Of a DNA stretch of 64,000 nucleotides, positions 1 through 64,000 are shown in pieces. The stretch lies in contig NZ_JASNVW010000002.1 of the NCBI RefSeq assembly GCF_030186535.1, positions 144,001-208,000 on the forward strand. Direction: 5' to 3'. The DNA comes from Ignisphaera cupida. GTDB taxonomy: Archaea; Thermoproteota; Thermoprotei_A; Sulfolobales; Ignisphaeraceae. The stretch's first letter is position 1; the number at the start of each line of letters is the position of its first letter. Under the pieces are notes generated by a model, which did no database searches, was not told where the DNA came from, and was given only the letters and a program-made list of their open reading frames with translations. The position numbers were made by a program, and so were the translations under genes.

Positions 1-1
1 C

Positions 2-1207
2 AAGCCTTGGCTTGGTGCTGGAAGAGTACAGTCACCTGTTTTATTATGGACTGTCAACAGATATGTTGAATATAAAGCAAATCAAGGTCATGCAATAGTC
101 GTTACAATTCTTGGATATAAACATAAGCTATTTTTAGGATCCATAGACAAGGCTAAGGCTGAGGAAATAGCTAGGAGAATCTATGAAAAAGGTGTGAGAA
201 TAGCTGATGTGAAATACGAGGAAATCGTCTTGAATCCGCCACCCCCATATACAACAGATACTTTATTAGCAGAAGCAAACATGCTTTATGGGTTTTCAGC
301 ATCGAAGACAATGTCATTAGCTCAAAACCTATTTGAAATGGGTTTAATAACCTATCATAGAACAGATTCAACAAGAATTTCATCAATAGGCATGGCCATA
401 GCAAGAGAAGCATTAGAGAAAATGAATTTAAGTGCTTTTTACATGCCCAGGTCATGGGATAGGAATATAAGAGGTGAAGACGCACATGAAGCAATAAGAC
501 CAACAACGCCATTGAATTCCGAGGAAGTTGTTGAGGCTATTATGCGTGGTGAACTAGGATTTGCAACAAGAATATCACACGATCATTTAAAGCTTTATGA
601 CCTTATATACAGAAGATTTTTGGCAAGTCAAATAGTGCCTGCAAAAGTATTGTATGCTACAATAGTTATGGATTTTGATGGAATTATACAAACTATTTCA
701 TTACCTGTGGATATAATTGAGCAAGGATTTACATTTGCCTATCCAATTAAAATATACAATCAATTCAGAAAACTTTCAGCTGGCACTATCATAAAGATTG
801 ATCATGTTGAAGTGATAAAAACATCTAGTGTGAGACTCTATAAAGTTTCAGATTTAGTGTCGATGATGAAAAGCCATGGAATTGGAAGGCCAAGCACATA
901 TGCAAAGGCTATAGACAATAATGTTAGACATGGCTATATGATTCTAAGTAAAAAGAAAAAGGTTGCAATTCCAACTAAATTAGGTTTAGATGTCGCTGAC
1001 ATACTTTCAAGAGAATTTCTAAATTTAGTTGGAATTGAATTTACGAGAAACCTTGAAAAACTTATTGATGAAGTCGAGAAAGGATCTATTGATATTAAAG
1101 ATGCACTTGCATTTATAAAATCTAGAGTTGATGAAATATGGATTAAGACACATGATAATCATTTAACACATTTAACACAATTTGATTTAATTTCAACATC
1201 TCTCTAA
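2..1207 (+). CDS. rgy: Reverse gyrase, C-terminal topoisomerase IA part (5' truncated by window edge)
   Basis: This is the C-terminal part of reverse gyrase, the ATP-dependent enzyme that introduces positive supercoils and marks hyperthermophiles. The frame is open from base 2, so the real start lies outside the window; the ATG at 194 is internal. Motifs are GAGRVQSPVL near the left edge, PPPPYTTDTLL, and the active-site motif LITYHRTDSTR. The catalytic tyrosine codon is at 353-355. DAHEAIRPT and GIGRPSTYA follow. The wording of these motifs fits reverse gyrase better than a plain archaeal topoisomerase I, but the helicase-like N-terminal half is not visible. It converges with alba across a 40-base gap. 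Confidence 0.88.
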   Translation, partial: KPWLGAGRVQSPVLLWTVNRYVEYKANQGHAIVVTILGYKHKLFLGSIDKAKAEEIARRIYEKGVRIADVKYEEIVLNPPPPYTTDTLLAEANMLYGFSASKTMSLAQNLFEMGLITYHRTDSTRISSIGMAIAREALEKMNLSAFYMPRSWDRNIRGEDAHEAIRPTTPLNSEEVVEAIMRGELGFATRISHDHLKLYDLIYRRFLASQIVPAKVLYATIVMDFDGIIQTISLPVDIIEQGFTFAYPIKIYNQFRKLSAGTIIKIDHVEVIKTSSVRLYKVSDLVSMMKSHGIGRPSTYAKAIDNNVRHGYMILSKKKKVAIPTKLGLDVADILSREFLNLVGIEFTRNLEKLIDEVEKGSIDIKDALAFIKSRVDEIWIKTHDNHLTHLTQFDLISTSL

Positions 1208-1247
1208 ATAAATATTACTTAGCAAACTAAAATTTACTGCTAAAGCT

Positions 1248-1523
1248 TTATTTCTTTGCAATAGATATTTTTATATATGAAACTCTTCTTCCTTTAATCA
1301 ATAGGCTTCCTATCTCAACATTCTTAAGCGTTACTCTATCACCTAATCTTGAAGCAAGTGTGTTGTATAGTGTAACTGCTCTATGTATATGTCTCCCTCT
1401 ACCAAGAATTTCAATGACATCAGCCTCTCTATTCAAACTCACTATAGCTTCAAGCACATATTCTCTTAGAGGCCTATTTCCAAGCACAATTGTTTTTGTA
1501 TTGCCAGTAGGTGCTGTACTCAT
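1248..1523 (-). CDS. alba: Alba family DNA/RNA-binding chromatin protein
   Basis: A 91-residue Alba protein, the abundant dimeric archaeal chromatin and RNA-binding protein. Family signatures are TIVLGNRPLREYVLEAI (strand 1 and helix 1), EADVIEILGRGRHIHRAV, where a basic loop replaces the usual KARG region, and a C-terminal basic hairpin GRRVSYIKISIAKK. Length is normal for the family. Its promoter region is shared divergently with the downstream phosphoribosyltransferase gene; on the minus strand an AT-rich box reading TTATATTTTA lies about 35 bases upstream of the ATG. Confidence 0.93.
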   Translation of the reverse strand: MSTAPTGNTKTIVLGNRPLREYVLEAIVSLNREADVIEILGRGRHIHRAVTLYNTLASRLGDRVTLKNVEIGSLLIKGRRVSYIKISIAKK

Positions 1524-1600
1524 GTTAAAAACCTTCTAGTAAAGCATTTATACACAGCTATAAAATATAAATTTATCATTTTGTAGCAATATTATTTTAG

Positions 1601-1609
1601 GTTTAAAAA
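1601..1609 (+). promoter_or_regulatory. Putative TATA box of the phosphoribosyltransferase gene
   Basis: The run GTTTAAAAA lies about 25-30 bases before the expected transcript start near 1630 and just ahead of the ribosome-binding site at 1635-1642. This spacing implies a short leader, so translation should rely on the Shine-Dalgarno sequence and not on leaderless initiation. The assignment rests on position and composition only. Confidence 0.4.
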
Positions 1610-1634
1610 TTTTGTGCTGTAATGAGTATTGACT

Positions 1635-1642
1635 AGGAGGTG
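1635..1642 (+). promoter_or_regulatory. Strong Shine-Dalgarno sequence before a gene without a standard start codon
   Basis: AGGAGGTG is a near-perfect anti-16S match. In the phosphoribosyltransferase frame it is followed by ATT (1648) and ATA (1651). An in-frame TGA at 1630 closes the frame upstream. No ATG, GTG or TTG occurs before the ATG at 1699, which is 56 bases away and too far to be served by this site. Confidence 0.7.
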
Positions 1643-1650
1643 TATTTATT

Positions 1651-2241
1651 ATAGCAGATACAGATACAAGTTTTTTAGTACTAACATGGAATGATTTAAT
1701 GGCACTTAGTCTAGAGCTTGCAGAAAAGATATTTTTGTCAGGCTTTAGACCAAGCATCGTTGTTGCAATTCTTAGAGGAGGTTACATTGTTGCAAAACTT
1801 GTTAGTGATTATCTTGGTATAGACGAAATAGCAACAACAGAGATAAAATTTTATAGAGGTATCGGTGAAAAGGGTGAGAAACCCATAATATCCACACCTC
1901 TTATTCGCAGCATAAAAGATGAGAAAGTTCTTATAGTAGATGATGTTGCAGACTCTGGTAGAACCCTTCAAGTGGCTATAGATCTTGTGAGAATATATGG
2001 AGCAAAAGAAGTAAAAACAGCAACTCTATATCTAAAGCCATGGTCTATAACAGTACCAGATTACTATGTTGCAGAAACAAGAAGCTGGATTGTTTTCCCA
2101 TGGGAAGTAAGTGAAATTTTGAGAGAATTAGCAAAAAAGCTTGGAGGTTTCGAAAAAGCTATAAGCATACTCAACTTAGAGAAATACTATAACAAAGAAA
2201 TAATAGAAAGAATAGTAAAAATAGCAAAACATAAAGCTTAA
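1651..2241 (+). CDS. Purine-type phosphoribosyltransferase, probable non-ATG start
   Basis: Type I phosphoribosyltransferase using PRPP, probably with a purine base (COG2236-like, hypoxanthine/xanthine type). The PRPP loop VLIVDDVADSGRTL is intact, and SIVVAILRGGYIVAKLVSDYL matches the family N-terminal substrate loop. Homologous proteins begin with a short strand followed by W-x-D/E, and that segment (LVLTWNDLMALSLELA) is encoded upstream of the first ATG at 1699. I therefore place the start at ATA 1651 (ATT 1648 is possible), eight bases after AGGAGGTG. Starting at 1699 would remove the first strand. The substrate base cannot be decided from sequence. The gene is followed closely by tRNA-Glu. 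Confidence 0.8.
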   Translation: MADTDTSFLVLTWNDLMALSLELAEKIFLSGFRPSIVVAILRGGYIVAKLVSDYLGIDEIATTEIKFYRGIGEKGEKPIISTPLIRSIKDEKVLIVDDVADSGRTLQVAIDLVRIYGAKEVKTATLYLKPWSITVPDYYVAETRSWIVFPWEVSEILRELAKKLGGFEKAISILNLEKYYNKEIIERIVKIAKHKA

Positions 2242-2272
2242 AGCCTCTGAACAATAATAAGATTATTGCTGT

Positions 2273-2347
2273 GCCGCGGTAGTATAGCCCGGTCAAGTAT
2301 GCGGGCCTTTCGAGCCCGTGACCCGGGTTCAAATCCCGGCCGCGGCA
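2273..2347 (+). tRNA. tRNA-Glu (TTC)
   Basis: A complete cloverleaf of 75 bases. The acceptor stem GCCGCGG pairs with CCGCGGC, with discriminator A2347. The anticodon stem CGGGC/GCCCG encloses the loop CTTTCGA, giving anticodon TTC (glutamate). The T arm is CCGGG-TTCAAAT-CCCGG. No intron is seen and CCA is not encoded, since the sequence continues CACTAAAC. It is highly GC-rich against its AT-rich surroundings, as expected for a stable RNA in a hyperthermophile. Confidence 0.97.
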
Positions 2348-2493
2348 CTAAACACATAACAAACAATATTTTATTTTATTATTTAAATAATAGTAAACTT
2401 CTATAGTTATGTTAACAACTACATTACATTAAGAAACTTAGTTTTGTAATTAAGGATCTTGCCTCTAAGTTGTGAATGGAAGTTGAGTTAAAA

Positions 2494-2796
2494 TCAGAAA
2501 TAGTTTTCTATTGTTAATCTTATATACAAATATTCTTCACTACAATACATGGCTATTTCTTTAGGCAACGTGTTTTTATCTGTACATGGTATTGCAACTT
2601 CATGATTTTTGAGTAGAGCTTCTTTGATTCTTTGTGGCAACATTTCAATGTTTATTTGACCAACATGTCTACATATTGAGATGTGTGTAAGGAAATGTCT
2701 ATATGTTGATGTATCAGGTGACTTGATTTCACATAGCCTGATACTAGCTTTCAACAACTTTTGTGACCTTTGAAACTTTTTGTTTGACATAGCCAA
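2494..2796 (-). CDS. Possible small protein at the 3' end of the hydrogenase operon
   Basis: An open frame of 100 codons overlaps the last 53 bases of the hydrogenase small-subunit gene in another frame. The part beyond the overlap (from SPDTSTYRHF onward) has protein-like composition and two cysteines, but I recognise no family. The only ATGs before the unique part (2796 and 2790) lie inside the overlapping gene, with no clear ribosome-binding site, so the true start is uncertain. It could be a translationally coupled accessory protein of the complex, or a chance frame. Confidence 0.35.
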   Translation of the reverse strand: MAMSNKKFQRSQKLLKASIRLCEIKSPDTSTYRHFLTHISICRHVGQINIEMLPQRIKEALLKNHEVAIPCTDKNTLPKEIAMYCSEEYLYIRLTIENYF

Positions 2797-3232
2797 GCGC
2801 TAACAAAAGTCCATAGATTATGGCCTCCGGCCTTGCAGGGCATCCAGGAACATATACAACCCTATCTATTTCTACTCCTTGCTCTTTTAGTATTTCTTTT
2901 AGCTTTGGAAATCCTCCTATAGTTGAATATGTATTCCACCAAATTCCTCCACCAACAGCGCAAGAACCTATGGCAACGACTATTCTTGGTCTTGGAACAG
3001 CATTTAATGTTCTTATAACCTTTGGAAGCACCTCTCTCGTCACAGGACCTGTAAACAATATCACATCAGCATGCCTAGGAGATGCAACTAGTTTTACCCC
3101 AAATCTTTCAGCATCAAAGTATGGGGTTAGCGCATCAAGAATTTCAATATCACATGCATTACAAGATCCACTATTCAAATGGAAAACCCATGGACTTCTT
3201 CTAATGTTCTTCAACTTCTCATCTAATTTCAT
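2744..3232 (-). CDS. mbhJ: Group 4 [NiFe] hydrogenase small subunit (MbhJ/HycG/NuoB-like)
   Basis: Small subunit of a membrane-bound [NiFe] hydrogenase. It carries the [4Fe-4S] cluster nearest the nickel site and passes electrons between ferredoxin subunits and the large subunit. The four cluster ligands are Cys24 and Cys27 (SGSCNACD), Cys91 (AIGSCAVGG) and Cys131 (VPGCPARPE). This is the compact NuoB-like form of 162 residues without a Tat signal, as in group 4 enzymes. It overlaps the upstream ferredoxin subunit gene by four bases and is the last clearly identified subunit gene of the operon. Confidence 0.93.
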   Translation of the reverse strand: MKLDEKLKNIRRSPWVFHLNSGSCNACDIEILDALTPYFDAERFGVKLVASPRHADVILFTGPVTREVLPKVIRTLNAVPRPRIVVAIGSCAVGGGIWWNTYSTIGGFPKLKEILKEQGVEIDRVVYVPGCPARPEAIIYGLLLALGYVKQKVSKVTKVVES

Positions 3233-3750
3233 GTAGAAGCGCCAAATCTAATGCTAATTGCTTTAGCAAAGAGTTTTTTTCTACAATCTGAACATAGATT
3301 AATGTATTCTTCTGAAACAGGTTGAGACTTTATAACACTTCTAAGTTCGGATGTAGGCCCTATAGGCTTTCCACATATAGAACACTTACTCGTTCTATGA
3401 ATAACATATTCCTTAAGATCTTCAAGATCTGTTGATGCAAGTTCGAATTCCTTTGTTACACTAATGGCGTTTGCCGGGCAAACGTCAGCACACATTCCAC
3501 AGAATATGCATCTTCCCTTGAAATATTCTATGATTATATTATCTTTTTCAAACTTCATAGATAAAGCATTTGGTGGGCAAATCAATACACAGGCTCCACA
3601 TCCCCAGCACTTTGTATTATCTATGCTTATAGCACCTCTAAATGATTCTGTAACTAATGGAGCTCCAAATGGATATTTAATTGTAACCCTACCTGTCTTC
3701 AATCCAATTGTTACGATTTTAGTTAATTTAGCTATTTTATCTACTTGCAT
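3229..3750 (-). CDS. mbhN: Hydrogenase ferredoxin subunit with two [4Fe-4S] motifs and a zinc-ribbon-like tail (MbhN/HycF/NuoI-like)
   Basis: Electron-transfer subunit of the hydrogenase. Two CxxCxxCxxxC motifs are visible (KCWGCGACVLIC and RCIFCGMCADVC). A C-terminal CxxC pair (SKCSICGKP and NLCSDCRKK) forms a likely zinc ribbon, a known feature of HycF/EchF-type subunits. I chose the ATG at 3750 over the one at 3762 because it sits behind GGGAGGAG; both are in frame. The gene overlaps the end of the large-subunit gene and the start of the small-subunit gene, so expression is tightly coupled. Confidence 0.9.
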   Translation of the reverse strand: MQVDKIAKLTKIVTIGLKTGRVTIKYPFGAPLVTESFRGAISIDNTKCWGCGACVLICPPNALSMKFEKDNIIIEYFKGRCIFCGMCADVCPANAISVTKEFELASTDLEDLKEYVIHRTSKCSICGKPIGPTSELRSVIKSQPVSEEYINLCSDCRKKLFAKAISIRFGAST

Positions 3751-5386
3751 ATCTCCTCCCATAAAACAAATTCACAAATTTTTTAGAATCTGATTTAATA
3801 TCATGTATAACTATTGCTCTATCTGTACATGAAAAACAGGGATCTATACTTGCAATAGTTAGAAATGCATCTGCTAGTGGAGCTCCTCTTAACATAACTT
3901 TTAAAGCAGGAAGATTTTGATATGTTGGAGCTCTAACTCTCCATCTATAAGGTCTTCCCAAGCCAGTTATAATGAAATGCAAATCTTCACCTCTAGGCGC
4001 TTCCACAGCTCCAACAGCTTTTCTAAAAGGTGGAATTTCATAGGATTCCACAGCTATAGGTCCTTTGGGCAAAGCATCTAGAAGCTGCTCCACAATGCTA
4101 ATACTTTCAAAAACTTCATCAATTCTCACTAAAGTTCTTGCTAAGTTATCTCCCTCGCTATATACAGGCACTTTAAACGAGGTGTATCTGTATGCAAAAT
4201 ATGGATAGTTCTTTCTAACATCTCTTTCAAGACCAGAACCTCTTGCAACAGGTCCTACAACACTTAATTTTCTCGCATCTTCCTTGGGTAAAACACCTGT
4301 TCCACTTGCTCTTTTAACTATCTCAGGTACTGAAACCAAAACATCTACAACTTTCTTGAACTCATCTCTAACATTCCTCAAAATTTCCAAGGCTTTTCTC
4401 TTCTTAGACTCATCAATATCTCTTCTAACACCACCAACAATATTTATTCCATAAGTTTTTCTAGAACCTGTTAAAAGCTCTGCAAGCACCATCACTGGTT
4501 CTCTTATTCTCCACAACTGCATAAATCCAGCATCATAGCCTAGAATATGTGCTGCAATGCCAAGCCATAGAAGATGGCTATGAATTCTTTCAATCTCTAA
4601 AACAATTGATCTTATAAATTGTGCTCTTTCAGGTACTTCTATTTTTGCTGCTTTTTCAACTGTTAACACATAACATGATGAATGAACAAACCCACATATA
4701 CCACAAATTCTCTCAGCTAAAAACGGAATGGTTTTGTATGTGAATCTAGGAGATTCAGCAAGTTTTTCAATACCTCTATGAACATGAAAACCTCTGTAAA
4801 AAACATCAACAACTTTTTCACCTTCAACATAAAGTTCAAAGTATTCAGGTTCGTGAAGTATTGGATGGTAGGGGCCTATGGGAAGACCAACCTCCTTCGG
4901 AAGCTCTTCATCAAATTTGCTAAACTCACTCTGAGGTCTGTAATCATATGAAAAATCTTTTCTAAGTGGATAAACATTTTCAGGCCAATCCTGTGGAAGA
5001 ATAAACTTTGGCTTATCTTCATGACCACTTATCCTTATACCAACCATATCCCTTGCTTCAAGCTCACACCATTCTGCAGGTGGAACAATATCTGATATTG
5101 TAGGTGTATAGTCTTTATCAGAACCTGATACTTTCACAACAACATCTACACCCATTTCATCAAGTCCAAATATGTGATACAATGTGAATCTACTGTTAAT
5201 CTCTCTTTCATCAACTCCTGCACATGTTTTTAGAAATGCATTATTTTCGTAAAGCCATTTTGCAAACTCCTTCAAATTATCTTTTGTAATTTCAACAATT
5301 ACTGTATTATCTGAAACTGTTTCTATAAATCCACCCAAATCCTTAATTTTATTTTCAATTGCTTTGAGATTAGATGATAAACTCAT
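3737..5386 (-). CDS. [NiFe] hydrogenase large subunit, NuoC-NuoD fusion (HycE-like)
   Basis: Catalytic subunit for reversible proton reduction. Residues 1 to about 145 form a NuoC-like domain and the rest a NuoD/hydrogenase large-subunit domain, as in HycE; in Pyrococcus Mbh these are separate proteins (MbhK, MbhL). Both nickel-binding pairs are intact: RICGICGFVHS with Cys228/Cys231 and DPCFSCTDR with Cys517/Cys520. It is therefore a real hydrogenase and not a complex I or Mbx relative. After Arg523 a 26-residue tail remains, similar to the tail removed from HycE by its maturation protease. The start ATG at 5386 follows the NuoH-like gene by one base. Confidence 0.93.
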   Translation of the reverse strand: MSLSSNLKAIENKIKDLGGFIETVSDNTVIVEITKDNLKEFAKWLYENNAFLKTCAGVDEREINSRFTLYHIFGLDEMGVDVVVKVSGSDKDYTPTISDIVPPAEWCELEARDMVGIRISGHEDKPKFILPQDWPENVYPLRKDFSYDYRPQSEFSKFDEELPKEVGLPIGPYHPILHEPEYFELYVEGEKVVDVFYRGFHVHRGIEKLAESPRFTYKTIPFLAERICGICGFVHSSCYVLTVEKAAKIEVPERAQFIRSIVLEIERIHSHLLWLGIAAHILGYDAGFMQLWRIREPVMVLAELLTGSRKTYGINIVGGVRRDIDESKKRKALEILRNVRDEFKKVVDVLVSVPEIVKRASGTGVLPKEDARKLSVVGPVARGSGLERDVRKNYPYFAYRYTSFKVPVYSEGDNLARTLVRIDEVFESISIVEQLLDALPKGPIAVESYEIPPFRKAVGAVEAPRGEDLHFIITGLGRPYRWRVRAPTYQNLPALKVMLRGAPLADAFLTIASIDPCFSCTDRAIVIHDIKSDSKKFVNLFYGRRYASR

Positions 5387-5387
5387 A

Positions 5388-6254
5388 CTATTTCACCGTA
5401 AGCATGTAAATTAAAAGTGTTAAAATCATTAAAATAATCATGGTCTTAAGCATAGTTGCAGGCCCTATATCTACACGAGTTCTAGCAAGTATAATACTAA
5501 TGATGCTTGTGGTTATCCATATAATGAATGTTAACAAGGTTATTACAAAGAATGTATATAGCTCTAAATGCACGTTAAACAACTTGAGAAGAACATAGCT
5601 AAGAACTTCTGAAAGAACATATCTTTTAATATGGAGAGAATACATTGCAACTCCTAGCAAAGGTCCTGAAAGCTCTATATTTACTCCACTTGCAATTTCT
5701 GGTTCTGCTTCAGCAATATCAAAAGGTATTCTGCTACTAAGAACATAGCAAGACAAGGCTATTATAATCAACAACATTAATTTTAAAGGAAGAGAAGCAT
5801 TAATGAAAAGAACTGTGGCAAGTGATGGCAAGAAGAAGGATTCTGTAGATAAAACAATATGAAATTCTCTAAAAACTCCTATAGAGGCAAATGGATTATT
5901 AAGGGCTATTGACCTAGTTATAAAGAATGCTGTAGATATTGATAGAAACACTATGAAAAGAGTCTTTACAACTATTAAATTGTTGAATAGAATTAAGATT
6001 TGAAGAAGTATAGCTGTTGAGGCTATAAGAAAAAGTTCTAACATTGTAATAATGAGTATTCCATAACCCGTTATAACAAGTTCTTTACTAAACAACTTAG
6101 CTATGTCAAACCAACTTTGTAGTAAGCTTCTAATAAAACCTCTTGGCCCTACTCTAGACTGAATTAATGATTTAACTTTTCTTTCAATGCTATCATAAAT
6201 AGGTGCTAAGAGAAATGGCAAAAGCAATATTAACAAAATACTAATGAGCACCAA
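5388..6254 (-). CDS. mbhM: Hydrogenase membrane anchor, NuoH/HycD/MbhM-like
   Basis: Integral membrane subunit with about eight hydrophobic segments that anchors the hydrogenase arm and links it to the ion-translocating subunits. Signatures are IYDSIERKVKSLIQSRVGPRG and the acidic loop SRIPFDIAEAEPEIASGVN, typical of the NuoH family. The first codon is TTG at 6254, overlapping the end of the preceding gene (CAT-TAG region) by 14 bases; downstream TTG codons are alternatives. The gene lies directly before the large-subunit gene, the normal place in group 4 hydrogenase operons. Confidence 0.9.
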   Translation of the reverse strand: MVLISILLILLLPFLLAPIYDSIERKVKSLIQSRVGPRGFIRSLLQSWFDIAKLFSKELVITGYGILIITMLELFLIASTAILLQILILFNNLIVVKTLFIVFLSISTAFFITRSIALNNPFASIGVFREFHIVLSTESFFLPSLATVLFINASLPLKLMLLIIIALSCYVLSSRIPFDIAEAEPEIASGVNIELSGPLLGVAMYSLHIKRYVLSEVLSYVLLKLFNVHLELYTFFVITLLTFIIWITTSIISIILARTRVDIGPATMLKTMIILMILTLLIYMLTVK

Positions 6255-6573
6255 GTATTATCACCATTATGAGAAACGCTATTGTTAATAAAATCCCTGC
6301 CCAAAGAGATGAAAGTAAAAGTGATTTTTCGGCTGATTGCTGCAAGAATTGCACAAATATTGAGAAACCCTTAGCTATTCTAGCCACCCCCTCCTCGACA
6401 TTGTGAAGATAAAAGATTTCTCTTATCTTTTCAGCATTTGAAAGATAAGACATTTTTACTGGAAATATGGACTTTTTTATCTCAATACCATAGACTATCC
6501 TTGGCGCTAAAGTTGATACTCTATTACTTTTCCCAGAAACTTCTTCTAACTTTTCTTCTCTCCTGTTATTCAA
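6241..6573 (-). CDS. Small MbhI-like subunit (amphipathic helix plus one membrane span)
   Basis: A protein of about 110 residues with a charged N-terminal half, an amphipathic stretch (EEGVARIAKGFSIFVQFLQQ) and a C-terminal membrane span. This resembles the C-terminal arm of NuoL and the separate MbhI subunit of Mbh, a lateral helix that clamps antiporter subunits. I place the start at TTG 6573, seven bases after GGTGGTG; this TTG overlaps the TGA of the preceding antiporter gene. The hydrophobic anchor and position support the call, but sequence conservation in this family is weak. Confidence 0.6.
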   Translation of the reverse strand: MNNRREEKLEEVSGKSNRVSTLAPRIVYGIEIKKSIFPVKMSYLSNAEKIREIFYLHNVEEGVARIAKGFSIFVQFLQQSAEKSLLLSSLWAGILLTIAFLIMVIILGAH

Positions 6574-8075
6574 GGTCTTGCACCACCAAGCCAACTCTCA
6601 GAAACTCTAAAGATTTTTTGAGACTTATATACAATATATATTACCAGTATTAAGAATATTAGCGAAATTGTCATGATCATACCCAAAATAGTTCCATAAA
6701 TTATTTGCTGCTCAAATAAAATTGAAAATGATAGTGCAACAGAAATTGCTATTGTTGTAACCACTGGTAAAGCTAGCTGTCTTAATAAATTTAAATCTAT
6801 TCGAGGAAGTATCCTTATTGTTGAAGAGCCAAAGTGCGTCATCAGGTATTTAGCTCCATATCCTATGCTAAAAACAATTTCAATAGCTACAACAATAAGT
6901 AGAACAACTATTGGCGAAGCTGATATGAGGTTAGTTACAAGTGAGAGTATTGTTAAGAATTTTGCTAGGAAACCTGGGAGTGGGGGGACACCAATAAGAG
7001 ATAGAATTGATAGTAAAACTGCAGTACTTTCTAATGGATATACTCTGGATATGTATCCTAAGCTTCCAATATCTCTTGTATGAGCAATTATTTCAACAAC
7101 TCCTGAATCCATAAACAATGCAGCTTTGAAAAATGCATGCGCCAGTACATAGAATAAGGTTGCTTGCAAAGCCTCAACAGAATTAAACTTCACATACATG
7201 CTTAGCAAAATACTCATAACACTTGTATGCGATATTGTGCTATAGGCTAGAATCCTCTTTATATCTGATTGTGCAAGAGCTAGTAATCCACCATATACAG
7301 CTGTGATGCTTCCACAAATCATTAGGGTATATACATAAACATCTTTATTTATCGATGGATATAAAGATAACAGGTAAAGTCCATAAATTCCCATTTTAAC
7401 CATAAGCCCAGATAACATTGAAGATGCAGGTGCTGGAGCTATTGAATGAGCATCTGGTAACCAAAAGTGTAAAGGTGCTATAGCAGCTTTAGCTAAGAAT
7501 CCCACAACACATAGAATTGTTAGTATAGGTGAGCCTTGTATTGCTGGCTCAATACTTGTTATACTCACTGTATATGCTTTTTCAACACCTGTTAATGCAA
7601 TTAATGCAAACAATGTTATGTCTGCTGGAACCATTGACACTAGGAGATACCTTATACCTGCTTCAAGAGCATTTCTATTACCTTGTGTAAACCACTCAAA
7701 AGTTATTAGTACAAATCCTATGAGTTCTGCAATAATCCAAAACGTAATAAACTCTATCAAGTATTTGGATATAAATGTGAATGTAATTGAAAGCGAAAAA
7801 GCATCTACAATTAACTGTAAATAAGGTAGTCCATACTTGTGTTTAGCATAGTTAGCTGTATATATTGAAACAATACATGCTATTACACAACTGGAAATGG
7901 CAAGTATTTTAGCAAAGATATTTTCAACAAACAATAAGGTGTAGAGCAAAATAAGAATATATCCAAGAATTCGAAGAATTGCACCATGTTTTTTATCAAA
8001 TAGTTTTGCAGAACCACCTAATAATATAAGTATTGTTGAAAGAATATATGTAGTATATCTATATAGGTCTGCCAA
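6570..8075 (-). CDS. Antiporter-like proton/sodium-translocating subunit (NuoL/M/N, MrpD/MbhH type)
   Basis: Polytopic membrane protein of 501 residues from the Mrp antiporter/complex I pump family. Hallmark residues are present: Glu117 in the span FWIIAELIGFVL, Lys196 in GFLAKAAIAPLHFWLPDAH, and Lys227 in SGLMVKMG. This subunit thus keeps the charged residues used for ion translocation, unlike its partner at 9636-11201. It is encoded between the four-cluster ferredoxin and the MbhI-like gene. With the Mrp genes further upstream, the complex has two antiporter-type subunits. Confidence 0.9.
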   Translation of the reverse strand: MADLYRYTTYILSTILILLGGSAKLFDKKHGAILRILGYILILLYTLLFVENIFAKILAISSCVIACIVSIYTANYAKHKYGLPYLQLIVDAFSLSITFTFISKYLIEFITFWIIAELIGFVLITFEWFTQGNRNALEAGIRYLLVSMVPADITLFALIALTGVEKAYTVSITSIEPAIQGSPILTILCVVGFLAKAAIAPLHFWLPDAHSIAPAPASSMLSGLMVKMGIYGLYLLSLYPSINKDVYVYTLMICGSITAVYGGLLALAQSDIKRILAYSTISHTSVMSILLSMYVKFNSVEALQATLFYVLAHAFFKAALFMDSGVVEIIAHTRDIGSLGYISRVYPLESTAVLLSILSLIGVPPLPGFLAKFLTILSLVTNLISASPIVVLLIVVAIEIVFSIGYGAKYLMTHFGSSTIRILPRIDLNLLRQLALPVVTTIAISVALSFSILFEQQIIYGTILGMIMTISLIFLILVIYIVYKSQKIFRVSESWLGGARP

Positions 8076-8571
8076 AGCTTGTCACAGCCCCTATAATTTT
8101 TGCTAAAGCTCTTTTCTTAGCCTCATCAAATACGAATTGAGGAGTGCTAATGACTATGGCTTTTGTTGGACACATGACACTGCATGCAGGTTCTAAACCC
8201 TCGCCTCTGAGTTTTCTACACAAATCGCACTTCATTGATGTTTTTGTAACTACATCTAGCTCTGGTATTCCATAGGGACAGGCATAGAGACATGCCATGC
8301 AGCCAATACATCTAGATACATCAACATATACAGCCCCACTCTCATCTCTTCTCATAGCTTTTGTTGGACAAACCTCTACACATGGTGCTTTGGCGCAGTG
8401 AAAACATGATATTGGCTTTATCAATCCTCCACCAACATCGTAAAGTCTTATGTAAGGTGTTCCCTCATGTATGAATTCACAAACAGATGAACATATGCCA
8501 CATCCAATACACTTGCCATAATCTATCCATCTAAGCAGTATTGGATTTCCAAATCCCTTATCCACATTCAT
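8059..8571 (-). CDS. Four-cluster polyferredoxin (HycB/CooF-like electron-transfer protein)
   Basis: A 170-residue protein with sixteen cysteines in four [4Fe-4S] motifs: Cys21/24/27/31, 56/59/64/68, 88/91/94/98 and 115/118/130/134. This is the pattern of HycB, CooF and DmsB-type subunits that carry electrons between a dehydrogenase and a membrane enzyme. It overlaps the GltD-like flavoprotein gene by four bases and the antiporter gene by seventeen, so the three are co-translated. No formate dehydrogenase or CO dehydrogenase gene is present, so the flavoprotein is the best candidate partner. Confidence 0.9.
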   Translation of the reverse strand: MNVDKGFGNPILLRWIDYGKCIGCGICSSVCEFIHEGTPYIRLYDVGGGLIKPISCFHCAKAPCVEVCPTKAMRRDESGAVYVDVSRCIGCMACLYACPYGIPELDVVTKTSMKCDLCRKLRGEGLEPACSVMCPTKAIVISTPQFVFDEAKKRALAKIIGAVTSFGRPI

Positions 8572-9611
8572 ACACCTCTAAGAAATACTTCAATAGCTTT
8601 TGCAGCATAGAGTCCATGTTTACATGCCTCACCTAGTTTTGTAGGCCCTGTTAAAACATCTCCAGCTACAAAAACATTTGTGTTTCCAAGTCTATAACCT
8701 TTTGAGATTATATAACCTTTCTCATCCAGAAACTGCTTAAGCTCTGCGCATTCAAATGTGAATGGAGGTGTTGAAATTTCTCCTATAGCAGGTATTACGA
8801 GATCTGCCTCCAAAATAAACTCACTACCTGGAATTGGTATTGGTGCTGGTCTACCAGTTTTATCTGGTGGGCCAAGCCTCATTTTCTGAAATTCAACAGC
8901 TTTAACAGTGTTATTTTCTGTAAGTATTTTTGTTGGTGCTGCCAACTCAACCCATTTAATACCTTTCATTATAAGATCCTCTATGTAGTATTCACCACAG
9001 GGAGCTTCCTTTTTCGTTCTTCTATAAACTAAGTAAACCTCTTCAGCGTCAAGCCTTAAAGCCTCTTCAGCAGCATCAACAGCACTTAAACCAGCCCCAA
9101 TCACAATAACCTTTCTAGGTTTTGGCGGAGCCTCCTTAATAAGTCCATGTTCAATAAGTTTTAACCTGTAGAGAAAGGTAAGAGCATCAACAACTCCTCT
9201 AGCTTCCTCACCTGGAACACCAAGTTTTCTAGATCTCCATGTTCCAGTTGCAATAAGAATAGCGTGATATTCCTTCATGAGATTTCTCAAGTCAATAACT
9301 TGTTTAACAAAGTCGTCACCTTCATCATGTCTCTCACCACAAACAACCTTTGTGTTTAAGTATATCTTTACACCAAAGTTTTTAACTAAATCCTCAGCAC
9401 CTTCCAACACATCGCTGGGCAATATTCTATAGGATGGTATGGCTAATGTTGCCATACCTCCCACTAATGGTTGTTTATCATAGATATCAACCTCAAAACC
9501 CTTACAGACTAGGTAGCCTGCTGCAGAAAGACCTGCTATACCAGCACCAACGATAGCTACTTTCTTTCCTGTTGTGCTTGGCTTTGACTTACACAAGAAT
9601 GTGAATTTCAT
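8568..9611 (-). CDS. NAD(P)H-linked FAD oxidoreductase (GltD/NfnB-like) inside the hydrogenase operon
   Basis: Flavoprotein of the glutamate synthase small-subunit type, with two Rossmann dinucleotide-binding sites. The FAD site is VAIVGAGIAGLSAAGYL near residue 20. The NAD(P) site is VIVIGAGLSAVDAAEEA, followed by VYLVYRRTKKEAPC. A C-terminal FAD contact is NTNVFVAGDV. It lacks the N-terminal iron-sulfur domain of full GltD. Iron-sulfur clusters are instead supplied by the overlapping polyferredoxin gene. Together they look like an NAD(P)H-ferredoxin module attached to the hydrogenase; direction of electron flow is not shown by sequence. No glutamate synthase large-subunit gene is nearby. 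Confidence 0.85.
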   Translation of the reverse strand: MKFTFLCKSKPSTTGKKVAIVGAGIAGLSAAGYLVCKGFEVDIYDKQPLVGGMATLAIPSYRILPSDVLEGAEDLVKNFGVKIYLNTKVVCGERHDEGDDFVKQVIDLRNLMKEYHAILIATGTWRSRKLGVPGEEARGVVDALTFLYRLKLIEHGLIKEAPPKPRKVIVIGAGLSAVDAAEEALRLDAEEVYLVYRRTKKEAPCGEYYIEDLIMKGIKWVELAAPTKILTENNTVKAVEFQKMRLGPPDKTGRPAPIPIPGSEFILEADLVIPAIGEISTPPFTFECAELKQFLDEKGYIISKGYRLGNTNVFVAGDVLTGPTKLGEACKHGLYAAKAIEVFLRGV

Positions 9612-9635
9612 TGTACAAATCCCAATTTTGAATAT

Positions 9636-11201
9636 CTATGAAGCTGGAATTAAAAATTCGTAGTATGATTTATATCTTTCAACAATCTCGTATCCAATAC
9701 TATTTATGTAATTTCTTATAACAGGGTTAACCATGTAGAGAAAGCCTAGCGCAATGATAATTGTTATGCAAGTAGCTATAACAATATCAGCTAATAAAGT
9801 ATTTTTCAATCTCTCATCAGCTTTAGATTTCTCAATAGCTTTAAAGGTATTGAAAATTAATTTAAAGTAGCCTATGGCTGAAATACCTGTTGCCAAAGCT
9901 AATATAATAGCGCCATAAACCTTGCCAACATCGATGAAGGCCTTGAATATTAGGTATTTACTCCAGAAACCTATAAGTGGTGGAACTCCCAGCAAATTTA
10001 AAACCCCTATAACCATACCTGCTAAAGCTATTTTATATTTTCTTAAAACTCCTAACGTGTCTATGGATCTTCCCATTGCCACTATTGCTATACCTGCTCC
10101 ATAGAATAGTAGTGATTCTGCAAATGAGTTGGATATTGTATGTAGTATTGCTGCTGAGACACCTTCGCAAGTATCAATTGTTAGTGACATGAATATAAGC
10201 CCTAAATGACTTATTGTGCTAAATGCTATAAACTTCTTTACATCTGTTTGAATAAGCATGAGAAAAGAGCCTATAAAAACAGTTACTATAGCAAGTATTT
10301 GTATTGCTATAAGTGCGCATTCTCTATATTGTGAAACTATAGAACCTCTTCCAAATATTGTGTAGAACATTCTAATAGCTCCATATATACCTATCAAGTC
10401 TATTACACCTACAAAAATAGCTGAAATAGGTGTTGGAGCTTCTGGAGTTGCATCTGGAAGCCAGAAATAGTTTGGAAATATTGCACCTTCAAATGTCCAA
10501 GTCCATGCTGTAAGAGCTATAATCGTAGTTGCTGCAAGAATAACATTACCAAAAACACTTCCACTAAAAGGTATTGAAGCCTCCACACTTCTGCTCTTCA
10601 ACGCTATGTCGGCAATGGTTAAAGTACCAAAAGATGAATAGGCTATGAAAGCTGATAGCAGGTAGAAACTTGATGATATGATACCTGCAAATGCATATCT
10701 TATCGCAGCTTCTATAGACTTTGGACTATCTCTAAAATATGCTACAAGAGCGAAGGATGATAAGGATAATACTTCTAGCATAACAAAGAAGTTGAAGTAA
10801 TCCCCTGTGTAAAGACATCCCATAGATCCTGCTAAAAGTGTTAAGAGCAATACATAATATAGGTATATTCTTGGGAACCTCATATACCATAAGCTATACA
10901 GGCCTGAAAGAAACATTAACGATGATGCTAATAATCCCAGAAGTGCATTCAAAATATCAATTTCATAGATTATTCCCAGAGGTGGTGGATAACCTCCGAA
11001 GAAGTAAAGTTGTATACCACTTTTTGAAACCTTCAGGAAAATATATATAGAGATTATAAGGGCAATAAAAAGGTTTAGTACTGCAAACAATGCAGAAAAA
11101 ATATTTCTTCTAATTATAACCCCTAAACCTGCAAGAATAAAGGCCATTGCAATTAGATAAAGAGGTGCTAAACCAATTATTGGATCCAACAATGTATTCA
11201 T
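9636..11201 (-). CDS. mrpD: MrpD-like antiporter subunit with altered charged residues
   Basis: Second NuoL/M/N-type subunit, about 521 residues and 14 or so membrane spans. The conserved glutamate is present (Glu143, FVMLEVLSL). The two usual lysines are not: the TM7 motif reads FEGAIFPNYFWLPDATPEAP, with Glu238 where Lys is expected, and the TM8 motif reads GVIDLIG, with Asp268 where Lys is expected. The later lysine in GFWSKYLIFK remains. The start is ATG 11201, five bases after GGGTG; a TTG at 11213 is less likely. It follows the MrpE gene with overlap. Confidence 0.88.
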   Translation of the reverse strand: MNTLLDPIIGLAPLYLIAMAFILAGLGVIIRRNIFSALFAVLNLFIALIISIYIFLKVSKSGIQLYFFGGYPPPLGIIYEIDILNALLGLLASSLMFLSGLYSLWYMRFPRIYLYYVLLLTLLAGSMGCLYTGDYFNFFVMLEVLSLSSFALVAYFRDSPKSIEAAIRYAFAGIISSSFYLLSAFIAYSSFGTLTIADIALKSRSVEASIPFSGSVFGNVILAATTIIALTAWTWTFEGAIFPNYFWLPDATPEAPTPISAIFVGVIDLIGIYGAIRMFYTIFGRGSIVSQYRECALIAIQILAIVTVFIGSFLMLIQTDVKKFIAFSTISHLGLIFMSLTIDTCEGVSAAILHTISNSFAESLLFYGAGIAIVAMGRSIDTLGVLRKYKIALAGMVIGVLNLLGVPPLIGFWSKYLIFKAFIDVGKVYGAIILALATGISAIGYFKLIFNTFKAIEKSKADERLKNTLLADIVIATCITIIIALGFLYMVNPVIRNYINSIGYEIVERYKSYYEFLIPAS

Positions 11202-11205
11202 ATTT

Positions 11206-11712
11206 TCACCCAAAAATTTTCATAGCATATTCTTCAAAAACCTTTGATATTTCCTCTCTAGCTTTTTTGGGATCTGTTGTTGTAGCATATATCCAATGAA
11301 CATATAACACCTTCTTCTCTTCATCAACATCTACAACACATGTGCCTGGGGTGTTGGTGATGGAGCCAGCAACTAGGGTTATTCCATAATGTGTTTTTAC
11401 ATTGAATGGAACTTTAACAATAGCAGGTCTAATATCAATTTTAGGACTAAGAACAATTTTTATCACCATTGCATGAGCCTTAACCTCATCAATAATCATA
11501 TACCGAAAATAGTAAAATACAAGGTAGAAAAACCTCTTTAAATCTCCAAACACGATCTCCCTTTGAATAATGAATGAAGTTAAGAAAGTTGTTAATATTA
11601 CAGATCCTATTAATCCAAGAACTAAACTAAACTCTGCTATACCTCCTGTAAAAATTACGTAGAACAGATATACGTACAAGAATACTGTTATATATGTTAA
11701 TACTTTTTTCAT
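11206..11712 (-). CDS. mrpE: MrpE-like subunit
   Basis: MrpE/MnhE/MbhA family membrane subunit of 168 residues. It has two or three N-terminal spans and a cytoplasmic domain containing AGSITNTPGTCVVDVDEE, matching the family motif SITLTPGT, then LYVHWIY. In Mrp complexes it is required for assembly at the antiporter interface. It overlaps MrpC and MrpD genes by a few bases at each end, as expected within one operon. Confidence 0.88.
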   Translation of the reverse strand: MKKVLTYITVFLYVYLFYVIFTGGIAEFSLVLGLIGSVILTTFLTSFIIQREIVFGDLKRFFYLVFYYFRYMIIDEVKAHAMVIKIVLSPKIDIRPAIVKVPFNVKTHYGITLVAGSITNTPGTCVVDVDEEKKVLYVHWIYATTTDPKKAREEISKVFEEYAMKIFG

Positions 11713-12101
11713 ATCCTCACCTTTCTCACATTTGTAGTGCCATAGTATTTGTAAAACAAAATTATCAATCCTATGAGAAACATGTTCACTGCAAGACCAA
11801 TAACTATAGCAGTGAGAACCAGGGCCTGTGGAAGTGGATCTACAGCTGAAGAAACAAATTGATGAATTTCTGTAACGTTTCTTGGAATTTCATGGTGTAC
11901 AGCTATTGATGGATAAGCTTCAGAAGTTCTTCTAAACCCAATGAAAATAGCAAAACTGTTTATACTATCTGAGAAAATGGTTAAAGCTATGAATTTCTTT
12001 ATTAGTGAAGGCTTTGAAAAAACTCCGTAAAGTGATATAGCTGTATTTATTATTAGAGAAATAACAATTGATGTTAACAGAAATGATTCTACATTACTCA
12101 T
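11709..12101 (-). CDS. mrpC: MrpC-like (NuoK-type) subunit
   Basis: Small NuoK/MrpC-family protein with three hydrophobic spans and the C-terminal signature ALVLTAIVIGLAVNMFLIGL. The ATG at 12101 is chosen because it follows GGAGGAGAGG; an in-frame start at 12122 would overlap the previous gene further. A periplasmic loop of about 40 residues between spans two and three (HEIPRNVTEIHQF) is typical of MrpC and absent from NuoK. Confidence 0.87.
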   Translation of the reverse strand: MSNVESFLLTSIVISLIINTAISLYGVFSKPSLIKKFIALTIFSDSINSFAIFIGFRRTSEAYPSIAVHHEIPRNVTEIHQFVSSAVDPLPQALVLTAIVIGLAVNMFLIGLIILFYKYYGTTNVRKVRI

Positions 12102-12903
12102 GCTCCTCTCCTCCAATAACATGTTTTACTTCTTCATCTCTTAAAGATAATAGGACAATACCTAGAGACAACCCTCCAACAACAGCTACAGACTCTGAAA
12201 CATTGAAGAAGAATAGTATTCCACCCAAGGGTCTGTCTAGAAACCATGAGGGCATGGTATACTGAGATCCTATTCTAATCATGTTTTGGAAAATATATGC
12301 ATAACCTCCAAAGATTAATGCTTTGATAAGTAAAAACACCGCTGTAAGGACTATGAATATTAACCCTATCCACCTAATAATCAACAGCTTGTCTATGGTT
12401 ATTTTTTTCTGAGCTATGAACTCTATTGAAAATGCTACAACAATTAACGCTATGGCTACAGTCATAAATGATCCTCCTTGGAAACCACCTCCAGGTGTTA
12501 AGTGACCATGGTAAGCAAGTGATACTCCTGCAACAAGTATTAAGGGGGCCACGATTTTAGTAGTTGTTTTAACTATTAGCGATAATCCTTTATTGCTAAT
12601 ACCTTGAACAATATTTGAACCTCTAAACAATGCTAAAAGCCCAATCAATGCTATGAACAACACAGAAGTTTCAAAATATGTATCAAGCCCTCTATAATCC
12701 CAAACAATAGATGTAACACCTTCAGGTGCCATAGCACTTAACTTTATTTCCCATGGATTATACGTATAGTTCAAGTAGCTTACAGCTAAAGGCCTTAGAT
12801 TATATGGAGCTATTGGTCCCAACCCTCCATAAACCATTAAATAGGAAAGAATTATTGCCAATATAGCCATGGAAAGTCCTGCAACAATATCACTTACCCT
12901 CAT
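12094..12903 (-). CDS. MbhE-MrpB fusion subunit
   Basis: A 269-residue membrane protein that joins two modules. The first 110 residues resemble MbhE, with a signature around DYRGLDTYFETSVLF. The remainder is the MrpB domain, with VAPLILVAGVSLAYHGH followed by LTPGGGFQGGSF, the most conserved MrpB motif. These are separate proteins in Pyrococcus Mbh. The start ATG overlaps the stop of the upstream MbhD-like gene (ATGA arrangement). Confidence 0.86.
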   Translation of the reverse strand: MRVSDIVAGLSMAILAIILSYLMVYGGLGPIAPYNLRPLAVSYLNYTYNPWEIKLSAMAPEGVTSIVWDYRGLDTYFETSVLFIALIGLLALFRGSNIVQGISNKGLSLIVKTTTKIVAPLILVAGVSLAYHGHLTPGGGFQGGSFMTVAIALIVVAFSIEFIAQKKITIDKLLIIRWIGLIFIVLTAVFLLIKALIFGGYAYIFQNMIRIGSQYTMPSWFLDRPLGGILFFFNVSESVAVVGGLSLGIVLLSLRDEEVKHVIGGEEHE

Positions 12904-13151
12904 TCCTCAAACCTCTCAGTCTTTTTGATTAGTGTTATTGTGAGTAGTGGTAGAAGACCAACAGATACTGGGAGATATACCAGAACTATGTCTGGAGCCA
13001 TTAGAAGGTAGTATAATAGAGCATAGCATGTGCTTTGAACAGCTGAAAAAAGTGTTGCTATTATTAAGTCCTTTTCTTGTACAGCAAGCCATGTTGAGAC
13101 AACACTTATTATAGCAGCTATAAAAGCGATTATCAGAGGTGTTACGTCGAT
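12900..13151 (-). CDS. mbhD: MbhD-like / MrpB N-terminal subunit with a probable ATC start
   Basis: A frame of 83 sense codons encodes three membrane spans that match the MbhD/DUF4040 family: VSTWLAVQEKDLIIATLFSAV, then YYLLMAPDIVLVYLPVSVG, then a charged tail. It fills the slot between MrpG and MbhE-MrpB where this subunit belongs. The frame opens after TGA at 13158-13160 and contains no ATG, GTG or TTG before the first span. ATC 13151 lies seven bases after AAGGTG and gives a natural N-terminus (x-DVTPLIIAF). An overlapping frame at 12916-13188 gives a cysteine- and serine-rich sequence unlike any membrane subunit and is not credible. Confidence 0.75.
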   Translation of the reverse strand: MDVTPLIIAFIAAIISVVSTWLAVQEKDLIIATLFSAVQSTCYALLYYLLMAPDIVLVYLPVSVGLLPLLTITLIKKTERFEE

Positions 13152-13525
13152 TGTTTTTCACCTTTTCCATTCTTTTCAGATAATGCATCGTATATTATTG
13201 GCTGTAGGGGAGCTGCCCTAGCTCTATATGCTGCTCTTGCAAGTGCATGAGAACCTGCTTGGGCTAATACCATTGTTATAAGGCTTGTTGTAAAGGCTAC
13301 ACCAGCTAAAATGAATCTTGTTTCTCCAAGAGGTTCATATCCCAAAGCTATTAAAGCAGCTCCAAGCATTGGAATAACAGCTCCACCAATAGCTCCAACA
13401 GTTGCTGCATGAAGTCTTGTAAAAAAGTTTGGAAGCCTAATTAAACCTATAGCACCAACAAAATCACAAAAAACACCTATGATTACCAATATCAAACCTA
13501 AAACAATTAGAATTAAATCAATCAA
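13142..13525 (-). CDS. mrpG: MrpG-like subunit
   Basis: MrpG/MnhG family protein with three spans. Signature: GVFCDFVGAIGLIRLPNFFTRLHAAT, closely matching the family motif G-x-IRLPD-xYTRLHAAT, then GAALIALGY. I prefer TTG 13525, which follows GGGTG by six bases; GTG 13534 is an alternative. It overlaps the MrpF stop region upstream and the MbhD-like start downstream. Confidence 0.88.
   Translation of the reverse strand: MIDLILIVLGLILVIIGVFCDFVGAIGLIRLPNFFTRLHAATVGAIGGAVIPMLGAALIALGYEPLGETRFILAGVAFTTSLITMVLAQAGSHALARAAYRARAAPLQPIIYDALSEKNGKGEKQST
13158..13164 (-). promoter_or_regulatory. Shine-Dalgarno sequence for the MbhD-like gene
   Basis: On the minus strand AAGGTGA lies within the end of the MrpG gene. 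Counting from the last G of GGTG, seven bases separate it from ATC at 13151. The same seven-base gap precedes ordinary TTG starts elsewhere in the window (6573, 51928, 59706), so the geometry supports initiation at ATC. Confidence 0.55.
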
Positions 13526-13526
13526 T

Positions 13527-13808
13527 TTAATCACCCATTTCTCTAGCCTCAAGGTATTTAGCCACATAGATATCTAAAACAAATATCCATAGAGAAAGTG
13601 AAAGTGCACATACAGCTATCAATGGTGATCTCAGGTATACTGATAGAATAACCATGAAAGCAGCTAAGTCATATCCAAGAGAATCTATAGCCAAAACTCT
13701 ATCAGGAATTGTAGGACCCTTAAAAACCCTGACAAGATATAATGTAAACGAAATTACATAGAGTATTAGCAAAACACCTAGTAAAGACATGACAAAGTCA
13801 TATATCAT
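13527..13808 (-). CDS. mrpF: MrpF-like subunit, first gene of the hydrogenase operon
   Basis: MrpF/MnhF family membrane protein with three spans. The motif YLVRVFKGPTIPDRVLAIDS is diagnostic. An upstream extension of the frame to 13892 exists, but the family begins just before the first span, so ATG 13808 fits best (MIYDFVMSLLGVLL). It is ten bases after AGGTG. ATT at 13811 would have seven-base spacing. The operon promoter lies immediately upstream, at about 13904-13916. Confidence 0.85.
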   Translation of the reverse strand: MIYDFVMSLLGVLLILYVISFTLYLVRVFKGPTIPDRVLAIDSLGYDLAAFMVILSVYLRSPLIAVCALSLSLWIFVLDIYVAKYLEAREMGD

Positions 13809-13903
13809 AATAAGCAAGCACCTAAAAATCATTTGCAAAGGCCTAGGGTTATAAACTTTATCACCCTCTATTATTAGATTTTCTTGTAACAATTGTAAAT
13901 AAG

Positions 13904-13916
13904 TTTATATATATCT
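13904..13916 (-). promoter_or_regulatory. Putative TATA element of the hydrogenase operon
   Basis: The minus strand reads GATATATATAAA about 100 bases before the MrpF start. It is the only strong TATA-like run between the hydrogenase operon and the divergent methyltransferase gene on that strand. Transcription would start near 13880-13890, leaving a leader of roughly 75 bases. No operator-like inverted repeat is evident. Confidence 0.4.
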
Positions 13917-14119
13917 ATAAACAACTTCAGAAATGCATAAGGCATTGTTTCAAATGTTTGAATTTAATTAGGTCAGGATCCAGAGTGCAAAAATATTCCT
14001 AAATCCCTTTAAATGCTATAAACATTGATTTTTTCCTTGGCTTTACACAACAATGTTTTAAGCAAAATTTTATTAATTATTTTAAGAAAGTTGTTTTAAA
14101 ATATTGGTGGTTTTAAAAT

Positions 14120-14695
14120 ATGGATGATTTTTTCGCTATTTTAAGAATTGTTGAAAGAAAATGTGATGATTTTGGTGTTCCTAGGATAGATATTGATGAT
14201 GGTATTGCATTGTATTCTTTGCTATATGTCTTAGCAACTGAGAAAAACAATGTTGTTGTAATTGATGCTGGTGCTGGAGTAGGTTATTCAACGTTGTGGT
14301 TGTTAAAAGCATTGGAAGATGCCTGTGCTGAGGGGGTTTTATATGCTATTGAAAGAGACAAAACTAGATTTTTAGAGTTAGAGAAAACTCTAGGAATGTT
14401 GAAAGCTAGTTGTGTAAAGGTGTATTCTATTAATGACGATGCTATTGAGTTTGTTGAAAGAAAATTTGATTTCGAAACTCTAAACTTTATCTTTATAGAT
14501 ATTGATAAGAATAAATACTTTGACATGTTCATAGCTGCAAAAAATAAACTAGCTAAAGGAGGGTTAATGGCTTTTCACAATGCATACATGGTTAAAAATA
14601 TTGTAGAAAAAATCTTGAATGAAGCACATAAAATTAACTGGTTTGCTACCATAATACCTACTGATGAAGGGATACTGCTTCTAAGAAAAAGATAG
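14120..14695 (+). CDS. SAM-dependent methyltransferase (O-methyltransferase-like)
   Basis: Class I Rossmann-fold methyltransferase of 191 residues. Motif I is VVVIDAGAGVGYSTLWLLKA. An acidic strand end with YAIERDKTR fits the SAM ribose contact. The motif FIFIDIDKNKYFDMF resembles the metal-binding region of COG4122 O-methyltransferases. GGLMAFHNAY matches the family G-G-x-x-x-x-D/H-N segment. Start ATG follows GGTGG. The substrate is unknown. It stands alone between the hydrogenase operon (divergent) and the cellulase gene (convergent). Confidence 0.75.
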   Translation: MDDFFAILRIVERKCDDFGVPRIDIDDGIALYSLLYVLATEKNNVVVIDAGAGVGYSTLWLLKALEDACAEGVLYAIERDKTRFLELEKTLGMLKASCVKVYSINDDAIEFVERKFDFETLNFIFIDIDKNKYFDMFIAAKNKLAKGGLMAFHNAYMVKNIVEKILNEAHKINWFATIIPTDEGILLLRKR

Positions 14696-14785
14696 TAAAG
14701 CTAAGAACATTAATTATTAATTGTTAAACAATGAATTTGAGATTATTCAACAACAGCAAATGTTAATAAGAAATTGTTTTAAAGT

Positions 14786-15898
14786 TTATTGTTTTTGAAT
14801 TGATGCACCAGGAATGACCTCAAAGTCTTTTAATATCCATGATAATCTTGCAACACCATTTGATGTTCTTGCTCCCCATTCTGTGCCTATTTCCCATCCA
14901 AGAAGATAATGATTAGATATATCAAACGTTGCAAACTTAGCAGCAGCCTTTACAAAGTCTATAGGATTATAGGCTACATAACCACAGATATGCCTCCATC
15001 CCTTGGGCTTAAACGCTATATATTGCCACCCACCCCACGAAACGCTATCCATTCTCCACACCTCCCATTGTGCATTAACTATTGATTCATTTAGAGCTAT
15101 TGGTATTGTTATTTCCCCAACTTTGTTTCCAGCTGGATTTAGGTTCTGATTGAATAGCCACACCATTATCTCTAAATCACCATTGCTTGGCGCTGTTCCA
15201 GGAGACTTAGCAATGGCTTCTCTAACAATCCAAGCATCAGCAGCTATATTTAGATTCATTTGTGGATGCAGATCCTTAATGCAAATATAGAATGAAATTA
15301 CGAATGGGGTAGCGTTTCTAATTTTCATTGGAAAGGAAACTCTAAATCCATTAGCATATGATGTGTACCAAGGCTTTCTACCAATTGCTATCTCTGGGTA
15401 GCCATTAACCCATTCTGCCGGTATTACATCTATCAAACTTATATTTGTTTCAATAGATTTTTTAAGAACATCTATAATCATTATCTGATCTCCTTTAGCA
15501 CTTTTCATATTCCATGGATTTATCTCTACAACAGCATCGTAAATTCCATCATTATTAAAATCGATCTTAGTTAAATGAATTGATGGGTATCTTAGAACTA
15601 TTTGTGTAGATGAGCTTATGGTCTTTGTCATGGTCTCAATAAAGAGTAGTGTTATTGTATAGGTATATGTACTAATCGAAGTGGTGGATAAATTAGTAGG
15701 CTTAGTAACTATAGAAACAGATGATACTTCAGTTGTGATTGGATAAGGAGATGTAATGGTCTTATAAATGGTTTCAGTAACTGTTGTAGTTAATGTATGT
15801 AGCGTATATTTGCTTAAAGTGTATAAGTAACCTCCAGTAAAACCTAAAGCAAGCATGACAATGGTTATAACTATTAATGCAAATCTTTTTGAATCCAT
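14786..15898 (-). CDS. Membrane-anchored GH12-family endo-beta-glucanase
   Basis: Extracellular cellulase-like enzyme hydrolysing beta-1,4-glucan. Residues 7-27 form a hydrophobic signal anchor. Residues 30-100 are a Thr/Ser-rich stalk, probably O-glycosylated. The GH12 domain follows. The two catalytic glutamates are visible: Glu243 in DLEIMVWLF (nucleophile motif E-x-M-x-W-L) and Glu340 in WEIGTEWGA (acid/base motif). FDFNNDGIYD-like sequence at about 113-121 (DFNNDGIYD) resembles a calcium-binding dockerin-type loop. No cleavage site typical of release is obvious, so surface attachment is inferred. Sulfolobus GH12 enzymes have the same anchor-stalk layout. Confidence 0.8.
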   Translation of the reverse strand: MDSKRFALIVITIVMLALGFTGGYLYTLSKYTLHTLTTTVTETIYKTITSPYPITTEVSSVSIVTKPTNLSTTSISTYTYTITLLFIETMTKTISSSTQIVLRYPSIHLTKIDFNNDGIYDAVVEINPWNMKSAKGDQIMIIDVLKKSIETNISLIDVIPAEWVNGYPEIAIGRKPWYTSYANGFRVSFPMKIRNATPFVISFYICIKDLHPQMNLNIAADAWIVREAIAKSPGTAPSNGDLEIMVWLFNQNLNPAGNKVGEITIPIALNESIVNAQWEVWRMDSVSWGGWQYIAFKPKGWRHICGYVAYNPIDFVKAAAKFATFDISNHYLLGWEIGTEWGARTSNGVARLSWILKDFEVIPGASIQKQ

Positions 15899-16006
15899 AT
15901 GCTAAACCCATAAGACATATAAGAGTTTTACTTGTAGGTTTCATTTATAATAAGAATATATAAAAATTAAAAATGAAATGTACCAACCATGCAAAAACTC
16001 TGATAC

Positions 16007-17293
16007 CTAGTACACATATTCCTTAATCTTTAGAGTTATAACAGCTGAGATGAACCTCATTATTGCTGATATTAAATATGATATTCTAAGTCCTTGAACT
16101 AATCCAAATATTGTAATAAGATAACCAGATACCAGTCCTCCTACCATGGAACCTGCAAAGCTTGCCAAGCCTATGAGTGTATTGTAAACACCAAAAAACG
16201 TTGCTCTATCCTTTTCTTCGGCGCATTCTACTATGTACATTGGAAATATTATATTTGTAAAACCACTAACAAAACCTACGAATATATTTAGCAACAAAAT
16301 TTGTATATAATCTGTTGAAAATGCATAGGTTAAAGGAACCATAACAAGACCAAATCTATTCACAAGTGTAAAAAACCTGTATTTGTTTCTACTTACATGT
16401 CTTCCAGTTATGTATTGACTAAGAATCATCATGGCGTTAGAGGCTATGGAGAACGAGGTTATTTGTGCTGGTGACAAGTTTAAAACACTTCGCTGAGTTA
16501 TTATAAAGAGTGGCCAGGCCAAAGATAATGAAAAATTATAGAATGTATTTGCAAATGCAAATCCTCTAAATTTTTTGTTTGACAAAGAGATTTTAAAGCT
16601 CTTCACATATTCTATTATGTTTAATAATGCTACTTTACCACCTGGTATTGTATTAATGTTTTTATCAATAATGCTTTTAGGAATGGATAGTGTTACTAAA
16701 ACAGATGCTGATGCTGATGTAAAAGCAAGTAGTATTATCATAGAAATTGCTGTAGATGTGTTTGAGACAGCTTGGAAAATTATTGTGGTTACCAAGTTAC
16801 CAACAATGCTAAATATTGCAGATAGATTCGAATGTATAGAATATACAACTGCTCTTCTAGAATAGTCTGAGAGATCACTGATAACATCACCAATTACTGG
16901 TGCAGATGAAGATCCTATGAAGGTTGCTATAGCAGATAGAGTTATGATTTCATATGGATTAATAGAATTAAACAATGTGATAAGCATTAGATAAATCGTA
17001 GATACTAGAAGCATTGGTAACGAGCCAAGTAAGAGCATTAGCTTTCGAAAACCAGTTACATCACTTATTCTACCCCAAATAATCTGTCCTATGTTACCAA
17101 GTAAATTGTTAGAAGCTTGAAATACTCCACTTTCTTTTACACCTCCACCATAGTAAACTATTAGATAAGGTAGAATTGGAGATACAAGATTATTTGAAAA
17201 TGAAAGTGTTGAAACCCTAAAATAGAGTTTCTTTATAGCATTACTTCTTTGTATTTCAACATTTGTTGACAAACTTATTATCGCCTTTAACAA
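16007..17293 (-). CDS. Major facilitator superfamily transporter
   Basis: A 428-residue polytopic protein with about 12 spans. The N-terminal half contains GRISDVTGFRKLMLLLGSLP, a version of the MFS loop 2-3 motif A. The C-terminal half contains ECAEEKDRATFFGVYNTLIGLA. The start is uncertain: TTG 17293 is the longest, and a TTG nearer SLSTNVEIQ follows a weak AAAGGCG. Substrate cannot be inferred. It is transcribed from the same strand as the GH12 gene, with a gap of about 110 bases, so uptake of glucan breakdown products is possible but unproven. Confidence 0.75.
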   Translation of the reverse strand: MLKAIISLSTNVEIQRSNAIKKLYFRVSTLSFSNNLVSPILPYLIVYYGGGVKESGVFQASNNLLGNIGQIIWGRISDVTGFRKLMLLLGSLPMLLVSTIYLMLITLFNSINPYEIITLSAIATFIGSSSAPVIGDVISDLSDYSRRAVVYSIHSNLSAIFSIVGNLVTTIIFQAVSNTSTAISMIILLAFTSASASVLVTLSIPKSIIDKNINTIPGGKVALLNIIEYVKSFKISLSNKKFRGFAFANTFYNFSLSLAWPLFIITQRSVLNLSPAQITSFSIASNAMMILSQYITGRHVSRNKYRFFTLVNRFGLVMVPLTYAFSTDYIQILLLNIFVGFVSGFTNIIFPMYIVECAEEKDRATFFGVYNTLIGLASFAGSMVGGLVSGYLITIFGLVQGLRISYLISAIMRFISAVITLKIKEYVY

Positions 17294-17431
17294 AACAATT
17301 TTTACAGGTATTTACAAGTATATAGAGATATACTATATACATTTGGCCAAAATAAAAATTAATTTAACAAATAATGCTGAAACAATGTAAGCTTATATAC
17401 TCAAAAACACTACTATTCTATGTGATGCTGC

Positions 17432-17749
17432 ATGGGTAGCGCTATAGATGTTATATTGAGTAACTATCAAAGCTATCTTGTAATGCTTGTTCAATTCCTT
17501 CTCGGGCTTGCCCTTGGCTATGTCTCTGTAAAAGCATTAAAATATATTCTAGCATTCATAGCAATACTAGCTCTAGGAACATTACTATCCGTCTGGTCTC
17601 TTGGAGCAACACCATCAGATGTTCTAAAAACCGTTGGATTAACAATAGAAAGCCTAAAAAGCTTAGCCATACTGCTTGGTCTCATGACAATAGGTCCAGT
17701 ATCAATAGGGTTTATAATTGGCGCCCTAATGGCATTACTTAAAAAGTGA
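17432..17749 (+). CDS. Small membrane protein, possibly FUN14-like
   Basis: A 105-residue protein with three hydrophobic segments. The sequence LLGLALGYVSVKALKYI resembles the Gly-rich G-x-x-x-G-Y-x-x-K pattern of archaeal FUN14-family proteins, but the match is short. A TATA-like AAGCTTATATAC lies about 40 bases upstream. Downstream begins a gene-poor 1.2-kb stretch. Function unknown. Confidence 0.6.
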   Translation: MGSAIDVILSNYQSYLVMLVQFLLGLALGYVSVKALKYILAFIAILALGTLLSVWSLGATPSDVLKTVGLTIESLKSLAILLGLMTIGPVSIGFIIGALMALLKK

Positions 17750-17872
17750 AGTATTTTTGCCCCAATATCTAATATGTATCATAATTTTGCTATTTGCTAA
17801 TATTGCATCATAATCTCGAAGAAATTTCTTGTCCTAGTAATTGATCAATAACACTAATGATAGATACAATTT

Positions 17873-17910
17873 TACAACTGAAAGCCTTGTCTTTTCAGAA
17901 TTGGGAGGAA
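17873..17910 (+). repeat. TnpB-element end motif, copy A (degenerate)
   Basis: ACAACTGAAAGCCTTGTC, followed by TTTTCAGAATTGGGAGGAAG. It shares the core CTGAAAGCCTT-TC-TTT and a GGGAGGA-type second half with the copies at 18523, 18762 and 27787. Comparable hairpin-forming ends occur at the 3' ends of archaeal tnpB elements. Confidence 0.5.
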
Positions 17911-18522
17911 GTTATATTCATCTCAGAAATATATAATGTCCTAGCAAATAACTAAAACAACATCCTAGATTTTAATCAAGGTTAGCATTTTCCTTGGTAT
18001 TGAAAGTAAATACGTATACAGTGTTATTTTTCCGTATTGAATTTGTTAAAAAAGAATTGGTTTTAATTAAATAATGTTATTTTGAGTTTAGCAGCTTTTT
18101 GAAGGTTTAAATATATACTCATATAGAGCTGTGCCTATATTGCCTATATTCTCCAATAACAACTTTTGCAAATTCCTAGATTATTAAATGGCATTGAAAC
18201 TACCTAACTCAGCGTTTGCACCGCTCATCATCTTACTATTTCTCAGACCCGGATTCTCGCTCATCACAAACCTATCTAAATACCACATGCTATATTTTAT
18301 GGCCTTAGTCAAAGATTTATAAGCTTGAATCACAATATTTAATATTTTTAAAGGAATAGGCAATAAATAAACCAAACAGTAAATACAGTAAATTTATTGT
18401 CCCGCCTGTCACAACACCTACAGTTTGTGGCTCGATATTTTTGCTTATTTTCATACACTTCATTTATTCAAGCAAATACATTAAGTTTTAAATGTCATTT
18501 GCAATAGGATTGATGGACAAAT

Positions 18523-18570
18523 TACAACTGAAAACCTTGTCATTTAATGGCGGGGATGAAGGTTTATAAG
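18523..18570 (+). repeat. TnpB-element end motif, copy B
   Basis: ACAACTGAAAACCTTGTC, then ATTTAATGGCGGGGATGAAGG and TTTATA. The second half (GGCGGGGATGAAGG) is the closest in the window to the usual IS200/IS605-type right-end hairpin found beside archaeal tnpB genes. The first eight bases are identical to copy A. Confidence 0.55.
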
Positions 18571-18628
18571 TTTTGAGCCTCATATTATCTAGCGATGATT
18601 AGTGCTGGTAGTATTCACTATTCGATGA

Positions 18629-18838
18629 TGGGTTGCCCCAAGGATCCGATGCGGGATTGGCAACCAAGAGTATTCAGATGGGGGATCTCTAACCACCCCA
18701 ACTGCCTCCCAGATGACAGATGTGAAAACAAATAGATGCTGGAAACCTATGAGCCGCTCTAAAAGAACCCTCACCCTTCAGGGCGGGGAGGAGGTCAGAT
18801 ATCTTGGGATGAAGAATCGCATCCTTAATGATAGATGA
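18629..18838 (+). pseudogene. TnpB C-terminal remnant (IS200/IS605-type)
   Basis: An open stretch of 69 codons beginning after TGA at 18626 reads CGIGNQEYSDGGSLTTPTASQ, then MTDVKTNRCWKPMSR and TLTLQGGEEVRYLG. The pattern T-A/T-P-x-x-x-QMTDV...N-R-x-x-KP-x-x-R...TLQGGEEVR resembles the low-complexity tail of archaeal TnpB proteins. The RuvC and zinc-finger parts are missing and stop codons interrupt the frame upstream. This is therefore a dead 3' fragment. The last part coincides with the end motif CCTTCAGGGCGGGGAGGAGG. Confidence 0.55.
18762..18802 (+). repeat. TnpB-element end motif, copy C
   Basis: AACCCTCACCCTTCAGGGCG followed by GGGAGGAGGTCAG. CCCTTCAGGG is a perfect short hairpin. The terminal GGAGGAGGTCAG is shared with copy D at 27.8 kb, and both are followed a few bases later by ATCTTGG. 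It overlaps the end of the decayed TnpB frame. Confidence 0.6.
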
Positions 18839-18963
18839 TTAAATAACCCCTTCTGACCATTGTTGCTCAGCGTTGCCCACTCTTTTTACCATAATTAGTT
18901 GTTGAAGCTTCTTCAAATATCATTGATTTTCAGATACTTGTATAGATGCATTCTCTACTCAGT

Positions 18964-19959
18964 TTATATCCAACTAAATTTTTCTTTTCCCAAAATCTCT
19001 CTAACTGTTTTTCTTACAGCATCTTTTGATGATAGCTTTGGTCTCCAGGAGGTTAGGCTCTTAATCTTTGTTATATCCAATAGCATCAGCTTTACATCAC
19101 CTGGCCATCCACGCCCATCTGGTGTAACGAGAATATATTTGTATTGAACATTTTTAAGCTCCATTTCATTAACAGTAATATCTGCAATTTCTTTAACTGT
19201 TATCCAATCATCATTACCTATGTTAAATACGTGATATCCCTTTCTTTCCTTTGCATATAGGGTTATAATTGCCGTGGCTTCTACAGCGTCTGAAACGTGT
19301 AAATAGCTCTTTCTTTGTGTGCCATCGCCTAGTATTTCAAGAATATTTGGGTTTTTCCTCAATTTGTTTATAAAGTCTATTATAACTCCGTGGTTAGATC
19401 TATAGCCAATTATATTTGCATATCTTCCAATAGCCACATTGAATCCGTATAAATGAGAATATGAGTAGTAGAGCATTTCACAAGCAGCTTTAGAAGCTCC
19501 ATATACAGAAATAGGCTTTAAAGCGTGGTCTTCTGGTGTTGGAATTTTATCAGCATCACCATAAACAGTTGATGAACTTGCAAAAAAGTGTGTAGTAACA
19601 TCGAATTTTCTTGCTGCCTCTAAGACATTGAATGTTGCAACTATGTTTTCATTGAAGTGAATTCTGGGATCTGTAGATGATATTCTAACCTCTGGATTAG
19701 CAGCAAAGTGAAAAACAGCATCAGCATCTTTAAAAACATCAACCCATTTACTCTCAAAACTCTTTAGATCAGCATTGATGAGCTCAAAATAATCTTTACC
19801 TATATGATGCTCAACATTTTTTATAGAACCACTACTGAAATTATCTATAACCACAATTTTATTGGCAAGACTCTTTACAACTATGTAGTCAACCATGTGG
19901 CTACCAATAAACCCAGCTCCACCAGTAACAATAACTTTTTCAAATCCCTGTTTACCCAT
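18964..19959 (-). CDS. NAD-dependent sugar epimerase/dehydratase (GalE-like)
   Basis: Extended short-chain dehydrogenase of 331 residues, probably a UDP-sugar 4-epimerase. The NAD loop is VTGGAGFIGSHMVDYIV (residues 9-25). The catalytic Ser/Thr region is FFASSSTVYGDA and the YxxxK pair is SVYGASKAACEM. GDGTQRKSYLHVSDAVEA and VFNIGNDDWITVKEIA match the nucleotide-sugar binding half. Length is normal. Likely role is supply of activated galactose-type sugars for glycans. It is divergent from purA across a spacer of about 270 bases that contains a perfect palindrome. Confidence 0.85.
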   Translation of the reverse strand: MGKQGFEKVIVTGGAGFIGSHMVDYIVVKSLANKIVVIDNFSSGSIKNVEHHIGKDYFELINADLKSFESKWVDVFKDADAVFHFAANPEVRISSTDPRIHFNENIVATFNVLEAARKFDVTTHFFASSSTVYGDADKIPTPEDHALKPISVYGASKAACEMLYYSYSHLYGFNVAIGRYANIIGYRSNHGVIIDFINKLRKNPNILEILGDGTQRKSYLHVSDAVEATAIITLYAKERKGYHVFNIGNDDWITVKEIADITVNEMELKNVQYKYILVTPDGRGWPGDVKLMLLDITKIKSLTSWRPKLSSKDAVRKTVREILGKEKFSWI

Positions 19960-20111
19960 ACTTGATCATTTCAACAATCATTTTTTCGCAATTTAAGCTT
20001 TTGTGCTGATATATTAAGAAACAAAAACAAGAATGAGTTTATGTAAAAAGCTTTGATTAATTGACTCTGTATTAATCATTTAGCATTTAGACTAAAACTT
20101 TTTAATCTGAG

Positions 20112-20131
20112 TTGCTGAAAGCTTTCAGCAA
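20112..20131. promoter_or_regulatory. Perfect 20-bp palindrome upstream of purA (candidate operator)
   Basis: TTGCTGAAAGCTTTCAGCAA is identical to its reverse complement over all 20 bases. It lies 17 bases before a TATA-like TTTTAAATA (20148-20156) and about 100 bases before the purA start. A dimeric regulator bound here would sit just upstream of the TATA/BRE region. The divergent epimerase gene starts 150 bases to the left. Confidence 0.5.
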
Positions 20132-20147
20132 AGGGTTTTATTGTTAG

Positions 20148-20156
20148 TTTTAAATA
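20148..20156 (+). promoter_or_regulatory. Putative purA TATA box
   Basis: TTTTAAATA lies about 75 bases before the GTG start of purA, predicting a leader of roughly 50 bases. It is close to the palindromic site just upstream. Assigned by composition and position only. Confidence 0.4.
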
Positions 20157-20229
20157 CTTGTAGAAAGAATATTGCAAACATTTGTTATGAGTATATGTGC
20201 TTAGCATTTTCTGTACATAGAGTTAATGG

Positions 20230-21261
20230 GTGGTTGAAGTGCCTCTAGCCATCATTGTTGGTGGATTTTTTGGTGATGAAGGTAAGGGTAAGATAGCAGC
20301 GTATTTAGCTATAGCAGATAACCCGTTTATTGCTATTAGATGTGGTTCTATAAATGCTGGTCACACTGTTGTTTATAATGGTAGGATGTGGAAGCTGAGA
20401 CTTGTTCCATCGTTTTTCGTTAATAAATTTACTAAGCTTATGATCCCTGCTGGTGCTTTGATTAGACTTGATGTGTTTTTCAATGAGTTGATGGAGACTG
20501 GTGCTGGGGATAGAATATTTGTTGATAGAAATGCTGGTGTTATTGAGAATAGGCATGTTGAAGCAGAGAGGAACGACTCTTTTCTTGTAAGAGATGTTGG
20601 CTCAACTCTTCAAGGTGTTGGATTTGCCATGGCTGATAGGGTTTTGAGAAGACTTAGGCTTGCAAAGGATTTTGAAGAGCTTAGAAATTATCTTGTTGAT
20701 GTTGCTTTAGAAGTTAATAATGCTATTGATAAGGGTGAGCTAGTCTATGTAGAAGGTGTTCAAGGAACTTTTCTTAGTCTTTACCATGGTACATATCCTT
20801 ATGTTACAAGTAGAGATACTACAGCATCAGCATTTGCATCAGAAGTTGGTGTTGGGCCTAAGAAAATCGATGAGGTTATGGTGGTCTTTAAATCTTATGT
20901 TACAAGAGTTGGTGGTGGTCCACTAGATGGGGAGCTTGCGCCAGAGGAAGCTGAGAGACTTGGTCTTGTGGAGATCGCAACCGTTACGGGTAGGAGAAGA
21001 AGAGCTGCATTATTTAATGTGGAGCTTGCTAAAAGAGCGGTAATGTTAAATTCTGCAACACAAGTGGCTATAACAAAGCTTGATGTTCTGTATCCAGTTG
21101 ATAAATGTGTGAGGGAGTGGAATAAGTTGTCAAAAGATGCTAGAAGTTGGTTGGAGAACATCGAAAATGCGTTGAAAACTCCAATAACAATTATTAGTAC
21201 TGGGGAAGATGTTTTGTGTACAATTGATAGAAGAAAGGAACTTGGGTTTGGGTGGAGGTAA
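20230..21261 (+). CDS. purA: Adenylosuccinate synthetase, archaeal short form
   Basis: Catalyses GTP-dependent joining of IMP and aspartate, the first step to AMP. The P-loop-like motif FFGDEGKGKIAAYLA is at residues 14-28, and GSINAGHTV provides the catalytic histidine. VGSTLQGVG and TSRDTTASAFASEVG match IMP and switch regions. At 343 residues it is about 90 shorter than bacterial PurA, as known for archaeal enzymes. The start is GTG 20230. The stop TAA abuts the ATG of the next gene, so the two are co-transcribed. Confidence 0.93.
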   Translation: MVEVPLAIIVGGFFGDEGKGKIAAYLAIADNPFIAIRCGSINAGHTVVYNGRMWKLRLVPSFFVNKFTKLMIPAGALIRLDVFFNELMETGAGDRIFVDRNAGVIENRHVEAERNDSFLVRDVGSTLQGVGFAMADRVLRRLRLAKDFEELRNYLVDVALEVNNAIDKGELVYVEGVQGTFLSLYHGTYPYVTSRDTTASAFASEVGVGPKKIDEVMVVFKSYVTRVGGGPLDGELAPEEAERLGLVEIATVTGRRRRAALFNVELAKRAVMLNSATQVAITKLDVLYPVDKCVREWNKLSKDARSWLENIENALKTPITIISTGEDVLCTIDRRKELGFGWR

Positions 21262-22689
21262 ATGGAGAAGTTATATGATGTTGCTATTGTTGGTGGTGGT
21301 GTAGCAGGACTTTTTGCAGCTTATGAGCTTTCAACATATGGATTTGGAAGACTTAGAATAGCAGTTATTGAAATGGGTAGTGGAAATCCTTTTAGAACAT
21401 GCCCAATGCTGAATCTGAAAAAACTTGCAAGGGATAGGGAGTGTGTTCTTTGCAGACCATGCCATGTCATGTCAGGAGTTGGTGGGGCAATAACGTTTAG
21501 CAGTGGCACAATGAATCTAAGGCCAGATGTTGGTGGGGATCTTGATAAGCTTCTTGGCAGCTGGGAAGAGGCTGAGAAGCTCATTCAATATGTTGATAGC
21601 ATTTTAGTTAAGTTTGGAGCACCTGATAATGTGTATACAATGGACTATGACCAAGCATCAGAACTTGAAAGATTAGCAGCAAAGGCAGGAGCAAAATTTG
21701 TTCCAACTCCTCAGAGACTTATAGGCTCTGAAAATATGCCAAAGGTTATAGCAAACATTGTTGATTACTTGAAAAGTAGAGAAGTTGCAATACATGACTA
21801 TACAGAGGTCTTGGATATAGAGCCTATTGGTGAGAAGATAAAAATAAAAACAACTAAAGGTGATATAATATCCAAGTATGTTATCATAGCCCCTGGGAGA
21901 GTTGGTGCTGAGTGGTTTTCTCAATTAGCAAGGAAAAGGGGTATAGATGTTGAGCCTGGGCCTTTAGACATTGGTGTAAGAGTTGAGGTTCCAGCATATG
22001 TAACAGAGCCTATCACCAAAATTGTTAGAGATCCAAAGATAATAATGTACACAAAAAGCTATGATGACAAGGCAAGAACTTTTTGCACAAATCCAAATGG
22101 TCTTGTAGTTGAGGAAAGATACCCAGATGATTCTGTTGGTGTAAATGGAGAGAGTTTTGCAACTATAAAAAGCAAGAACACAAACTTTGCACTTCTCGTA
22201 ACAGTTAGATTAACAGATCCATTTGAGGATACTGTTGCATATGGAAAAAGCATTGCAAGATTAGCAACAAAACTTGGAGGAGGAAAACCAATAATTCAAA
22301 GATTTGGAGATTTGGAAGCTGGTAGAAGAAGTACATGGTCAAGAATAGAAAGAAGTGTTGTTGATCCAACATTGAAATCTGTAACTCCAGGAGATATAGC
22401 AATGGCATACCCATACAGGGTTGTTGTGAATATTATAGAAGCATTGAAGAGACTAGATATAATAATGCCTGGAGTAGCATCTCAACAAACACTGTTGTAT
22501 GCGCCAGAAATAAAGTTTTATAGTATAAGAGCTAGGGTTACAAGAGAACTTGAAACAAATATTAAGAATGTTTTTGTTGCAGGAGATGGTGCAGGGCTTT
22601 CAAGAGGTATGAATGTTGCAGCAGCAACTGGTGTTATTGCATCTAGATCTATTTTGAATAGAGAGGGAATAGATATTGAAAAATATTAA
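21262..22689 (+). CDS. FAD-dependent dehydrogenase (COG2509-like)
   Basis: A 475-residue flavoprotein of the uncharacterised NAD(FAD)-utilising dehydrogenase group. The FAD motif VAIVGGGVAGLFAAYELS starts at residue 8. A cysteine-rich segment follows (FRTCPMLNLKKL and ECVLCRPCHVMSGVGGA), a signature of this group. The C-terminal FAD contact NVFVAGDGAGLSRGMN is present. It begins on the base after the purA stop, suggesting a shared transcript, but a purine role is not established. Confidence 0.8.
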   Translation: MEKLYDVAIVGGGVAGLFAAYELSTYGFGRLRIAVIEMGSGNPFRTCPMLNLKKLARDRECVLCRPCHVMSGVGGAITFSSGTMNLRPDVGGDLDKLLGSWEEAEKLIQYVDSILVKFGAPDNVYTMDYDQASELERLAAKAGAKFVPTPQRLIGSENMPKVIANIVDYLKSREVAIHDYTEVLDIEPIGEKIKIKTTKGDIISKYVIIAPGRVGAEWFSQLARKRGIDVEPGPLDIGVRVEVPAYVTEPITKIVRDPKIIMYTKSYDDKARTFCTNPNGLVVEERYPDDSVGVNGESFATIKSKNTNFALLVTVRLTDPFEDTVAYGKSIARLATKLGGGKPIIQRFGDLEAGRRSTWSRIERSVVDPTLKSVTPGDIAMAYPYRVVVNIIEALKRLDIIMPGVASQQTLLYAPEIKFYSIRARVTRELETNIKNVFVAGDGAGLSRGMNVAAATGVIASRSILNREGIDIEKY

Positions 22690-22720
22690 ACCAAGTTAAT
22701 ATCTAATGTTGAAAAAGAGA

Positions 22721-22799
22721 GGATTATTTAGATGATGTTGGGTCTAAGCGCTGATAAACAATGATGATACTTCATCAACTAACGCTGATTTGATTATCC
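22721..22799 (+). ncRNA. Candidate C/D box sRNA (2'-O-methylation guide)
   Basis: The order is C box ATGATGT (22732-22738), a 12-base guide, D' box CTGA (22751-22754), a 6-base spacer, C' box ATGATGA (22761-22767), a 17-base guide and D box CTGA (22785-22788). The flanks GGATTATTTAG and TTTGATTATCC can form an imperfect terminal stem. The 12-base first guide is the standard archaeal length; the second is longer than usual. The D' guide reads TGGGTCTAAGCG, predicting target CGCUUAGACCCA. The RNA lies between convergent genes, and its 3' stem just reaches the end of the CDF gene. Confidence 0.6.
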
Positions 22800-23672
22800 T
22801 TTTCTAACAGGTTCTACATGCACAGTTGCTTCCCAACCAAGTTTTTCCCTAATATTTTTCTCTATTTGTGTTGCTATTTCATGTGCCATATTCAAGCTCA
22901 TAACAGGATCTAGCCTCACATGAAGTGTTACCTCAATATGTGCACCATATTTATGTATATGCACATGATGAACATCTTTAACTAAGGGACTTGTCTCATA
23001 CACTATCTTCTCAAGTTTCTTAAGATCTTCTTCAGATGGTGCTTTTCCAAGTATTTCACTCGCAGTTTCTATAACAAGCTTTATTGCTGTTGCTATTATT
23101 ATTGCTGAGACAACTACGCCTAAAACACCATCAAGCCACCAAAGAGTTTCGCTAAGCACTATTGCAATAGCAAGCAAGGCAGAGGCTATTGCATCACTTC
23201 TATGATGCCATGCATCAGCAATTATTGATTGCGCCTCATACTTTTTGCCAAGCTTTATAGCCCATAGAGCTAAAGCCTCTTTAACTATAGCTGATATTGC
23301 GAGAACTGCAACAAGAATCCAGCTAAAAATCAATCCCTCTCTGGATAGAAGTTTATTAACACTTCTCTGAATAAAGTCTATGCCAACCATTACAAGCATA
23401 GAGCCTATAACAATGGTTGCAATAAGCTCAGCCCTTCCATGTCCAAATGGATGCTCTTCATCAGCTGGTTTATATCCTATCCAAAACCCAAGTATAACAA
23501 CAACAGATGTTAAAGAATCTGATAAAGTGTGAATAGAATCTGCAACAACAGCTATGGAATTAAACAAAACACCGTAATAGAACTTTGCAATGAATAAAAT
23601 CGTGTTTATAGCTATTGAGACCCAACCCTCCAAATAACCTGCAAACTTCCTTGCATCTTTTCTGTTTTCCAT
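22794..23672 (-). CDS. Cation diffusion facilitator (CDF) metal transporter
   Basis: Divalent metal/proton antiporter of 292 residues with about six spans and a C-terminal cytoplasmic ferredoxin-like domain. Both metal sites are visible: ADSIHTLSDSL in TM2 and ADAWHHRSDAI in TM5. HPFGHGRAEL is the conserved loop. The tail has HHVHIHKYGAHIEVTLHV, the cytoplasmic histidine-rich site. The HxxxD pair in TM2 and TM5 suggests zinc, iron or manganese; the exact ion is not determined. Confidence 0.9.
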   Translation of the reverse strand: MENRKDARKFAGYLEGWVSIAINTILFIAKFYYGVLFNSIAVVADSIHTLSDSLTSVVVILGFWIGYKPADEEHPFGHGRAELIATIVIGSMLVMVGIDFIQRSVNKLLSREGLIFSWILVAVLAISAIVKEALALWAIKLGKKYEAQSIIADAWHHRSDAIASALLAIAIVLSETLWWLDGVLGVVVSAIIIATAIKLVIETASEILGKAPSEEDLKKLEKIVYETSPLVKDVHHVHIHKYGAHIEVTLHVRLDPVMSLNMAHEIATQIEKNIREKLGWEATVHVEPVRKG

Positions 23673-23809
23673 AATAGTTCATATAAATATGAGAATTTAT
23701 TGGCTTAAAAATAGTGATAATTTTAGATGTGGCAAAAACAATGATAAACGTTTTTAGAATTAAGTTTAAAAACTGTTGAAAAACACTTTTTCTTGTAGTG
23801 GAGATTCTC

Positions 23810-25141
23810 ATGCTAAACGCTGATGAGGTTAGAAAGGATTTTCCAATACTAAATAGGATGATTCATGAAAGAAAGCTTGTATACTTCGATAATGCTGCCT
23901 CAACTTTGAAGCCCATTCAAGTTATAGAAGCTATAAAAAATTTTTATGTGAATCACTATGCCAATGTTCATAGAGGCTTTCATACCCTTAGTCAAGAAGC
24001 TAGTCAAATGTATGAACAAGCACATGAAACGCTAGCTAAATTCATAAATGCTTATTCATGGGATGAAATAGTATTTGTGAATAACACTACAGAGGGTTTA
24101 AATCTTGTAGCATATTCTTGGGGTCTTCACAACATTAATGAAGGAGATGAAATAGTTTTAACAGTAATGGATCATCACAGCTCAATGCTTCCTTGGAGAC
24201 ATATCGCAAAAATAAAAAAAGCTAGAATTAAATACATAAACGTTACAAATGATGGTTATTTAAACTATGATCAGCTCGATGAGGTTATAAATGAAAAAAC
24301 AAAAGTTGTTGCCTTCCCTATTGCAAGTAATGTTCTTGGCACAATAAATGATGTTAGAAAGATTGTTAAAAAAGCTAGGGAGGTTGGCGCTTTGGTTGTT
24401 GCAGATGGTGCTCAAAGCGTTCCTCATATGCCAACTGATGTGAGGGAACTTGGAGTAGATTTTCTTGCTTTTAGTGGACATAAAATGCTTGGGCCAACAG
24501 GTAGTGGTGTTTTGTGGGGTAGAAGGGATTTGCTGCAGGAATTAAAGCCATTCAAAGTTGGTGGAGATACAATTAAGGATGTTACACTAGATGATGTTAT
24601 ATGGCTTAATCCGCCGTGGAAATTTGAAGCTGGTACACCAAACATAGAAGCGGCTATAGGACTTGCAGTAGCAGCGGAGTATTTGATGAAAATTGGAATG
24701 GAGAATGTTAGAAGACATGAGATTGAACTAGTTGAATATATGCTTAAGATGATGTTAGAAACTTTTGGAGATGAAATAATTTATTATGGGCCTAAAAACA
24801 CGCATCATAAAACAGGTGTAGTGGCGTTTAATGTCAAGAATTTGCATTTTCATATTGTTGCACAAGCACTTGATTATTTCGGTATTGCTGTAAGGTCTGG
24901 AATGCATTGCGCACATCCACTTCACTACGCTCTTAGGATTAGTCATGAATATCCCCCACCACAATCAGTACCTGATGAAGTTGATGAAAGACTCAAAAGA
25001 TTTGGTAGTGTTAGAGCTAGTTTCTATATATATAACACTAAGGAGGAAATAGACTACTTCATAGGATCATTATCAATGATTATATTACTTAGAGAACAAC
25101 TAAAAACAAAACCTGTGGAAGCCGTTTGCACTGGAACATAA
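23810..25141 (+). CDS. sufS: Cysteine desulfurase, SufS/CsdA type
   Basis: PLP enzyme releasing sulfur from cysteine for iron-sulfur clusters and thio-modifications. The PLP lysine is in AFSGHKMLGPTGSGVLWG. The active-site cysteine is in VRSGMHCAHPLHYALRI, the SufS-type short loop. YFDNAASTLKPIQV at the N-terminus and ANVHRGFHTLSQEAS fit the family. Start ATG 23810 is chosen, preceded by GTGGAG; an in-frame GTG at 23798 is the longer alternative. No SufBCD or scaffold gene lies nearby. It probably serves the many Fe-S proteins coded here. Confidence 0.92.
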   Translation: MLNADEVRKDFPILNRMIHERKLVYFDNAASTLKPIQVIEAIKNFYVNHYANVHRGFHTLSQEASQMYEQAHETLAKFINAYSWDEIVFVNNTTEGLNLVAYSWGLHNINEGDEIVLTVMDHHSSMLPWRHIAKIKKARIKYINVTNDGYLNYDQLDEVINEKTKVVAFPIASNVLGTINDVRKIVKKAREVGALVVADGAQSVPHMPTDVRELGVDFLAFSGHKMLGPTGSGVLWGRRDLLQELKPFKVGGDTIKDVTLDDVIWLNPPWKFEAGTPNIEAAIGLAVAAEYLMKIGMENVRRHEIELVEYMLKMMLETFGDEIIYYGPKNTHHKTGVVAFNVKNLHFHIVAQALDYFGIAVRSGMHCAHPLHYALRISHEYPPPQSVPDEVDERLKRFGSVRASFYIYNTKEEIDYFIGSLSMIILLREQLKTKPVEAVCTGT

Positions 25142-25149
25142 AGACTGTG

Positions 25150-25863
25150 CTATGTTTTAATTCTTCTCAAAACCTCTACCCTATCTGGATATCCAACAAT
25201 TATCTCATCAGCCATATCCACAAAAAGCCCTGTTTCAACAACTCCTGGAATTCTTTTTAAAATAAGTTCAAGCTCTTTAGGATCGAAATCAGTAGAAGGC
25301 TTAACATCTAAAATAACACCTCTTGTATCTGAAACCACAAAACCATACTTTCCTGACTTTACCATTCTTATACTTACCTCAAACCCAAGCTCTTTGAGTT
25401 TTTTATAAACAACATTTAAAGCCTCTGGCAAAACCTCTACAGGTATTGAATGTTTTTCTCCAAGTCTTTTCACAAGCTTTGTATAATCAACAATAAATAT
25501 TTTGTAGCGAGAGGCATAAGCAACTATTTTTTCCAGTGTTGAGGCCCCTCCCCCACCTTTGATCATGTTCATGTTGCTATCAATCTCATCAGCTCCATCA
25601 ACATAAACATCAACCTCGCTTACAACACTCAATTGTGAAACATTGAATCCTTTTTGGGCAACTCTATATGCAGAGTAAAGGGAAACACAAACAAAAGTAA
25701 CATTCCTAAGCTCTTTCTCAAATCTTGGAAGCATATCTATAAAAACATCTACAGTTGATCCTGTACCAACTCCAAGAATTCTTGGCTTTAGAGATAATAC
25801 TCTCTTCAATGCTTCTTCAGCAGCTTTTTGCTTTGCAATATCAACATCGCTAAACAAGTTCAT
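25150..25863 (-). CDS. rpiA: Ribose-5-phosphate isomerase A
   Basis: Interconverts ribose-5-phosphate and ribulose-5-phosphate. Signature motifs: ILGVGTGSTVDVFI (phosphate loop), VDVYVDGADEID (catalytic aspartates) and MIKGGGGASTLEKIVAYAS. The length of about 237 residues is standard. Start uncertain: ATG 25863 gives MNLFSDVD; 25866 and 25878 are in-frame alternatives. The start overlaps the end of the mobA-like gene, so the two are translationally coupled although functionally unrelated. Confidence 0.92.
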   Translation of the reverse strand: MNLFSDVDIAKQKAAEEALKRVLSLKPRILGVGTGSTVDVFIDMLPRFEKELRNVTFVCVSLYSAYRVAQKGFNVSQLSVVSEVDVYVDGADEIDSNMNMIKGGGGASTLEKIVAYASRYKIFIVDYTKLVKRLGEKHSIPVEVLPEALNVVYKKLKELGFEVSIRMVKSGKYGFVVSDTRGVILDVKPSTDFDPKELELILKRIPGVVETGLFVDMADEIIVGYPDRVEVLRRIKT

Positions 25864-26467
25864 CATAACCCACGTCATATAATTTATTTAAATCTTCTAT
25901 AGTATTCACATTGAAAACCTCTTTATATGGAAACCTAAAAACATTTTCAGCATCTATGTATTGAACAGATGCTCTATCTTTTAAACATTTAGCTATGCTG
26001 TATTCACCACTATAAAAACACATCTCTAAAGTCTTCAAAAGAGCATCTCTATATACTGCAAACAAGGGCTCTAAATACCTGCTTGTTCTCCACATTGGAA
26101 TACAGGCATCTGCACTATCTAAGCAAAGAGAACAAAACCTCTCAATACTAGTGACTTCAATAAGGGGAGTGTCACATCCAATAACAAAAACTGATTTGAA
26201 CATTTTTAAAATTTGGTATATGGCAGGTAATGGTCCCAACAAAAAATTGTCTATAAAAACTTTCAATCCTAATGAAGAAAAGTGTTCTGCTTTTTCCCAA
26301 GATGTAACAATGTATAAATCCATAAATTGTTTCGATTTTACAAGCTTACTGTATACAAACATTATCATGGGCTTTCCATAGATGGGATAAAGACATTTGT
26401 CAATGCCTTGTCCAAACCTTGTCGATTTCCCTCCAGCTAGTATTGCTGCTATCACAATAACTAACAC
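25850..26467 (-). CDS. mobA: MobA-like molybdenum cofactor nucleotidyltransferase
   Basis: Transfers a nucleotide (GMP) to molybdopterin cofactor. Motifs: AAILAGGKSTRFGQGIDKCLYP (NTP binding), VFVIGCDTPLIE (metal-binding aspartate) and EVFNVNTIEDLNKLY, typical of the MobA C-terminus. Length is 205 residues. Related cobinamide guanylyltransferases share these motifs, so the exact substrate is not certain. The start is GTG. A second Mo/W-related gene (FdhD-like) sits at 47.8 kb. Confidence 0.8.
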   Translation of the reverse strand: MLVIVIAAILAGGKSTRFGQGIDKCLYPIYGKPMIMFVYSKLVKSKQFMDLYIVTSWEKAEHFSSLGLKVFIDNFLLGPLPAIYQILKMFKSVFVIGCDTPLIEVTSIERFCSLCLDSADACIPMWRTSRYLEPLFAVYRDALLKTLEMCFYSGEYSIAKCLKDRASVQYIDAENVFRFPYKEVFNVNTIEDLNKLYDVGYDELV

Positions 26468-26485
26468 TCAGCATATTCAATCTTT

Positions 26486-26782
26486 CTATAAGCTAGTTTG
26501 AATATGTTTCTTAGTTTCTCTATATATCATATACCCAAAAATCATTACTATGACTAACAAAATTATTGATATTGCTAGCAATGGAATGACAAGGGCCTGC
26601 TGCCCTAAGCTAAAACATATTGGTATAAACAGTATCACTATACATCCACCAACTCCAACTCCTGCACTGCTTGGTGGTGAAGGAGGGCTCAACATGTATA
26701 TAATAAATGGTATTATTGAAGCAATAAACAGTAATACAATACCAAAAACAATTAGAATGAAGCCAATTTTATATAGATTCAC
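26486..26782 (-). CDS. Small membrane protein, TIGR00304/DUF131-like
   Basis: 98 residues with an N-terminal span, a short Pro/Gly-rich loop and a second hydrophobic half ending in a charged tail. It follows GGAGGTG with a GTG start. The arrangement resembles its upstream neighbour, with the same span-loop-span layout and the loop pattern GG-x-I-V-I/L-x-x-P-I. The two are likely paralogues in one transcript. Function unknown. Confidence 0.6.
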   Translation of the reverse strand: MNLYKIGFILIVFGIVLLFIASIIPFIIYMLSPPSPPSSAGVGVGGCIVILFIPICFSLGQQALVIPLLAISIILLVIVMIFGYMIYRETKKHIQTSL

Positions 26783-26786
26783 TATA

Positions 26787-27083
26787 TCACCTCCAAGCTA
26801 AAAATGGATTAATCGTAATGTAATTCAAAAGTATGAACGCTACTATAGCAACAATTGTTAGTGCGATAGCCAGTATCATCAAAATCTTTGTCACTTCTGT
26901 ACTAGTTCCGAAAACAAATGGTATTGGACCAACTATAATTACTGCACCGCCCTCAACTCTCTTCTCACCTTCCTTACGACGTTGCTCACTCAATGTTTTT
27001 GCAAAGAGAATTAGAAAACCTATGAAAATTATGATAAAAGCTGAGAAGATTAATATTATAAATAGTTGTAGCAGAGACATCAT
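26787..27083 (-). CDS. Small membrane protein, TIGR00304/DUF131-like
   Basis: 98 residues. One span near the N-terminus, a basic segment (EQRRKEGEKR), then VEGGAVIIVGPIPFVFGTS, which matches the G-G-x-I-I-I-G-P-I-P-I-x-F-G signature of the TIGR00304 archaeal membrane family, and two closely spaced spans. It ends four bases before the start of the paralogous gene downstream. Role unknown. Confidence 0.7.
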   Translation of the reverse strand: MMSLLQLFIILIFSAFIIIFIGFLILFAKTLSEQRRKEGEKRVEGGAVIIVGPIPFVFGTSTEVTKILMILAIALTIVAIVAFILLNYITINPFLAWR

Positions 27084-27146
27084 ATAGCATCACACATCAT
27101 ATTACAACTGTGTGTTATAAAGACTTAAAATTTTGATGGAGCAACA

Positions 27147-27683
27147 CTATTCATCATATAAATTGATATACAATAGCACAGCAGCCAAGGTCTTTAAATC
27201 AGCTATACCACCACTGTTTAAAGTATCTAAATATTCTTGAGGAGTCATATAAACATTGGCTAAGATCTCTCCGGCTTCTGGCGATGCACCAACAAATTTA
27301 AGTTCTTTAGCAACAAAAATTGTTTGAATTTCATCACTATAACCAGGCGATACAAACACTGTTGCAAGAGGAGTAAGCTTATTAGCAACATACCCTGTTT
27401 CCTCCCTAAGCTCTCTCATTGCAGCAGCCTCAGGGGATTCACCATCTTCAACTCTTCCTGCTGGCACCTCCAAAACCCATGAGTTAACAGATGCTCTCCA
27501 CTGTCTAATGAAAACAATTTTGCCATTGTTAAGAACAGGCACAATCACAACAGCCTTACCAAATTTCACAACATCTTTCTCAACAACTTTATCCCCAATT
27601 TTTATAATTCTTTTAAACAATGAAATTCTTTTACCTTTGCACAAGAACTCATCACGAATTATAGCAGGAGCTTCTTTACTCAT
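27147..27683 (-). CDS. nudF: Nudix hydrolase, ADP-ribose pyrophosphatase-like
   Basis: Hydrolyses nucleoside diphosphate derivatives such as ADP-ribose. The complete Nudix box is GRVEDGESPEAAAMRELREE plus TGY, with the metal-binding REx2EE. FVSPGYSDEIQTIFVAKEL downstream matches the ADPRase subgroup, where the glutamate after the box is catalytic. VFIRQWRASVNSWVLEVPAG is the usual lead-in. Length is 178 residues, normal. No partner gene is evident. Confidence 0.9.
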   Translation of the reverse strand: MSKEAPAIIRDEFLCKGKRISLFKRIIKIGDKVVEKDVVKFGKAVVIVPVLNNGKIVFIRQWRASVNSWVLEVPAGRVEDGESPEAAAMRELREETGYVANKLTPLATVFVSPGYSDEIQTIFVAKELKFVGASPEAGEILANVYMTPQEYLDTLNSGGIADLKTLAAVLLYINLYDE

Positions 27684-27786
27684 AATTTAGCACCCATATC
27701 ATTATGTAATAAAGATATAACGTTTTCACATTATTAAAAATTTTGATGATGATAACCCGGTTTCAGTTGAAGATAAAATGATATGG

Positions 27787-27834
27787 AGTTACCCATCTGA
27801 AAGCCTTATCCTTTTATGATGGAGAGGAGGTCAG
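27787..27834 (+). repeat. TnpB-element end motif, copy D
   Basis: ACCCATCTGAAAGCCTTATC, then CTTTTATGATGGAGAGGAGG and TCAG. It shares CTGAAAGCCTT-TC with copies A and B, and GAGGAGGTCAG plus a following ATCTTGG with copy C. No transposase frame lies beside it, so it is a solitary end between the Nudix gene and the isomerase promoter. Confidence 0.55.
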
Positions 27835-27938
27835 CCATTCAATCTTGGTATAATTGTTTTAATACTGTAATAATTGTGTAATATTGTATAAGCTTATATA
27901 TTTCCTTAACTCCCTATAATCTTCTGTGGTTGGAAAAT

Positions 27939-28844
27939 ATGGCAAAAATCGTACTTGGTTTAAATCTTAGCTGGGCTGTTAAGAGATGGCCTATGCCAGA
28001 TGAATGGAGCGAAATCGTTGCTAAAAATGATGTAAAATATGTTCAGTTCTCATTTGATTTGTTCGATCCAAGATCTACTCAAGCTGCTGTTGAACATATG
28101 GCAGGTCTCATTAGGGATGCTATTAAGAGATATGGTATAGTTATACACTCAACATTTACAGGTCTTGCAGCATATTCATATAATCTCCTGGCACATCCTG
28201 ATCCCATTATAAGAATGGATGCTGTTGACTGGTATACGAAAGCAATTGACTTTACTTCAAAAATTGATGTAAAGGCAACTGGTGGGCATATTGGAGCAAA
28301 AAGTGTTAGAGACTATAAAGATGCTAGCAGAAGAACTTTCATGGATTTAGTGCTATTTGATACTGTAAAAGCATTGAGAAAATATGCACAATCAAAAGGT
28401 TTAGAGATGATTTTATGGGAGCCATTACCTGTTCCAAGAGAAACTCCATGGAATATGGCAGAAACAGAAGAGGTTCTAAGAAAAGCTAATGAGGGTGCTG
28501 GAGTAGCTGTAAAACTCAATATAGATGTTGGTCACCAGTGTACCTTACAAGGAGTAGAGGCAAGTCCATATGAATGGCTAAAGAGATTTGCTCCACAATC
28601 CCCTGCAGTCCACATTCAGCAAACAGATGGTAAAGCTGATAGACATTGGCCATTCACAGAAGAGTACAACAAAATTGGAATAATAAAACCAGATAAACTA
28701 ATTGAAGCAATAGAGCAGTCAGGTGCTAAAGAGGTTTATCTATTTCTAGAGTATATACCACCATTTGAAGCTCCAGATGACGAAGTTTTACAAAATCTTG
28801 AAATCTCTGTAAAATATCTCAAACAATTCATACCAACAACATAA
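27939..28844 (+). CDS. TIM-barrel sugar isomerase/epimerase (AP endonuclease 2 fold)
   Basis: 301-residue xylose-isomerase-like TIM barrel. Metal ligands are suggested by MILWEPLPV, VKLNIDVGHQ, SPAVHIQQTDG and VYLFLEYIP, the usual Glu-Asp/His-His-Glu order. It acts on a sugar or sugar phosphate; no specific substrate can be named. ATG 27939 is preferred over TTG 27930, with GTGGTTGG a few bases ahead. A TATA-like GCTTATATATTT lies at about 27892-27903. Its neighbour, a GH3 glycosidase, is convergent. Confidence 0.75.
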   Translation: MAKIVLGLNLSWAVKRWPMPDEWSEIVAKNDVKYVQFSFDLFDPRSTQAAVEHMAGLIRDAIKRYGIVIHSTFTGLAAYSYNLLAHPDPIIRMDAVDWYTKAIDFTSKIDVKATGGHIGAKSVRDYKDASRRTFMDLVLFDTVKALRKYAQSKGLEMILWEPLPVPRETPWNMAETEEVLRKANEGAGVAVKLNIDVGHQCTLQGVEASPYEWLKRFAPQSPAVHIQQTDGKADRHWPFTEEYNKIGIIKPDKLIEAIEQSGAKEVYLFLEYIPPFEAPDDEVLQNLEISVKYLKQFIPTT

Positions 28845-28906
28845 AATAGATTTGATATAACTTTTTTAATTTGAATTGATTTATGAAAAATAAATTGTTA
28901 AATATT

Positions 28907-31201
28907 TTATAGTTCTATTGCTTCAGAGAAGTAATGTTTACGATGTTGAATAATTTGCTTTTCGCCTACAATTCTAAACTTTCCCTCTAATTGTATGTCC
29001 TCACTGCTTCTACCAATCATTACTCTGTACTCCCCAGGCTCTATAACAAGATGCATATCACTATCATAGAATGCTAAAAGCTCTGTTGGTACTCTAAACA
29101 ATAGTCTTTTTGTTTGTCCAGGCTCTAGATATATTTTCTTAAATCCTTTCAATTCTTTTACTGGTCTAGCTACGGAAGAAAATTCTTTGGCTATATAAAG
29201 TTGAACAACTTCTTTACCAGGTCTCTTACCAATGTTTTCAACAGTTACTTCAATTTCCACATAACCAAATGGATTAACATCTGGCGTTTTCACAACCAAG
29301 TTGCTATACTTAAATTGTGTGTAGCTTAAGCCAAAACCAAATGGAAATAGAGGCTTTGAGTCAACATCTATGTAGTTTCTGAATGCTGATGGCTTTCTAG
29401 AGTAGTAAACTGGTACTTGCCCAACAGATTTTGGTATTGAAACTGGTAATCTTCCACCAGGATCAACATCACCAAACAACACATCTGCAATAGCATTGCC
29501 TCCTTCCTCACCAGGGAACCACGCCTCAACAACAGCATTAACATATGGAAGAATCTCTGTGATTGCCAAAGGCCTTCCATTTATGAGAACAAGAACTATT
29601 GGCTTTCCAACTTTATGTAGTTCCTTTATAAGATCCTCCTGAACACCTGGAAGCCTAAGATCACTTCTGTCAACACCCTCACCACTAGTATGCTGAACAA
29701 TCTCTTGTTTCAAGCCAAACCATGTTGGATCCAAGCCGCTTTTCTCACCCATAACAGCAACTATAACGTCTGCTTCTCTAGCTATTCTCAAAGCTTCTTC
29801 AAAACCACTTCTATCTTGTGAGTAAATATCGCAGCCCTTAGCATACAACACTTTAGTGTCTTTAGAGACTTTTCTCTTTATACCCTCCAAAACAGTTACA
29901 ACATTTACTGATGTAGAGTCTTTTCCAAGATGAGCATCGTAATGGTAATCACCAAGCATGTTTCTAGGCTCATTTGCATTAGGCCCTATAACAGCTATTG
30001 TCTTTATGTCTTTGGATAGTGGTAGCACACCATCGTTTTTGAGAAGAACTATGGATTCTCTTGCCGCTTCAAGAGCAAGTTTTCTATGAATCTCATTATC
30101 GAGAATTTCAGGAACCTTTGTCTCGTCAACATATGGATTATCAAAAAGCCCAAGAAGAGCCTTAACTCTTAAAACTCTTTCAACAGCTCTATCAAGAACA
30201 GCTTCAGATATCAGCCCCTCCTTAACCGCTTTAACAATATCATCAAAGCATATAATATCGGGAAAGATTATATCCACACCTGCTTCTAAAGCAATTTTAA
30301 AAGCCTCTACACAATTTCTTGCAATTCTATGTATGGTATTGAGCTGCAAAACCGCGCTATAATCTGATACAATAACTCCTCTGAATCCCCATAAACCTCT
30401 TAAAACATCTGTTAGAAGCCACTTGTTAGCATGGCAAGGAACACCATCTATTTCATGATATGCCGGCATAACCGAAAGAGCTCCACCAACCTTAATACCA
30501 ACTTCAAATGTGTAGAGATGTTGCTCCATAAACTCTCTCAAACCTGCATGAAGAGGTCCAATGTTTCTACCACCCTCTGGAAAGCCATGACCAGCAAAAT
30601 GCTTTGTTGTAGCAATAACACCTTTTGAAATATCTTCTCCTTGAAGGCCAAGAATATATGCAGTGCCAATTGCTGAAACAAGATACTGGTCTTCACCATA
30701 AGTTTCCTCACACCTGCCCCATCTAGGATCTCTACATAGATCTAGAACAGGCGAGAGACAGTGTCTAGATCCAATACACAAAACCTGTTCTCTTATCGCA
30801 TTAGCAACTCTATTAACAATTTCAGGACTCCATGTAGATGCCAATGCTATTGCTTGTGGAAAAACAGTTGCTGTAGGAGCCATTAAACCAGCTAAACACT
30901 CCTCATGTACTATTGCGGGAATGCCAAGTCTTGTCTTTTCTACAAGAAACTTCTGAATCTCATTAACTATCCTAGCAGCTTCTCTGGGTCTGAGACCAAT
31001 TCGTGAACCACCAACCCTGGTAATTTCCCCAATTCCATATCTGAGAAGCTGCTTTGCTTTTTCCTCAGAAAAATTCTTACCTTCTAACAACCTATCAACA
31101 GAAATTGATTGCAGTTGAGCAACCTTCTCCTCTATAGACATGCTTTTCAATATATTGCCTATCCTCCTCTCTAAATGACTCAAATAGCTATTCACACACA
31201 T
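28907..31201 (-). CDS. Glycoside hydrolase family 3 beta-glucosidase/beta-xylosidase
   Basis: Retaining exo-glycosidase. The GH3 N-terminal barrel contains PAIVHEECLAG, TKHFAGHG and the nucleophile Asp in GFRGVIVSDYSAV. The GH3-C domain begins near LLKNDGVLPLSK and includes GEKSGLDPT and EAWFPGEEGG. A fibronectin type III-like domain closes the protein (EVTVENIGKRPGKEVVQLYI). There is no signal peptide, so it acts inside the cell on imported oligosaccharides. ATG 31201 is chosen; TTG 31213 and GTG 31195 are alternatives. It could complete cellulose breakdown started by the GH12 enzyme. Confidence 0.92.
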   Translation of the reverse strand: MCVNSYLSHLERRIGNILKSMSIEEKVAQLQSISVDRLLEGKNFSEEKAKQLLRYGIGEITRVGGSRIGLRPREAARIVNEIQKFLVEKTRLGIPAIVHEECLAGLMAPTATVFPQAIALASTWSPEIVNRVANAIREQVLCIGSRHCLSPVLDLCRDPRWGRCEETYGEDQYLVSAIGTAYILGLQGEDISKGVIATTKHFAGHGFPEGGRNIGPLHAGLREFMEQHLYTFEVGIKVGGALSVMPAYHEIDGVPCHANKWLLTDVLRGLWGFRGVIVSDYSAVLQLNTIHRIARNCVEAFKIALEAGVDIIFPDIICFDDIVKAVKEGLISEAVLDRAVERVLRVKALLGLFDNPYVDETKVPEILDNEIHRKLALEAARESIVLLKNDGVLPLSKDIKTIAVIGPNANEPRNMLGDYHYDAHLGKDSTSVNVVTVLEGIKRKVSKDTKVLYAKGCDIYSQDRSGFEEALRIAREADVIVAVMGEKSGLDPTWFGLKQEIVQHTSGEGVDRSDLRLPGVQEDLIKELHKVGKPIVLVLINGRPLAITEILPYVNAVVEAWFPGEEGGNAIADVLFGDVDPGGRLPVSIPKSVGQVPVYYSRKPSAFRNYIDVDSKPLFPFGFGLSYTQFKYSNLVVKTPDVNPFGYVEIEVTVENIGKRPGKEVVQLYIAKEFSSVARPVKELKGFKKIYLEPGQTKRLLFRVPTELLAFYDSDMHLVIEPGEYRVMIGRSSEDIQLEGKFRIVGEKQIIQHRKHYFSEAIEL

Positions 31202-31241
31202 CACACAAACCAAGTTTTAAGCTGCACTACTTTTAAAAGTT

Positions 31242-31352
31242 TTATCTATGTTTTTTCCTAGTCACATTCCCTTCAAGGCCCATAAGTATATGCATTATAT
31301 ATGCTCTTCTACTTTTAAAGACCTTTCCACAGCGATTACATATATAAACCAC
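31242..31352 (-). CDS. 36-residue zinc-finger-like protein
   Basis: A very short gene. GTG 31352 follows GGTGAAAGGA and opens 36 codons: YICNRCGKVFKSRRAYIMHI, then LMGLEGNVTRKKHR and TAA. CxxC followed by 12 residues and His is the start of a C2H2 finger; a second His lies further on, near the C-terminus, in a basic tail. Small archaeal C2H2-type proteins of this kind bind nucleic acid or regulate transcription. A TATA-like ATTTTAAATAA lies about 30 bases before the ribosome-binding site. The product is strongly basic. Confidence 0.6.
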   Translation of the reverse strand: MVYICNRCGKVFKSRRAYIMHILMGLEGNVTRKKHR

Positions 31353-31474
31353 TCCTTTCACCAAAGGTAGAAAGAGTTATTTAAAATGACTATGCAATTC
31401 AAAATTATTTAAATGCGTTCATTAATACCACTTTTAATTAAATTTAAAACGTTTTAGTCTACACACTTTATTGC

Positions 31475-31479
31475 AGGTG
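31475..31479 (+). promoter_or_regulatory. Shine-Dalgarno sequence for etfB
   Basis: AGGTG is followed by seven bases (TTAAACA) and then ACG at 31487, the codon where the etfB N-terminus should begin. The only other ribosome-binding-like sequences nearby do not face an ATG, GTG or TTG in this frame. Confidence 0.55.
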
Positions 31480-31486
31480 TTAAACA

Positions 31487-32293
31487 ACGAATATTGTAGT
31501 ACTTATAAAGCCTGTTCCAGATATTACAAAAGCTAAATTTGATTTGGAAAGAGGTACTGTAGACAGAACCTCAACAACTCTAGAAATAAATCCCTTTGAT
31601 TTATATGCTATAGAGGTTGCTAAAAGAATTAAGAAGTTATTTGGTGGAATAATAACAGCAATTTCAATGGCACCTCCACATGCTGAAAACGCGCTTAGAG
31701 ATGCTATTGCAAGAGGTGTTGATAGAGCTATACTTTTAAGTGATAAGAGATTTGCTGGTGCTGACACACTAGCAACATCCTATACTCTTGCTTCTGCAAT
31801 AAAGAAGCTTGGGCACTTCAACCTTATTTTATGTGGAGAGAAATCAGTTGATGGAGATACTGCTCATGTTGGTCCTGAAGTTGCAGAATTTCTAGGGATT
31901 CCCCATGTTTCATTCGTTACTAGGATAGTTGATGTTGGAAATAACAAAATTGTTGTTGAATCTGATTATGGCGATGCTTATTACAAAGTTGAAGTTAATA
32001 CACCAGCTTTAATAGCATTGTCACGCCCAGTTGTTTTCATGAATGAGTTTATAGAGCCTTCAATGCCTAGAATAAGCGATGTTTTAAGAGCTAGAAGAGC
32101 AAAGATAGAGATTTGGAATGCTGATTACCTAAGCGATATAGCTGATACAAGCAGATTTGGGTTGTCTGGCTCTCCAACTAGAGTTGTGAAGGCTTATTAT
32201 GCTCTTGAAAAAGGCAGGGAACCTAAAATAGTTAAGGGAGAGGAGGGCACAACACTAATTTTAAAGACATTGAAAGAGTTGGGTGTTGTTTAA
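31487..32293 (+). CDS. etfB: Electron transfer flavoprotein beta subunit, probable ACG start
   Basis: EtfB of the lactate dehydrogenase/Etf complex; it binds AMP or the bifurcating FAD and shuttles electrons. The family N-terminus (M-x-I-V-V-L-x-K-x-V-P-D) is fully coded, as NIVVLIKPVPDITKAKFDLE, but lies upstream of the first standard start. In frame the codons are TAA (31481), AAC, ACG (31487), AAT, ATT, GTA. ACG sits exactly where methionine is expected, seven bases after AGGTG. INPFDLYAIEVAKRIK and ADTLATSYTLASAIKKLG are typical. The stop overlaps the etfA ATG (TAATG). Confidence 0.87.
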   Translation, partial: TNIVVLIKPVPDITKAKFDLERGTVDRTSTTLEINPFDLYAIEVAKRIKKLFGGIITAISMAPPHAENALRDAIARGVDRAILLSDKRFAGADTLATSYTLASAIKKLGHFNLILCGEKSVDGDTAHVGPEVAEFLGIPHVSFVTRIVDVGNNKIVVESDYGDAYYKVEVNTPALIALSRPVVFMNEFIEPSMPRISDVLRARRAKIEIWNADYLSDIADTSRFGLSGSPTRVVKAYYALEKGREPKIVKGEEGTTLILKTLKELGVV

Positions 32294-33306
32294 TGGTATG
32301 GTCGGGAGTTTTGGTTTATGCTGAAAACTATGGCAGAGGTATTTCAAAAGCTTCTTTCGAATTACTTGGAAAAGCAAGAGAGATTGTTACAAAAATTGGT
32401 GGAGAGGTTTCTGCGGTAATAGCTTCTGATCCTAGCAATATAGAAAAATATGCAAAAGATTTAATAACGTATGGAGCTGATAAGGTTGTTACATACCGAA
32501 TTGATGTTGATGCTTTGTCAAATCCCATGATACATAGATGTGTTGTTATTGATGCAATTAACTATTTGAAACCAAAACTAGTAATGTTTCCTGCAACACC
32601 ATGGGGAAGAGGTTTAGCACCTAGAATTGCTGCCCACATAGGAGCTGGTATAACAGCTGATTGCCTCGACATATATGTTGATGATAATGGTGACATTATT
32701 CAAGTAAGACCTGCTTTTACTGGTAATATCATTGCTCATATAAAGACTTTAACAAGTCCTGTCATGGCAACAATAAGACCAGGGGTGTTTCCAATGCCAA
32801 AACCTAATCATGATAGAAAAGGTGAGGTTGTTGAGAGGGAATTAGGTTATGAAAATGAATGCTTAGATTTGTCGAAAAGAGTTAGAGTGGTTGGTATTTC
32901 TCGAGAGAAGAAGGTTAAGCTATCTGAAGCTGAGGTTATTCTCTCTATTGGAAGAGCTGTTAAAAGCAAGGAGGATATAAAGCTTTTTGAGGAATTAGCT
33001 AAAGAGCTAAATGCTCAATTAGCATGTAGTAGACCACTTGTTGATATTGGCTGGATGGATAGAGATAGACAAGTTGGTTTTAGTGGAAATATTGTAAGAC
33101 CCAAACTCTATATAGCTATGGGGATTTCAGGTGCTCCACAGCACATAGCAGGTATGAAAGACTCTAAATATGTTATCTCAGTAAATATTGATCCTAGTGC
33201 ACCTATAGCCAAATACAGTGACTTATTTGTTGTTGGAGACATTTATGATGTTGCTAAAAAGCTTTTGGATAAATTAAAGGAGATTAGATGTGGTGAAAAA
33301 CAATGA
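32293..33306 (+). CDS. etfA: Electron transfer flavoprotein alpha subunit
   Basis: EtfA with an N-terminal alpha/beta domain and a C-terminal FAD-binding domain: CSRPLVDIGWMDRDRQVGFSG, then LYIAMGISGAPQHIAGMKDS and VISVNIDPSAPIAKYSDLFV. It has no N-terminal ferredoxin domain, unlike some EtfA partners of electron-confurcating lactate dehydrogenase. It overlaps etfB by one base and the lactate dehydrogenase gene by four bases, so the three subunits are produced together. Confidence 0.93.
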   Translation: MVWSGVLVYAENYGRGISKASFELLGKAREIVTKIGGEVSAVIASDPSNIEKYAKDLITYGADKVVTYRIDVDALSNPMIHRCVVIDAINYLKPKLVMFPATPWGRGLAPRIAAHIGAGITADCLDIYVDDNGDIIQVRPAFTGNIIAHIKTLTSPVMATIRPGVFPMPKPNHDRKGEVVERELGYENECLDLSKRVRVVGISREKKVKLSEAEVILSIGRAVKSKEDIKLFEELAKELNAQLACSRPLVDIGWMDRDRQVGFSGNIVRPKLYIAMGISGAPQHIAGMKDSKYVISVNIDPSAPIAKYSDLFVVGDIYDVAKKLLDKLKEIRCGEKQ

Positions 33307-34694
33307 TTAGAGATTTCAAGTCTTTGATAGGAGATTTAAAAAGTGTTGTTGGTGAACAGTGGATTGTTACTGAGGAGAGAGCTGTTGAGAGATATCTCTA
33401 TGATGAAACAGCATTTGGTGTTAGACCAGAGCCTGTAAGAGATGTTGTTGTTGTTAAACCTGGTAGCACTGAGGAAGTTTCCGAGGTTCTAAAAATAGCT
33501 AACAAGTATAAAGTGTCCGTACATGTTAGAGGTGGTGGAACAGGTTTAGTTGGTGGTGCTATACCAACAAAACCAGGTATTGTGTTGTCTCTTGAAAGAA
33601 TGGATAAAGTAACTATTGATGTTGACAACATGGTTGCAGAAGTAGAAGCGGGTGCAACACTTGGAAAACTAATTGAGGAAGCTGAAAAACATAACTTGAT
33701 GTTTCCAGCACACCCAGGTGATGAAGGTGCTACAGTAGGAGGTTTGGTAGCATGTAATGCTGGAGGCTCAAGAGCTGTGAAAACAGGTGTTGTGAGAAAC
33801 TATGTTCTTGGTCTAGAAATTGTTCTTCCAAATGGGGATATTCTCAGACTTGGTGGAAAAACTATTAAAAATAACATGGGTTATAACCTTGCTCATTTAT
33901 TCATAGGTTCTGAAGGTGTTTTAGGTGTAATAACAAAAGCTTATATAAGACTATATCCAAAGTGGCGTTACACAGCAACAATAGTTGTTCCATTTAATAG
34001 CAGGGTAGATGCTTTTAGAGCTGCTAAAAAGATTTTGTTTGAAGGTTTAACGCCACTTGCTTTGGAGTACTTCGATAGAAAAGTCATAGAAACTTCTGCA
34101 AATTACCTAGGTACTACGTGGCCTGTTAAAGAAGGTGAATACTATTTAATGATTATTCTTGCAGAGGCTTTGGAAGATGTACTATATGTTGAAATGGAGC
34201 ATATAGATAATATTGTAAGAAGTGAGGGTGCGTTAGAGCCTTTTGTAACTCAAAGAGATGATGAACAAAAAAGTTTGTTAAAGATTAGAAGCGAAATATT
34301 CTCAGCTTTAAAGGAAGAGACATTTGATATTCTAGACACGACAGTTCCTATAGGTGTTGTAGATAGATTTATTGAGAATGTAATCGATATTGAGAAAAGA
34401 TATGGTGTGTGGCTTCCAGTATATGGCCATGTTGGCGATGGAAATGTTCATGTTCATGTAATGAAGCATAAGGGATTTAGCAAAGAACAGCTCGAAAAAA
34501 TAGCTGAGGATGTATATGATGTAGCTTTGCTGCTAGGAGGAACAATAACAGGAGAGCATGGAATAGGTTATATCAGAAGAAAATATGTTAAAAAAGTTTT
34601 GGGAGATGCATGGATAGAAACTGTTAAAAAGTTGAAAAGTGTTTTAGATCCAAATAATATTCTCAATCCTGATAAGGTTTTGCCGGGTGACTAA
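33303..34694 (+). CDS. FAD-linked lactate/glycolate-type dehydrogenase (GlcD/LctD-like)
   Basis: 463-residue FAD-binding type 4 (PCMH) oxidase of the D-lactate/glycolate dehydrogenase group. FAD-binding motifs: VHVRGGGTGLVGGAIPTKPG and HPGDEGATVGGLVACNAGG. The C-terminal cap has VYGHVGDGNVHVHVMKH (metal-binding histidines) and TGEHGIGYIRRKYV. Encoded directly after etfBA and before larA, it fits the LctD subunit of an Etf-coupled lactate dehydrogenase. Whether it confurcates electrons to NAD+ and ferredoxin is an inference from this gene order. Confidence 0.9.
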   Translation: MIRDFKSLIGDLKSVVGEQWIVTEERAVERYLYDETAFGVRPEPVRDVVVVKPGSTEEVSEVLKIANKYKVSVHVRGGGTGLVGGAIPTKPGIVLSLERMDKVTIDVDNMVAEVEAGATLGKLIEEAEKHNLMFPAHPGDEGATVGGLVACNAGGSRAVKTGVVRNYVLGLEIVLPNGDILRLGGKTIKNNMGYNLAHLFIGSEGVLGVITKAYIRLYPKWRYTATIVVPFNSRVDAFRAAKKILFEGLTPLALEYFDRKVIETSANYLGTTWPVKEGEYYLMIILAEALEDVLYVEMEHIDNIVRSEGALEPFVTQRDDEQKSLLKIRSEIFSALKEETFDILDTTVPIGVVDRFIENVIDIEKRYGVWLPVYGHVGDGNVHVHVMKHKGFSKEQLEKIAEDVYDVALLLGGTITGEHGIGYIRRKYVKKVLGDAWIETVKKLKSVLDPNNILNPDKVLPGD

Positions 34695-35964
34695 TGTGAG
34701 AATAGCGTTTCCATATGGCAAAGGTTATTTGTATCTCGACTTGCCAGATAAAACACAGGTGCTTTATTCAAAAACGCCAAAGGGTTTAAGTGAGGAGGAA
34801 ACCCGTAAACTTATTGAAAATAGTATAAATAATCCAGTTGGCTCAGAACCTCTGGCTTTGCTAGCTTCAAAATCAAGAAAAGTTGCAATATTAATAACAG
34901 ACAAGACTAGGGCCACACCAAACAAGATATTATTGGAGCATGTGCTTGCTGTGCTAATTAGGAATGGTGTTAAGAAAGAGAATATAGATATTGTTGTTGC
35001 TACAGGTCTTCATAAACCACATGCAAAACCGGAGATTGTGGAATTGGTTGGAAAGAATATAGCTGAGGAATACAATGTTTGGAGTCATGATTCTGATAAT
35101 GAAAAGCTTATGACTTATTTGGGCAAAACTTCATATAATACTGATGTGATTATAAATAAAACTGTTGTTGAATCGGATTTAACAATTGGTGTAGGGCTTA
35201 TAGAGCCCCACTTCTTTGCTGGTTATAGTGGTGGTAGAAAACTTATTTTACCTGGTGTTTCAGCAACAAAAACTGTTTATCAGAATCATAGCTTCAAAAT
35301 GCTTTCTCATCCAAAAGCTGATTACGGGTATTTAGATGGTAATCCTGTTCATGAGGATATGGTTGAAGCAGCTAAGCTTGTGAAGAGCTATAAATTCATT
35401 GTGCATGTTCTTCTAGATAAGGAGAAGAGGGTGTTTGAGGTGGTTTCTGGAGATCCGTTTCAAGCTCATGTGCATGGCGTTAAAGAACTTGATAAATATG
35501 TTAAGGTGAAAGTTTCTTTCGAAGCGGATTTAACAATTGTTACTAATGGTGGTTACCCACTTGATAGAGACTTGTATCAAGCTGTTAAAGGTATGGTAAC
35601 AGCATCAAGAGTTACGAGAAGAGGAGGTGTTATAGTAATGCTGGCAGAGTGTATAGATGGTGTTGGACATGAGCATTTCAGAGAGCTAGCATCCATGAGC
35701 AAAGACCCTAAAAAGATTTTAGAGTATATAGAGAAGAATGAGCCTTTGAGAGATCAGTGGGAGGTTCAAAAACTTGAGCAGGTGCTTCTAAAGAATAGAG
35801 TTATTGTTGTAACAAAAAATATTAGCCATAGTGTTCTAGAGGAAATGAATCTTATTCCAGCCTCTTCTGCTGAAGAAGCAATGCAAATAGCATGTAAAGA
35901 GATTTCTTGTGAAAAAGTTATAGCTATTCCAGAAGGCCCCTATATAATACCATTTTTGGATTAA
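34687..35964 (+). CDS. larA: Nickel-dependent lactate racemase family protein
   Basis: LarA interconverts D- and L-lactate using a nickel-pincer nucleotide. Key positions match the Lactobacillus enzyme almost one-to-one: Asp72 and Arg75 (TDKTRATP), His109 (TGLHKPH), His175 (LIEPHFFAGYSGG), Lys185 (the pincer-bearing lysine) and His201 (YQNHSF). The start is GTG 34687, overlapping the dehydrogenase stop. The cofactor genes larB, larC and larE are not in this window. It lets the operon use both lactate isomers; relatives with other 2-hydroxyacids are known. Confidence 0.87.
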   Translation: MTNVRIAFPYGKGYLYLDLPDKTQVLYSKTPKGLSEEETRKLIENSINNPVGSEPLALLASKSRKVAILITDKTRATPNKILLEHVLAVLIRNGVKKENIDIVVATGLHKPHAKPEIVELVGKNIAEEYNVWSHDSDNEKLMTYLGKTSYNTDVIINKTVVESDLTIGVGLIEPHFFAGYSGGRKLILPGVSATKTVYQNHSFKMLSHPKADYGYLDGNPVHEDMVEAAKLVKSYKFIVHVLLDKEKRVFEVVSGDPFQAHVHGVKELDKYVKVKVSFEADLTIVTNGGYPLDRDLYQAVKGMVTASRVTRRGGVIVMLAECIDGVGHEHFRELASMSKDPKKILEYIEKNEPLRDQWEVQKLEQVLLKNRVIVVTKNISHSVLEEMNLIPASSAEEAMQIACKEISCEKVIAIPEGPYIIPFLD

Positions 35965-36043
35965 GAAACATTAGAACATTTTGAAGGCACAATTCAGTAA
36001 TGAATACTTAAAAACCGTTTCATTACTCAACTCATGATTTATA

Positions 36044-36499
36044 ATGAGACTTTCCTTAGTGGGTGAGACTTTTACGAGAAGTGACTCTTTTCCAAAAGTG
36101 GAAATTTATACAGTTTTATCTGTAACCACATTAGTGAATTTCTTAACAGGGTTCAATGCAAGACTTGCTGTTGTTGGTTTACCCACTATTGCAAGAGACT
36201 TAAATGCTGATATCTATCAAATCATATGGATTGTTCAAGGCTATATACTTGGCTCGACAATTCTTCAGCTTATTGTTGGAAGGTTATCTGACTTGTTTGG
36301 AAGAGTAAGATTATTCAATGTGGGAATTGCCATTTTTGGTCTCGGTGCTTTCATGTCTGGTATAAGCAGCAGCTCGCTACTTTTAATTGTTTCAAGAATT
36401 GTTCAAGGTGTTGGAGCTGCATTTTTAATATCTTTAACAGTTACTATTTTAACAGACAATGCACCTCCTACTAGACTTGCTACATGGCTTGGGGTTCGG
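36044..36499 (+). pseudogene. N-terminal fragment of an MFS transporter (DHA2-like) cut by an IS607-family element
   Basis: The first 150 or so residues of a drug/H+ or organic-anion type MFS protein with spans 1-4. It contains FNARLAVVGLPTIARDLNAD, motif A (VGRLSDLFGRVRLF) and SRIVQGVGAAFLISLTVTIL. The frame runs into the mobile element after TWLGV and stops at once (RVS-stop). The C-terminal part reappears at 38469-38960, but the middle (about spans 5-10) is absent. This gene follows the lactate operon and could once have been its transporter. Confidence 0.8.
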
Positions 36500-36517
36500 G
36501 TTTCATAGGGCTTTATA
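36500..36517 (+). repeat. Left terminal inverted repeat of the IS607-family element
   Basis: GTTTCATAGGGCTTTATA begins right at the point where MFS homology ends. It pairs with the reverse complement of 38447-38464 (GTTTCATAGAAGTTTATA), with three mismatches in 18 bases. It lies immediately after the tnpB stop codon region, where the 3' end of a TnpB guide RNA would be expected. Confidence 0.55.
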
Positions 36518-37826
36518 TTAATTGATGCCAGCCCTCTACCCTTGGCTTCATTGCCTTCAGAGCTCCTTTCATTGGAGCCCATATCATTGGCTTCCACCCG
36601 TTTGGGGTGACCCCAGCCCACAGCTCCACCATCATCGAGGCCTCTGGGTCATTGCTGTGGGGGAACCCCCACATCCTGGGTTTTCCTTCCTTACATCTAC
36701 CTTCCAAGTATCTCTTCCTAATGTTCACCGATGCTACTTTCTGTCTATTCATCTCAAGTCCGCACCTCGGACACTTGAATATACGCCCCACTTGGGTCTT
36801 CACAACATACCCGCATCTGGGGCAGGTACGAGATGTGTTCTTGGGATTCACAAAAACTGTTAGAGCAGTCTCTGATATTCTTCTGTGTATGCTCCTCCAA
36901 GGCATCCTAGCGTTTCTCTTCCTCCTAGACTTCTTAACTCTCTTCCTGCTAACAAGATCCTCCTTATCTAGATCCTCGAAAACATGGATAGAGTTTGGTA
37001 ACAACCTTATCAGACCTGCTACTAGCTTGTTTACAAAATCCTTCTCCCTGTTCCTCTCCCTAGCCACATACTTCTCGTAAACCTCCTTCTTGCCCTTGCT
37101 CTGTGCAATCGCCTTCTTCCTCTCATAAACAATTTTCATGCTCTGAAGAGGTCTGAGGTTTATGTGTATGAATCCTATTGATGGCTCGTAGCCATCCAAT
37201 GTCAGCTCGTTACTATCCCAGCCAACAACCCTCTTAACCTCAACCTCCTTAGAGGTCTTAAAGGGAATAATGATTCTATCATCCTTAATTATAACCTCGC
37301 CAACAATCCAGCCCCTAACTCTGTGCTCGAACCACGTTGATCTCCACGACACAGTCAGGTACTCTCCCGGTCTCAGCGTTATTCTAATGGTCTTAGCTTG
37401 ATAATCTACCTTCATAAGCGTTGTTTTGCACCTAGCGAACCTCCTCCTAACCCTTGGCTTAATCTTCCTAGCTCTCTCTTTTAGGTATCTCTTCCTCCAG
37501 GATTCCATGATCGAATAAGCTGTTCTGATAACAGCATCAACCCAGTGGCTCGCGTACGGGTTATCCTTCATAAGCATATCTCTAAGCATCTTCTTGAACA
37601 CTTTATTCTTTGGTATTGCTGGTACGCGTATCTTCAAACCAGTAATCACTACCAGCTTTCCACTCTTTCTAACAAGCTTCGGGAAGCGGTATTCCCACTT
37701 GATATTATCCCATATCACGTCTATAGCCTTCTGCAGAGTCCTCAGATACCACGTTATTAACTCTCTAACCCTTTCGTCCTTTACTGGAATTGAATACACT
37801 TTAACAAGCTCAAGGGTCTTCAACAA
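36513..37826 (-). CDS. tnpB: TnpB RNA-guided nuclease homologue with altered RuvC-III site
   Basis: 437-residue TnpB, ancestor-type relative of Cas12. RuvC-I aspartate is Asp204 (VVGWDSNELTLDG). RuvC-II glutamate is Glu284 (HVFEDLDKED). The zinc finger is Cys335/338 and Cys352/355 (TCPRCGYVV and KCPRCGLEM). In RuvC-III the usual D-R-D-x-N-A-A-x-N-I is replaced by NRQKVASVNI, so the catalytic aspartate position holds Gln362. This resembles archaeal TnpB variants with rearranged or lost third acids. The start TTG 37826 lies inside the end of tnpA. Confidence 0.88.
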   Translation of the reverse strand: MLKTLELVKVYSIPVKDERVRELITWYLRTLQKAIDVIWDNIKWEYRFPKLVRKSGKLVVITGLKIRVPAIPKNKVFKKMLRDMLMKDNPYASHWVDAVIRTAYSIMESWRKRYLKERARKIKPRVRRRFARCKTTLMKVDYQAKTIRITLRPGEYLTVSWRSTWFEHRVRGWIVGEVIIKDDRIIIPFKTSKEVEVKRVVGWDSNELTLDGYEPSIGFIHINLRPLQSMKIVYERKKAIAQSKGKKEVYEKYVARERNREKDFVNKLVAGLIRLLPNSIHVFEDLDKEDLVSRKRVKKSRRKRNARMPWRSIHRRISETALTVFVNPKNTSRTCPRCGYVVKTQVGRIFKCPRCGLEMNRQKVASVNIRKRYLEGRCKEGKPRMWGFPHSNDPEASMMVELWAGVTPNGWKPMIWAPMKGALKAMKPRVEGWHQLI

Positions 37827-38412
37827 GCCTCCTTACACCCTCAACCATCTTCTCGTACTTGTGGCTCCTCATGCCGTAGAGTTTCCCCGCGAAGTGAGAG
37901 ATTATTGTTATGAGGTCTTCCACAAGCTCTTCTCTCGGATCTCTATCCTCGTGGTTTAAGACGACTATTTCAACGCCGAAGGATCTCAAGAGCTCCTCAA
38001 GTGTTTCGAAACCGAACCTAGTCAGCCTATCCGGATACGCCACGACAACCTTCGATATTTTTCTCTCCACAGCTAGCTTCAGTATCTTCCTGAAGCCCTT
38101 CCTATCCTCGTTGAGATCACTACCGATATCGGTTATGACCTCGTACTCTTGGACATTGTTTTTCCTAGCCCACTCCTCCAAGGCTCTAATCTGTCTATCT
38201 AAGTCGTCCTTCTGCGCATGTGATGAGACTCTGGCATATAGCACAGCCCTCCTAGCCCTGGTTAAACCCATCAGCTTGTCGACATCCTCTTCCCTAAACC
38301 TCCACCAACCACTCTCAAGGACAACAGGCTTGATCCAGCCTCTTCTAACATACTCCCTGAGGGTAGTGTAACTTATCCCCAGCCTCTGGCAAACCTCCTT
38401 AGGTCTTAACAT
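37810..38412 (-). CDS. tnpA: IS607 TnpA serine recombinase with MerR-type helix-turn-helix
   Basis: 200-residue transposase. Residues 1-50 form a MerR-like DNA-binding head (PKEVCQRLGISYTTLREYVR and SGWWRFREEDVDKL). A serine recombinase domain follows, with catalytic Ser63 in LYARVSSHAQKDDLDRQ and the arginine motif YPDRLTRFGFETLEELL. The C-terminal helix holds the coiled-coil region typical of IS607 TnpA. No internal stop or frameshift is seen, so the element may still move. Confidence 0.93.
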   Translation of the reverse strand: MLRPKEVCQRLGISYTTLREYVRRGWIKPVVLESGWWRFREEDVDKLMGLTRARRAVLYARVSSHAQKDDLDRQIRALEEWARKNNVQEYEVITDIGSDLNEDRKGFRKILKLAVERKISKVVVAYPDRLTRFGFETLEELLRSFGVEIVVLNHEDRDPREELVEDLITIISHFAGKLYGMRSHKYEKMVEGVRRLVEDP

Positions 38413-38446
38413 CCTTGTTACTGATAAAGGATTTTATATTAACCCT

Positions 38447-38464
38447 TATAAACTTCTATGAAAC
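38447..38464 (-). repeat. Right terminal inverted repeat of the IS607-family element
   Basis: TATAAACTTCTATGAAAC, the inverted partner of 36500-36517. It lies 35 bases upstream of tnpA, so the tnpA promoter must overlap or sit very close to this end. MFS coding similarity resumes within five bases on the far side. Confidence 0.55.
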
Positions 38465-38468
38465 TTGA

Positions 38469-38960
38469 AACAGTTCTGCAAGGCTTTCAGATGCTATAGG
38501 CTTTGTCCCAATAGCTGTAGCAGGTCTTGCAACAGGGTCTGCAGCACTTTATCTAATTTCTGTAACAGAATCGCTTAAGTCATTGATTATAGCAGAGTTT
38601 TTGCTAGGAGTTGGAACAGGTCTCTTTGTCTCCCCAAATACAAGTTCAATAATGAATTCTGTACCTCCACATAGAAGAGGTGTTGCATCATCTATAAGAA
38701 CAATTTCATTTAACATAGGATTTGCGTTGAGCTTAAACATAGCAGTACTCTCCTTGACACGAATGCTACCCTATAAAATTGTTTCAATGCTAATTACATA
38801 TGAAGGTATGCCATCACTTAATGGAAGCAGCTTCTCTATAGAATTGTCAACACTATCTAAAGCAATAAAACACTCATTTCAGATACAATCCATGATCATG
38901 GCACTAGCAATACCATTTACGCTTTCACGAAATAAGAAAATGCAAAAAATACTTGCTTAA
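38469..38960 (+). pseudogene. C-terminal fragment of the interrupted MFS transporter
   Basis: The frame opens after TGA at 38466 and reads ARLSDAIGFVPIAVAGLATG, then GVGTGLFVSPNTSSIMNSVP and HRRGVASSIRTISFNIG. This is the spans 11-14 half of a DHA2-type MFS protein. It begins at the second motif-A-like loop. Compared with the N-terminal piece at 36044, roughly 150-180 residues of the middle are missing, so insertion was accompanied or followed by a deletion. Removing the element would not restore the gene. Confidence 0.75.
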
Positions 38961-39063
38961 TTACTTTAGCTAAACATCAATTGCCTCTGTTTGTAGTATT
39001 GCCAAGAATGAAATAAGGTTTATAAATTAGAATAAAAACTTGTGTATGTAGGGTGTATTAGGT

Positions 39064-40530
39064 ATGTTAAGCAGATTGGAAAAGGAGCTTGAGGTTGTAG
39101 ATAATCTACCTCCCCCACCACCACTTACCTTTAAAAATGTTATGAGAATTATAGGTCCTAGCGCAATTGTTTTGGGTGTGGCTATAGGCTCTGGTGAATG
39201 GCTTATAGGACCTGCTAATGCGGTTCTCTATGGAGCAGGTATTATGTGGATTGCTACAGTATCTATACTACTACAAACACTGCTCAATGCTGAAATGGTT
39301 AGATACACCAAATATACAGGTGAACCTATCTTCAACGGCATGCTGAGACTATGGCCAGGCCCCAGGTTTTGGGGCCCTCTACTAATAGTTTTATCAGTTC
39401 TTGAAAGAGCCTGGCCTGCATGGGCTTTTGCAAGTGCCACAGCTCTTGCAGCAGCTTTTCTTGGTAGAATACCTGGTGCAGGTGACGAGATTACTGTTAT
39501 GATAACAGGTCTTCTACTAGCGTTGCTAATTGTAGCTATAGTGTCTTTTGGTGGTGTTATTGAAAGAGCTTTGGAAATAGTTCAGTGGATATTCATATTC
39601 CTAATAATAGGATTTCTAATATTCCTAAACGTGCTTTTGACACCAGCTAAAGTTGCTTCAGATGTTGCTGCAGGATTCTTCAAATTTGGCTACTTTCCCA
39701 GAGGAGCCACAGTAGCCTTATTAGCAGCACTAGCAGGCTATGCTGGTGCAGGTGGATTAAACAACACCACCATAACTAACTACTATAGAGATAAGGGTTT
39801 TGGCATGGGATCTATTGTTGGCGCTATTCCATCACTTATAAGAGGAAAGAAGATAACTGTTTCACCTAAAGGCAAAATATTTAAGATTACATCAGAAAAT
39901 CTTGATGCATGGAGAAAGTGGAGATTATTAACATGGATTGACATAGTAGGCATCTTCACCACAGGAGCCTTCATAGGAATGTACTTATGTGTTGCTCTAG
40001 CAGTTGCTCTAATTCCTCCAGGCACACAAATCGGTGGATGGGGTGTAGCAGCCTATCAAGGCAACACATTAGCTGCTAGACTAGGTTTCGCTGGTTGGGT
40101 AATAGCTTTGTTAACAGGCTTCTGGATACTATTTAGTACTCAACTAGGCTCTACAGACATGATAACAAGAACACTAACAGATTTGTTATGGAGTTTTAGT
40201 GATAGAGTTAGGAAGTGGGCTGGAGGAGAAATCAAAAAACTTTACTACACAGTACTTACCTTCATAACAATATGGATATTCTTTGCATTTGCATTAACAT
40301 ACCTATTCAAGATACAGCCTTTCATCTGGATTCTTCTAGTGGCAAACATATCAAATATAGTATTAGGAATTGTTGCAATCGCTACAGCATATATGAATAG
40401 AAAATGGTTACCTAAAGAGATAAGAGCACCACTATGGTCAACCATAATATTGATATTAGGAGCACTGTTCTTCTGGTTCTTCTTCGCAGTAGCAATGATA
40501 TTAAATCAATTCTTTGGAATTAAATTCTAA
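39064..40530 (+). CDS. Nramp-related transporter without the canonical metal-binding motif
   Basis: 488-residue membrane protein with about eleven spans and the Nramp/APC-like layout. TM1 reads GPSAIVLGVAIGSGEWLIGP. The D-P-G-N metal site of true Nramp proteins is replaced by G-S-G-E. A long cytoplasmic stretch (PSLIRGKKITVSPKGKIF) separates two halves. Such divergent archaeal and bacterial members are unlikely to carry Mn or Fe; their substrate is unknown. Divergent or convergent catabolic genes around it (sugar isomerase, glycerate kinase) suggest an organic substrate, but this is inference. It starts at ATG 39064. Confidence 0.75.
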   Translation: MLSRLEKELEVVDNLPPPPPLTFKNVMRIIGPSAIVLGVAIGSGEWLIGPANAVLYGAGIMWIATVSILLQTLLNAEMVRYTKYTGEPIFNGMLRLWPGPRFWGPLLIVLSVLERAWPAWAFASATALAAAFLGRIPGAGDEITVMITGLLLALLIVAIVSFGGVIERALEIVQWIFIFLIIGFLIFLNVLLTPAKVASDVAAGFFKFGYFPRGATVALLAALAGYAGAGGLNNTTITNYYRDKGFGMGSIVGAIPSLIRGKKITVSPKGKIFKITSENLDAWRKWRLLTWIDIVGIFTTGAFIGMYLCVALAVALIPPGTQIGGWGVAAYQGNTLAARLGFAGWVIALLTGFWILFSTQLGSTDMITRTLTDLLWSFSDRVRKWAGGEIKKLYYTVLTFITIWIFFAFALTYLFKIQPFIWILLVANISNIVLGIVAIATAYMNRKWLPKEIRAPLWSTIILILGALFFWFFFAVAMILNQFFGIKF

Positions 40531-40693
40531 AACCATTCAATTTTTACAAAATAAAATTAAATCAATTTTTTAATTAAAATTAACCAGACATGTGAGGTTG
40601 CATCAATGATATTTAATTGCAGATACCAAGGCATGTTTCAATGTTTTATAAATAAAATATTGTTGTAGATCTAGAATTGTGGCCAGCTTCAAT

Positions 40694-42016
40694 TCATTCT
40701 TTATCTTCTACATAGACTGCAAATCCTAGTAATGTTGCTAAATCCTTCAAATCCTCTGCTAAATCTCCGTAGAATACCACTCTGTGCCATGACCACCTCC
40801 AGTTTCTTGCAATTGTTTTTGCATTTACCTTTGCAACAAGCTTTGTAGCACATGCATAGATGCTGTATTCATTGCCTATGGCCTTTCCTTTGTGAAGAAT
40901 AATTGTTTTTTGTTCAGGCCATATCTGAGCAGCTGTTATATCCTCGTTTACTGGAAGTTCAACGTATAGAGAAGCTCTTTTTAGATTTAGATGAGCTGGT
41001 GTTATTATGTATGGAACCTTTCTATTTCCCCCAAATGGGTTTACTGGGCTATAGCAATGATAATACACAATCTCGTTTTTTGTGTAGTCAATAACAGGAT
41101 CTGATATGAATCCTGGTTTTTCTTCAAGATACCAAACCATGAGAAGCATCACTGCTGAATATGGATCAGCTTCGCATACAGGTATGTAGCCATCTAGCCA
41201 AAGCTGCATGTATCCAAGACATGGCCATGCATCAAGAATTTTCGCATCGAATAGGTTTATACAATCAACAGCAATCGATATTGCTTTAAAGTCTTGAAGG
41301 GCTTTCTTCATAGCTAGATATAGCTTAGCAGCTTTCACGATATCTTCATAGCTATTCTCATAAACCTTATATGCATTAGACATCCATTCCAAAGCCCATT
41401 TCCTAGCTTCATTCTCGTTAGCAACACGATAATACTTCTCAGCAAAGACTTTACCATCGAGATAGATAGATTCTACTCCTAAAGTTTCCCTTAAAACTTT
41501 TTCAAAGTAATCAAATCTCTGCTTATCAATTGTTATAAACAATATTCTGCTTTGTCTAAGCCTATAAAGAACTTCTAAAAGCTTAACCTTCTTAATTACA
41601 ACATCGCTATCCAAATTCCTTACTGATATGCCAACAACTTTTCCACCATTGCTCAACGCTTTTCCATATTCAATCAAAAATTCTCCTCCACCACCATAGC
41701 TTTCAGCAATGAGCACAACAGGTTTTCCACTTTCTAGAAAAACTCTTGTTGCACCACCAGACCATGTATGTAGCAGAACAACTACAAAACCTATGGAATC
41801 TTTCTCCAGCTCCAGTACCTTCTTCCCCTCATCAACATTAGTAACAGTATAGAAAGCAAAACTTGTTTGCGGAAAAGACAATTTCAATTTGAGCATAAAT
41901 CTATGCTTCTTCTCCTCAAGCCAATCCTTTATAAGTGGTGGCCCTCCCAAAGCACCAGTATAACTCCTTGGAGTGGTTTCTGGAGCTATAAAGACGATAG
42001 GTAATTTCATTTTCAT
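40694..42016 (-). CDS. L-fucose/L-arabinose isomerase-like protein
   Basis: 440-residue protein of the FucI/AraA-like sugar isomerase superfamily. The C-terminal catalytic part has PCLGYMQLWLDGYIPVCEAD, resembling the metal-binding Glu/Asp segment of the family, and YYHCYSPVNPFGG, resembling the histidine ligand region. The N-terminal part (FVVVLLHTWSGGATRVFLES and VVLIAESYGGGGEF) has the alternating Rossmann-like layout of these enzymes. It is shorter than classical FucI (about 590) and close to the archaeal FucIase group. Aldose/ketose substrate unknown. Confidence 0.7.
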   Translation of the reverse strand: MKMKLPIVFIAPETTPRSYTGALGGPPLIKDWLEEKKHRFMLKLKLSFPQTSFAFYTVTNVDEGKKVLELEKDSIGFVVVLLHTWSGGATRVFLESGKPVVLIAESYGGGGEFLIEYGKALSNGGKVVGISVRNLDSDVVIKKVKLLEVLYRLRQSRILFITIDKQRFDYFEKVLRETLGVESIYLDGKVFAEKYYRVANENEARKWALEWMSNAYKVYENSYEDIVKAAKLYLAMKKALQDFKAISIAVDCINLFDAKILDAWPCLGYMQLWLDGYIPVCEADPYSAVMLLMVWYLEEKPGFISDPVIDYTKNEIVYYHCYSPVNPFGGNRKVPYIITPAHLNLKRASLYVELPVNEDITAAQIWPEQKTIILHKGKAIGNEYSIYACATKLVAKVNAKTIARNWRWSWHRVVFYGDLAEDLKDLATLLGFAVYVEDKE

Positions 42017-42082
42017 TCACACAAGAGGTTAAAATGCTTAAAGTTTAAAAGTTTTATTCATTTTTATGCTTATGGGGGTTGT

Positions 42083-43429
42083 ATGGCAATAAAAAATGTT
42101 GATGAATTGTCAAAAACATTTTTACATAGACTAGCTTTGGAACTTGCTGAACATGGCTTGGCTGTTGCTGATCCATATAATGCTGTGAAAAACCATGTTA
42201 GAATATGTAATGGTAGAATATGTGTAGCTGATAATGCTATAGATGTTGTGGGGAGAATACATGTTATAGGATTTGGAAAAGCTTCGAAAAGAATGGCCAT
42301 GGCATTAAGTGATATACTTGGAGATAAAATAATTGGGGGAGTTGTTATAACACCTGATGAAGAAAGCTCATATGGAAATATAAGATTTGTTAAAGGTGAT
42401 CACCCAATCCCAGGTGAAAACACGTTAAAATCTTCTAGAGCACTTCTAGAGTATGTAACAAGTAATGTGCTTGAAGATGACATTGTATTTGTTGTTGTGT
42501 CTGGAGGAGGCTCGGCATTATTTGAAGTTCCAGAAGATGGTATTGATTTAAAGGATGTTGCATGGATTTCGAAAGAGCTTATGAAGAGAGGCTCTGACAT
42601 ATTTGAGTTGAATGCTGTAAGGAAAAGGTTTTCTAAGGTTAAGGGTGGAAAACTCCTAAGGTTTTTAAAGTGCAGAAAGGTGATATCGCTGATAGTTAGT
42701 GATGTTGTTGGAGATAGATTGGACACAATAGCCTCTGGTCCTACAGCACCTGATGAAACAACTTTTCAAGATGTTTACACCATTCTGAAGAGACGTGGGC
42801 TATGGAATGAGCTTAGAGAGTCTATGCGAAGAATTGTTGAAATGGGGTTGGAGGGAAAAATACCTGATACGCCTAAAAGTGGTGATAAAATATTTGAGAA
42901 AGTACTGAATGTGATTATCGCAAGTAATAAAATAGTTTTAGATTCCATGGCAAAAAAGGCTAGAGAGTATGGGTTTAACACATTAGTATTAACCTCAATG
43001 CTTGAGGGAGAGGCAAGAGAAGTTGGGAAAGTGTTGGCATCGATAATCAAAAACATTGAAAGATATAATGAGCCAATACAAAAACCTGCAGCAATATTTG
43101 CTGGTGGAGAAACTGTTGTAACAGTTAAAGGCAGAGGTATTGGTGGAAGAAACCAGGAGCTTTGCTTATCCCTATCAATTTCAATTAAGAGCATGAGAAA
43201 TGTTGTGGCATTGTGTATGGGAACTGATGGTGTTGATGGTATAAGCCCAGCTGCTGGTGCTATAGTAGATGGTGAAACATATCATGAAGGATTAAATCAG
43301 GGATTAGATGCCCAGGAATATCTAGAGAATAATGATAGCTATACCTACTTCTCAAAGATCAGAAAATCAATTGTAACAGGGTATACAGGCACGAATGTAA
43401 ATGACATCTTCATAGCTTTAATAAAGTAA
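42083..43429 (+). CDS. garK: Glycerate 2-kinase (MOFRL family)
   Basis: Phosphorylates D-glycerate to 2-phosphoglycerate, the kinase used in archaeal non-phosphorylative Entner-Doudoroff routes. Motifs: VIGFGKASKRMAMALSDILG, VFVVVSGGGSALFEVPEDG, and the C-terminal MOFRL signature GRGIGGRNQELCLSLSISI followed by MGTDGVDGISPAAGAIVDG. Length of 448 residues is typical. The start ATG follows GGGGGTTGT. It is divergent from the isomerase-like gene and followed by the TIM-barrel isomerase. Confidence 0.92.
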   Translation: MAIKNVDELSKTFLHRLALELAEHGLAVADPYNAVKNHVRICNGRICVADNAIDVVGRIHVIGFGKASKRMAMALSDILGDKIIGGVVITPDEESSYGNIRFVKGDHPIPGENTLKSSRALLEYVTSNVLEDDIVFVVVSGGGSALFEVPEDGIDLKDVAWISKELMKRGSDIFELNAVRKRFSKVKGGKLLRFLKCRKVISLIVSDVVGDRLDTIASGPTAPDETTFQDVYTILKRRGLWNELRESMRRIVEMGLEGKIPDTPKSGDKIFEKVLNVIIASNKIVLDSMAKKAREYGFNTLVLTSMLEGEAREVGKVLASIIKNIERYNEPIQKPAAIFAGGETVVTVKGRGIGGRNQELCLSLSISIKSMRNVVALCMGTDGVDGISPAAGAIVDGETYHEGLNQGLDAQEYLENNDSYTYFSKIRKSIVTGYTGTNVNDIFIALIK

Positions 43430-43501
43430 CTTGAAAATTATAGATTCATACCAGTTGAGGCTTTTATTCTAGGAATAGAGATATGTGATGAGGTGGTTTA
43501 G

Positions 43502-44272
43502 TTGCTGGTTTTCTCCACAATGATCCTCGTCAATTTAAGTCCAGTAGATGCTTTAACTACATTAATTAGAAATGGGTTTTTTATTGAAATTGGTTATGAC
43601 AACTTCATTACCTATGGAGGTAAATATGCAGAGAATCAACTAATTAAGAGAGTCTTAGAAACTGTTACTAGCTATGATAAAAACTTCATAAAGTCTATTC
43701 ATATGCCATATGATGAAATAGATGCTGATACTGTTCCACTAGAAGCTATTGTAAGTAGAATGATTAAGTGGCTGGATTTTGCTCAAGAAGTGGGAGCATC
43801 TATAGCTGTTTTCCATACATTAAAAACATCCTCAAATGTCTTCGATACTAATCTCTACTTCTTTAGAAAGATTGTGAAAGAAGCAAGTGATAGAGGTGTT
43901 ATGGTTGCTATTGAGAATAGACTTGAAAAAGAGCTTTTTGGCTCAAAACCACAGGATTTGAAAAATCTTGTTACAGCTCTTGGTGAAGAGGCTGGAATAT
44001 GTCTAGATGTTGGCCATGCAAACATAACTAAAAATTTAAGACAATTTATAGACGTTGTTGGAAACCAAGTAATAGAGTTGCATCTTCACGACAACGATGG
44101 TTCAAAGGATTTACACAAACCACCATATACTGGCTCTGTTGATTGGAATCTTGTCACAGAGTTTATTAAAAGAAGAAAAAATGCTTTACCAGTTTTCGAG
44201 GTTTTATGTAGAGAATCGCCTGTGCATTGCATAGTCAATGCAAATACAATTAGGAAAATGTTTGAAATTTAG
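43502..44272 (+). CDS. TIM-barrel sugar phosphate isomerase/epimerase
   Basis: 256-residue xylose-isomerase-like protein (AP endonuclease 2 superfamily). Conserved positions: KSIHMPYDE, ASIAVFHTLK, VMVAIENRLEKELFG (metal-binding Glu), ICLDVGHANI (Asp-x-x-His), VIELHLHDNDGSKD (His-x-His) and LPVFEVLCR (Glu). The start is TTG 43502 behind GAGGTGG; ATG 43520 is an alternative. It probably acts in the same sugar or hydroxyacid route as the glycerate kinase upstream. Substrate unknown. Confidence 0.75.
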   Translation: MLVFSTMILVNLSPVDALTTLIRNGFFIEIGYDNFITYGGKYAENQLIKRVLETVTSYDKNFIKSIHMPYDEIDADTVPLEAIVSRMIKWLDFAQEVGASIAVFHTLKTSSNVFDTNLYFFRKIVKEASDRGVMVAIENRLEKELFGSKPQDLKNLVTALGEEAGICLDVGHANITKNLRQFIDVVGNQVIELHLHDNDGSKDLHKPPYTGSVDWNLVTEFIKRRKNALPVFEVLCRESPVHCIVNANTIRKMFEI

Positions 44273-45033
44273 GAGATTTTAAGAGAGTTTTGCGGCGTGA
44301 TTATTCTATTGATGAGAGTATTTACTTTGCAGCTCAAGTCATTTTTGCAAAGGCTATTCAGCTTAGGAGCTAATTCTGCAAACCTTGAAAAAATCTGTTT
44401 GCATTCTTCAGATAAAGATATTTTATCAATATCACATTTTATGAAAACACATGGAGCTAAAATCTTCAGCATGTTAAGAATATCAACATAGTTTATACAC
44501 TCAGCTTTCTCTACAAGTTCTTTAATTGAATACTCAAAGTATTTTTCAATGTGCTCATCCATGTTTTTCTCAAGGAGAAATCTATGCACATCTAAATCCT
44601 TAACAATTGTTGATGCCAAATAAACAATTTCTGAAGCTTTCTCTAAACCAAATTTCTCAACAAGCTCCTTGCTAAAGCTAATCAAGTAATAAGCTATTGA
44701 TCCGTGGAGAATACTGTGAGTTGCTTCATGAATTAGAAGAGCATCTAGATATTCTCTACTTAAATTTTCGCATAGCTCATAATCTATATGAATTCTAGGC
44801 CAACCTCTCCAAGCATCATGAGAAACTATGTAGTCTCCTAAAACCATTACCCCAAGCTCTAAACCCTCTCTCAAAAGAAAGCTTCTTTTACTAACAGAAT
44901 TTTTATATACATAAACTTCAACATAGTCCACATCGGCATTTACACTTTCATAAAAATCCTTAATCAAATTTTCAACATATTCAATGAAATTATTTGGCAC
45001 AAAACCTACTTTAAATATCTTAACTAAAACCAT
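44269..45033 (-). CDS. Putative zinc metallopeptidase-like protein (HEATH motif), unknown family
   Basis: 254-residue soluble protein. The central motif ALLIHEATHSILHGSIAYYL contains HExxH, the zincin signature, and is followed by helices with KDLDVHRFLLEKNMDEHI, which could supply the third zinc ligand. The N-terminal half looks like a beta-rich domain ending in WPRIHIDYELCENL. The C-terminus has four cysteines spread without a clear motif. It may be a protease or an inactive zincin relative. It is convergent with the isomerase gene, overlapping its end by four bases. Confidence 0.6.
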   Translation of the reverse strand: MVLVKIFKVGFVPNNFIEYVENLIKDFYESVNADVDYVEVYVYKNSVSKRSFLLREGLELGVMVLGDYIVSHDAWRGWPRIHIDYELCENLSREYLDALLIHEATHSILHGSIAYYLISFSKELVEKFGLEKASEIVYLASTIVKDLDVHRFLLEKNMDEHIEKYFEYSIKELVEKAECINYVDILNMLKILAPCVFIKCDIDKISLSEECKQIFSRFAELAPKLNSLCKNDLSCKVNTLINRIITPQNSLKIS

Positions 45034-45079
45034 TTTCGAACCTGTACACTATATTAATGCTTAAAGCTATAAAATGTAG

Positions 45080-46162
45080 ATGAGTGTTATGGAACTAGAT
45101 AAAAAGTCTCTTCGTAAAGCTTTTGAAGATCTCTATGAAAAACTTGGTGATGGGAAAATTAGGTGTTTAATATGTGAAAGAAAGTGTGTTATTGATAATA
45201 TGAAACGTGGTTTGTGTAGAAATTACATAAATATTGATGGTGTGCTTTACCACATTGGCTATGGTGTTTTAAGTGCTGTGGAGAGTAGACCTATTGAGAT
45301 AAAACCATTTTTTCATTACTGGCCTAACAGCACAGCCCTAACTTTTTCTGGATATGGCTGCAATTTTTATTGTCCTTGGTGCCAAAACTATTTGCTTAGC
45401 TTTTCTGATCTTCCCAAGAGCTATGACAAGTTCTCTCCTGAGGAACTTGTTAAAATAGCTATTCTCAATGGTGATGAGGGTCTCAATGCCAGTTTTAATG
45501 AGCCTACAGCTACACTATTCGATTTTCTACTTGATGTTTTTGATCTTGGTAGAAGAAAGGGTTTATACGGATCCATTGTTACCAATGGTTATTTAACAAT
45601 TAAAGCAATTAAAAAGCTTGTTGATGTAGGGGTTGATGGGTGGAGTATAGATATTAAGGGCTGTCCAAAAATGCGCAAAGCCCTGGTATCGGTAGATCAC
45701 AGCATAATCTATAGAAATGCTAAATACATAATTGATAGTGGAGGTCATGTGGAAATGGTTTACCTAGTTGTAACAAATACAAATGATTTTGAGGAATGCT
45801 ACCAGTGGATTATAGATCAGCACATCAAATACCTTGGACATGATGTACCACTTCATGTAAATAGGTATTACCCAGCTAACTACTGGAAAGAGCTTTCAAC
45901 ACCAATCAACAAATTGATAGAAATAGCTGAGGAAGCTAAGAAAAGCGGCATAGAATATGTTTACATAGGCAATATAGGAGATTCCACGTATGAGACAACA
46001 AAATGCCCTAAATGTGGAAAAACACTAGTGGTTAGAATTGGTTATCGCGTAAGATTTTTTGATGTAGATAGGGAAGGAGATAATTATAAATGTCCCAAAT
46101 GCGGATACAAAATCAATATAAGAGGCAGGTATATACCAAGTAAAAAGATTTCACTTTTCTAA
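45080..46162 (+). CDS. Radical SAM protein, AmmeMemoRadiSam/PflA-like, with C-terminal zinc ribbon
   Basis: 360 residues. An N-terminal cysteine-rich segment (IRCLICERKCVIDNMKRGLC) precedes the radical SAM cluster motif GYGCNFYCPWCQNY (Cx3Cx2C). ASFNEPTATLFDF and GSIVTNGYLT are standard in the COG1180 group. A C-terminal ribbon has TTKCPKCGKT and YKCPKCGYKI. The usual Memo and AMMECR1 partners are not beside it. The reaction is unknown; activation of a glycyl radical enzyme or a modification of RNA or protein are possibilities. Confidence 0.8.
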   Translation: MSVMELDKKSLRKAFEDLYEKLGDGKIRCLICERKCVIDNMKRGLCRNYINIDGVLYHIGYGVLSAVESRPIEIKPFFHYWPNSTALTFSGYGCNFYCPWCQNYLLSFSDLPKSYDKFSPEELVKIAILNGDEGLNASFNEPTATLFDFLLDVFDLGRRKGLYGSIVTNGYLTIKAIKKLVDVGVDGWSIDIKGCPKMRKALVSVDHSIIYRNAKYIIDSGGHVEMVYLVVTNTNDFEECYQWIIDQHIKYLGHDVPLHVNRYYPANYWKELSTPINKLIEIAEEAKKSGIEYVYIGNIGDSTYETTKCPKCGKTLVVRIGYRVRFFDVDREGDNYKCPKCGYKINIRGRYIPSKKISLF

Positions 46163-46668
46163 CTAGAAAAAGTCATGAAGTTGTTAACAAAGGCATTACC
46201 TACACTTTAATATTTAAGCATAAATTGCTGGTTTGCTCAAGAGATTGATGTAAATTAACTCTGCAGAATTTTCAATACCTCTAAATAATAACATAGTTAC
46301 TTTTATTGTTTTCTTCAGAATTGCCGCTTTTCTTTCTTCTCTCCAAACATATGAATTTTTGTGTAAAATTTTTGTGAATGCTAATGAAGATGTTTATCCA
46401 CTGATTATCTTTGTGAATACCTGAGGAAACATATAGTACTGAAGTAGAATGGTTGAGGAGGAGGCAAATATCTACTCAAATCAATATAAGTATGTTGAGC
46501 AACTAGGCCACTTCTGAATGTTTTTCTTGTGAATGATGAAGTCTAAGGGAAGAGGAGAAGGAAATGATAGAAGCATTTAAAATATAGTTGAAATTATTGA
46601 TTAGACTCAAACATCTTAGAACCTAAACTTATTTTAATTCATTTAGTAGTTTTGTAAATGGTGTAACT
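46163..46668. other. Intergenic stretch without a recognisable gene
   Basis: About 500 bases. I see no open frame with family similarity, no tRNA and no complete C/D box order. An isolated ATGATGA occurs at 46533-46539 and a short 22-codon frame starts at about 46451. The promoter of the three membrane-protein genes probably lies in its last 60 bases, which are AT-rich. Confidence 0.5.
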
Positions 46669-46971
46669 ATGGATGTGGATAAGACATTATTTATGTTTGG
46701 AATAGTAACTCTTCTAATTGGGATCTTCATAATTATTTTTGGAGTTTTCCTAGCTTTTTATGCATATCTCAACTATAAACCTCTCTTACCTGCTGGAAAA
46801 GACCTGCAATCCTCAATTACGAGTACTGTTTATGAGTTGCTAAATCTTGTCATTAAACTAGCTTTTCTTGGTGCTATGATCTGGGCTGGTTCAATACTTT
46901 TGGGGAAAGGTATTGATCTTTTCAAGTCTATTTACGTTGGGGAGAAGAAATATAGAGGGTCTGGGGGTTAG
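46669..46971 (+). CDS. Small membrane protein, first of a three-gene set
   Basis: 100 residues with two strong hydrophobic segments (near 8-30 and 60-80) and a basic C-terminal tail. No family recognised. It starts the set 46669-47753 and is separated by two bases from the next gene. Two of the three products have no soluble domain, so a membrane complex is possible. Confidence 0.65.
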   Translation: MDVDKTLFMFGIVTLLIGIFIIIFGVFLAFYAYLNYKPLLPAGKDLQSSITSTVYELLNLVIKLAFLGAMIWAGSILLGKGIDLFKSIYVGEKKYRGSGG

Positions 46972-46973
46972 GA

Positions 46974-47351
46974 GTGAATAATCTTCTTAAGCTAGGTATA
47001 ATCCTAGCAGCTTTTCTAATACTAAGCACTATGCTAGCTCCACTATTAATATTTGCACATGAATTGATTAGCAAACCCGATCTGATAAGTTTTAAGGTTT
47101 CATATGAGCAGCTTAATGAAACATCCATTAAATTAGTATTCAATATAACATATAAGGGCATCATAAAATTAGATGATGTTAAACTTGAGGTGCTAAATAA
47201 AACACTATACCTTGGCAACATGCAATCAAACACCACAATCTCAAAACATATAACACTCAACATGAATTCCATTCCCAAACATTTAGAGATTTTGATGAGT
47301 CTAAGAATTGCAGGAATTTACAGTCTCAAATTAAGGATTAGAGGTGTTTAA
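46974..47351 (+). CDS. Membrane-anchored protein with an extracytoplasmic beta domain
   Basis: 125 residues with an N-terminal hydrophobic segment (about 8-28) acting as signal or anchor and a beta-rich remainder with several N-glycosylation-type sites (NET, NIT, NKT, NTT). The start is GTG 46974. The length suggests an immunoglobulin-like fold, but no family is recognised. It lies between two membrane-protein genes, within a few bases of each. Confidence 0.6.
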   Translation: MNNLLKLGIILAAFLILSTMLAPLLIFAHELISKPDLISFKVSYEQLNETSIKLVFNITYKGIIKLDDVKLEVLNKTLYLGNMQSNTTISKHITLNMNSIPKHLEILMSLRIAGIYSLKLRIRGV

Positions 47352-47354
47352 GTA

Positions 47355-47753
47355 ATGGATGTGAATGTTGGTATTAAGAAGATGGTATGCTCTCTTGTCA
47401 TAGGAGTTTTTATGGGGATGCTTTACTACCTTGTTTACGTAGTAATATTTCCAACGCTATTCTCCAAAATACTTCCAAATACTGAAATTCCCAAATTACC
47501 TGGTCTTTACATACCTGTTTTCATTCTTTTCACTGCTTTGGGTTTAGCAAACTCCCTAGTAAGAGAACATCCAATATCATTACCTCTCAAACTTTTATCT
47601 AAGATTTTAGGAGCTCTGGTAATGCTTGTCTTGCTAAATTTTGGTATTATTGAAGGTGAAATAGCTTTGAATGGAGTTCTAGTTGAGTATAATATGGATA
47701 TTTCACCACTGCTCTACACATTAATACTTTTTAGCCTATTGATTTTTCCTTAA
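47355..47753 (+). CDS. Polytopic membrane protein, third of the set
   Basis: 132 residues with four hydrophobic spans and very few charged residues. ATG 47355 follows the previous stop by three bases. No conserved motif recognised. It converges with the FdhD-like gene. Confidence 0.6.
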   Translation: MDVNVGIKKMVCSLVIGVFMGMLYYLVYVVIFPTLFSKILPNTEIPKLPGLYIPVFILFTALGLANSLVREHPISLPLKLLSKILGALVMLVLLNFGIIEGEIALNGVLVEYNMDISPLLYTLILFSLLIFP

Positions 47754-47794
47754 ACCCTGGCTCTGATTAAATTATATGAAATAATACAAAAATG

Positions 47795-48517
47795 TTATGA
47801 TGAGAAATCAATTTTGTTAAAGCCACTATAAATGTTGAGCTTGTTTTCTCTTACATGTGCAATTAATGTTATGTTGTTTTTCTTTGCAATTTCAATAGAT
47901 TTTCTTGTTGGAGCACCTCTAAAAACAGCTATTGGTATACACATCGCTGCTATGCTCTCTATCATTTCCGATGCTGCTCTTGAAGAAAGAACTACCATTG
48001 TTTTTCTAAAATCTATTTTCGCCTCATACGCTTTGCCTATTAGTTTAAGTAATGCACCTACCCTAGAAATGTCTTCAACAATATCAATTAAATTTCCCTC
48101 CAATGTGAATAAAGCTGCGAAATGAAAACATCCAGTGGCTTTGAACAATTTTGCTTTTTCACTTGCTTCATTAAATGCTTTAAATATGTCCACGGCTTTT
48201 ACCTTCACATCTAAAGTATTTAAGCATCTATCCATTGTTTTTGTTAATGTTTTTACATAGAATAGAAGAACATTACTGCCTTCAACAATCACCTTGGACT
48301 CTGAAACATCAAATCCATGTGTAATGGCATAGCCTATTCCAAGATATTCAAGCATATGTGGAGATGTTGGCAATCTAAAAACCTCAACACCATCTATATA
48401 TATTCTTCCCTCAACTTCCTCAGCAACAAAATCATCAAGCTCCTTAGAGCTATTACCATTAACACGAACAATTTTAGATGATGAGATAATGTTCAAGGCG
48501 ATTCCCATTGAAGACAA
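47795..48517 (-). CDS. fdhD: FdhD-like sulfurtransferase/Mo-W enzyme accessory protein
   Basis: 240-residue member of the FdhD family, which passes sulfur to the Mo/W cofactor of formate dehydrogenases. Family segments: DDFVAEEVEGRIYIDGVEVF, FRLPTSPHMLEYLGIGYAIT, EDISRVGALLKLIGKA (usual form EDIGRHNALDK) and VLSSRAASEMIESIAAMCIP, then RGAPTRKSIEIAKKNNITLI. The CxxC pair used for sulfur transfer in E. coli FdhD is not visible, and TGCFHFAALF replaces TGGxHxAAL. It may be a divergent or specialised form. No formate dehydrogenase gene is in the window. Confidence 0.78.
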   Translation of the reverse strand: MSSMGIALNIISSSKIVRVNGNSSKELDDFVAEEVEGRIYIDGVEVFRLPTSPHMLEYLGIGYAITHGFDVSESKVIVEGSNVLLFYVKTLTKTMDRCLNTLDVKVKAVDIFKAFNEASEKAKLFKATGCFHFAALFTLEGNLIDIVEDISRVGALLKLIGKAYEAKIDFRKTMVVLSSRAASEMIESIAAMCIPIAVFRGAPTRKSIEIAKKNNITLIAHVRENKLNIYSGFNKIDFSS

Positions 48518-48615
48518 GTGTATTGGTTAGATAAGTAGATGACAACATATATAAACCTATTTATAGCTTTACAGCATTGACAGTGTTTTAAACAATATTT
48601 TTAAGGGTATTTTGC

Positions 48616-49695
48616 ATGAGGGGTTTTAGGGATAGGGACTTTGTTGAGAGTTTTGATGGATTAATATTTTGTGTTATTGGCAATGTGCATCCAAGGGATG
48701 GTGTAATTGGTTATCTAAAATATGTTGCCAATATGGAGTCTAGTATAAGAGTTAAGTGGTCTAGAGATGGGGTTATGTATGGAAGAATACTGCCTTTCTA
48801 TAGTGCAACAGGTGTTAAAAGTGTTTTGGATTTTTTGAAAAGGAATTATCCAGAGTATGTTAAATTTGATGAGTATAGGGGTATAGAATTTATAAGAGTT
48901 CCAAGAAATAAAATTTCTATTCATTACAAGCCTGAGGAGAGGTTAAGGGAAATAGAGAAGGAGCCTAAAGACAGTTTGGAGTCTTTAGCACTAGAACTTG
49001 CTTCTAGAATTTCTGAAGAATCTGGCGTTCCACTAACGTTCTTTGGTGTTACAGGTTCAATTCTTCTGAAGATACACAATCTTCAATACTCTGACATAGA
49101 TTTGATTATCTATGGCGTAGAAAATTCGTATAGAGTTAGAGAAGCGCTGAAAAAGCTTTATAAAGATGAAAAATCTGGGTTTTCACTACCATCAGGAAAA
49201 CTGTTAGATTCTTGGGCTGAGGAAATATCGAGAATACATCCACTAACAGTTGATGAAGCAAAAATTCTTTATAGTAAACACAAATGGAATAGAGCATTGT
49301 ATAAAAATAGACAGTTCTCCATACATCCTGTTAAACTTGAAAATGAAGTTAATGAAGAGTGGGAGCAGAAAAGATTTAGATACATAGGTTTGGCAACGAT
49401 AAGAGCTAGAATTGTAGATGCTAAAGACTCTATATTTATGCCAGCTGTTTATGTTGTTGACAATGTTAAAGTTGTTGAAGGTATTGACGATGCGAAGAAA
49501 ATTAACTATGTTGTAAGCTATGAAGGGCTATACATAGATATTGCAAGTGAAAATGAAGAAATTATTGCTATGGGCAAGGTTGAGGAAGTGGAGGATATCA
49601 AAAAGAATGAGAAATTCTATCAACTAACCATAGGAACTTTTGAAGCAAGAGGAAAAGACTTTATAAAGCCTATTGCATGGCTTAAGAATATTTGA
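48616..49695 (+). CDS. Predicted nucleotidyltransferase (COG2413-like)
   Basis: 359 residues. The middle has GVTGSILLKIHNLQYSDIDL, the GS...DxD pattern of polymerase beta-type nucleotidyltransferases. The N-terminal 110 residues (FVIGNVHPRDGVIGYLKY-like start at about residue 16) appear to be a separate beta-rich domain. The C-terminal 110 residues form another. Similar proteins are widespread in archaea without a known substrate. It stands alone with an ATG start close to a TATA-like region. Confidence 0.65.
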   Translation: MRGFRDRDFVESFDGLIFCVIGNVHPRDGVIGYLKYVANMESSIRVKWSRDGVMYGRILPFYSATGVKSVLDFLKRNYPEYVKFDEYRGIEFIRVPRNKISIHYKPEERLREIEKEPKDSLESLALELASRISEESGVPLTFFGVTGSILLKIHNLQYSDIDLIIYGVENSYRVREALKKLYKDEKSGFSLPSGKLLDSWAEEISRIHPLTVDEAKILYSKHKWNRALYKNRQFSIHPVKLENEVNEEWEQKRFRYIGLATIRARIVDAKDSIFMPAVYVVDNVKVVEGIDDAKKINYVVSYEGLYIDIASENEEIIAMGKVEEVEDIKKNEKFYQLTIGTFEARGKDFIKPIAWLKNI

Positions 49696-49899
49696 ATTCT
49701 TTTCAATTCCATTTCAGATTTCAATCTAGACAATATTGGATGAGGCTTTCCATTACTGGATTCTGAAGCATTTACTATAATTATTTTCAGCATTTACTTA
49801 CTACATTATTGAGATTGCCAAGAGGATAAAAGCAAAAACTTAAAGTATTTATTTCTACCTTAAAATGACATTTTTAGTTGAAAAAGGTGGATATTTAAA

Positions 49900-51081
49900 A
49901 TGAGAAAAACAATATTTCTAGTGTCCTCTATAAATATGTTTCTAATGTTCATATCTGGTTTAACATATCCTATAGTACCTCTGTATCTAGTTGGGCATAG
50001 AGGTTTCAATGCTTTTGAATCTGGTGTTTTAGTATCTTTATCATCTTTTGTAAGTTTTGTTTTTAGTATTGTATGGGGATATGTTTTGAATAGAATTCGT
50101 GGAAGAGAAACGCTTTTTGTTGGTGTTGGTGCATTAATTACTGTCATGTTCTTTCTTTTAGCATCTATTTATGTTGAAAATGTTTTGCTTTTATCAGTTT
50201 TCTATGCTCTTGCTGGAATAGGTTTCGCATGTTCACTAGTTTCTTCAACAACTATAGTTTCTGATATTAGTTCTCATGAGAATATTGGTAGAGGTATGGG
50301 TGTTTTCTGGGCTGCAGGTTCCTTAGGCTGGGCAACACCTCTTCTCTTTGCTGGATATATTTTGAATAGATTTGGAATTAAAGCTATATTCTACATAGCA
50401 ATATCAATGTCTCTTATAATAGCTTTAATGTCAATCATTTTAAAGAAAGTAATTAATTCGCTAAAAAATGCTGAGGATATGCTTATTCAAAAACATGTGA
50501 AGAGATCTTCCTATAGGTTTTTGAGAAGAAAATCTTATTTAGTGTTTTTAGTTACGTCAATAATGTTCGCTGCTGGTGATGTTGCTAAAAATATTTATGT
50601 TCCTCAATACTATGCGTATGGAGTTGGTCTTGGAGAAGAATATGCAACAATTTTGCTAAGCATAGCTAGTTGGTTTGAAATACCAATGCTTATAGCATTT
50701 GGTTATTTTGTAGATAAATTTGGTTCAAGATATGTATATACATTGAGTCTTTTATCAATGGCTGTTTTCATGCTATTAAACATCTTCATAGTAAAAGACT
50801 TTGCATCAGCATTTGCGAGCATGGCATTTTATAGTATTGTATGGGCATCATATGCATCGTCAGCATATGTTCTTGCAGTTGAATTAGCAAAAAATGAGGA
50901 GCCAGCATCACTAGGACTTCTAAACTCCAATATACCACTTGCAAGCATTTTGTATACCCCAATAGGTGGGTACATAACATTTACTCAAGGTTACAAAGCG
51001 AATTTCGCATATATTGCAGCTTCGCTAATTGCTTCATCAATAGCATTTCACCATTCCCTCAATTCATCCAATTCTAAGTAA
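49900..51081 (+). CDS. Major facilitator superfamily transporter
   Basis: 393 residues with 12 predicted spans. Motif A appears as WGYVLNRIRGRETLFVGVGA in loop 2-3. YALAGIGFACSLVSSTTIVSD and GMGVFWAAGSLGWATPLL match MFS spans 4 and 5. A basic loop of about 35 residues separates the two halves. Substrate unknown. It has no visible operon partner. Confidence 0.8.
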   Translation: MRKTIFLVSSINMFLMFISGLTYPIVPLYLVGHRGFNAFESGVLVSLSSFVSFVFSIVWGYVLNRIRGRETLFVGVGALITVMFFLLASIYVENVLLLSVFYALAGIGFACSLVSSTTIVSDISSHENIGRGMGVFWAAGSLGWATPLLFAGYILNRFGIKAIFYIAISMSLIIALMSIILKKVINSLKNAEDMLIQKHVKRSSYRFLRRKSYLVFLVTSIMFAAGDVAKNIYVPQYYAYGVGLGEEYATILLSIASWFEIPMLIAFGYFVDKFGSRYVYTLSLLSMAVFMLLNIFIVKDFASAFASMAFYSIVWASYASSAYVLAVELAKNEEPASLGLLNSNIPLASILYTPIGGYITFTQGYKANFAYIAASLIASSIAFHHSLNSSNSK

Positions 51082-51171
51082 CTTTAGATAGTCTCCCTAA
51101 TCTCAATGCAAAACATAAACCCATATAACCTTAAATTTTAGCACCTTAACATAAAAATAACCGGTGTTGTT

Positions 51172-51909
51172 ATGTCGACAAAGGCTATTTTCCTAATTGG
51201 GATAGGCATACTAGTATTCATTATTGGATGGGCGGCAATGCTAAGTGGTGTTGAAGTTAAAACATGTTCAACATATGTTTATGTGCCAAGAGAATTTGTT
51301 GGGAGGATGAAGCCACAGTATAGTGAGTGGTACTATTGGAGAAATGTACCAGTTAATTTATCAAATATTGAGTTGAAAGCTAATACACCATTTAACTATA
51401 CATTCAGCGTTAATAGCACAATAGGTTACATCTACATTGAGATTAGTGGTAGGGTTAGTAATGAGAATTATGAAGGCTATGTGGCAATACTAAATGCTAC
51501 AAATAATCAAACAGTGATTTACTCTAGTCTAAGCCCAAGCGAGGCGTTTTTTGGGAAAGGATTGAACACAACATTATTTTACCAAAAACCTTTGAACCCA
51601 GGAAAATACAAAATTGTTCTACAATTAAACACAGATGCTATTGTAAATAGACTGGCGGTGTACGGACCAAGCTCAAAAGAGTTGGAGATTCAAGCAATAG
51701 AAATAACACTAGCACCAGAGTCTGAATCAGCTTATCAACAAATAAAAATCGATTATATATGTGGAATAAGCTTTGCACAAGCACTAGCAGCTTCAACAGC
51801 TGTTGGCATAGGTATTTCAATGATTGTAGCAGGTGCTCTAATTGAAGCAGTAAGCACAAGAATAACTCGTTTAAGAATAGCAAAACCTGCTAAGGCAAAA
51901 AAGAAGTAA
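51172..51909 (+). CDS. Membrane-anchored surface protein, unknown
   Basis: 245 residues: an N-terminal hydrophobic segment (about 5-25), an extracytoplasmic beta-sandwich-like region of about 165 residues with several N-glycosylation-type sites, and a second span near the C-terminus followed by a lysine-rich cytoplasmic tail (KPAKAKKK). No family recognised. Such two-span layouts are common for archaeal envelope proteins. Confidence 0.6.
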   Translation: MSTKAIFLIGIGILVFIIGWAAMLSGVEVKTCSTYVYVPREFVGRMKPQYSEWYYWRNVPVNLSNIELKANTPFNYTFSVNSTIGYIYIEISGRVSNENYEGYVAILNATNNQTVIYSSLSPSEAFFGKGLNTTLFYQKPLNPGKYKIVLQLNTDAIVNRLAVYGPSSKELEIQAIEITLAPESESAYQQIKIDYICGISFAQALAASTAVGIGISMIVAGALIEAVSTRITRLRIAKPAKAKKK

Positions 51910-51927
51910 ATTTGTTGGTGCCTCTCA

Positions 51928-52665
51928 TTGGTCAAAATACTATTTCTGGGTGTTGGTGGCTGGATATCCAACCCCCTACTTGGCTACACATCATTTGCAG
52001 TAATCAATTCAAAAGGTAATTGGATTCTTGTAGAAGCTGGTGAAGGAGCATACCAAAACATAGTAAAGTGTGGACTTAAAATAAATGATAATCTTAAAGG
52101 CATAGTCATTTCCCATAGACATGGAGACCACATACTAGGATTGCCAACAATTCTTCAAATAGCTAAGCACTTAGGAATTAAGGAGGTTACTATAATAGGA
52201 ATAGATGATGTTATAGAAGCTGTTTCAGAACTTATAACAGCTTCAGCATCTCAAAATACAGCAAACATCGTAAAAGCTATTAGACTGGATTTTGGGGAGA
52301 AAATAAAAATTGATGATTTCGAAATAGAATTTCTAGAATCTGTTCACACAATACCAGCAGCCTCAATAAAGATAATTGCCAATGGAAAATGCATTGTCTA
52401 CAGCGGTGACACATCATATAATCCAAGACTAGCTGACTTTGCCAGAAAATGTGATGTGCTCATTCACGAGGTTTCTAGCTATAGCGAAGAAGCCCACAAA
52501 TATGGCCATAGCACATACAAAGATGCATTTGAGATAGCGCTAAAAAGCAATGTGAAAACATTGGTGCTTACACACTTTTACCAATGGCCTCAGCCAATAA
52601 AAACCCCAATTGAAGGCTCCATGGAAATACTTGTTCCACATCCATGTCAAATCCTAGAAATATAA
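51928..52665 (+). CDS. Metallo-beta-lactamase fold hydrolase (RNase Z-like)
   Basis: 245 residues. Zinc ligands: SHRHGDHILGLPTIL (HxHxDH, with R between), ESVHTIPAASIKI, VYSGDTSYNPRL and LVLTHFYQW. Close to ribonuclease Z and related phosphodiesterases, but shorter than typical tRNase Z and without its exosite arm. TTG 51928 starts the protein, seven bases after GGTG. A tRNA-processing role is possible but unproven. Confidence 0.8.
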   Translation: MVKILFLGVGGWISNPLLGYTSFAVINSKGNWILVEAGEGAYQNIVKCGLKINDNLKGIVISHRHGDHILGLPTILQIAKHLGIKEVTIIGIDDVIEAVSELITASASQNTANIVKAIRLDFGEKIKIDDFEIEFLESVHTIPAASIKIIANGKCIVYSGDTSYNPRLADFARKCDVLIHEVSSYSEEAHKYGHSTYKDAFEIALKSNVKTLVLTHFYQWPQPIKTPIEGSMEILVPHPCQILEI

Positions 52666-52690
52666 AACGCGAATTCTGCTTGTAACCAGG

Positions 52691-53449
52691 TTATTGTAAA
52701 GGTATAATAGCCTTCAAATTCTTATCCACCTTCACCTTCACCCCATATACCTCTTCTATAATCCTCTCGTTTAAAACCTCCTCTGGTGTTCCAACTGAGT
52801 ATATTTCTCCCTTGTTCATTAGAATTACCTTATCCGAGAATCTGTACGCTTGTGTAAGATCATGCAATGACATTATTACTGTTAGTGATTTCTCTTTACT
52901 TAAACTTTTGATAAGGTTTAGAATATCTATTTGGAATCTCAAATCAAGATTTGCAGTGGGCTCATCAAGAAGCAGTATCCTAGGTTCTGATGCTAAAGCT
53001 CTTGCAATTAAAACCCTTTGCAATTCTCCACTACTAAGCTCTGTTAAGTCTCTGTAAATAAATTGCTCTGCTTTCACAGATTTTAAAGCATTGATAGATA
53101 TTTCAACATCTTTTTTAGTTGGCATAAAATCTATGTGTGGTCTTCGACCTGTTAACACAAAATCTATTACTTTCATACCTGGTGCAATGTTTATATGTTG
53201 AGGAACTAGACAAAGCATTTTTGCAAGTTCTCTTCTCGAAAAATCAAACACATTTTTCATATCGATGTACACAGATCCTTTAGTGGGTTTTACAATAGCA
53301 TCTATTGTTTTTAGCAGTGTTGTTTTTCCAGCTCCATTAGGTCCAACAATGCTTACAATCTCTCCTTCATTAATCTCAAAAGAAACACCATTCAAAGCCT
53401 TAACACTGTTATATCTAACCTCAACATCAATAACCTTTATTATAGCCAT
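52691..53449 (-). CDS. ABC importer ATPase (FecE/BtuD type)
   Basis: 252-residue ATP-binding subunit. Walker A is VGPNGAGKTTLLKT, the signature is LSSGELQRVLIARALASEP, Walker B is ILLLDEPTANLD and the switch is SLHDLTQA. It belongs to the iron-siderophore/cobalamin/molybdate (MolC) class of importers. GAGGTGATTCA precedes the ATG. It is the third gene of a binding protein-permease-ATPase operon. Confidence 0.93.
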   Translation of the reverse strand: MAIIKVIDVEVRYNSVKALNGVSFEINEGEIVSIVGPNGAGKTTLLKTIDAIVKPTKGSVYIDMKNVFDFSRRELAKMLCLVPQHINIAPGMKVIDFVLTGRRPHIDFMPTKKDVEISINALKSVKAEQFIYRDLTELSSGELQRVLIARALASEPRILLLDEPTANLDLRFQIDILNLIKSLSKEKSLTVIMSLHDLTQAYRFSDKVILMNKGEIYSVGTPEEVLNERIIEEVYGVKVKVDKNLKAIIPLQ

Positions 53450-53453
53450 TGAA

Positions 53454-54482
53454 TCACCTCCTCAGGAGGAGATATATTAAAAGTGGTGAGCCAATCAATG
53501 AAAGTGTTATTCCCACAGGCAACACAATTGGCGATAAAACAAATCTGCCAATGGCATCAGCAACTATGAGTAGTATAGCAGCTACAAGCATTGACTGGAC
53601 AATTAAATATCTGTGGCTATTACCAACAATAAGCCTAGCTATATGTGGTGATACAAGGCATAGAAAAGCTATTACACCAGAAAATGCTGTTGTTATTGAT
53701 GCTCCAAGTGCAGCAACAATTGAAGTTTCTAATCTAACTCTCTTAGCATCTACTCCACTAGCATAAGCAACATCATCACCTAAAACCATGAGGTCATAAT
53801 CTATTGATTTAGCAATAAAATATCCTGAAATAATTGCTGCTCCAATAGCCAAAATTCTTAGCTCAACCCAACCAACTCTTCCAACATCACCAAAAGTCCA
53901 AAAAACAATTAAGGCTATTTGAAGCTCATTTAGCAAAAGATATTGAACAAGACTTAATAGTGCCTGGTAAAAGAAGTTCATAGCTATAGCAGCTAAAATT
54001 AGCGCTTTCTCACTTAAACCAGCTCTAGATGCAAGTAGCAACACAATAGATGTTTGAATAACAGCAAAAACAAATGCAAATATGGGTAATACATATGGAT
54101 TATTATACAATATAACCCACCTACTTATAGAACCACCAACGCCAGCAAGCAATGCTAGTGCAACACCAAGTGCAGCTGCATTAGATATTCCAAGCGTAAA
54201 TGGAGAAGCCATGGGATTTCGCAATATTGACTGCATAGCAGCTCCTGAGCCACCAAGAATAAAACCTATTGCAATACTAGCTAAAACTCTTCTCAACCTG
54301 AACAACAAAATATCTCTAATATCAGGTGGCATATTGTTTTGGAAAAATATGTACTTGATTACATCTATAAAAGTGATTTTGTAAACTCCTATAGAAATGG
54401 ATATTGGTATTAAAACTATAAGAATAATTATGGAGAGAATTATAAAAAATAATCTCTCCTTAAATATTCTTTCAATGTACAT
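53454..54482 (-). CDS. ABC importer permease (FecCD/BtuC/MolB type)
   Basis: 342 residues with about ten spans. The family motif LFRLRRVLASIAIGFILGGSG and the following GAAMQSILRNPMASPFTLGI are diagnostic of FecCD permeases. The cytoplasmic coupling region is FLCLVSPHIARLIVGNSHR. It forms a homodimer with two copies of the ATPase. Five bases separate it from the ATPase gene. Confidence 0.93.
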   Translation of the reverse strand: MYIERIFKERLFFIILSIIILIVLIPISISIGVYKITFIDVIKYIFFQNNMPPDIRDILLFRLRRVLASIAIGFILGGSGAAMQSILRNPMASPFTLGISNAAALGVALALLAGVGGSISRWVILYNNPYVLPIFAFVFAVIQTSIVLLLASRAGLSEKALILAAIAMNFFYQALLSLVQYLLLNELQIALIVFWTFGDVGRVGWVELRILAIGAAIISGYFIAKSIDYDLMVLGDDVAYASGVDAKRVRLETSIVAALGASITTAFSGVIAFLCLVSPHIARLIVGNSHRYLIVQSMLVAAILLIVADAIGRFVLSPIVLPVGITLSLIGSPLLIYLLLRR

Positions 54483-54491
54483 ATAGTAGCC

Positions 54492-55664
54492 CTAGCCGCA
54501 TTTAAACTTGTCACTAAGATTTACAAATCCTGGATAACCACCATCAACAAAGTCTTTATATAATGGTTTTCCAAGAAACATCTTGAATATCTCATCAGTT
54601 TTGCTAATTGGATCTACATCACTGAACTTATTTGGATACAAAACCTTTCCCATGTAATATGCATCAGCAAGAGCTGTTGCAACATTTGTGTGATAGTAGT
54701 TAAATGGTAGTATACCAAAAACCTTTCCCTCCTTAAAAGCATTTAAACCACAGTACTTTGACGAATCCTTTGCAAAATCATTTAAAACAGTATTCAAGTT
54801 GTTTTCATCTATGAATATAAATTCTGGTTGTTGCTGCATTAAATACTCAAAATCTATTTGCATGTAGCCACCTTTGCCAGAAACCGAATCAACTATTGAT
54901 GGAGTATTCAAAAGCAGTAAAGGCGCGAATCTTGCTTGTGTTGCTGTAAATGGCTGTGCACCTTTATATGATATTGCACCAACATAAACCTTTGGCTTTG
55001 CAGTTAAATCCTTTGTTCTACTGCTCAGATCAGATACTATAGAATCTATGTATTCTACTAATTTTCGTGCTCTTTCTTCTCTTCCGAGAACCTTTCCAAG
55101 CAAGTTCAAAGCACTCTTTATAGCATCTACATCAAGATATCCTGCCATACCATAGTCAATAACAAGCACGCTAGCATTTACCTCTTCAGCTAATCTATCA
55201 GGAGAATATAGATCAACATATGTTCTAGACATTATTATGAGCTGTGGCTTTACTGCTCTCAATCTTTCTGGATCAGGTGGCTTATTAGGTCCTCCAGCTC
55301 CTACTATAGGCAACTTCTTGAATATGTTGCTAAAAGCCATTGCATAGTCTCTTCCAACAACCCTTTGACTTGTTTCAATTTCTTCTACACCAACAAGAAG
55401 ATCAGTTGCATTCAGATAAGCAACTAATCTAAGAGCTCCTGGGCCAATGGCAACAACTCTGCTTAAATTCCTTGGTATTTTAACTGTTCTATTGAGAATA
55501 TCAACAACAGTGAAGTATTCTTGCGAAGACTGTTTCTCCATACTTATTACAGCTTCACCTCTCTTTATCAAAAACAGTGCAACACCTAATGATGCAATAG
55601 CTACAGCTATAGCAACAATTATTGCAATTGTTTTACCAATACCTCTATCGAGATACATTTGCAA
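54492..55664 (-). CDS. ABC importer substrate-binding protein (BtuF/FepB/MolA type)
   Basis: 390 residues with an N-terminal hydrophobic segment (13-33) that serves as signal or membrane anchor; there is no lipobox cysteine. The two-lobed binding fold is shown by VDILNRTVKIPRNLSRVVAI and RLRAVKPQLIIMSRTYV, a long linking helix near LARKLV, and QIDFEYLMQQQPEFIFID. Start ATG 55664 or 55658. The gene overlaps the FmdE-like gene by 20 bases, so the two are co-expressed. The ligand could be a molybdate or tungstate complex, siderophore or corrinoid. Confidence 0.88.
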   Translation of the reverse strand: MQMYLDRGIGKTIAIIVAIAVAIASLGVALFLIKRGEAVISMEKQSSQEYFTVVDILNRTVKIPRNLSRVVAIGPGALRLVAYLNATDLLVGVEEIETSQRVVGRDYAMAFSNIFKKLPIVGAGGPNKPPDPERLRAVKPQLIIMSRTYVDLYSPDRLAEEVNASVLVIDYGMAGYLDVDAIKSALNLLGKVLGREERARKLVEYIDSIVSDLSSRTKDLTAKPKVYVGAISYKGAQPFTATQARFAPLLLLNTPSIVDSVSGKGGYMQIDFEYLMQQQPEFIFIDENNLNTVLNDFAKDSSKYCGLNAFKEGKVFGILPFNYYHTNVATALADAYYMGKVLYPNKFSDVDPISKTDEIFKMFLGKPLYKDFVDGGYPGFVNLSDKFKCG

Positions 55665-56337
55665 TCACCTTAAATGGTATTTTAACAAATGATATCCCCC
55701 TTCCTATAACAGCCAAAGCCTCTTTCCCAGCACATTGAACACAATATGGCTTATTATCCACATAAACAACTTTTGGCGCCATTACAAGTTCTCCACATTT
55801 TGAACATCTAATGCTTTCAAATATTGGTGCTCTCTCAATCTCCTCCACAATCTCTACTTCCTGAATAACAAACTCCTCCTCTGGAAGCTCAGCCATTTTA
55901 TATCCTAATTCAGTCCACATTCTATGCAAATTCTCAATATCCTTCTCACTACCACTTCTCTCAATAACCACTTTTTTAAACAATTCTAGAGCCTCCTTAG
56001 AAAAGTGCTTTTCCCTAAGTTTTTGAGAATCTACATATATTCTTATGCCTCTTCTAGCTCCTCTCTTAAAAATTGTAACAGCGTTCTTACCAGTATCTAT
56101 GTAAATCAAAGAGTTGTTGCCAAAAGTACATCCAGTAGCTATTTGAACACCATCAGCAAAACAGTTATTAACCTCAACAATGGCTATGAGATCCTCTCTT
56201 ATAGTTTCAGCAACACCAGCCTTAGCAATACCAAGTTTATTTAAGGCTATTTCAGATGCTCTAAGACCCAAAATAAGAAAGGGGCATACATGGCCATGGA
56301 AATTCCTTGCCACTTCTATAAGCTCTTTACTTACCAC
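55645..56337 (-). CDS. FmdE-family protein with C-terminal zinc ribbon
   Basis: 230 residues. The FmdE domain spans residues 1-140: ARNFHGHVCPFLILGLRASE carries the conserved H-G-H-x-C metal site, and ADGVQIATGCTFGNNSLIY is the second conserved segment. An acidic linker follows, then IRCSKCGELV and PYCVQCAGKEA form a ribbon. FmdE was named for a formylmethanofuran dehydrogenase-linked subunit, but homologues in non-methanogens are usually found with metal ABC importers, as here. It is the first gene of the ABC operon. Confidence 0.85.
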   Translation of the reverse strand: MVSKELIEVARNFHGHVCPFLILGLRASEIALNKLGIAKAGVAETIREDLIAIVEVNNCFADGVQIATGCTFGNNSLIYIDTGKNAVTIFKRGARRGIRIYVDSQKLREKHFSKEALELFKKVVIERSGSEKDIENLHRMWTELGYKMAELPEEEFVIQEVEIVEEIERAPIFESIRCSKCGELVMAPKVVYVDNKPYCVQCAGKEALAVIGRGISFVKIPFKVIANVSR

Positions 56338-56553
56338 TATAGTGCACCATTTTCACATGTTTGTGTACATTTTTATGTATGTTAGAATATCTTTAAAAGC
56401 TTATCGTATTCATGGCAGCAGTTAGGAGAAGCAAAGAAACTGCAAAATAAGTGAAAATGGTCTAGAAATGTTGATGTGGAGAAATGAGGTTCTTGTTTAA
56501 CAAATCAAGTTAATTTATAAGTGCGTATAGTTGTTGACCTAATTTAAAATGCT

Positions 56554-57732
56554 TTGCAAATAGTTATGGCTAGTACCATGGCAACTGACATTTCTTTTAT
56601 CACTAGCTTGAAAAAAGAGTTGAAAGAAAAAATAAGGAAGTTGTTAAGCGAGGAAGAAGCTGAAATTGCTGCTAGAGATGCTCATGCCAAGCGCTCTCCT
56701 AGGCCATGTGGATTAACAATTCATACATCAATAGGATGTGTATATCAATGCAGATATTGCTATATTTATGACATGGGCTTTAAACCAACTATAACTCCAT
56801 ATCCTTTAACAGGAATACAGCTAGTCTATGCATTATTGCTCAACAAGTACTTTATACCATCTGCAAATGGGACATATCTTGCTATAGGAAGTGTTTCAGA
56901 ACCTTTTCACCTACTTGTCAAGGAAAAAACCATTGAGTATATCAAAGCAATTTACACATATCTTGGAAACCCAGTACAGTTTTCAACAAAAGCATTCATA
57001 AGCAAATATGATGCAGAGAAAATAGCAAAAGCAAGCAACAACAAGATCTCTCCCCTTATTACAATAATTACGATGAGTAATTGGCATAATTTAGAGCCAT
57101 ATGCACCAACCCCCGAAAAGAGACTAGAGACTGTAAGGAACCTAAGGGAAGCTGGGTTAAAGCCATTTCTATTCATAAGACCGATAATACCAGGTGTTAC
57201 TGATAGAGAATTTAAAGAGATAATAGATCTTGGTGGTGAGTATGGAGCTGTGGGTGTTGTGGCCGGAGGTCTTAGAGTAACGAAGAATATTTTAGAGAAG
57301 CTTAGAGAGGCAGGTGCTAATGTTGGAGAAATATTGAGGAGACTTCGTGTACCACCTGAAAAAATGAAGCCAGGTATGCAATATGAAATCAATGTTGCTG
57401 ACATCAAAACAGAGATTCAGAGATATGCTAGGAAAAAAGGTTTGGTGTATTTCCCATCTGCATGCATGGCAAATCTTTATACACATGGCATGTTCTGCTG
57501 GAGAATGATGTTATATAATGTAAAAGGTCATGACTTGAAAAAGCCATCGCAATCTGAGATAAGCAATCTTCTTAGAGAAATGAATTTCAAACCTCACAAC
57601 ATTGTAATAGGTCAATCAACAATTGTTGCTGAGGGTACATGCTCCGGATGCGACCCAATAATGATTTCAGAAATTGTTAAACACTCATACAAAATTTGTT
57701 TGAAATTGCATATCAAAAGAAATATGAAGTAA
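56554..57732 (+). CDS. Radical SAM protein (COG1533/SplB-like)
   Basis: 392 residues. The SAM cluster motif is TSIGCVYQCRYCYIYDMGFK (Cx3Cx2C). YLAIGSVSEPFHLLVKE and VQFSTKAFISKYDAEK fit the COG1533 group. More cysteines near the C-terminus (GTCSGCDP) suggest a second cluster. The start TTG 56554 is the longest form; ATG 56566 gives MASTMATDISF. The reaction is unknown. Confidence 0.75.
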   Translation: MQIVMASTMATDISFITSLKKELKEKIRKLLSEEEAEIAARDAHAKRSPRPCGLTIHTSIGCVYQCRYCYIYDMGFKPTITPYPLTGIQLVYALLLNKYFIPSANGTYLAIGSVSEPFHLLVKEKTIEYIKAIYTYLGNPVQFSTKAFISKYDAEKIAKASNNKISPLITIITMSNWHNLEPYAPTPEKRLETVRNLREAGLKPFLFIRPIIPGVTDREFKEIIDLGGEYGAVGVVAGGLRVTKNILEKLREAGANVGEILRRLRVPPEKMKPGMQYEINVADIKTEIQRYARKKGLVYFPSACMANLYTHGMFCWRMMLYNVKGHDLKKPSQSEISNLLREMNFKPHNIVIGQSTIVAEGTCSGCDPIMISEIVKHSYKICLKLHIKRNMK

Positions 57733-57790
57733 ATCTCTCTACACAATAGTTATTGAAAAACAAATTCAAACTTCGTAACAAATATTTCAT

Positions 57791-57858
57791 GTTGCTGCTT
57801 CGGCAATGCGGGAAATACATCACTTATCAGCGCGCGAAGTTCTCCACATCTCAAAAAC
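57791..57858 (-). ncRNA. Candidate C/D box sRNA with guides resembling 16S rRNA antisense
   Basis: On the minus strand: C-like ATGTGGA (57843-57849), a 12-base guide GAACTTCGCGCG, D' box CTGA (57827-57830), a 3-base spacer, C' box GTGATGT (57817-57823), a 13-base guide, and a D-like CCGA (57800-57803). The internal D'-C' pair is good; the terminal C and D boxes each deviate. The second guide is antisense to GCAATGCGGGAAA, a sequence I know from archaeal 16S rRNA (GCAATGCGGGAAACC). The patch is strikingly GC-rich in an AT-rich spacer. Confidence 0.45.
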
Positions 57859-57989
57859 AAACTATATGCCACTCTACTTTATAAGTTTGTCTTATAAACA
57901 ACATTTTAAAGAGATGTATGCCTAGTGTTTCCTCATTCTTGCTATAGCTAGGCAAAAACTTTTAAAGTTTTTATGGTATTGTAAGTGCT

Positions 57990-58895
57990 ATGCAAATGAG
58001 AGAAGATTTCATACACAATATAAGGGTGCTATTTGTAGATATAGGCAATCTTGTTGTGGGTATAGCCAAAGATGTAGGTCCAAGAATCTTATTTCTAGCG
58101 CCAAAAGAGAAACAGGATTTCAATGTTTTTGGCGTGGTTCCAGACTTGGTTGTTGAAACTCCTGAAGGGCTTTGGAGAATATATGGAGGTCATAGATTAT
58201 GGACATCGCCAGAGGCTATGCCAAGGTCATATTCACTTGATGATAAACCAGTTAAAATAGTTGTGAAGGATAGTGAAATAGTTGTTGAGGGTAATCCAGA
58301 ACCTCAGAACTGTGTTTTAAAACGTATTAGAATTAGAAGAGGATCTGATGAGAATAGCCTAGAGGTTGTTCATGAAATAGAGAATATTTGTAGATGGCCA
58401 ATAGAATTTTCCTGCTGGGCCTTAACAGTCATGAGACAAAAAGGATTTGCAATTATACCAATAAAGCCTAGGTGCGTCGATGAGAAATGCCTTTTACCTG
58501 ATAGATCGTTAGCTCTATGGCCATACACAAAACTGTCTGATAGAAGACTTATTCTAGGCGAGAAATACATATTTATTAAGCAGGATCCTGAAGCAGCTAA
58601 TCCTCTAAAAATAGGTGTTAACAGTCATGATGAATGGGCTGCTTACTATGTTGATAAATATCTGTTTATAAAGACATTTAGGAAAGAATCTGGTAAATAT
58701 CCAGACTTTAACTCAGTGATAGAGGTGTATACAAATAACAAAATATTAGAACTTGAAACTCTTGGGCCATTGAGAGTTGTGGAGCCAGGGAAAACAAATA
58801 TACATGTAGAGTTTTGGAAACTTATTCACGTAGGTGCTGTTGAACCTAGTGAAGAAGTTATTGAAAAAGTATTTAAGAATGTGCTGCAACTATAG
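57990..58895 (+). CDS. Galactose mutarotase-like protein (DUF4380-like)
   Basis: 301 residues, all-beta. The segment GLWRIYGGHRLWTSPEAMPR resembles the G-G-H-R-L-W-x-x-P-E core of DUF4380 proteins, which have an aldose-1-epimerase-like fold. SCWALTVMRQKGFAIIPIKP and VNSHDEWAAYYVDKYLFIKT match the later strands. Active-site residues of real mutarotases are not all evident, so the function is open: sugar binding, epimerisation or neither. Confidence 0.6.
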   Translation: MQMREDFIHNIRVLFVDIGNLVVGIAKDVGPRILFLAPKEKQDFNVFGVVPDLVVETPEGLWRIYGGHRLWTSPEAMPRSYSLDDKPVKIVVKDSEIVVEGNPEPQNCVLKRIRIRRGSDENSLEVVHEIENICRWPIEFSCWALTVMRQKGFAIIPIKPRCVDEKCLLPDRSLALWPYTKLSDRRLILGEKYIFIKQDPEAANPLKIGVNSHDEWAAYYVDKYLFIKTFRKESGKYPDFNSVIEVYTNNKILELETLGPLRVVEPGKTNIHVEFWKLIHVGAVEPSEEVIEKVFKNVLQL

Positions 58896-59001
58896 ACATT
58901 TACCTTCATCTCTAATTTTCAACAAAATAATGAATTGGTTGATGCAATAAATTTGCACATTTTAATTTAATTTTATAATGTAAAATATTTTAAATTGATG
59001 C

Positions 59002-59706
59002 TTATGCTAAGGCGTTGAGAACATTTCTTAGTTCAGCAACAAGCTGCTTAGAAACACTACCGTTTCTACCACCAACACAAACAGCGCTTCTAAAACCTAT
59101 AACATCAAATCCAAGTGTCACAGCATCTTTTATATGGTGTTTATTTAAACCACCAGCAATGGCTGTAAAGAAACCATTTTTCTTTGCCTTGTTAACAAAT
59201 TCCTGTAGATAATGCCTTGGTAAAATGTCAAATGATGATAAACCCTCCTTACCAAATGTATCAATCATAACGCCTTGAGCACCAGCTTTGATTGCCACAT
59301 CAATAACTGTTATAGGATCTATAAAGCTATGCTTATGGTAATCAGCATAACTAACAAAAACAATTTTAGATTTTCTCACATTTTCAACAACCTCTCTTCC
59401 TATAGCTATAGCTTCTTCAACACTTTTCAAAGCAAAGCCAATTTTAACGTAGTTAACAAAACTATCTAAAGCAGTTACAACATAGCCTAGTTCAGCTGCA
59501 TTACTACGCACATCACCTATTGCAACACTTACTTCCTTTAAACCATTAACAATTCTCACAACTTCTCTCACAACACTTATTCTAGGCAAGCCCAAACTAC
59601 CTTTAGCAGGGTCTTTAACATCTATAATATCTGCACCACCCTCCAAAGCATTCAAAACTTCAGAAGATGAGCGAACAGATATGAGAAGCTTTGGCATAGA
59701 TCTCAA
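59002..59706 (-). CDS. mfnB: MfnB-like (5-formylfuran-3-yl)methyl phosphate synthase
   Basis: 234-residue TIM barrel of the DUF556/MfnB family. In methanogens MfnB makes the furan precursor of methanofuran from two glyceraldehyde-3-phosphates. The catalytic lysine region is ADIIDVKDPAKGSLG (Lys31, equivalent to Lys27 of the Methanocaldococcus enzyme), and VMIDTFGKEGLSSFDILP and VIGFRSAVCVGGRNG are typical. TTG 59706 follows AGGTG by seven bases. It lies beside mtrH, both on the minus strand. A full methanofuran pathway is not visible. Confidence 0.85.
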   Translation of the reverse strand: MRSMPKLLISVRSSSEVLNALEGGADIIDVKDPAKGSLGLPRISVVREVVRIVNGLKEVSVAIGDVRSNAAELGYVVTALDSFVNYVKIGFALKSVEEAIAIGREVVENVRKSKIVFVSYADYHKHSFIDPITVIDVAIKAGAQGVMIDTFGKEGLSSFDILPRHYLQEFVNKAKKNGFFTAIAGGLNKHHIKDAVTLGFDVIGFRSAVCVGGRNGSVSKQLVAELRNVLNALA

Positions 59707-59768
59707 AGTTTTTCACCTAAAGGTTCTAGAGAAGATTTCCTAGATATAAAGCTTAGCTAGGTTCAATG

Positions 59769-60653
59769 CTAAAGCTGCATCAAATACTCTTTTCTTCTTG
59801 CAAGATACTTGTAGGAGTTGTATACGGTGTATGCAGCTGGGAAAATCTCTTTGGCAGCTTCAATTGGTCCATAGAGCAGAAAATCAGCTGCTACTACAAG
59901 TGTTGAAATGCTTGCAGCTAGTTCACACGCTTTATACCCATCAGAGCCAAACCTCTCTTTGAATGCCTTTCTTTGAGTTGAAACAGCATTGTGTGCACCG
60001 CTACCCACGGGAAGACCAAACCTAGATTTAATTTCTATCATTGTTCTCATGGCTGCTGAGAGACTTGGAATATCAATTACAAAGGTATCTACAAGCAGTT
60101 TTTCAATGCCATAGGCAAAGGCTTTGGATAATATAACCTCGAGATTTTTTATTCTTGAATCAACATCAATAATCCTATCTGTGTAAAGCAATGCTATAGC
60201 AGCTTTTACACCATAATCTTGCAAAACCTTGTACTCATCATCCTTAGACTTTGCTGTTAAAGAATTGTATATCACCCTATCTATAAAGCCAGCATCTTTA
60301 GCATATTGAAAACCAGTTTTCATAATGTTTAAATCTGGGGAGTCTATCAGAATTGGCATTTTTGTTGCATTAGAAACAAACTCTAGATACTTAACCATAG
60401 CATTTGGGGTTTCAGCAACAACATCAATCATTGCCGGCATTCTAGTTTTTTGCGACAAATCCTCAACAACTTTGATCAACTCCTCAGCCTTTGCCTTGTC
60501 AAACACACCCTGCTTACCATCAACAACAATTTTATGTCCATGGTAAAATATTGTACCTATCAACACTGGAGGGTTTTCAAAAGCATTTCCACCAACCTTA
60601 ATTCCCCCAATTTCAAAAACTTTTTGTTGTGTTTTATAGTAGAACATTTTCAT
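59769..60653 (-). CDS. mtrH: MtrH-like methyltransferase subunit
   Basis: About 294 residues, closely matching MtrH, which moves a methyl group between tetrahydromethanopterin and a corrinoid protein. Motifs: QKVFEIGGIKVGG, PPVLIGTIFYHGHKIV, MPAMIDVVAETPNAMVKYL, DRVIYNSLTAKSKDDE and LLVDTFVIDIPSLSAAM, with GLPVGSGAHNAVS. No other mtr gene is in the window. Isolated MtrH homologues in archaea are thought to work with separate corrinoid proteins. ATG 60653 chosen; ATG 60647 is close. Confidence 0.9.
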   Translation of the reverse strand: MKMFYYKTQQKVFEIGGIKVGGNAFENPPVLIGTIFYHGHKIVVDGKQGVFDKAKAEELIKVVEDLSQKTRMPAMIDVVAETPNAMVKYLEFVSNATKMPILIDSPDLNIMKTGFQYAKDAGFIDRVIYNSLTAKSKDDEYKVLQDYGVKAAIALLYTDRIIDVDSRIKNLEVILSKAFAYGIEKLLVDTFVIDIPSLSAAMRTMIEIKSRFGLPVGSGAHNAVSTQRKAFKERFGSDGYKACELAASISTLVVAADFLLYGPIEAAKEIFPAAYTVYNSYKYLARRKEYLMQL

Positions 60654-60698
60654 CACATGTATAACTATCTTCAAACCTGGATTTATAAACACATGGCT

Positions 60699-62312
60699 TT
60701 AAATTATTCTAGGCATGTACTTTTCTATCACATAGCTTATGTTTTCTCTAATTACTTTCAAAGCTTTTGGAAGATACTCAATGACATCATCCGGTGTTAC
60801 ACCATCTTCACCAAGCTCCTCAGCAGCAAGATCTCCTGCAAGGCCATGAATCAAAACACCCATTCTTGCAGCATCCCCAATATCTCTATAGCCAATGCCA
60901 TACATAGCTGCAATTGTTCCAGTTAAAACATCTCCCATACCAGCTTTCGCCATTCCAGGATTTCCAGTCATGTTAATGTATATATAGCCATCTGGTTTGC
61001 ATATTAGTGTATGCGCACCTTTCAAAACAATGTAACTGTTCAAGTCTATGCATGTTCTTCTCAAAATGTTGATTGGATCTTCAAGAATTTCAGCAGGCTT
61101 TAAATTTATTAGTCTTGAGAATTCACCAAGATGTGGAGTTATTATTGTTGGAAACCTTCTCTTCTTAACCACATCAACATTTCTTGCAATAGCTGTTATC
61201 CCATCACCATCAACTATAACAGGTTTTTCAACAACTGCAACAAAGTCTGTTATAAACTCTTGTGTTTCTGGGTTTAGCGATGCTCCAGGCCCAACAGCAA
61301 CAATATCTATGTCCAAATCTATAACTAGTTTGAGTAAATAGTCTAAGTTACTTTTAGCTATACTCCCTTCACTAGTTTCTTCAAGTGGTATAAACACAAT
61401 CTCACTGTTTCTAGCGGCAATATATGGCACTATAGACTTTGGAGCTGCTAGTCTCGAATAACCTCCACCAGCTTTAAGAAAAGAGTATGCAACATAGTAT
61501 GGAGCTCCATAGTAGTATCTAGCACCTGCTACAGCAAGAAACTTTCCAAATGTTCCCTTGTGACCCCATCTAACTCTTTCTGGTGGTGGTAGTGGATAGT
61601 TTAGCTCAACTTTAATATCCTCTGATTCAAGAAGTTGTGGAGGGTATGAAAGCCTTGAAACATAGAGTTTTCCACAGTAGTGATAACCTGGATAAAGAAT
61701 GTTGCCATATTTTGGAAGACCAAAAGTTACTGTGTAATCAGATTTTACAGCAACTCCATACACCTTTCCATTGTCTCCACCAATACCAGATGGCATATCA
61801 ACACTAATAACAGTTTTCCCAAGCTTGTTAATCGCTTCTATAACACTTCTTCTAAACCCTGTTACCTCACCCTTCAAGCCAATACCAAAAATACCAACAA
61901 TAAAAACATCACAGTTCTTGGCATAGTCATAAAAGTTCTTGGCATCTTCATCACTTTGAATAAATCTAATTGGTATGCCCATGGACTTAACAAGCTCGAA
62001 ATTCTTCCTAGCTAACTCAGTAAACTTCGTTGGATCTCCAACAATGTACACCTCAACATTGCATCCAGCAGCATAAAGTCTTCTTGCAGCAACAAGAGCA
62101 TCACCACCATTATTACCCGTACCAGCAACAACACAAAACCTTTTGTCAAACAATCCAATTTCATTTGCTATCAAACTAAATATAGCTGTTCCAGCATTCT
62201 CCATGAGAAGATCATGCGAAACACCAAATTTTTTGAATGCTTCCTCATCAATTCTTCTCATTTCCTCAACACTACAAACCTTTAAACGTAGAGGAATATT
62301 TACTTTTGTCAT
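60699..62312 (-). CDS. nnrDE: Bifunctional NAD(P)HX epimerase/dehydratase
   Basis: Repairs hydrated NADH/NADPH. The N-terminal epimerase domain (NnrE) contains LMENAGTAIFSLIANEIG and CVVAGTGNNGGDALVAARRL. The C-terminal dehydratase domain (NnrD) contains RVRWGHKGTFGKFLAVAGAR, IVAVGPGASLNPETQEFITD, YINMTGNPGMAKAGMGDVLTG and GLAGDLAAEELGEDG. 537 residues, normal. Damage repair is useful at high temperature. It lies upstream of mtrH on the same strand. Confidence 0.95.
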   Translation of the reverse strand: MTKVNIPLRLKVCSVEEMRRIDEEAFKKFGVSHDLLMENAGTAIFSLIANEIGLFDKRFCVVAGTGNNGGDALVAARRLYAAGCNVEVYIVGDPTKFTELARKNFELVKSMGIPIRFIQSDEDAKNFYDYAKNCDVFIVGIFGIGLKGEVTGFRRSVIEAINKLGKTVISVDMPSGIGGDNGKVYGVAVKSDYTVTFGLPKYGNILYPGYHYCGKLYVSRLSYPPQLLESEDIKVELNYPLPPPERVRWGHKGTFGKFLAVAGARYYYGAPYYVAYSFLKAGGGYSRLAAPKSIVPYIAARNSEIVFIPLEETSEGSIAKSNLDYLLKLVIDLDIDIVAVGPGASLNPETQEFITDFVAVVEKPVIVDGDGITAIARNVDVVKKRRFPTIITPHLGEFSRLINLKPAEILEDPINILRRTCIDLNSYIVLKGAHTLICKPDGYIYINMTGNPGMAKAGMGDVLTGTIAAMYGIGYRDIGDAARMGVLIHGLAGDLAAEELGEDGVTPDDVIEYLPKALKVIRENISYVIEKYMPRII

Positions 62313-62389
62313 CTAAACACCTGTAGCATTTCAACTACAGAATTTAAGGCTGTTTACTAGAATTTATATTGGCTTTGGTTATCTAAACC

Positions 62390-63316
62390 ATGTTGCTAAA
62401 AATCAGTGGAATAGACTATGGACTTTCGCTTTACTATTCATATCTTCTTCCAATGTTTGATGTAAAACCTGTTGAAAGAGGATTTATTTTCAGAAAGGTC
62501 ATAGGTTTTTGCAGTGGCATTGAATGCAAGTTTGATAGAACTATTCTAAAAACTATATGTACCATTCCTAATAGCTGCCAAAACCATTACACAGATATTC
62601 TTGGTCTTAGCACTAACCAATGCTTCAAGGATTTATGCAAATTGTATGGAAATGAAAAATGCATTGCAAGTAAAATAACATTGCTTTATAGCCCAACTGA
62701 TGCTAGGAATATTCTCTACGCAATTCTATTGTCTAGAAACACAGACTACTTTATAAATACATTGAAGTGGTTTAGAGAATTCATATACAATGGAACTGTA
62801 AGAAGTAGAAGCTATGTTGTTAAACAGTTTCTTGAGATAAAGGATAGAATTGAAGAAATTTTCACAAACTTTAAAAACAATATTCAGCAACTAATTGCTG
62901 AACTTCTCTCAACAAAGTATGTGGGGCTTAAAACAGTTTCTGCACTTCTTCTCCACGCTTATGGATTAACAGAACATGCCCCAGTTGATAGACATTATCT
63001 CATTTACTTGTCAAAGATTTTTCAATGGTTTAAACCAGGGACTGGTAGAAAAAGTATTTGCATTTCCAATATGTTGAATTGTCTTATGTGTAAATATAGA
63101 GAGAGGTGTATTTATGGTGTTACAAAAATTTTTGGAAAACTAAATGGTTGTATACAATCCATTGCATACTTATCTAAAAGACTTGCTTTTATTAGAAATG
63201 ATTTGGAGGAGATTCTCGTACCTAAGGAGCAAAGAGATATAAAAGCTTTGGAAAGAATTGTTTCTATGGTTATTCAAAAAATTGTTGGAGATGCTCAGAA
63301 AAATGCAGGGTTATGA
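62390..63316 (+). CDS. HhH-GPD DNA glycosylase with a [4Fe-4S] cluster
   Basis: 308-residue base-excision repair enzyme. The helix-hairpin-helix is in STKYVGLKTVSALLLHAYG, and the catalytic aspartate follows in HAPVDRHYLIYLSK. The C-terminal cluster motif CISNMLNCLMCKYRERC has the exact C-x6-C-x2-C-x5-C spacing of endonuclease III and MutY. Between, no catalytic lysine can be pinned. The N-terminal 130 residues are unusual, with six cysteines, and may form an extra domain. It overlaps the next radical SAM gene by 14 bases. Confidence 0.8.
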   Translation: MLLKISGIDYGLSLYYSYLLPMFDVKPVERGFIFRKVIGFCSGIECKFDRTILKTICTIPNSCQNHYTDILGLSTNQCFKDLCKLYGNEKCIASKITLLYSPTDARNILYAILLSRNTDYFINTLKWFREFIYNGTVRSRSYVVKQFLEIKDRIEEIFTNFKNNIQQLIAELLSTKYVGLKTVSALLLHAYGLTEHAPVDRHYLIYLSKIFQWFKPGTGRKSICISNMLNCLMCKYRERCIYGVTKIFGKLNGCIQSIAYLSKRLAFIRNDLEEILVPKEQRDIKALERIVSMVIQKIVGDAQKNAGL

Positions 63317-64000
63317 CCCTTTTCAACTTGGTGAAGCAACTAGGAAGAGTGTTGTTAGAGTTGTTGGTGGTGTTGAGGAGAGGAAGTACTATAGGTTTAG
63401 AGGTGGTAGGTGGTATGGGGGAATAGCAACAGGAGATGTTGTTGGCTGTAACCTGAGATGCAAATTCTGTTGGAGTTGGAGATTTACACACATCACAGAT
63501 AAGGGCTATTTTCGAAGACCTGAGGAAGCATTTGAAAAAATTTTTGCTATAGCTAGTAGAAAAGGCTATAAATATGTAAGGGTTAGTGGTGGAGAGCCAA
63601 CACTTTCACTAAATCATCTGCAAGAGCTTTTGAAGCTATTTAGCGAAACAAAATATGTGTTTATTCTTGAAACAAACGGTTTGTTGATAGGTAAGGAATA
63701 TTCGCTTGCAAAAATGCTTTCAAACTATAGCAATGTTGTTGTTAGAGTATCGTTTAAGGGGGCTACAGAAGAAGAATTCAATATGTTAACAGGTGCAAAA
63801 CCAGAGTTCTTCAATTATCAGTTTAAGGCTTTGGAGAATCTCATAGAGGTTGGTTTCAAGCCTGGGGAAGAGGTATATCCAGCAATTATGCTAAGCTTTA
63901 GTACTGATGAAAACTATGCAAAATTCAAAAAGAGATTGATGGAAATAAATCCAAGACTTGTAGAGTCTATAGATGAAGAGTATGTTATTCTATATCCACA
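63303..64000 (+). CDS. Radical SAM protein, 3' end beyond the window
   Basis: ATG 63303 follows GGAGATG and lies inside the end of the glycosylase gene, and the frame is open to the window edge (at least 232 codons). The cluster motif is VVGCNLRCKFCWSWRFTH (Cx3Cx2C), followed by VRVSGGEPTLSLNHL (the GGEP motif) and FILETNGLLIGKEY. These fit organic radical-activating or modification-type radical SAM enzymes; no specific family is named. Coupling with the DNA glycosylase gene is likely through shared translation. Confidence 0.85.
   Translation, partial: MQGYDPFQLGEATRKSVVRVVGGVEERKYYRFRGGRWYGGIATGDVVGCNLRCKFCWSWRFTHITDKGYFRRPEEAFEKIFAIASRKGYKYVRVSGGEPTLSLNHLQELLKLFSETKYVFILETNGLLIGKEYSLAKMLSNYSNVVVRVSFKGATEEEFNMLTGAKPEFFNYQFKALENLIEVGFKPGEEVYPAIMLSFSTDENYAKFKKRLMEINPRLVESIDEEYVILYP

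Follow-up and report, generated by a model that had tools for sequence, protein, structure and literature searches.

The Ignisphaera cupida genome contains an operon that, with a probability of roughly two in three, encodes an NADPH-linked, H2-evolving membrane complex coupled to Mrp-type subunits, that is, a formate hydrogenlyase-type [NiFe] hydrogenase in which a flavoprotein that oxidises NADPH stands in for the formate (or CO) dehydrogenase. This reading is supported by the cysteine motifs of the [NiFe] site, the linkage of the GltD-like flavoprotein gene to a HycB-like gene, the exchange of dehydrogenase cassettes among relatives, a conserved Arg pair in the flavoprotein, a natural GltD-HycB fusion, the properties of Thermococcus onnurineus Fdh3, the response of Desulfurococcus amylolyticus to formate, and the presence of HypD in the genome. 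Electrons would pass from NADPH to the FAD of the GltD-like protein and then, via the four HycB clusters, HycF and NuoB, to the [NiFe] site and H2; Na+/H+ movement would be coupled through a membrane arm consisting of NuoH, two MrpD-type subunits, Mrp B, C, E, F and G, and MbhD.

Gene content of the operon

In the window (the whole 64-kb stretch of I. cupida DNA analysed here), 16 genes form a single tightly packed operon on the minus strand (13,892-2,494), in which neighbouring genes either overlap or are separated by gaps of at most about 24 bp:

13527..13892, minus: MnhF/MrpF (PF04066, E=1e-13)
13142..13567, minus: MnhG/MrpG (PF03334, E=6e-15)
about 12900..13154, minus: MbhD-type subunit, frame without ATG/GTG/TTG (PF13244, E=8.5e-12; orthologues in relatives)
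12094..12903, minus: MnhB, MbhE/F type (PF04039, E=3.6e-19)
11709..12122, minus: MnhC, NuoK-like (PF00420, E=1.9e-17)
11206..11712, minus: MnhE (PF01899, E=1.1e-37)
9636..11213, minus: MnhD1, MrpD/MbhH-type antiporter subunit (PF00361, E=2.3e-46; best PDB match 6cfw_H)
8568..9611, minus: GltD-like flavoprotein (FAD, NADP(H)), without Fer4_20 (NF009409, 439 bits, cut-off 343)
8059..8571, minus: HycB-like protein, four 4-Cys motifs (PF13247, E=1.5e-20; clusters with GltD-partnered HycB)
6570..8075, minus: MnhD2, second antiporter subunit, HycC/HyfB-like (PF00361, E=2.9e-50; PDB 6cfw_H, 7z0s_C)
6241..6594, minus: MbhI-like small membrane subunit, 117 aa (no family match; kept at the same place in relatives)
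5388..6254, minus: NuoH/HycD-like membrane subunit (PF00146, E=1.4e-31)
3737..5386, minus: [NiFe] hydrogenase large subunit, NuoC/D fusion, HycE-type (PF00329, PF00346, PF00374; PDB 7z0s_E, E=1.2e-135)
3229..3762, minus: HycF/NuoI-like ferredoxin subunit (Fer4_7, E=4e-16; best NCBIfam match PRK12387, FHL Fe-S subunit)
2744..3232, minus: NuoB/HycG-like small subunit (PF01058, E=2.2e-26)
2494..2796, minus: conserved 100-aa gene with a C...RH...C motif, last in the operon (no family match)

The operon accordingly combines seven Mrp-type genes, the GltD-like flavoprotein, the HycB-like protein, a second antiporter subunit and the hydrogenase core. A previous sequence-only reading of this DNA counted 15 genes; all those it named, including the seven Mrp-type genes and the second antiporter subunit, were confirmed on the minus strand, in order, but the true count is 16, adding the MbhD gene that lacks an ATG, GTG or TTG start and the terminal 100-aa gene.

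The large subunit has 549 aa and retains both cysteine pairs of the NiFe site, RICGICGFVHSSC and DPCFSCTDR, together with a C-terminal tail, and the columns of these motifs are invariant in the large-subunit alignment, in line with the catalytic [NiFe] hydrogenase recognised earlier. Its best match among solved structures is Escherichia coli HycE (456 bits), with Pyrococcus furiosus Mbh (6cfw_L) at 262 bits. The operon does not match an Mbh-type enzyme (group 4d, ferredoxin-coupled), the large subunit being nearer to HycE than to Mbh and HycB being present. Of the features expected of HydDB group 4b, the operon has Mrp genes and a large subunit of the HycE type with the NiFe cysteine motifs, but no formate or CO dehydrogenase, the GltD-like gene standing in its stead. 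The absence of both dehydrogenases, also stated in the sequence-only reading, holds for the operon but not for the genome, in which an FdhA-like and a CdhA-like protein are encoded at other sites. In the MrpD-type subunits, Lys is kept at the TM7 Lys site of MnhD2; the corresponding residue of MnhD1 is Glu, which weighs against the NADPH-linked reading; its nearest relatives have Lys there.

The flavoprotein-HycB pair

The GltD-like flavoprotein (347 aa) reaches 439 bits with the NCBIfam model PRK12770 ('putative glutamate synthase subunit beta'), above its cut-off of 343; profile searches for Fer4_20, the N-terminal two-cluster ferredoxin domain of full GltD, gave no match in it. As had been noticed, its gene overlaps, by 4 bp, that of a four-cluster HycB-like protein, in which 16 Cys are arranged in four 4-Cys motifs as in HycB/AorA-type electron-transfer subunits, and which matches 7qv7, 7z0s_B and 8c0z_C in the PDB. 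The YRR motif, with an Arg pair (residues 197/198) expected to bind the 2'-phosphate of NADP, is invariant in 38 hydrogenase-linked GltD members; the 100% conservation of this putative NADP(H)-binding pair is a new observation.

The gene-order comparison that had been proposed as a check was run, and HycB is immediately preceded by GltD, in the same orientation, in 48/48 hydrogenase-linked loci, a tally that includes close relatives and duplicate fetches; this constant order is also reported here for the first time. Dozens of genomes keep the pair beside hydrogenases of this clade. Counting against the NADPH-linked reading, HycB is kept without GltD in some relatives (L066, L166, L073). Elsewhere in Thermoproteota, short GltD genes are mostly found without an adjacent HycB or hydrogenase (20 contexts viewed), so that the gene by itself is not diagnostic.

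Such pairs do exist outside this operon, a further new finding. In the same genome, a natural GltD-HycB fusion, a paralogue distinct from the operon's own pair, lies next to an aldehyde oxidoreductase gene. The fusion was modelled with a pTM of 0.89, and a PDB fold search of the model retrieved Nfn/Stn/GltD-family proteins; the long two-domain alignments have an rmsd of 14-16 A, and the domain arrangement is therefore a prediction only. In two Thermococci genomes, short GltD genes with 48-50% identity to that of the window adjoin HycB with FdhA or CooS. Purified T. onnurineus Fdh3 consists of FdhA, an NfnI-like 39-kDa protein and two ~18-kDa Fe-S proteins; it strongly prefers NADP+, works in both directions with NADP(H), and reduces NADP+ with formate as the sole donor (PMC8965080). 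It shares the NfnI-like NADP-binding protein and the ~18-kDa Fe-S proteins with the window complex but is soluble, formate-fed, and devoid of hydrogenase and Mrp subunits.

Exchange of input cassettes

The 37 GltD-linked loci of the large-subunit tree are all contained in one 57-row set (SH-aLRT 100). The same hydrogenase core is accompanied by CooS and HycB in loci L052, L059, L060 and L080 and, in more distant relatives, FdhA-HycB lies beside the core, in each case at the position taken by GltD-HycB. The HycB tree splits by partner (GltD-type clade 99/97, CooS-type clade 100/97), while CooS cassettes appear at three separate points within the GltD-linked hydrogenase tree, and a tree that places the four embedded CooS-linked hydrogenases in a single clade is rejected (p-AU 1e-55). 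Because HycB groups by partner while the CooS-linked hydrogenases scatter in the core tree, the dehydrogenase together with its HycB is an exchangeable input cassette, likewise a new observation; the analysis further suggests that HycB is an adaptor that travels with its dehydrogenase. The NAD(P)H input via GltD-HycB into an H2-evolving, Mrp-linked complex that was put forward from the sequence alone gains from the conservation of the pair in the CooS-HycB/FdhA-HycB position, NADPH being the most likely nucleotide.

Comparison with characterised and predicted complexes

The arrangement has been in print since 2009-2010. Complexes of this kind from Staphylothermus, Thermosphaera and Desulfurococcus, related archaea of hot springs and vents, were described by Anderson 2009 and Spring 2010 (PMC2678158, PMC3035292), with the same gene set in S. 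marinus (Smar_1055-1071; PMC2678158) and in T. aggregans (Tagg_0050-0059) and D. kamchatkensis (PMC3035292). The latter study proposed an NADPH-dehydrogenase-linked complex with H+ (or S) as the acceptor and considered the Mrp-less Thermosphaera version not to be energy-conserving (PMC3035292). The earlier remark that the arrangement was not known to be characterised is thus correct only with respect to biochemistry, our literature search having found no purification or other biochemical study of such a complex. In all three organisms, as in the window, the place of fdhA next to HycB and a HycE-type hydrogenase is taken by a SudA/GltD-like gene. At locus L064, that of S. marinus, the genes match the list of Table 4 in PMC2678158, Mrp included, but the Mrp block is downstream of the core, whereas in the window GltD-HycB lies between the two; the T. 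aggregans and D. kamchatkensis operons, unlike the window, lack Mrp genes.

The Thermococcus complexes of HydDB group 4b, Mrp-Mbh-Fdh (formate hydrogenlyase) and Mrp-Mbh-Codh, are trimodular like that of the window, with Mrp, a NiFe core, and a dehydrogenase plus electron-transfer protein (PMC4731540); in the window, the dehydrogenase gives way to an NADP(H) flavoprotein with its own type of HycB. The gene clusters for Codh and formate hydrogenlyase of T. onnurineus have been transferred to P. furiosus (PMC4731540). E. coli formate hydrogenlyase (Hyc, FdhF; PDB 7z0s), which provides the best large-subunit match, shares HycB and HycF counterparts, but the window operon lacks a formate dehydrogenase and has a full Mrp set. 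In AorABC of Aromatoleum aromaticum, a four-cluster ferredoxin subunit bridges an FAD/NAD subunit (9.5 A) and a metalloenzyme (PMC10413684), there a tungsten aldehyde oxidoreductase rather than a hydrogenase; AorC is absent among the listed sequence matches of the GltD-like protein.

Direction of the reaction and alternative explanations

Because NADPH and H2 are close in redox potential, the direction of the reaction probably depends on H2 pressure and the ion gradient; there would be little driving force from NADPH to H2 at high H2, which makes a large ion-pumping role questionable. Running mainly backwards, the same complex would oxidise H2 and use the electrons to make biosynthetic NADPH from NADP+, either assisted by the ion gradient or contributing to it. 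This is compatible with the near-equilibrium couple, the conserved NADP(H)-binding motif and the reversibility of T. onnurineus Fdh3 (PMC8965080), but the core belongs to the HycE type, which evolves H2, and H2 production is reported for both S. marinus and D. amylolyticus (PMC2678158, PMC7143981), so we regard this scenario as unlikely. Also counting against the NADPH-linked reading is a group-3b-like soluble hydrogenase locus on contig 3 (about 264.7-268.6 kb), which could perform the same redox chemistry.

The energetic problem would be relieved if both NADPH and reduced ferredoxin were required for H2 formation, as in bifurcating [FeFe] hydrogenases; the driving force would then suffice to pump ions. 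In favour of this, the GltD-like protein shares homology with the Nfn large subunit, the FAD of which is the bifurcating flavin, and HycF and HycB offer several clusters. Against such confurcation, no second electron branch is visible in the sequence, contrary to the bifurcation raised in the sequence-only reading: the operon encodes a single flavin domain and lacks both an NfnA-like subunit and a Fer4_20 domain. Furthermore, T. onnurineus Fdh3, with a similar pair, takes formate alone to NADPH (PMC8965080), and we consider confurcation quite improbable. The operon does not match an Nfn-type bifurcating enzyme proper, since the GltD-like protein lacks the N-terminal two-cluster domain and the operon has no small subunit with a second FAD.

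Less probable still is a hydrogenase fed by ferredoxin like Mbh, with GltD-HycB forming a separate soluble enzyme, for example, for NAD(P)H-dependent polysulfide reduction, a role suggested for Smar_1055 in 2009 (PMC2678158). The placement of GltD-HycB after the core in some clades (L072, L074-L077, L079) and the stand-alone short GltD genes in most of the other Thermoproteota loci viewed would fit; however, three kinds of HycB-dehydrogenase cassette occur beside this core, two of which interchange, and another Mrp-linked NiFe complex, one that has no HycB (L016), is already encoded in the genome. Finally, it is very improbable that the orphan FdhA of contig 3, despite its Cys-His active-site motif as in hydrogenase-linked FdhA, docks on the operon's HycB to form a formate hydrogenlyase in trans: its gene is far from the operon with no neighbouring HycB, the operon's HycB belongs to the GltD-partnered clade, and D. 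amylolyticus, described with HycB-mfh genes, produced no H2 from formate (PMC7143981), although fdh is missing there altogether.

Implications

The donors listed in HydDB for Mrp-linked group 4 hydrogenases are formate, CO and ferredoxin; the clade described here points to NADPH as a further one. If ion pumping takes place, crenarchaea that ferment sugars and peptides would have their NADPH pool tied to H2 and ATP. More speculatively, and with considerable doubt on our part, the clade might represent a third input class of these hydrogenases, amounting to a crenarchaeal 'complex I' that uses protons as its acceptor. In it, NADPH, perhaps confurcated with ferredoxin, would either drive an ion current or be driven by one; the class would be widespread among crenarchaeal hyperthermophiles and could be exchanged for CO and formate cassettes. 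With HycB as a putative travelling adaptor, input swapping is directly testable.

The gene that closes the operon was aligned across 10 distinct sequences from this operon position, the window's own included.

Operon and hydrogenase core

The host genome is archaeal, 1.74 Mb in size and 99.9% complete, with the window located on its contig 2. The hydrogenase-Mrp operon with a flavoprotein and a polyferredoxin that was described in the sequence-only reading is real: family searches and relatives with conserved gene positions confirm its genes, except that the total is 16, not 15. The boundary features are as follows.

13,892 (MnhF) to 2,494 (100-aa gene), minus strand: the operon; neighbouring genes overlap or lie no more than about 24 bp apart
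12900-13154, minus strand: MbhD, in a frame with no ATG, GTG or TTG ahead of the first conserved residues
2494-2796, minus strand: last gene, 100 aa, position-conserved, with a C...RH...C pattern

The missing common start of MbhD reflects either an unusual start codon or an assembly error. The last gene is kept at the same place in ten distinct sequences, the window included, and matched no family in the family searches. A TATA-like stretch, judged by eye, lies ahead of MnhF (about 13,921-13,903).

The large subunit contains both [NiFe] cysteine pairs and a C-terminal tail, like HycE, which is its closer match among solved structures (PDB 7z0s_E, 456 bits) compared with the more distant Mbh (262 bits). 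Among named relatives, an Ignisphaera sp. MAG comes closest at this locus, with a large subunit that is 79% identical. Glu occupies the TM7 Lys site of the MrpD-type antiporter subunit MnhD1 (9636-11213), whereas its nearest relatives (L051 and L143) have Lys there; MnhD1 also has an Asp near the TM8 Lys site that is common to part of its clade. HypD is encoded away from the operon. The genome also encodes a second Mrp-linked [NiFe] complex without HycB, a soluble hydrogenase that is group-3b-like as judged by eye, and FdhA-like and CdhA-like proteins; none of these four adjoins the operon.

Flavoprotein, HycB and probable electron input

Family searches place the flavoprotein in a subfamily of short GltD proteins that lack the two-cluster domain at the N-terminus. 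Its YRR motif, the predicted binding site of the NADP 2'-phosphate, shows no variation among 38 hydrogenase-linked members, and seven positions (5, 46, 57, 97, 98, 176 and 334) are typical of these members (n=38) and rare in stand-alone ones. HycB, with 16 cysteines in four motifs, matches the HycB-type proteins of HDCR, formate hydrogenlyase and AorA. In AorABC, 9.5 A separate the four-cluster ferredoxin from the FAD of the NAD subunit (PMC10413684). The purified Fdh3 of T. onnurineus combines two ~18-kDa Fe-S subunits with an NfnI-like 39-kDa subunit that places two arginines at the phosphate of NADP. The rate at which Fdh3 reduces NADP+ is about seven times that for NAD+ (PMC8965080).

Of the NAD(P)H feed proposed earlier, linkage and homology make NADPH a well-supported input to the predicted complex. 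Electrons would most likely pass from NADPH through FAD, HycB, HycF and NuoB to the [NiFe] site and H2, most likely accompanied by ion movement through the membrane arm. The sequences show the gene content, its conservation and the exchange of the cassette, whereas assembly into one complex, electron direction and ion coupling are inferred. The bifurcation envisaged in the same reading finds no sequence support, the operon having a single flavin domain and no NfnA-like partner. By our estimate for 90 C and pH 7, the H+/H2 couple lies at about -0.50 V when H2 is at 1 bar and at about -0.40 V when it is at 1 mbar, close to the NADPH couple, which leaves a small energetic margin. Such a margin is still compatible with ion coupling: growth of T. 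onnurineus has been reported on formate-driven H2 production, calculated at only -2.7 kJ/mol at 80 C, with energetics described as unclear (PMC4731540).

Probable exchange of the input module

The comparison drew on 147 searched genomes from the order, on fetched neighbourhoods and on 80 named loci. In 48 of 48 loci with a hydrogenase-linked GltD, HycB is the gene immediately downstream of it and has the same orientation; the count includes some duplicate fetches and close relatives. The pair occurs in four layouts: between Mrp and the core, as in the window; upstream of the core with Mrp downstream, as in S. marinus; upstream of the core with no Mrp adjoining; and downstream of the core. At other loci the same core is accompanied by CooS with HycB, in several cases also with a CooC-like ATPase gene, or by FdhA with HycB. 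Four loci (L066, L166, L073 and L188) keep a GltD-type HycB at the hydrogenase, but the core there has neither GltD nor FdhA nor a clear CooS gene as a neighbour.

The large-subunit tree gathers all 37 GltD-linked rows into a single 57-row set (SH-aLRT 100). CooS appears in three separate positions within this set, once as a neighbour of the window (L052, 75% identical large subunit). A topology uniting the four embedded CooS-linked hydrogenases (L052, L059, L060 and L080) is rejected (p-AU 1e-55). HycB proteins form separate clades for GltD (99/97) and CooS (100/97) partners. With HycB sorted by partner and the CooS-linked hydrogenases not forming one clade, each dehydrogenase appears to be transferred together with its HycB, as one cassette, onto a conserved core, and CooS-HycB on cores nested inside the GltD-linked clade suggests that the electron-input module has been exchanged repeatedly.

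Relation to described complexes

Anderson et al. (2009) tabulated Smar_1057-1071 together with Smar_1055, a SudA-like gene close by, and suggested a role in sulfur respiration (PMC2678158); the gene order at our S. marinus locus (L064) matches their Table 4. Spring et al. (2010) described a 'dehydrogenase-linked MBX complex' in T. aggregans, D. kamchatkensis and S. marinus, in which sudA replaces fdhA. They proposed that it oxidises NADPH and passes the electrons to protons or sulfur (PMC3035292). The complex is absent from Ignisphaera aggregans according to its paper (PMC3035270), and D. amylolyticus was reported to have HycB and mfh genes, no fdh, and no H2 from formate (PMC7143981). The literature search yielded no biochemical characterisation of such a complex, in line with the sequence-only reading, but the gene arrangement itself is in these genome papers (PMC2678158, PMC3035292), so the window operon is a further case of a known, biochemically uncharacterised kind. 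The cassette evidence makes this kind of hydrogenase more testable.

GltD-HycB pairs elsewhere

A second site in the host genome carries a natural fusion.

L017, C5:8509-10116 and 10537-12453: GltD-HycB fusion beside MoaD-like and aldehyde oxidoreductase genes

The fusion (AlphaFold pTM 0.89, mean pLDDT 88) likely forms an NADP(H)-linked AOR; it also occurs by an aldehyde oxidoreductase gene in two relatives (L136 and L137), and the AOR-linked fusions carry the same seven GltD positions where covered. Short GltD genes, 48-50% identical to that of the window, lie beside HycB with FdhA or CooS in two Thermococci genomes: GltD and HycB adjoin an FdhA-HycB-antiporter cluster in a Thermococci MAG (L228) and a CooS-HycB cluster in a Thermococcus sp. 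(L229), which extends the range of NADP-linked input modules to Thermococci.

Repeated segments at L017:13400-14400, with recurring peptides on both strands (SIPFFGF / NPKNGIE), are probably a CRISPR array. At the start of the window, positions 1-1207 belong to a 1223-aa frame (L020:2537-6208) cut by the window start, reverse gyrase-like by eye; an Alba-like gene (1248-1523) comes next.
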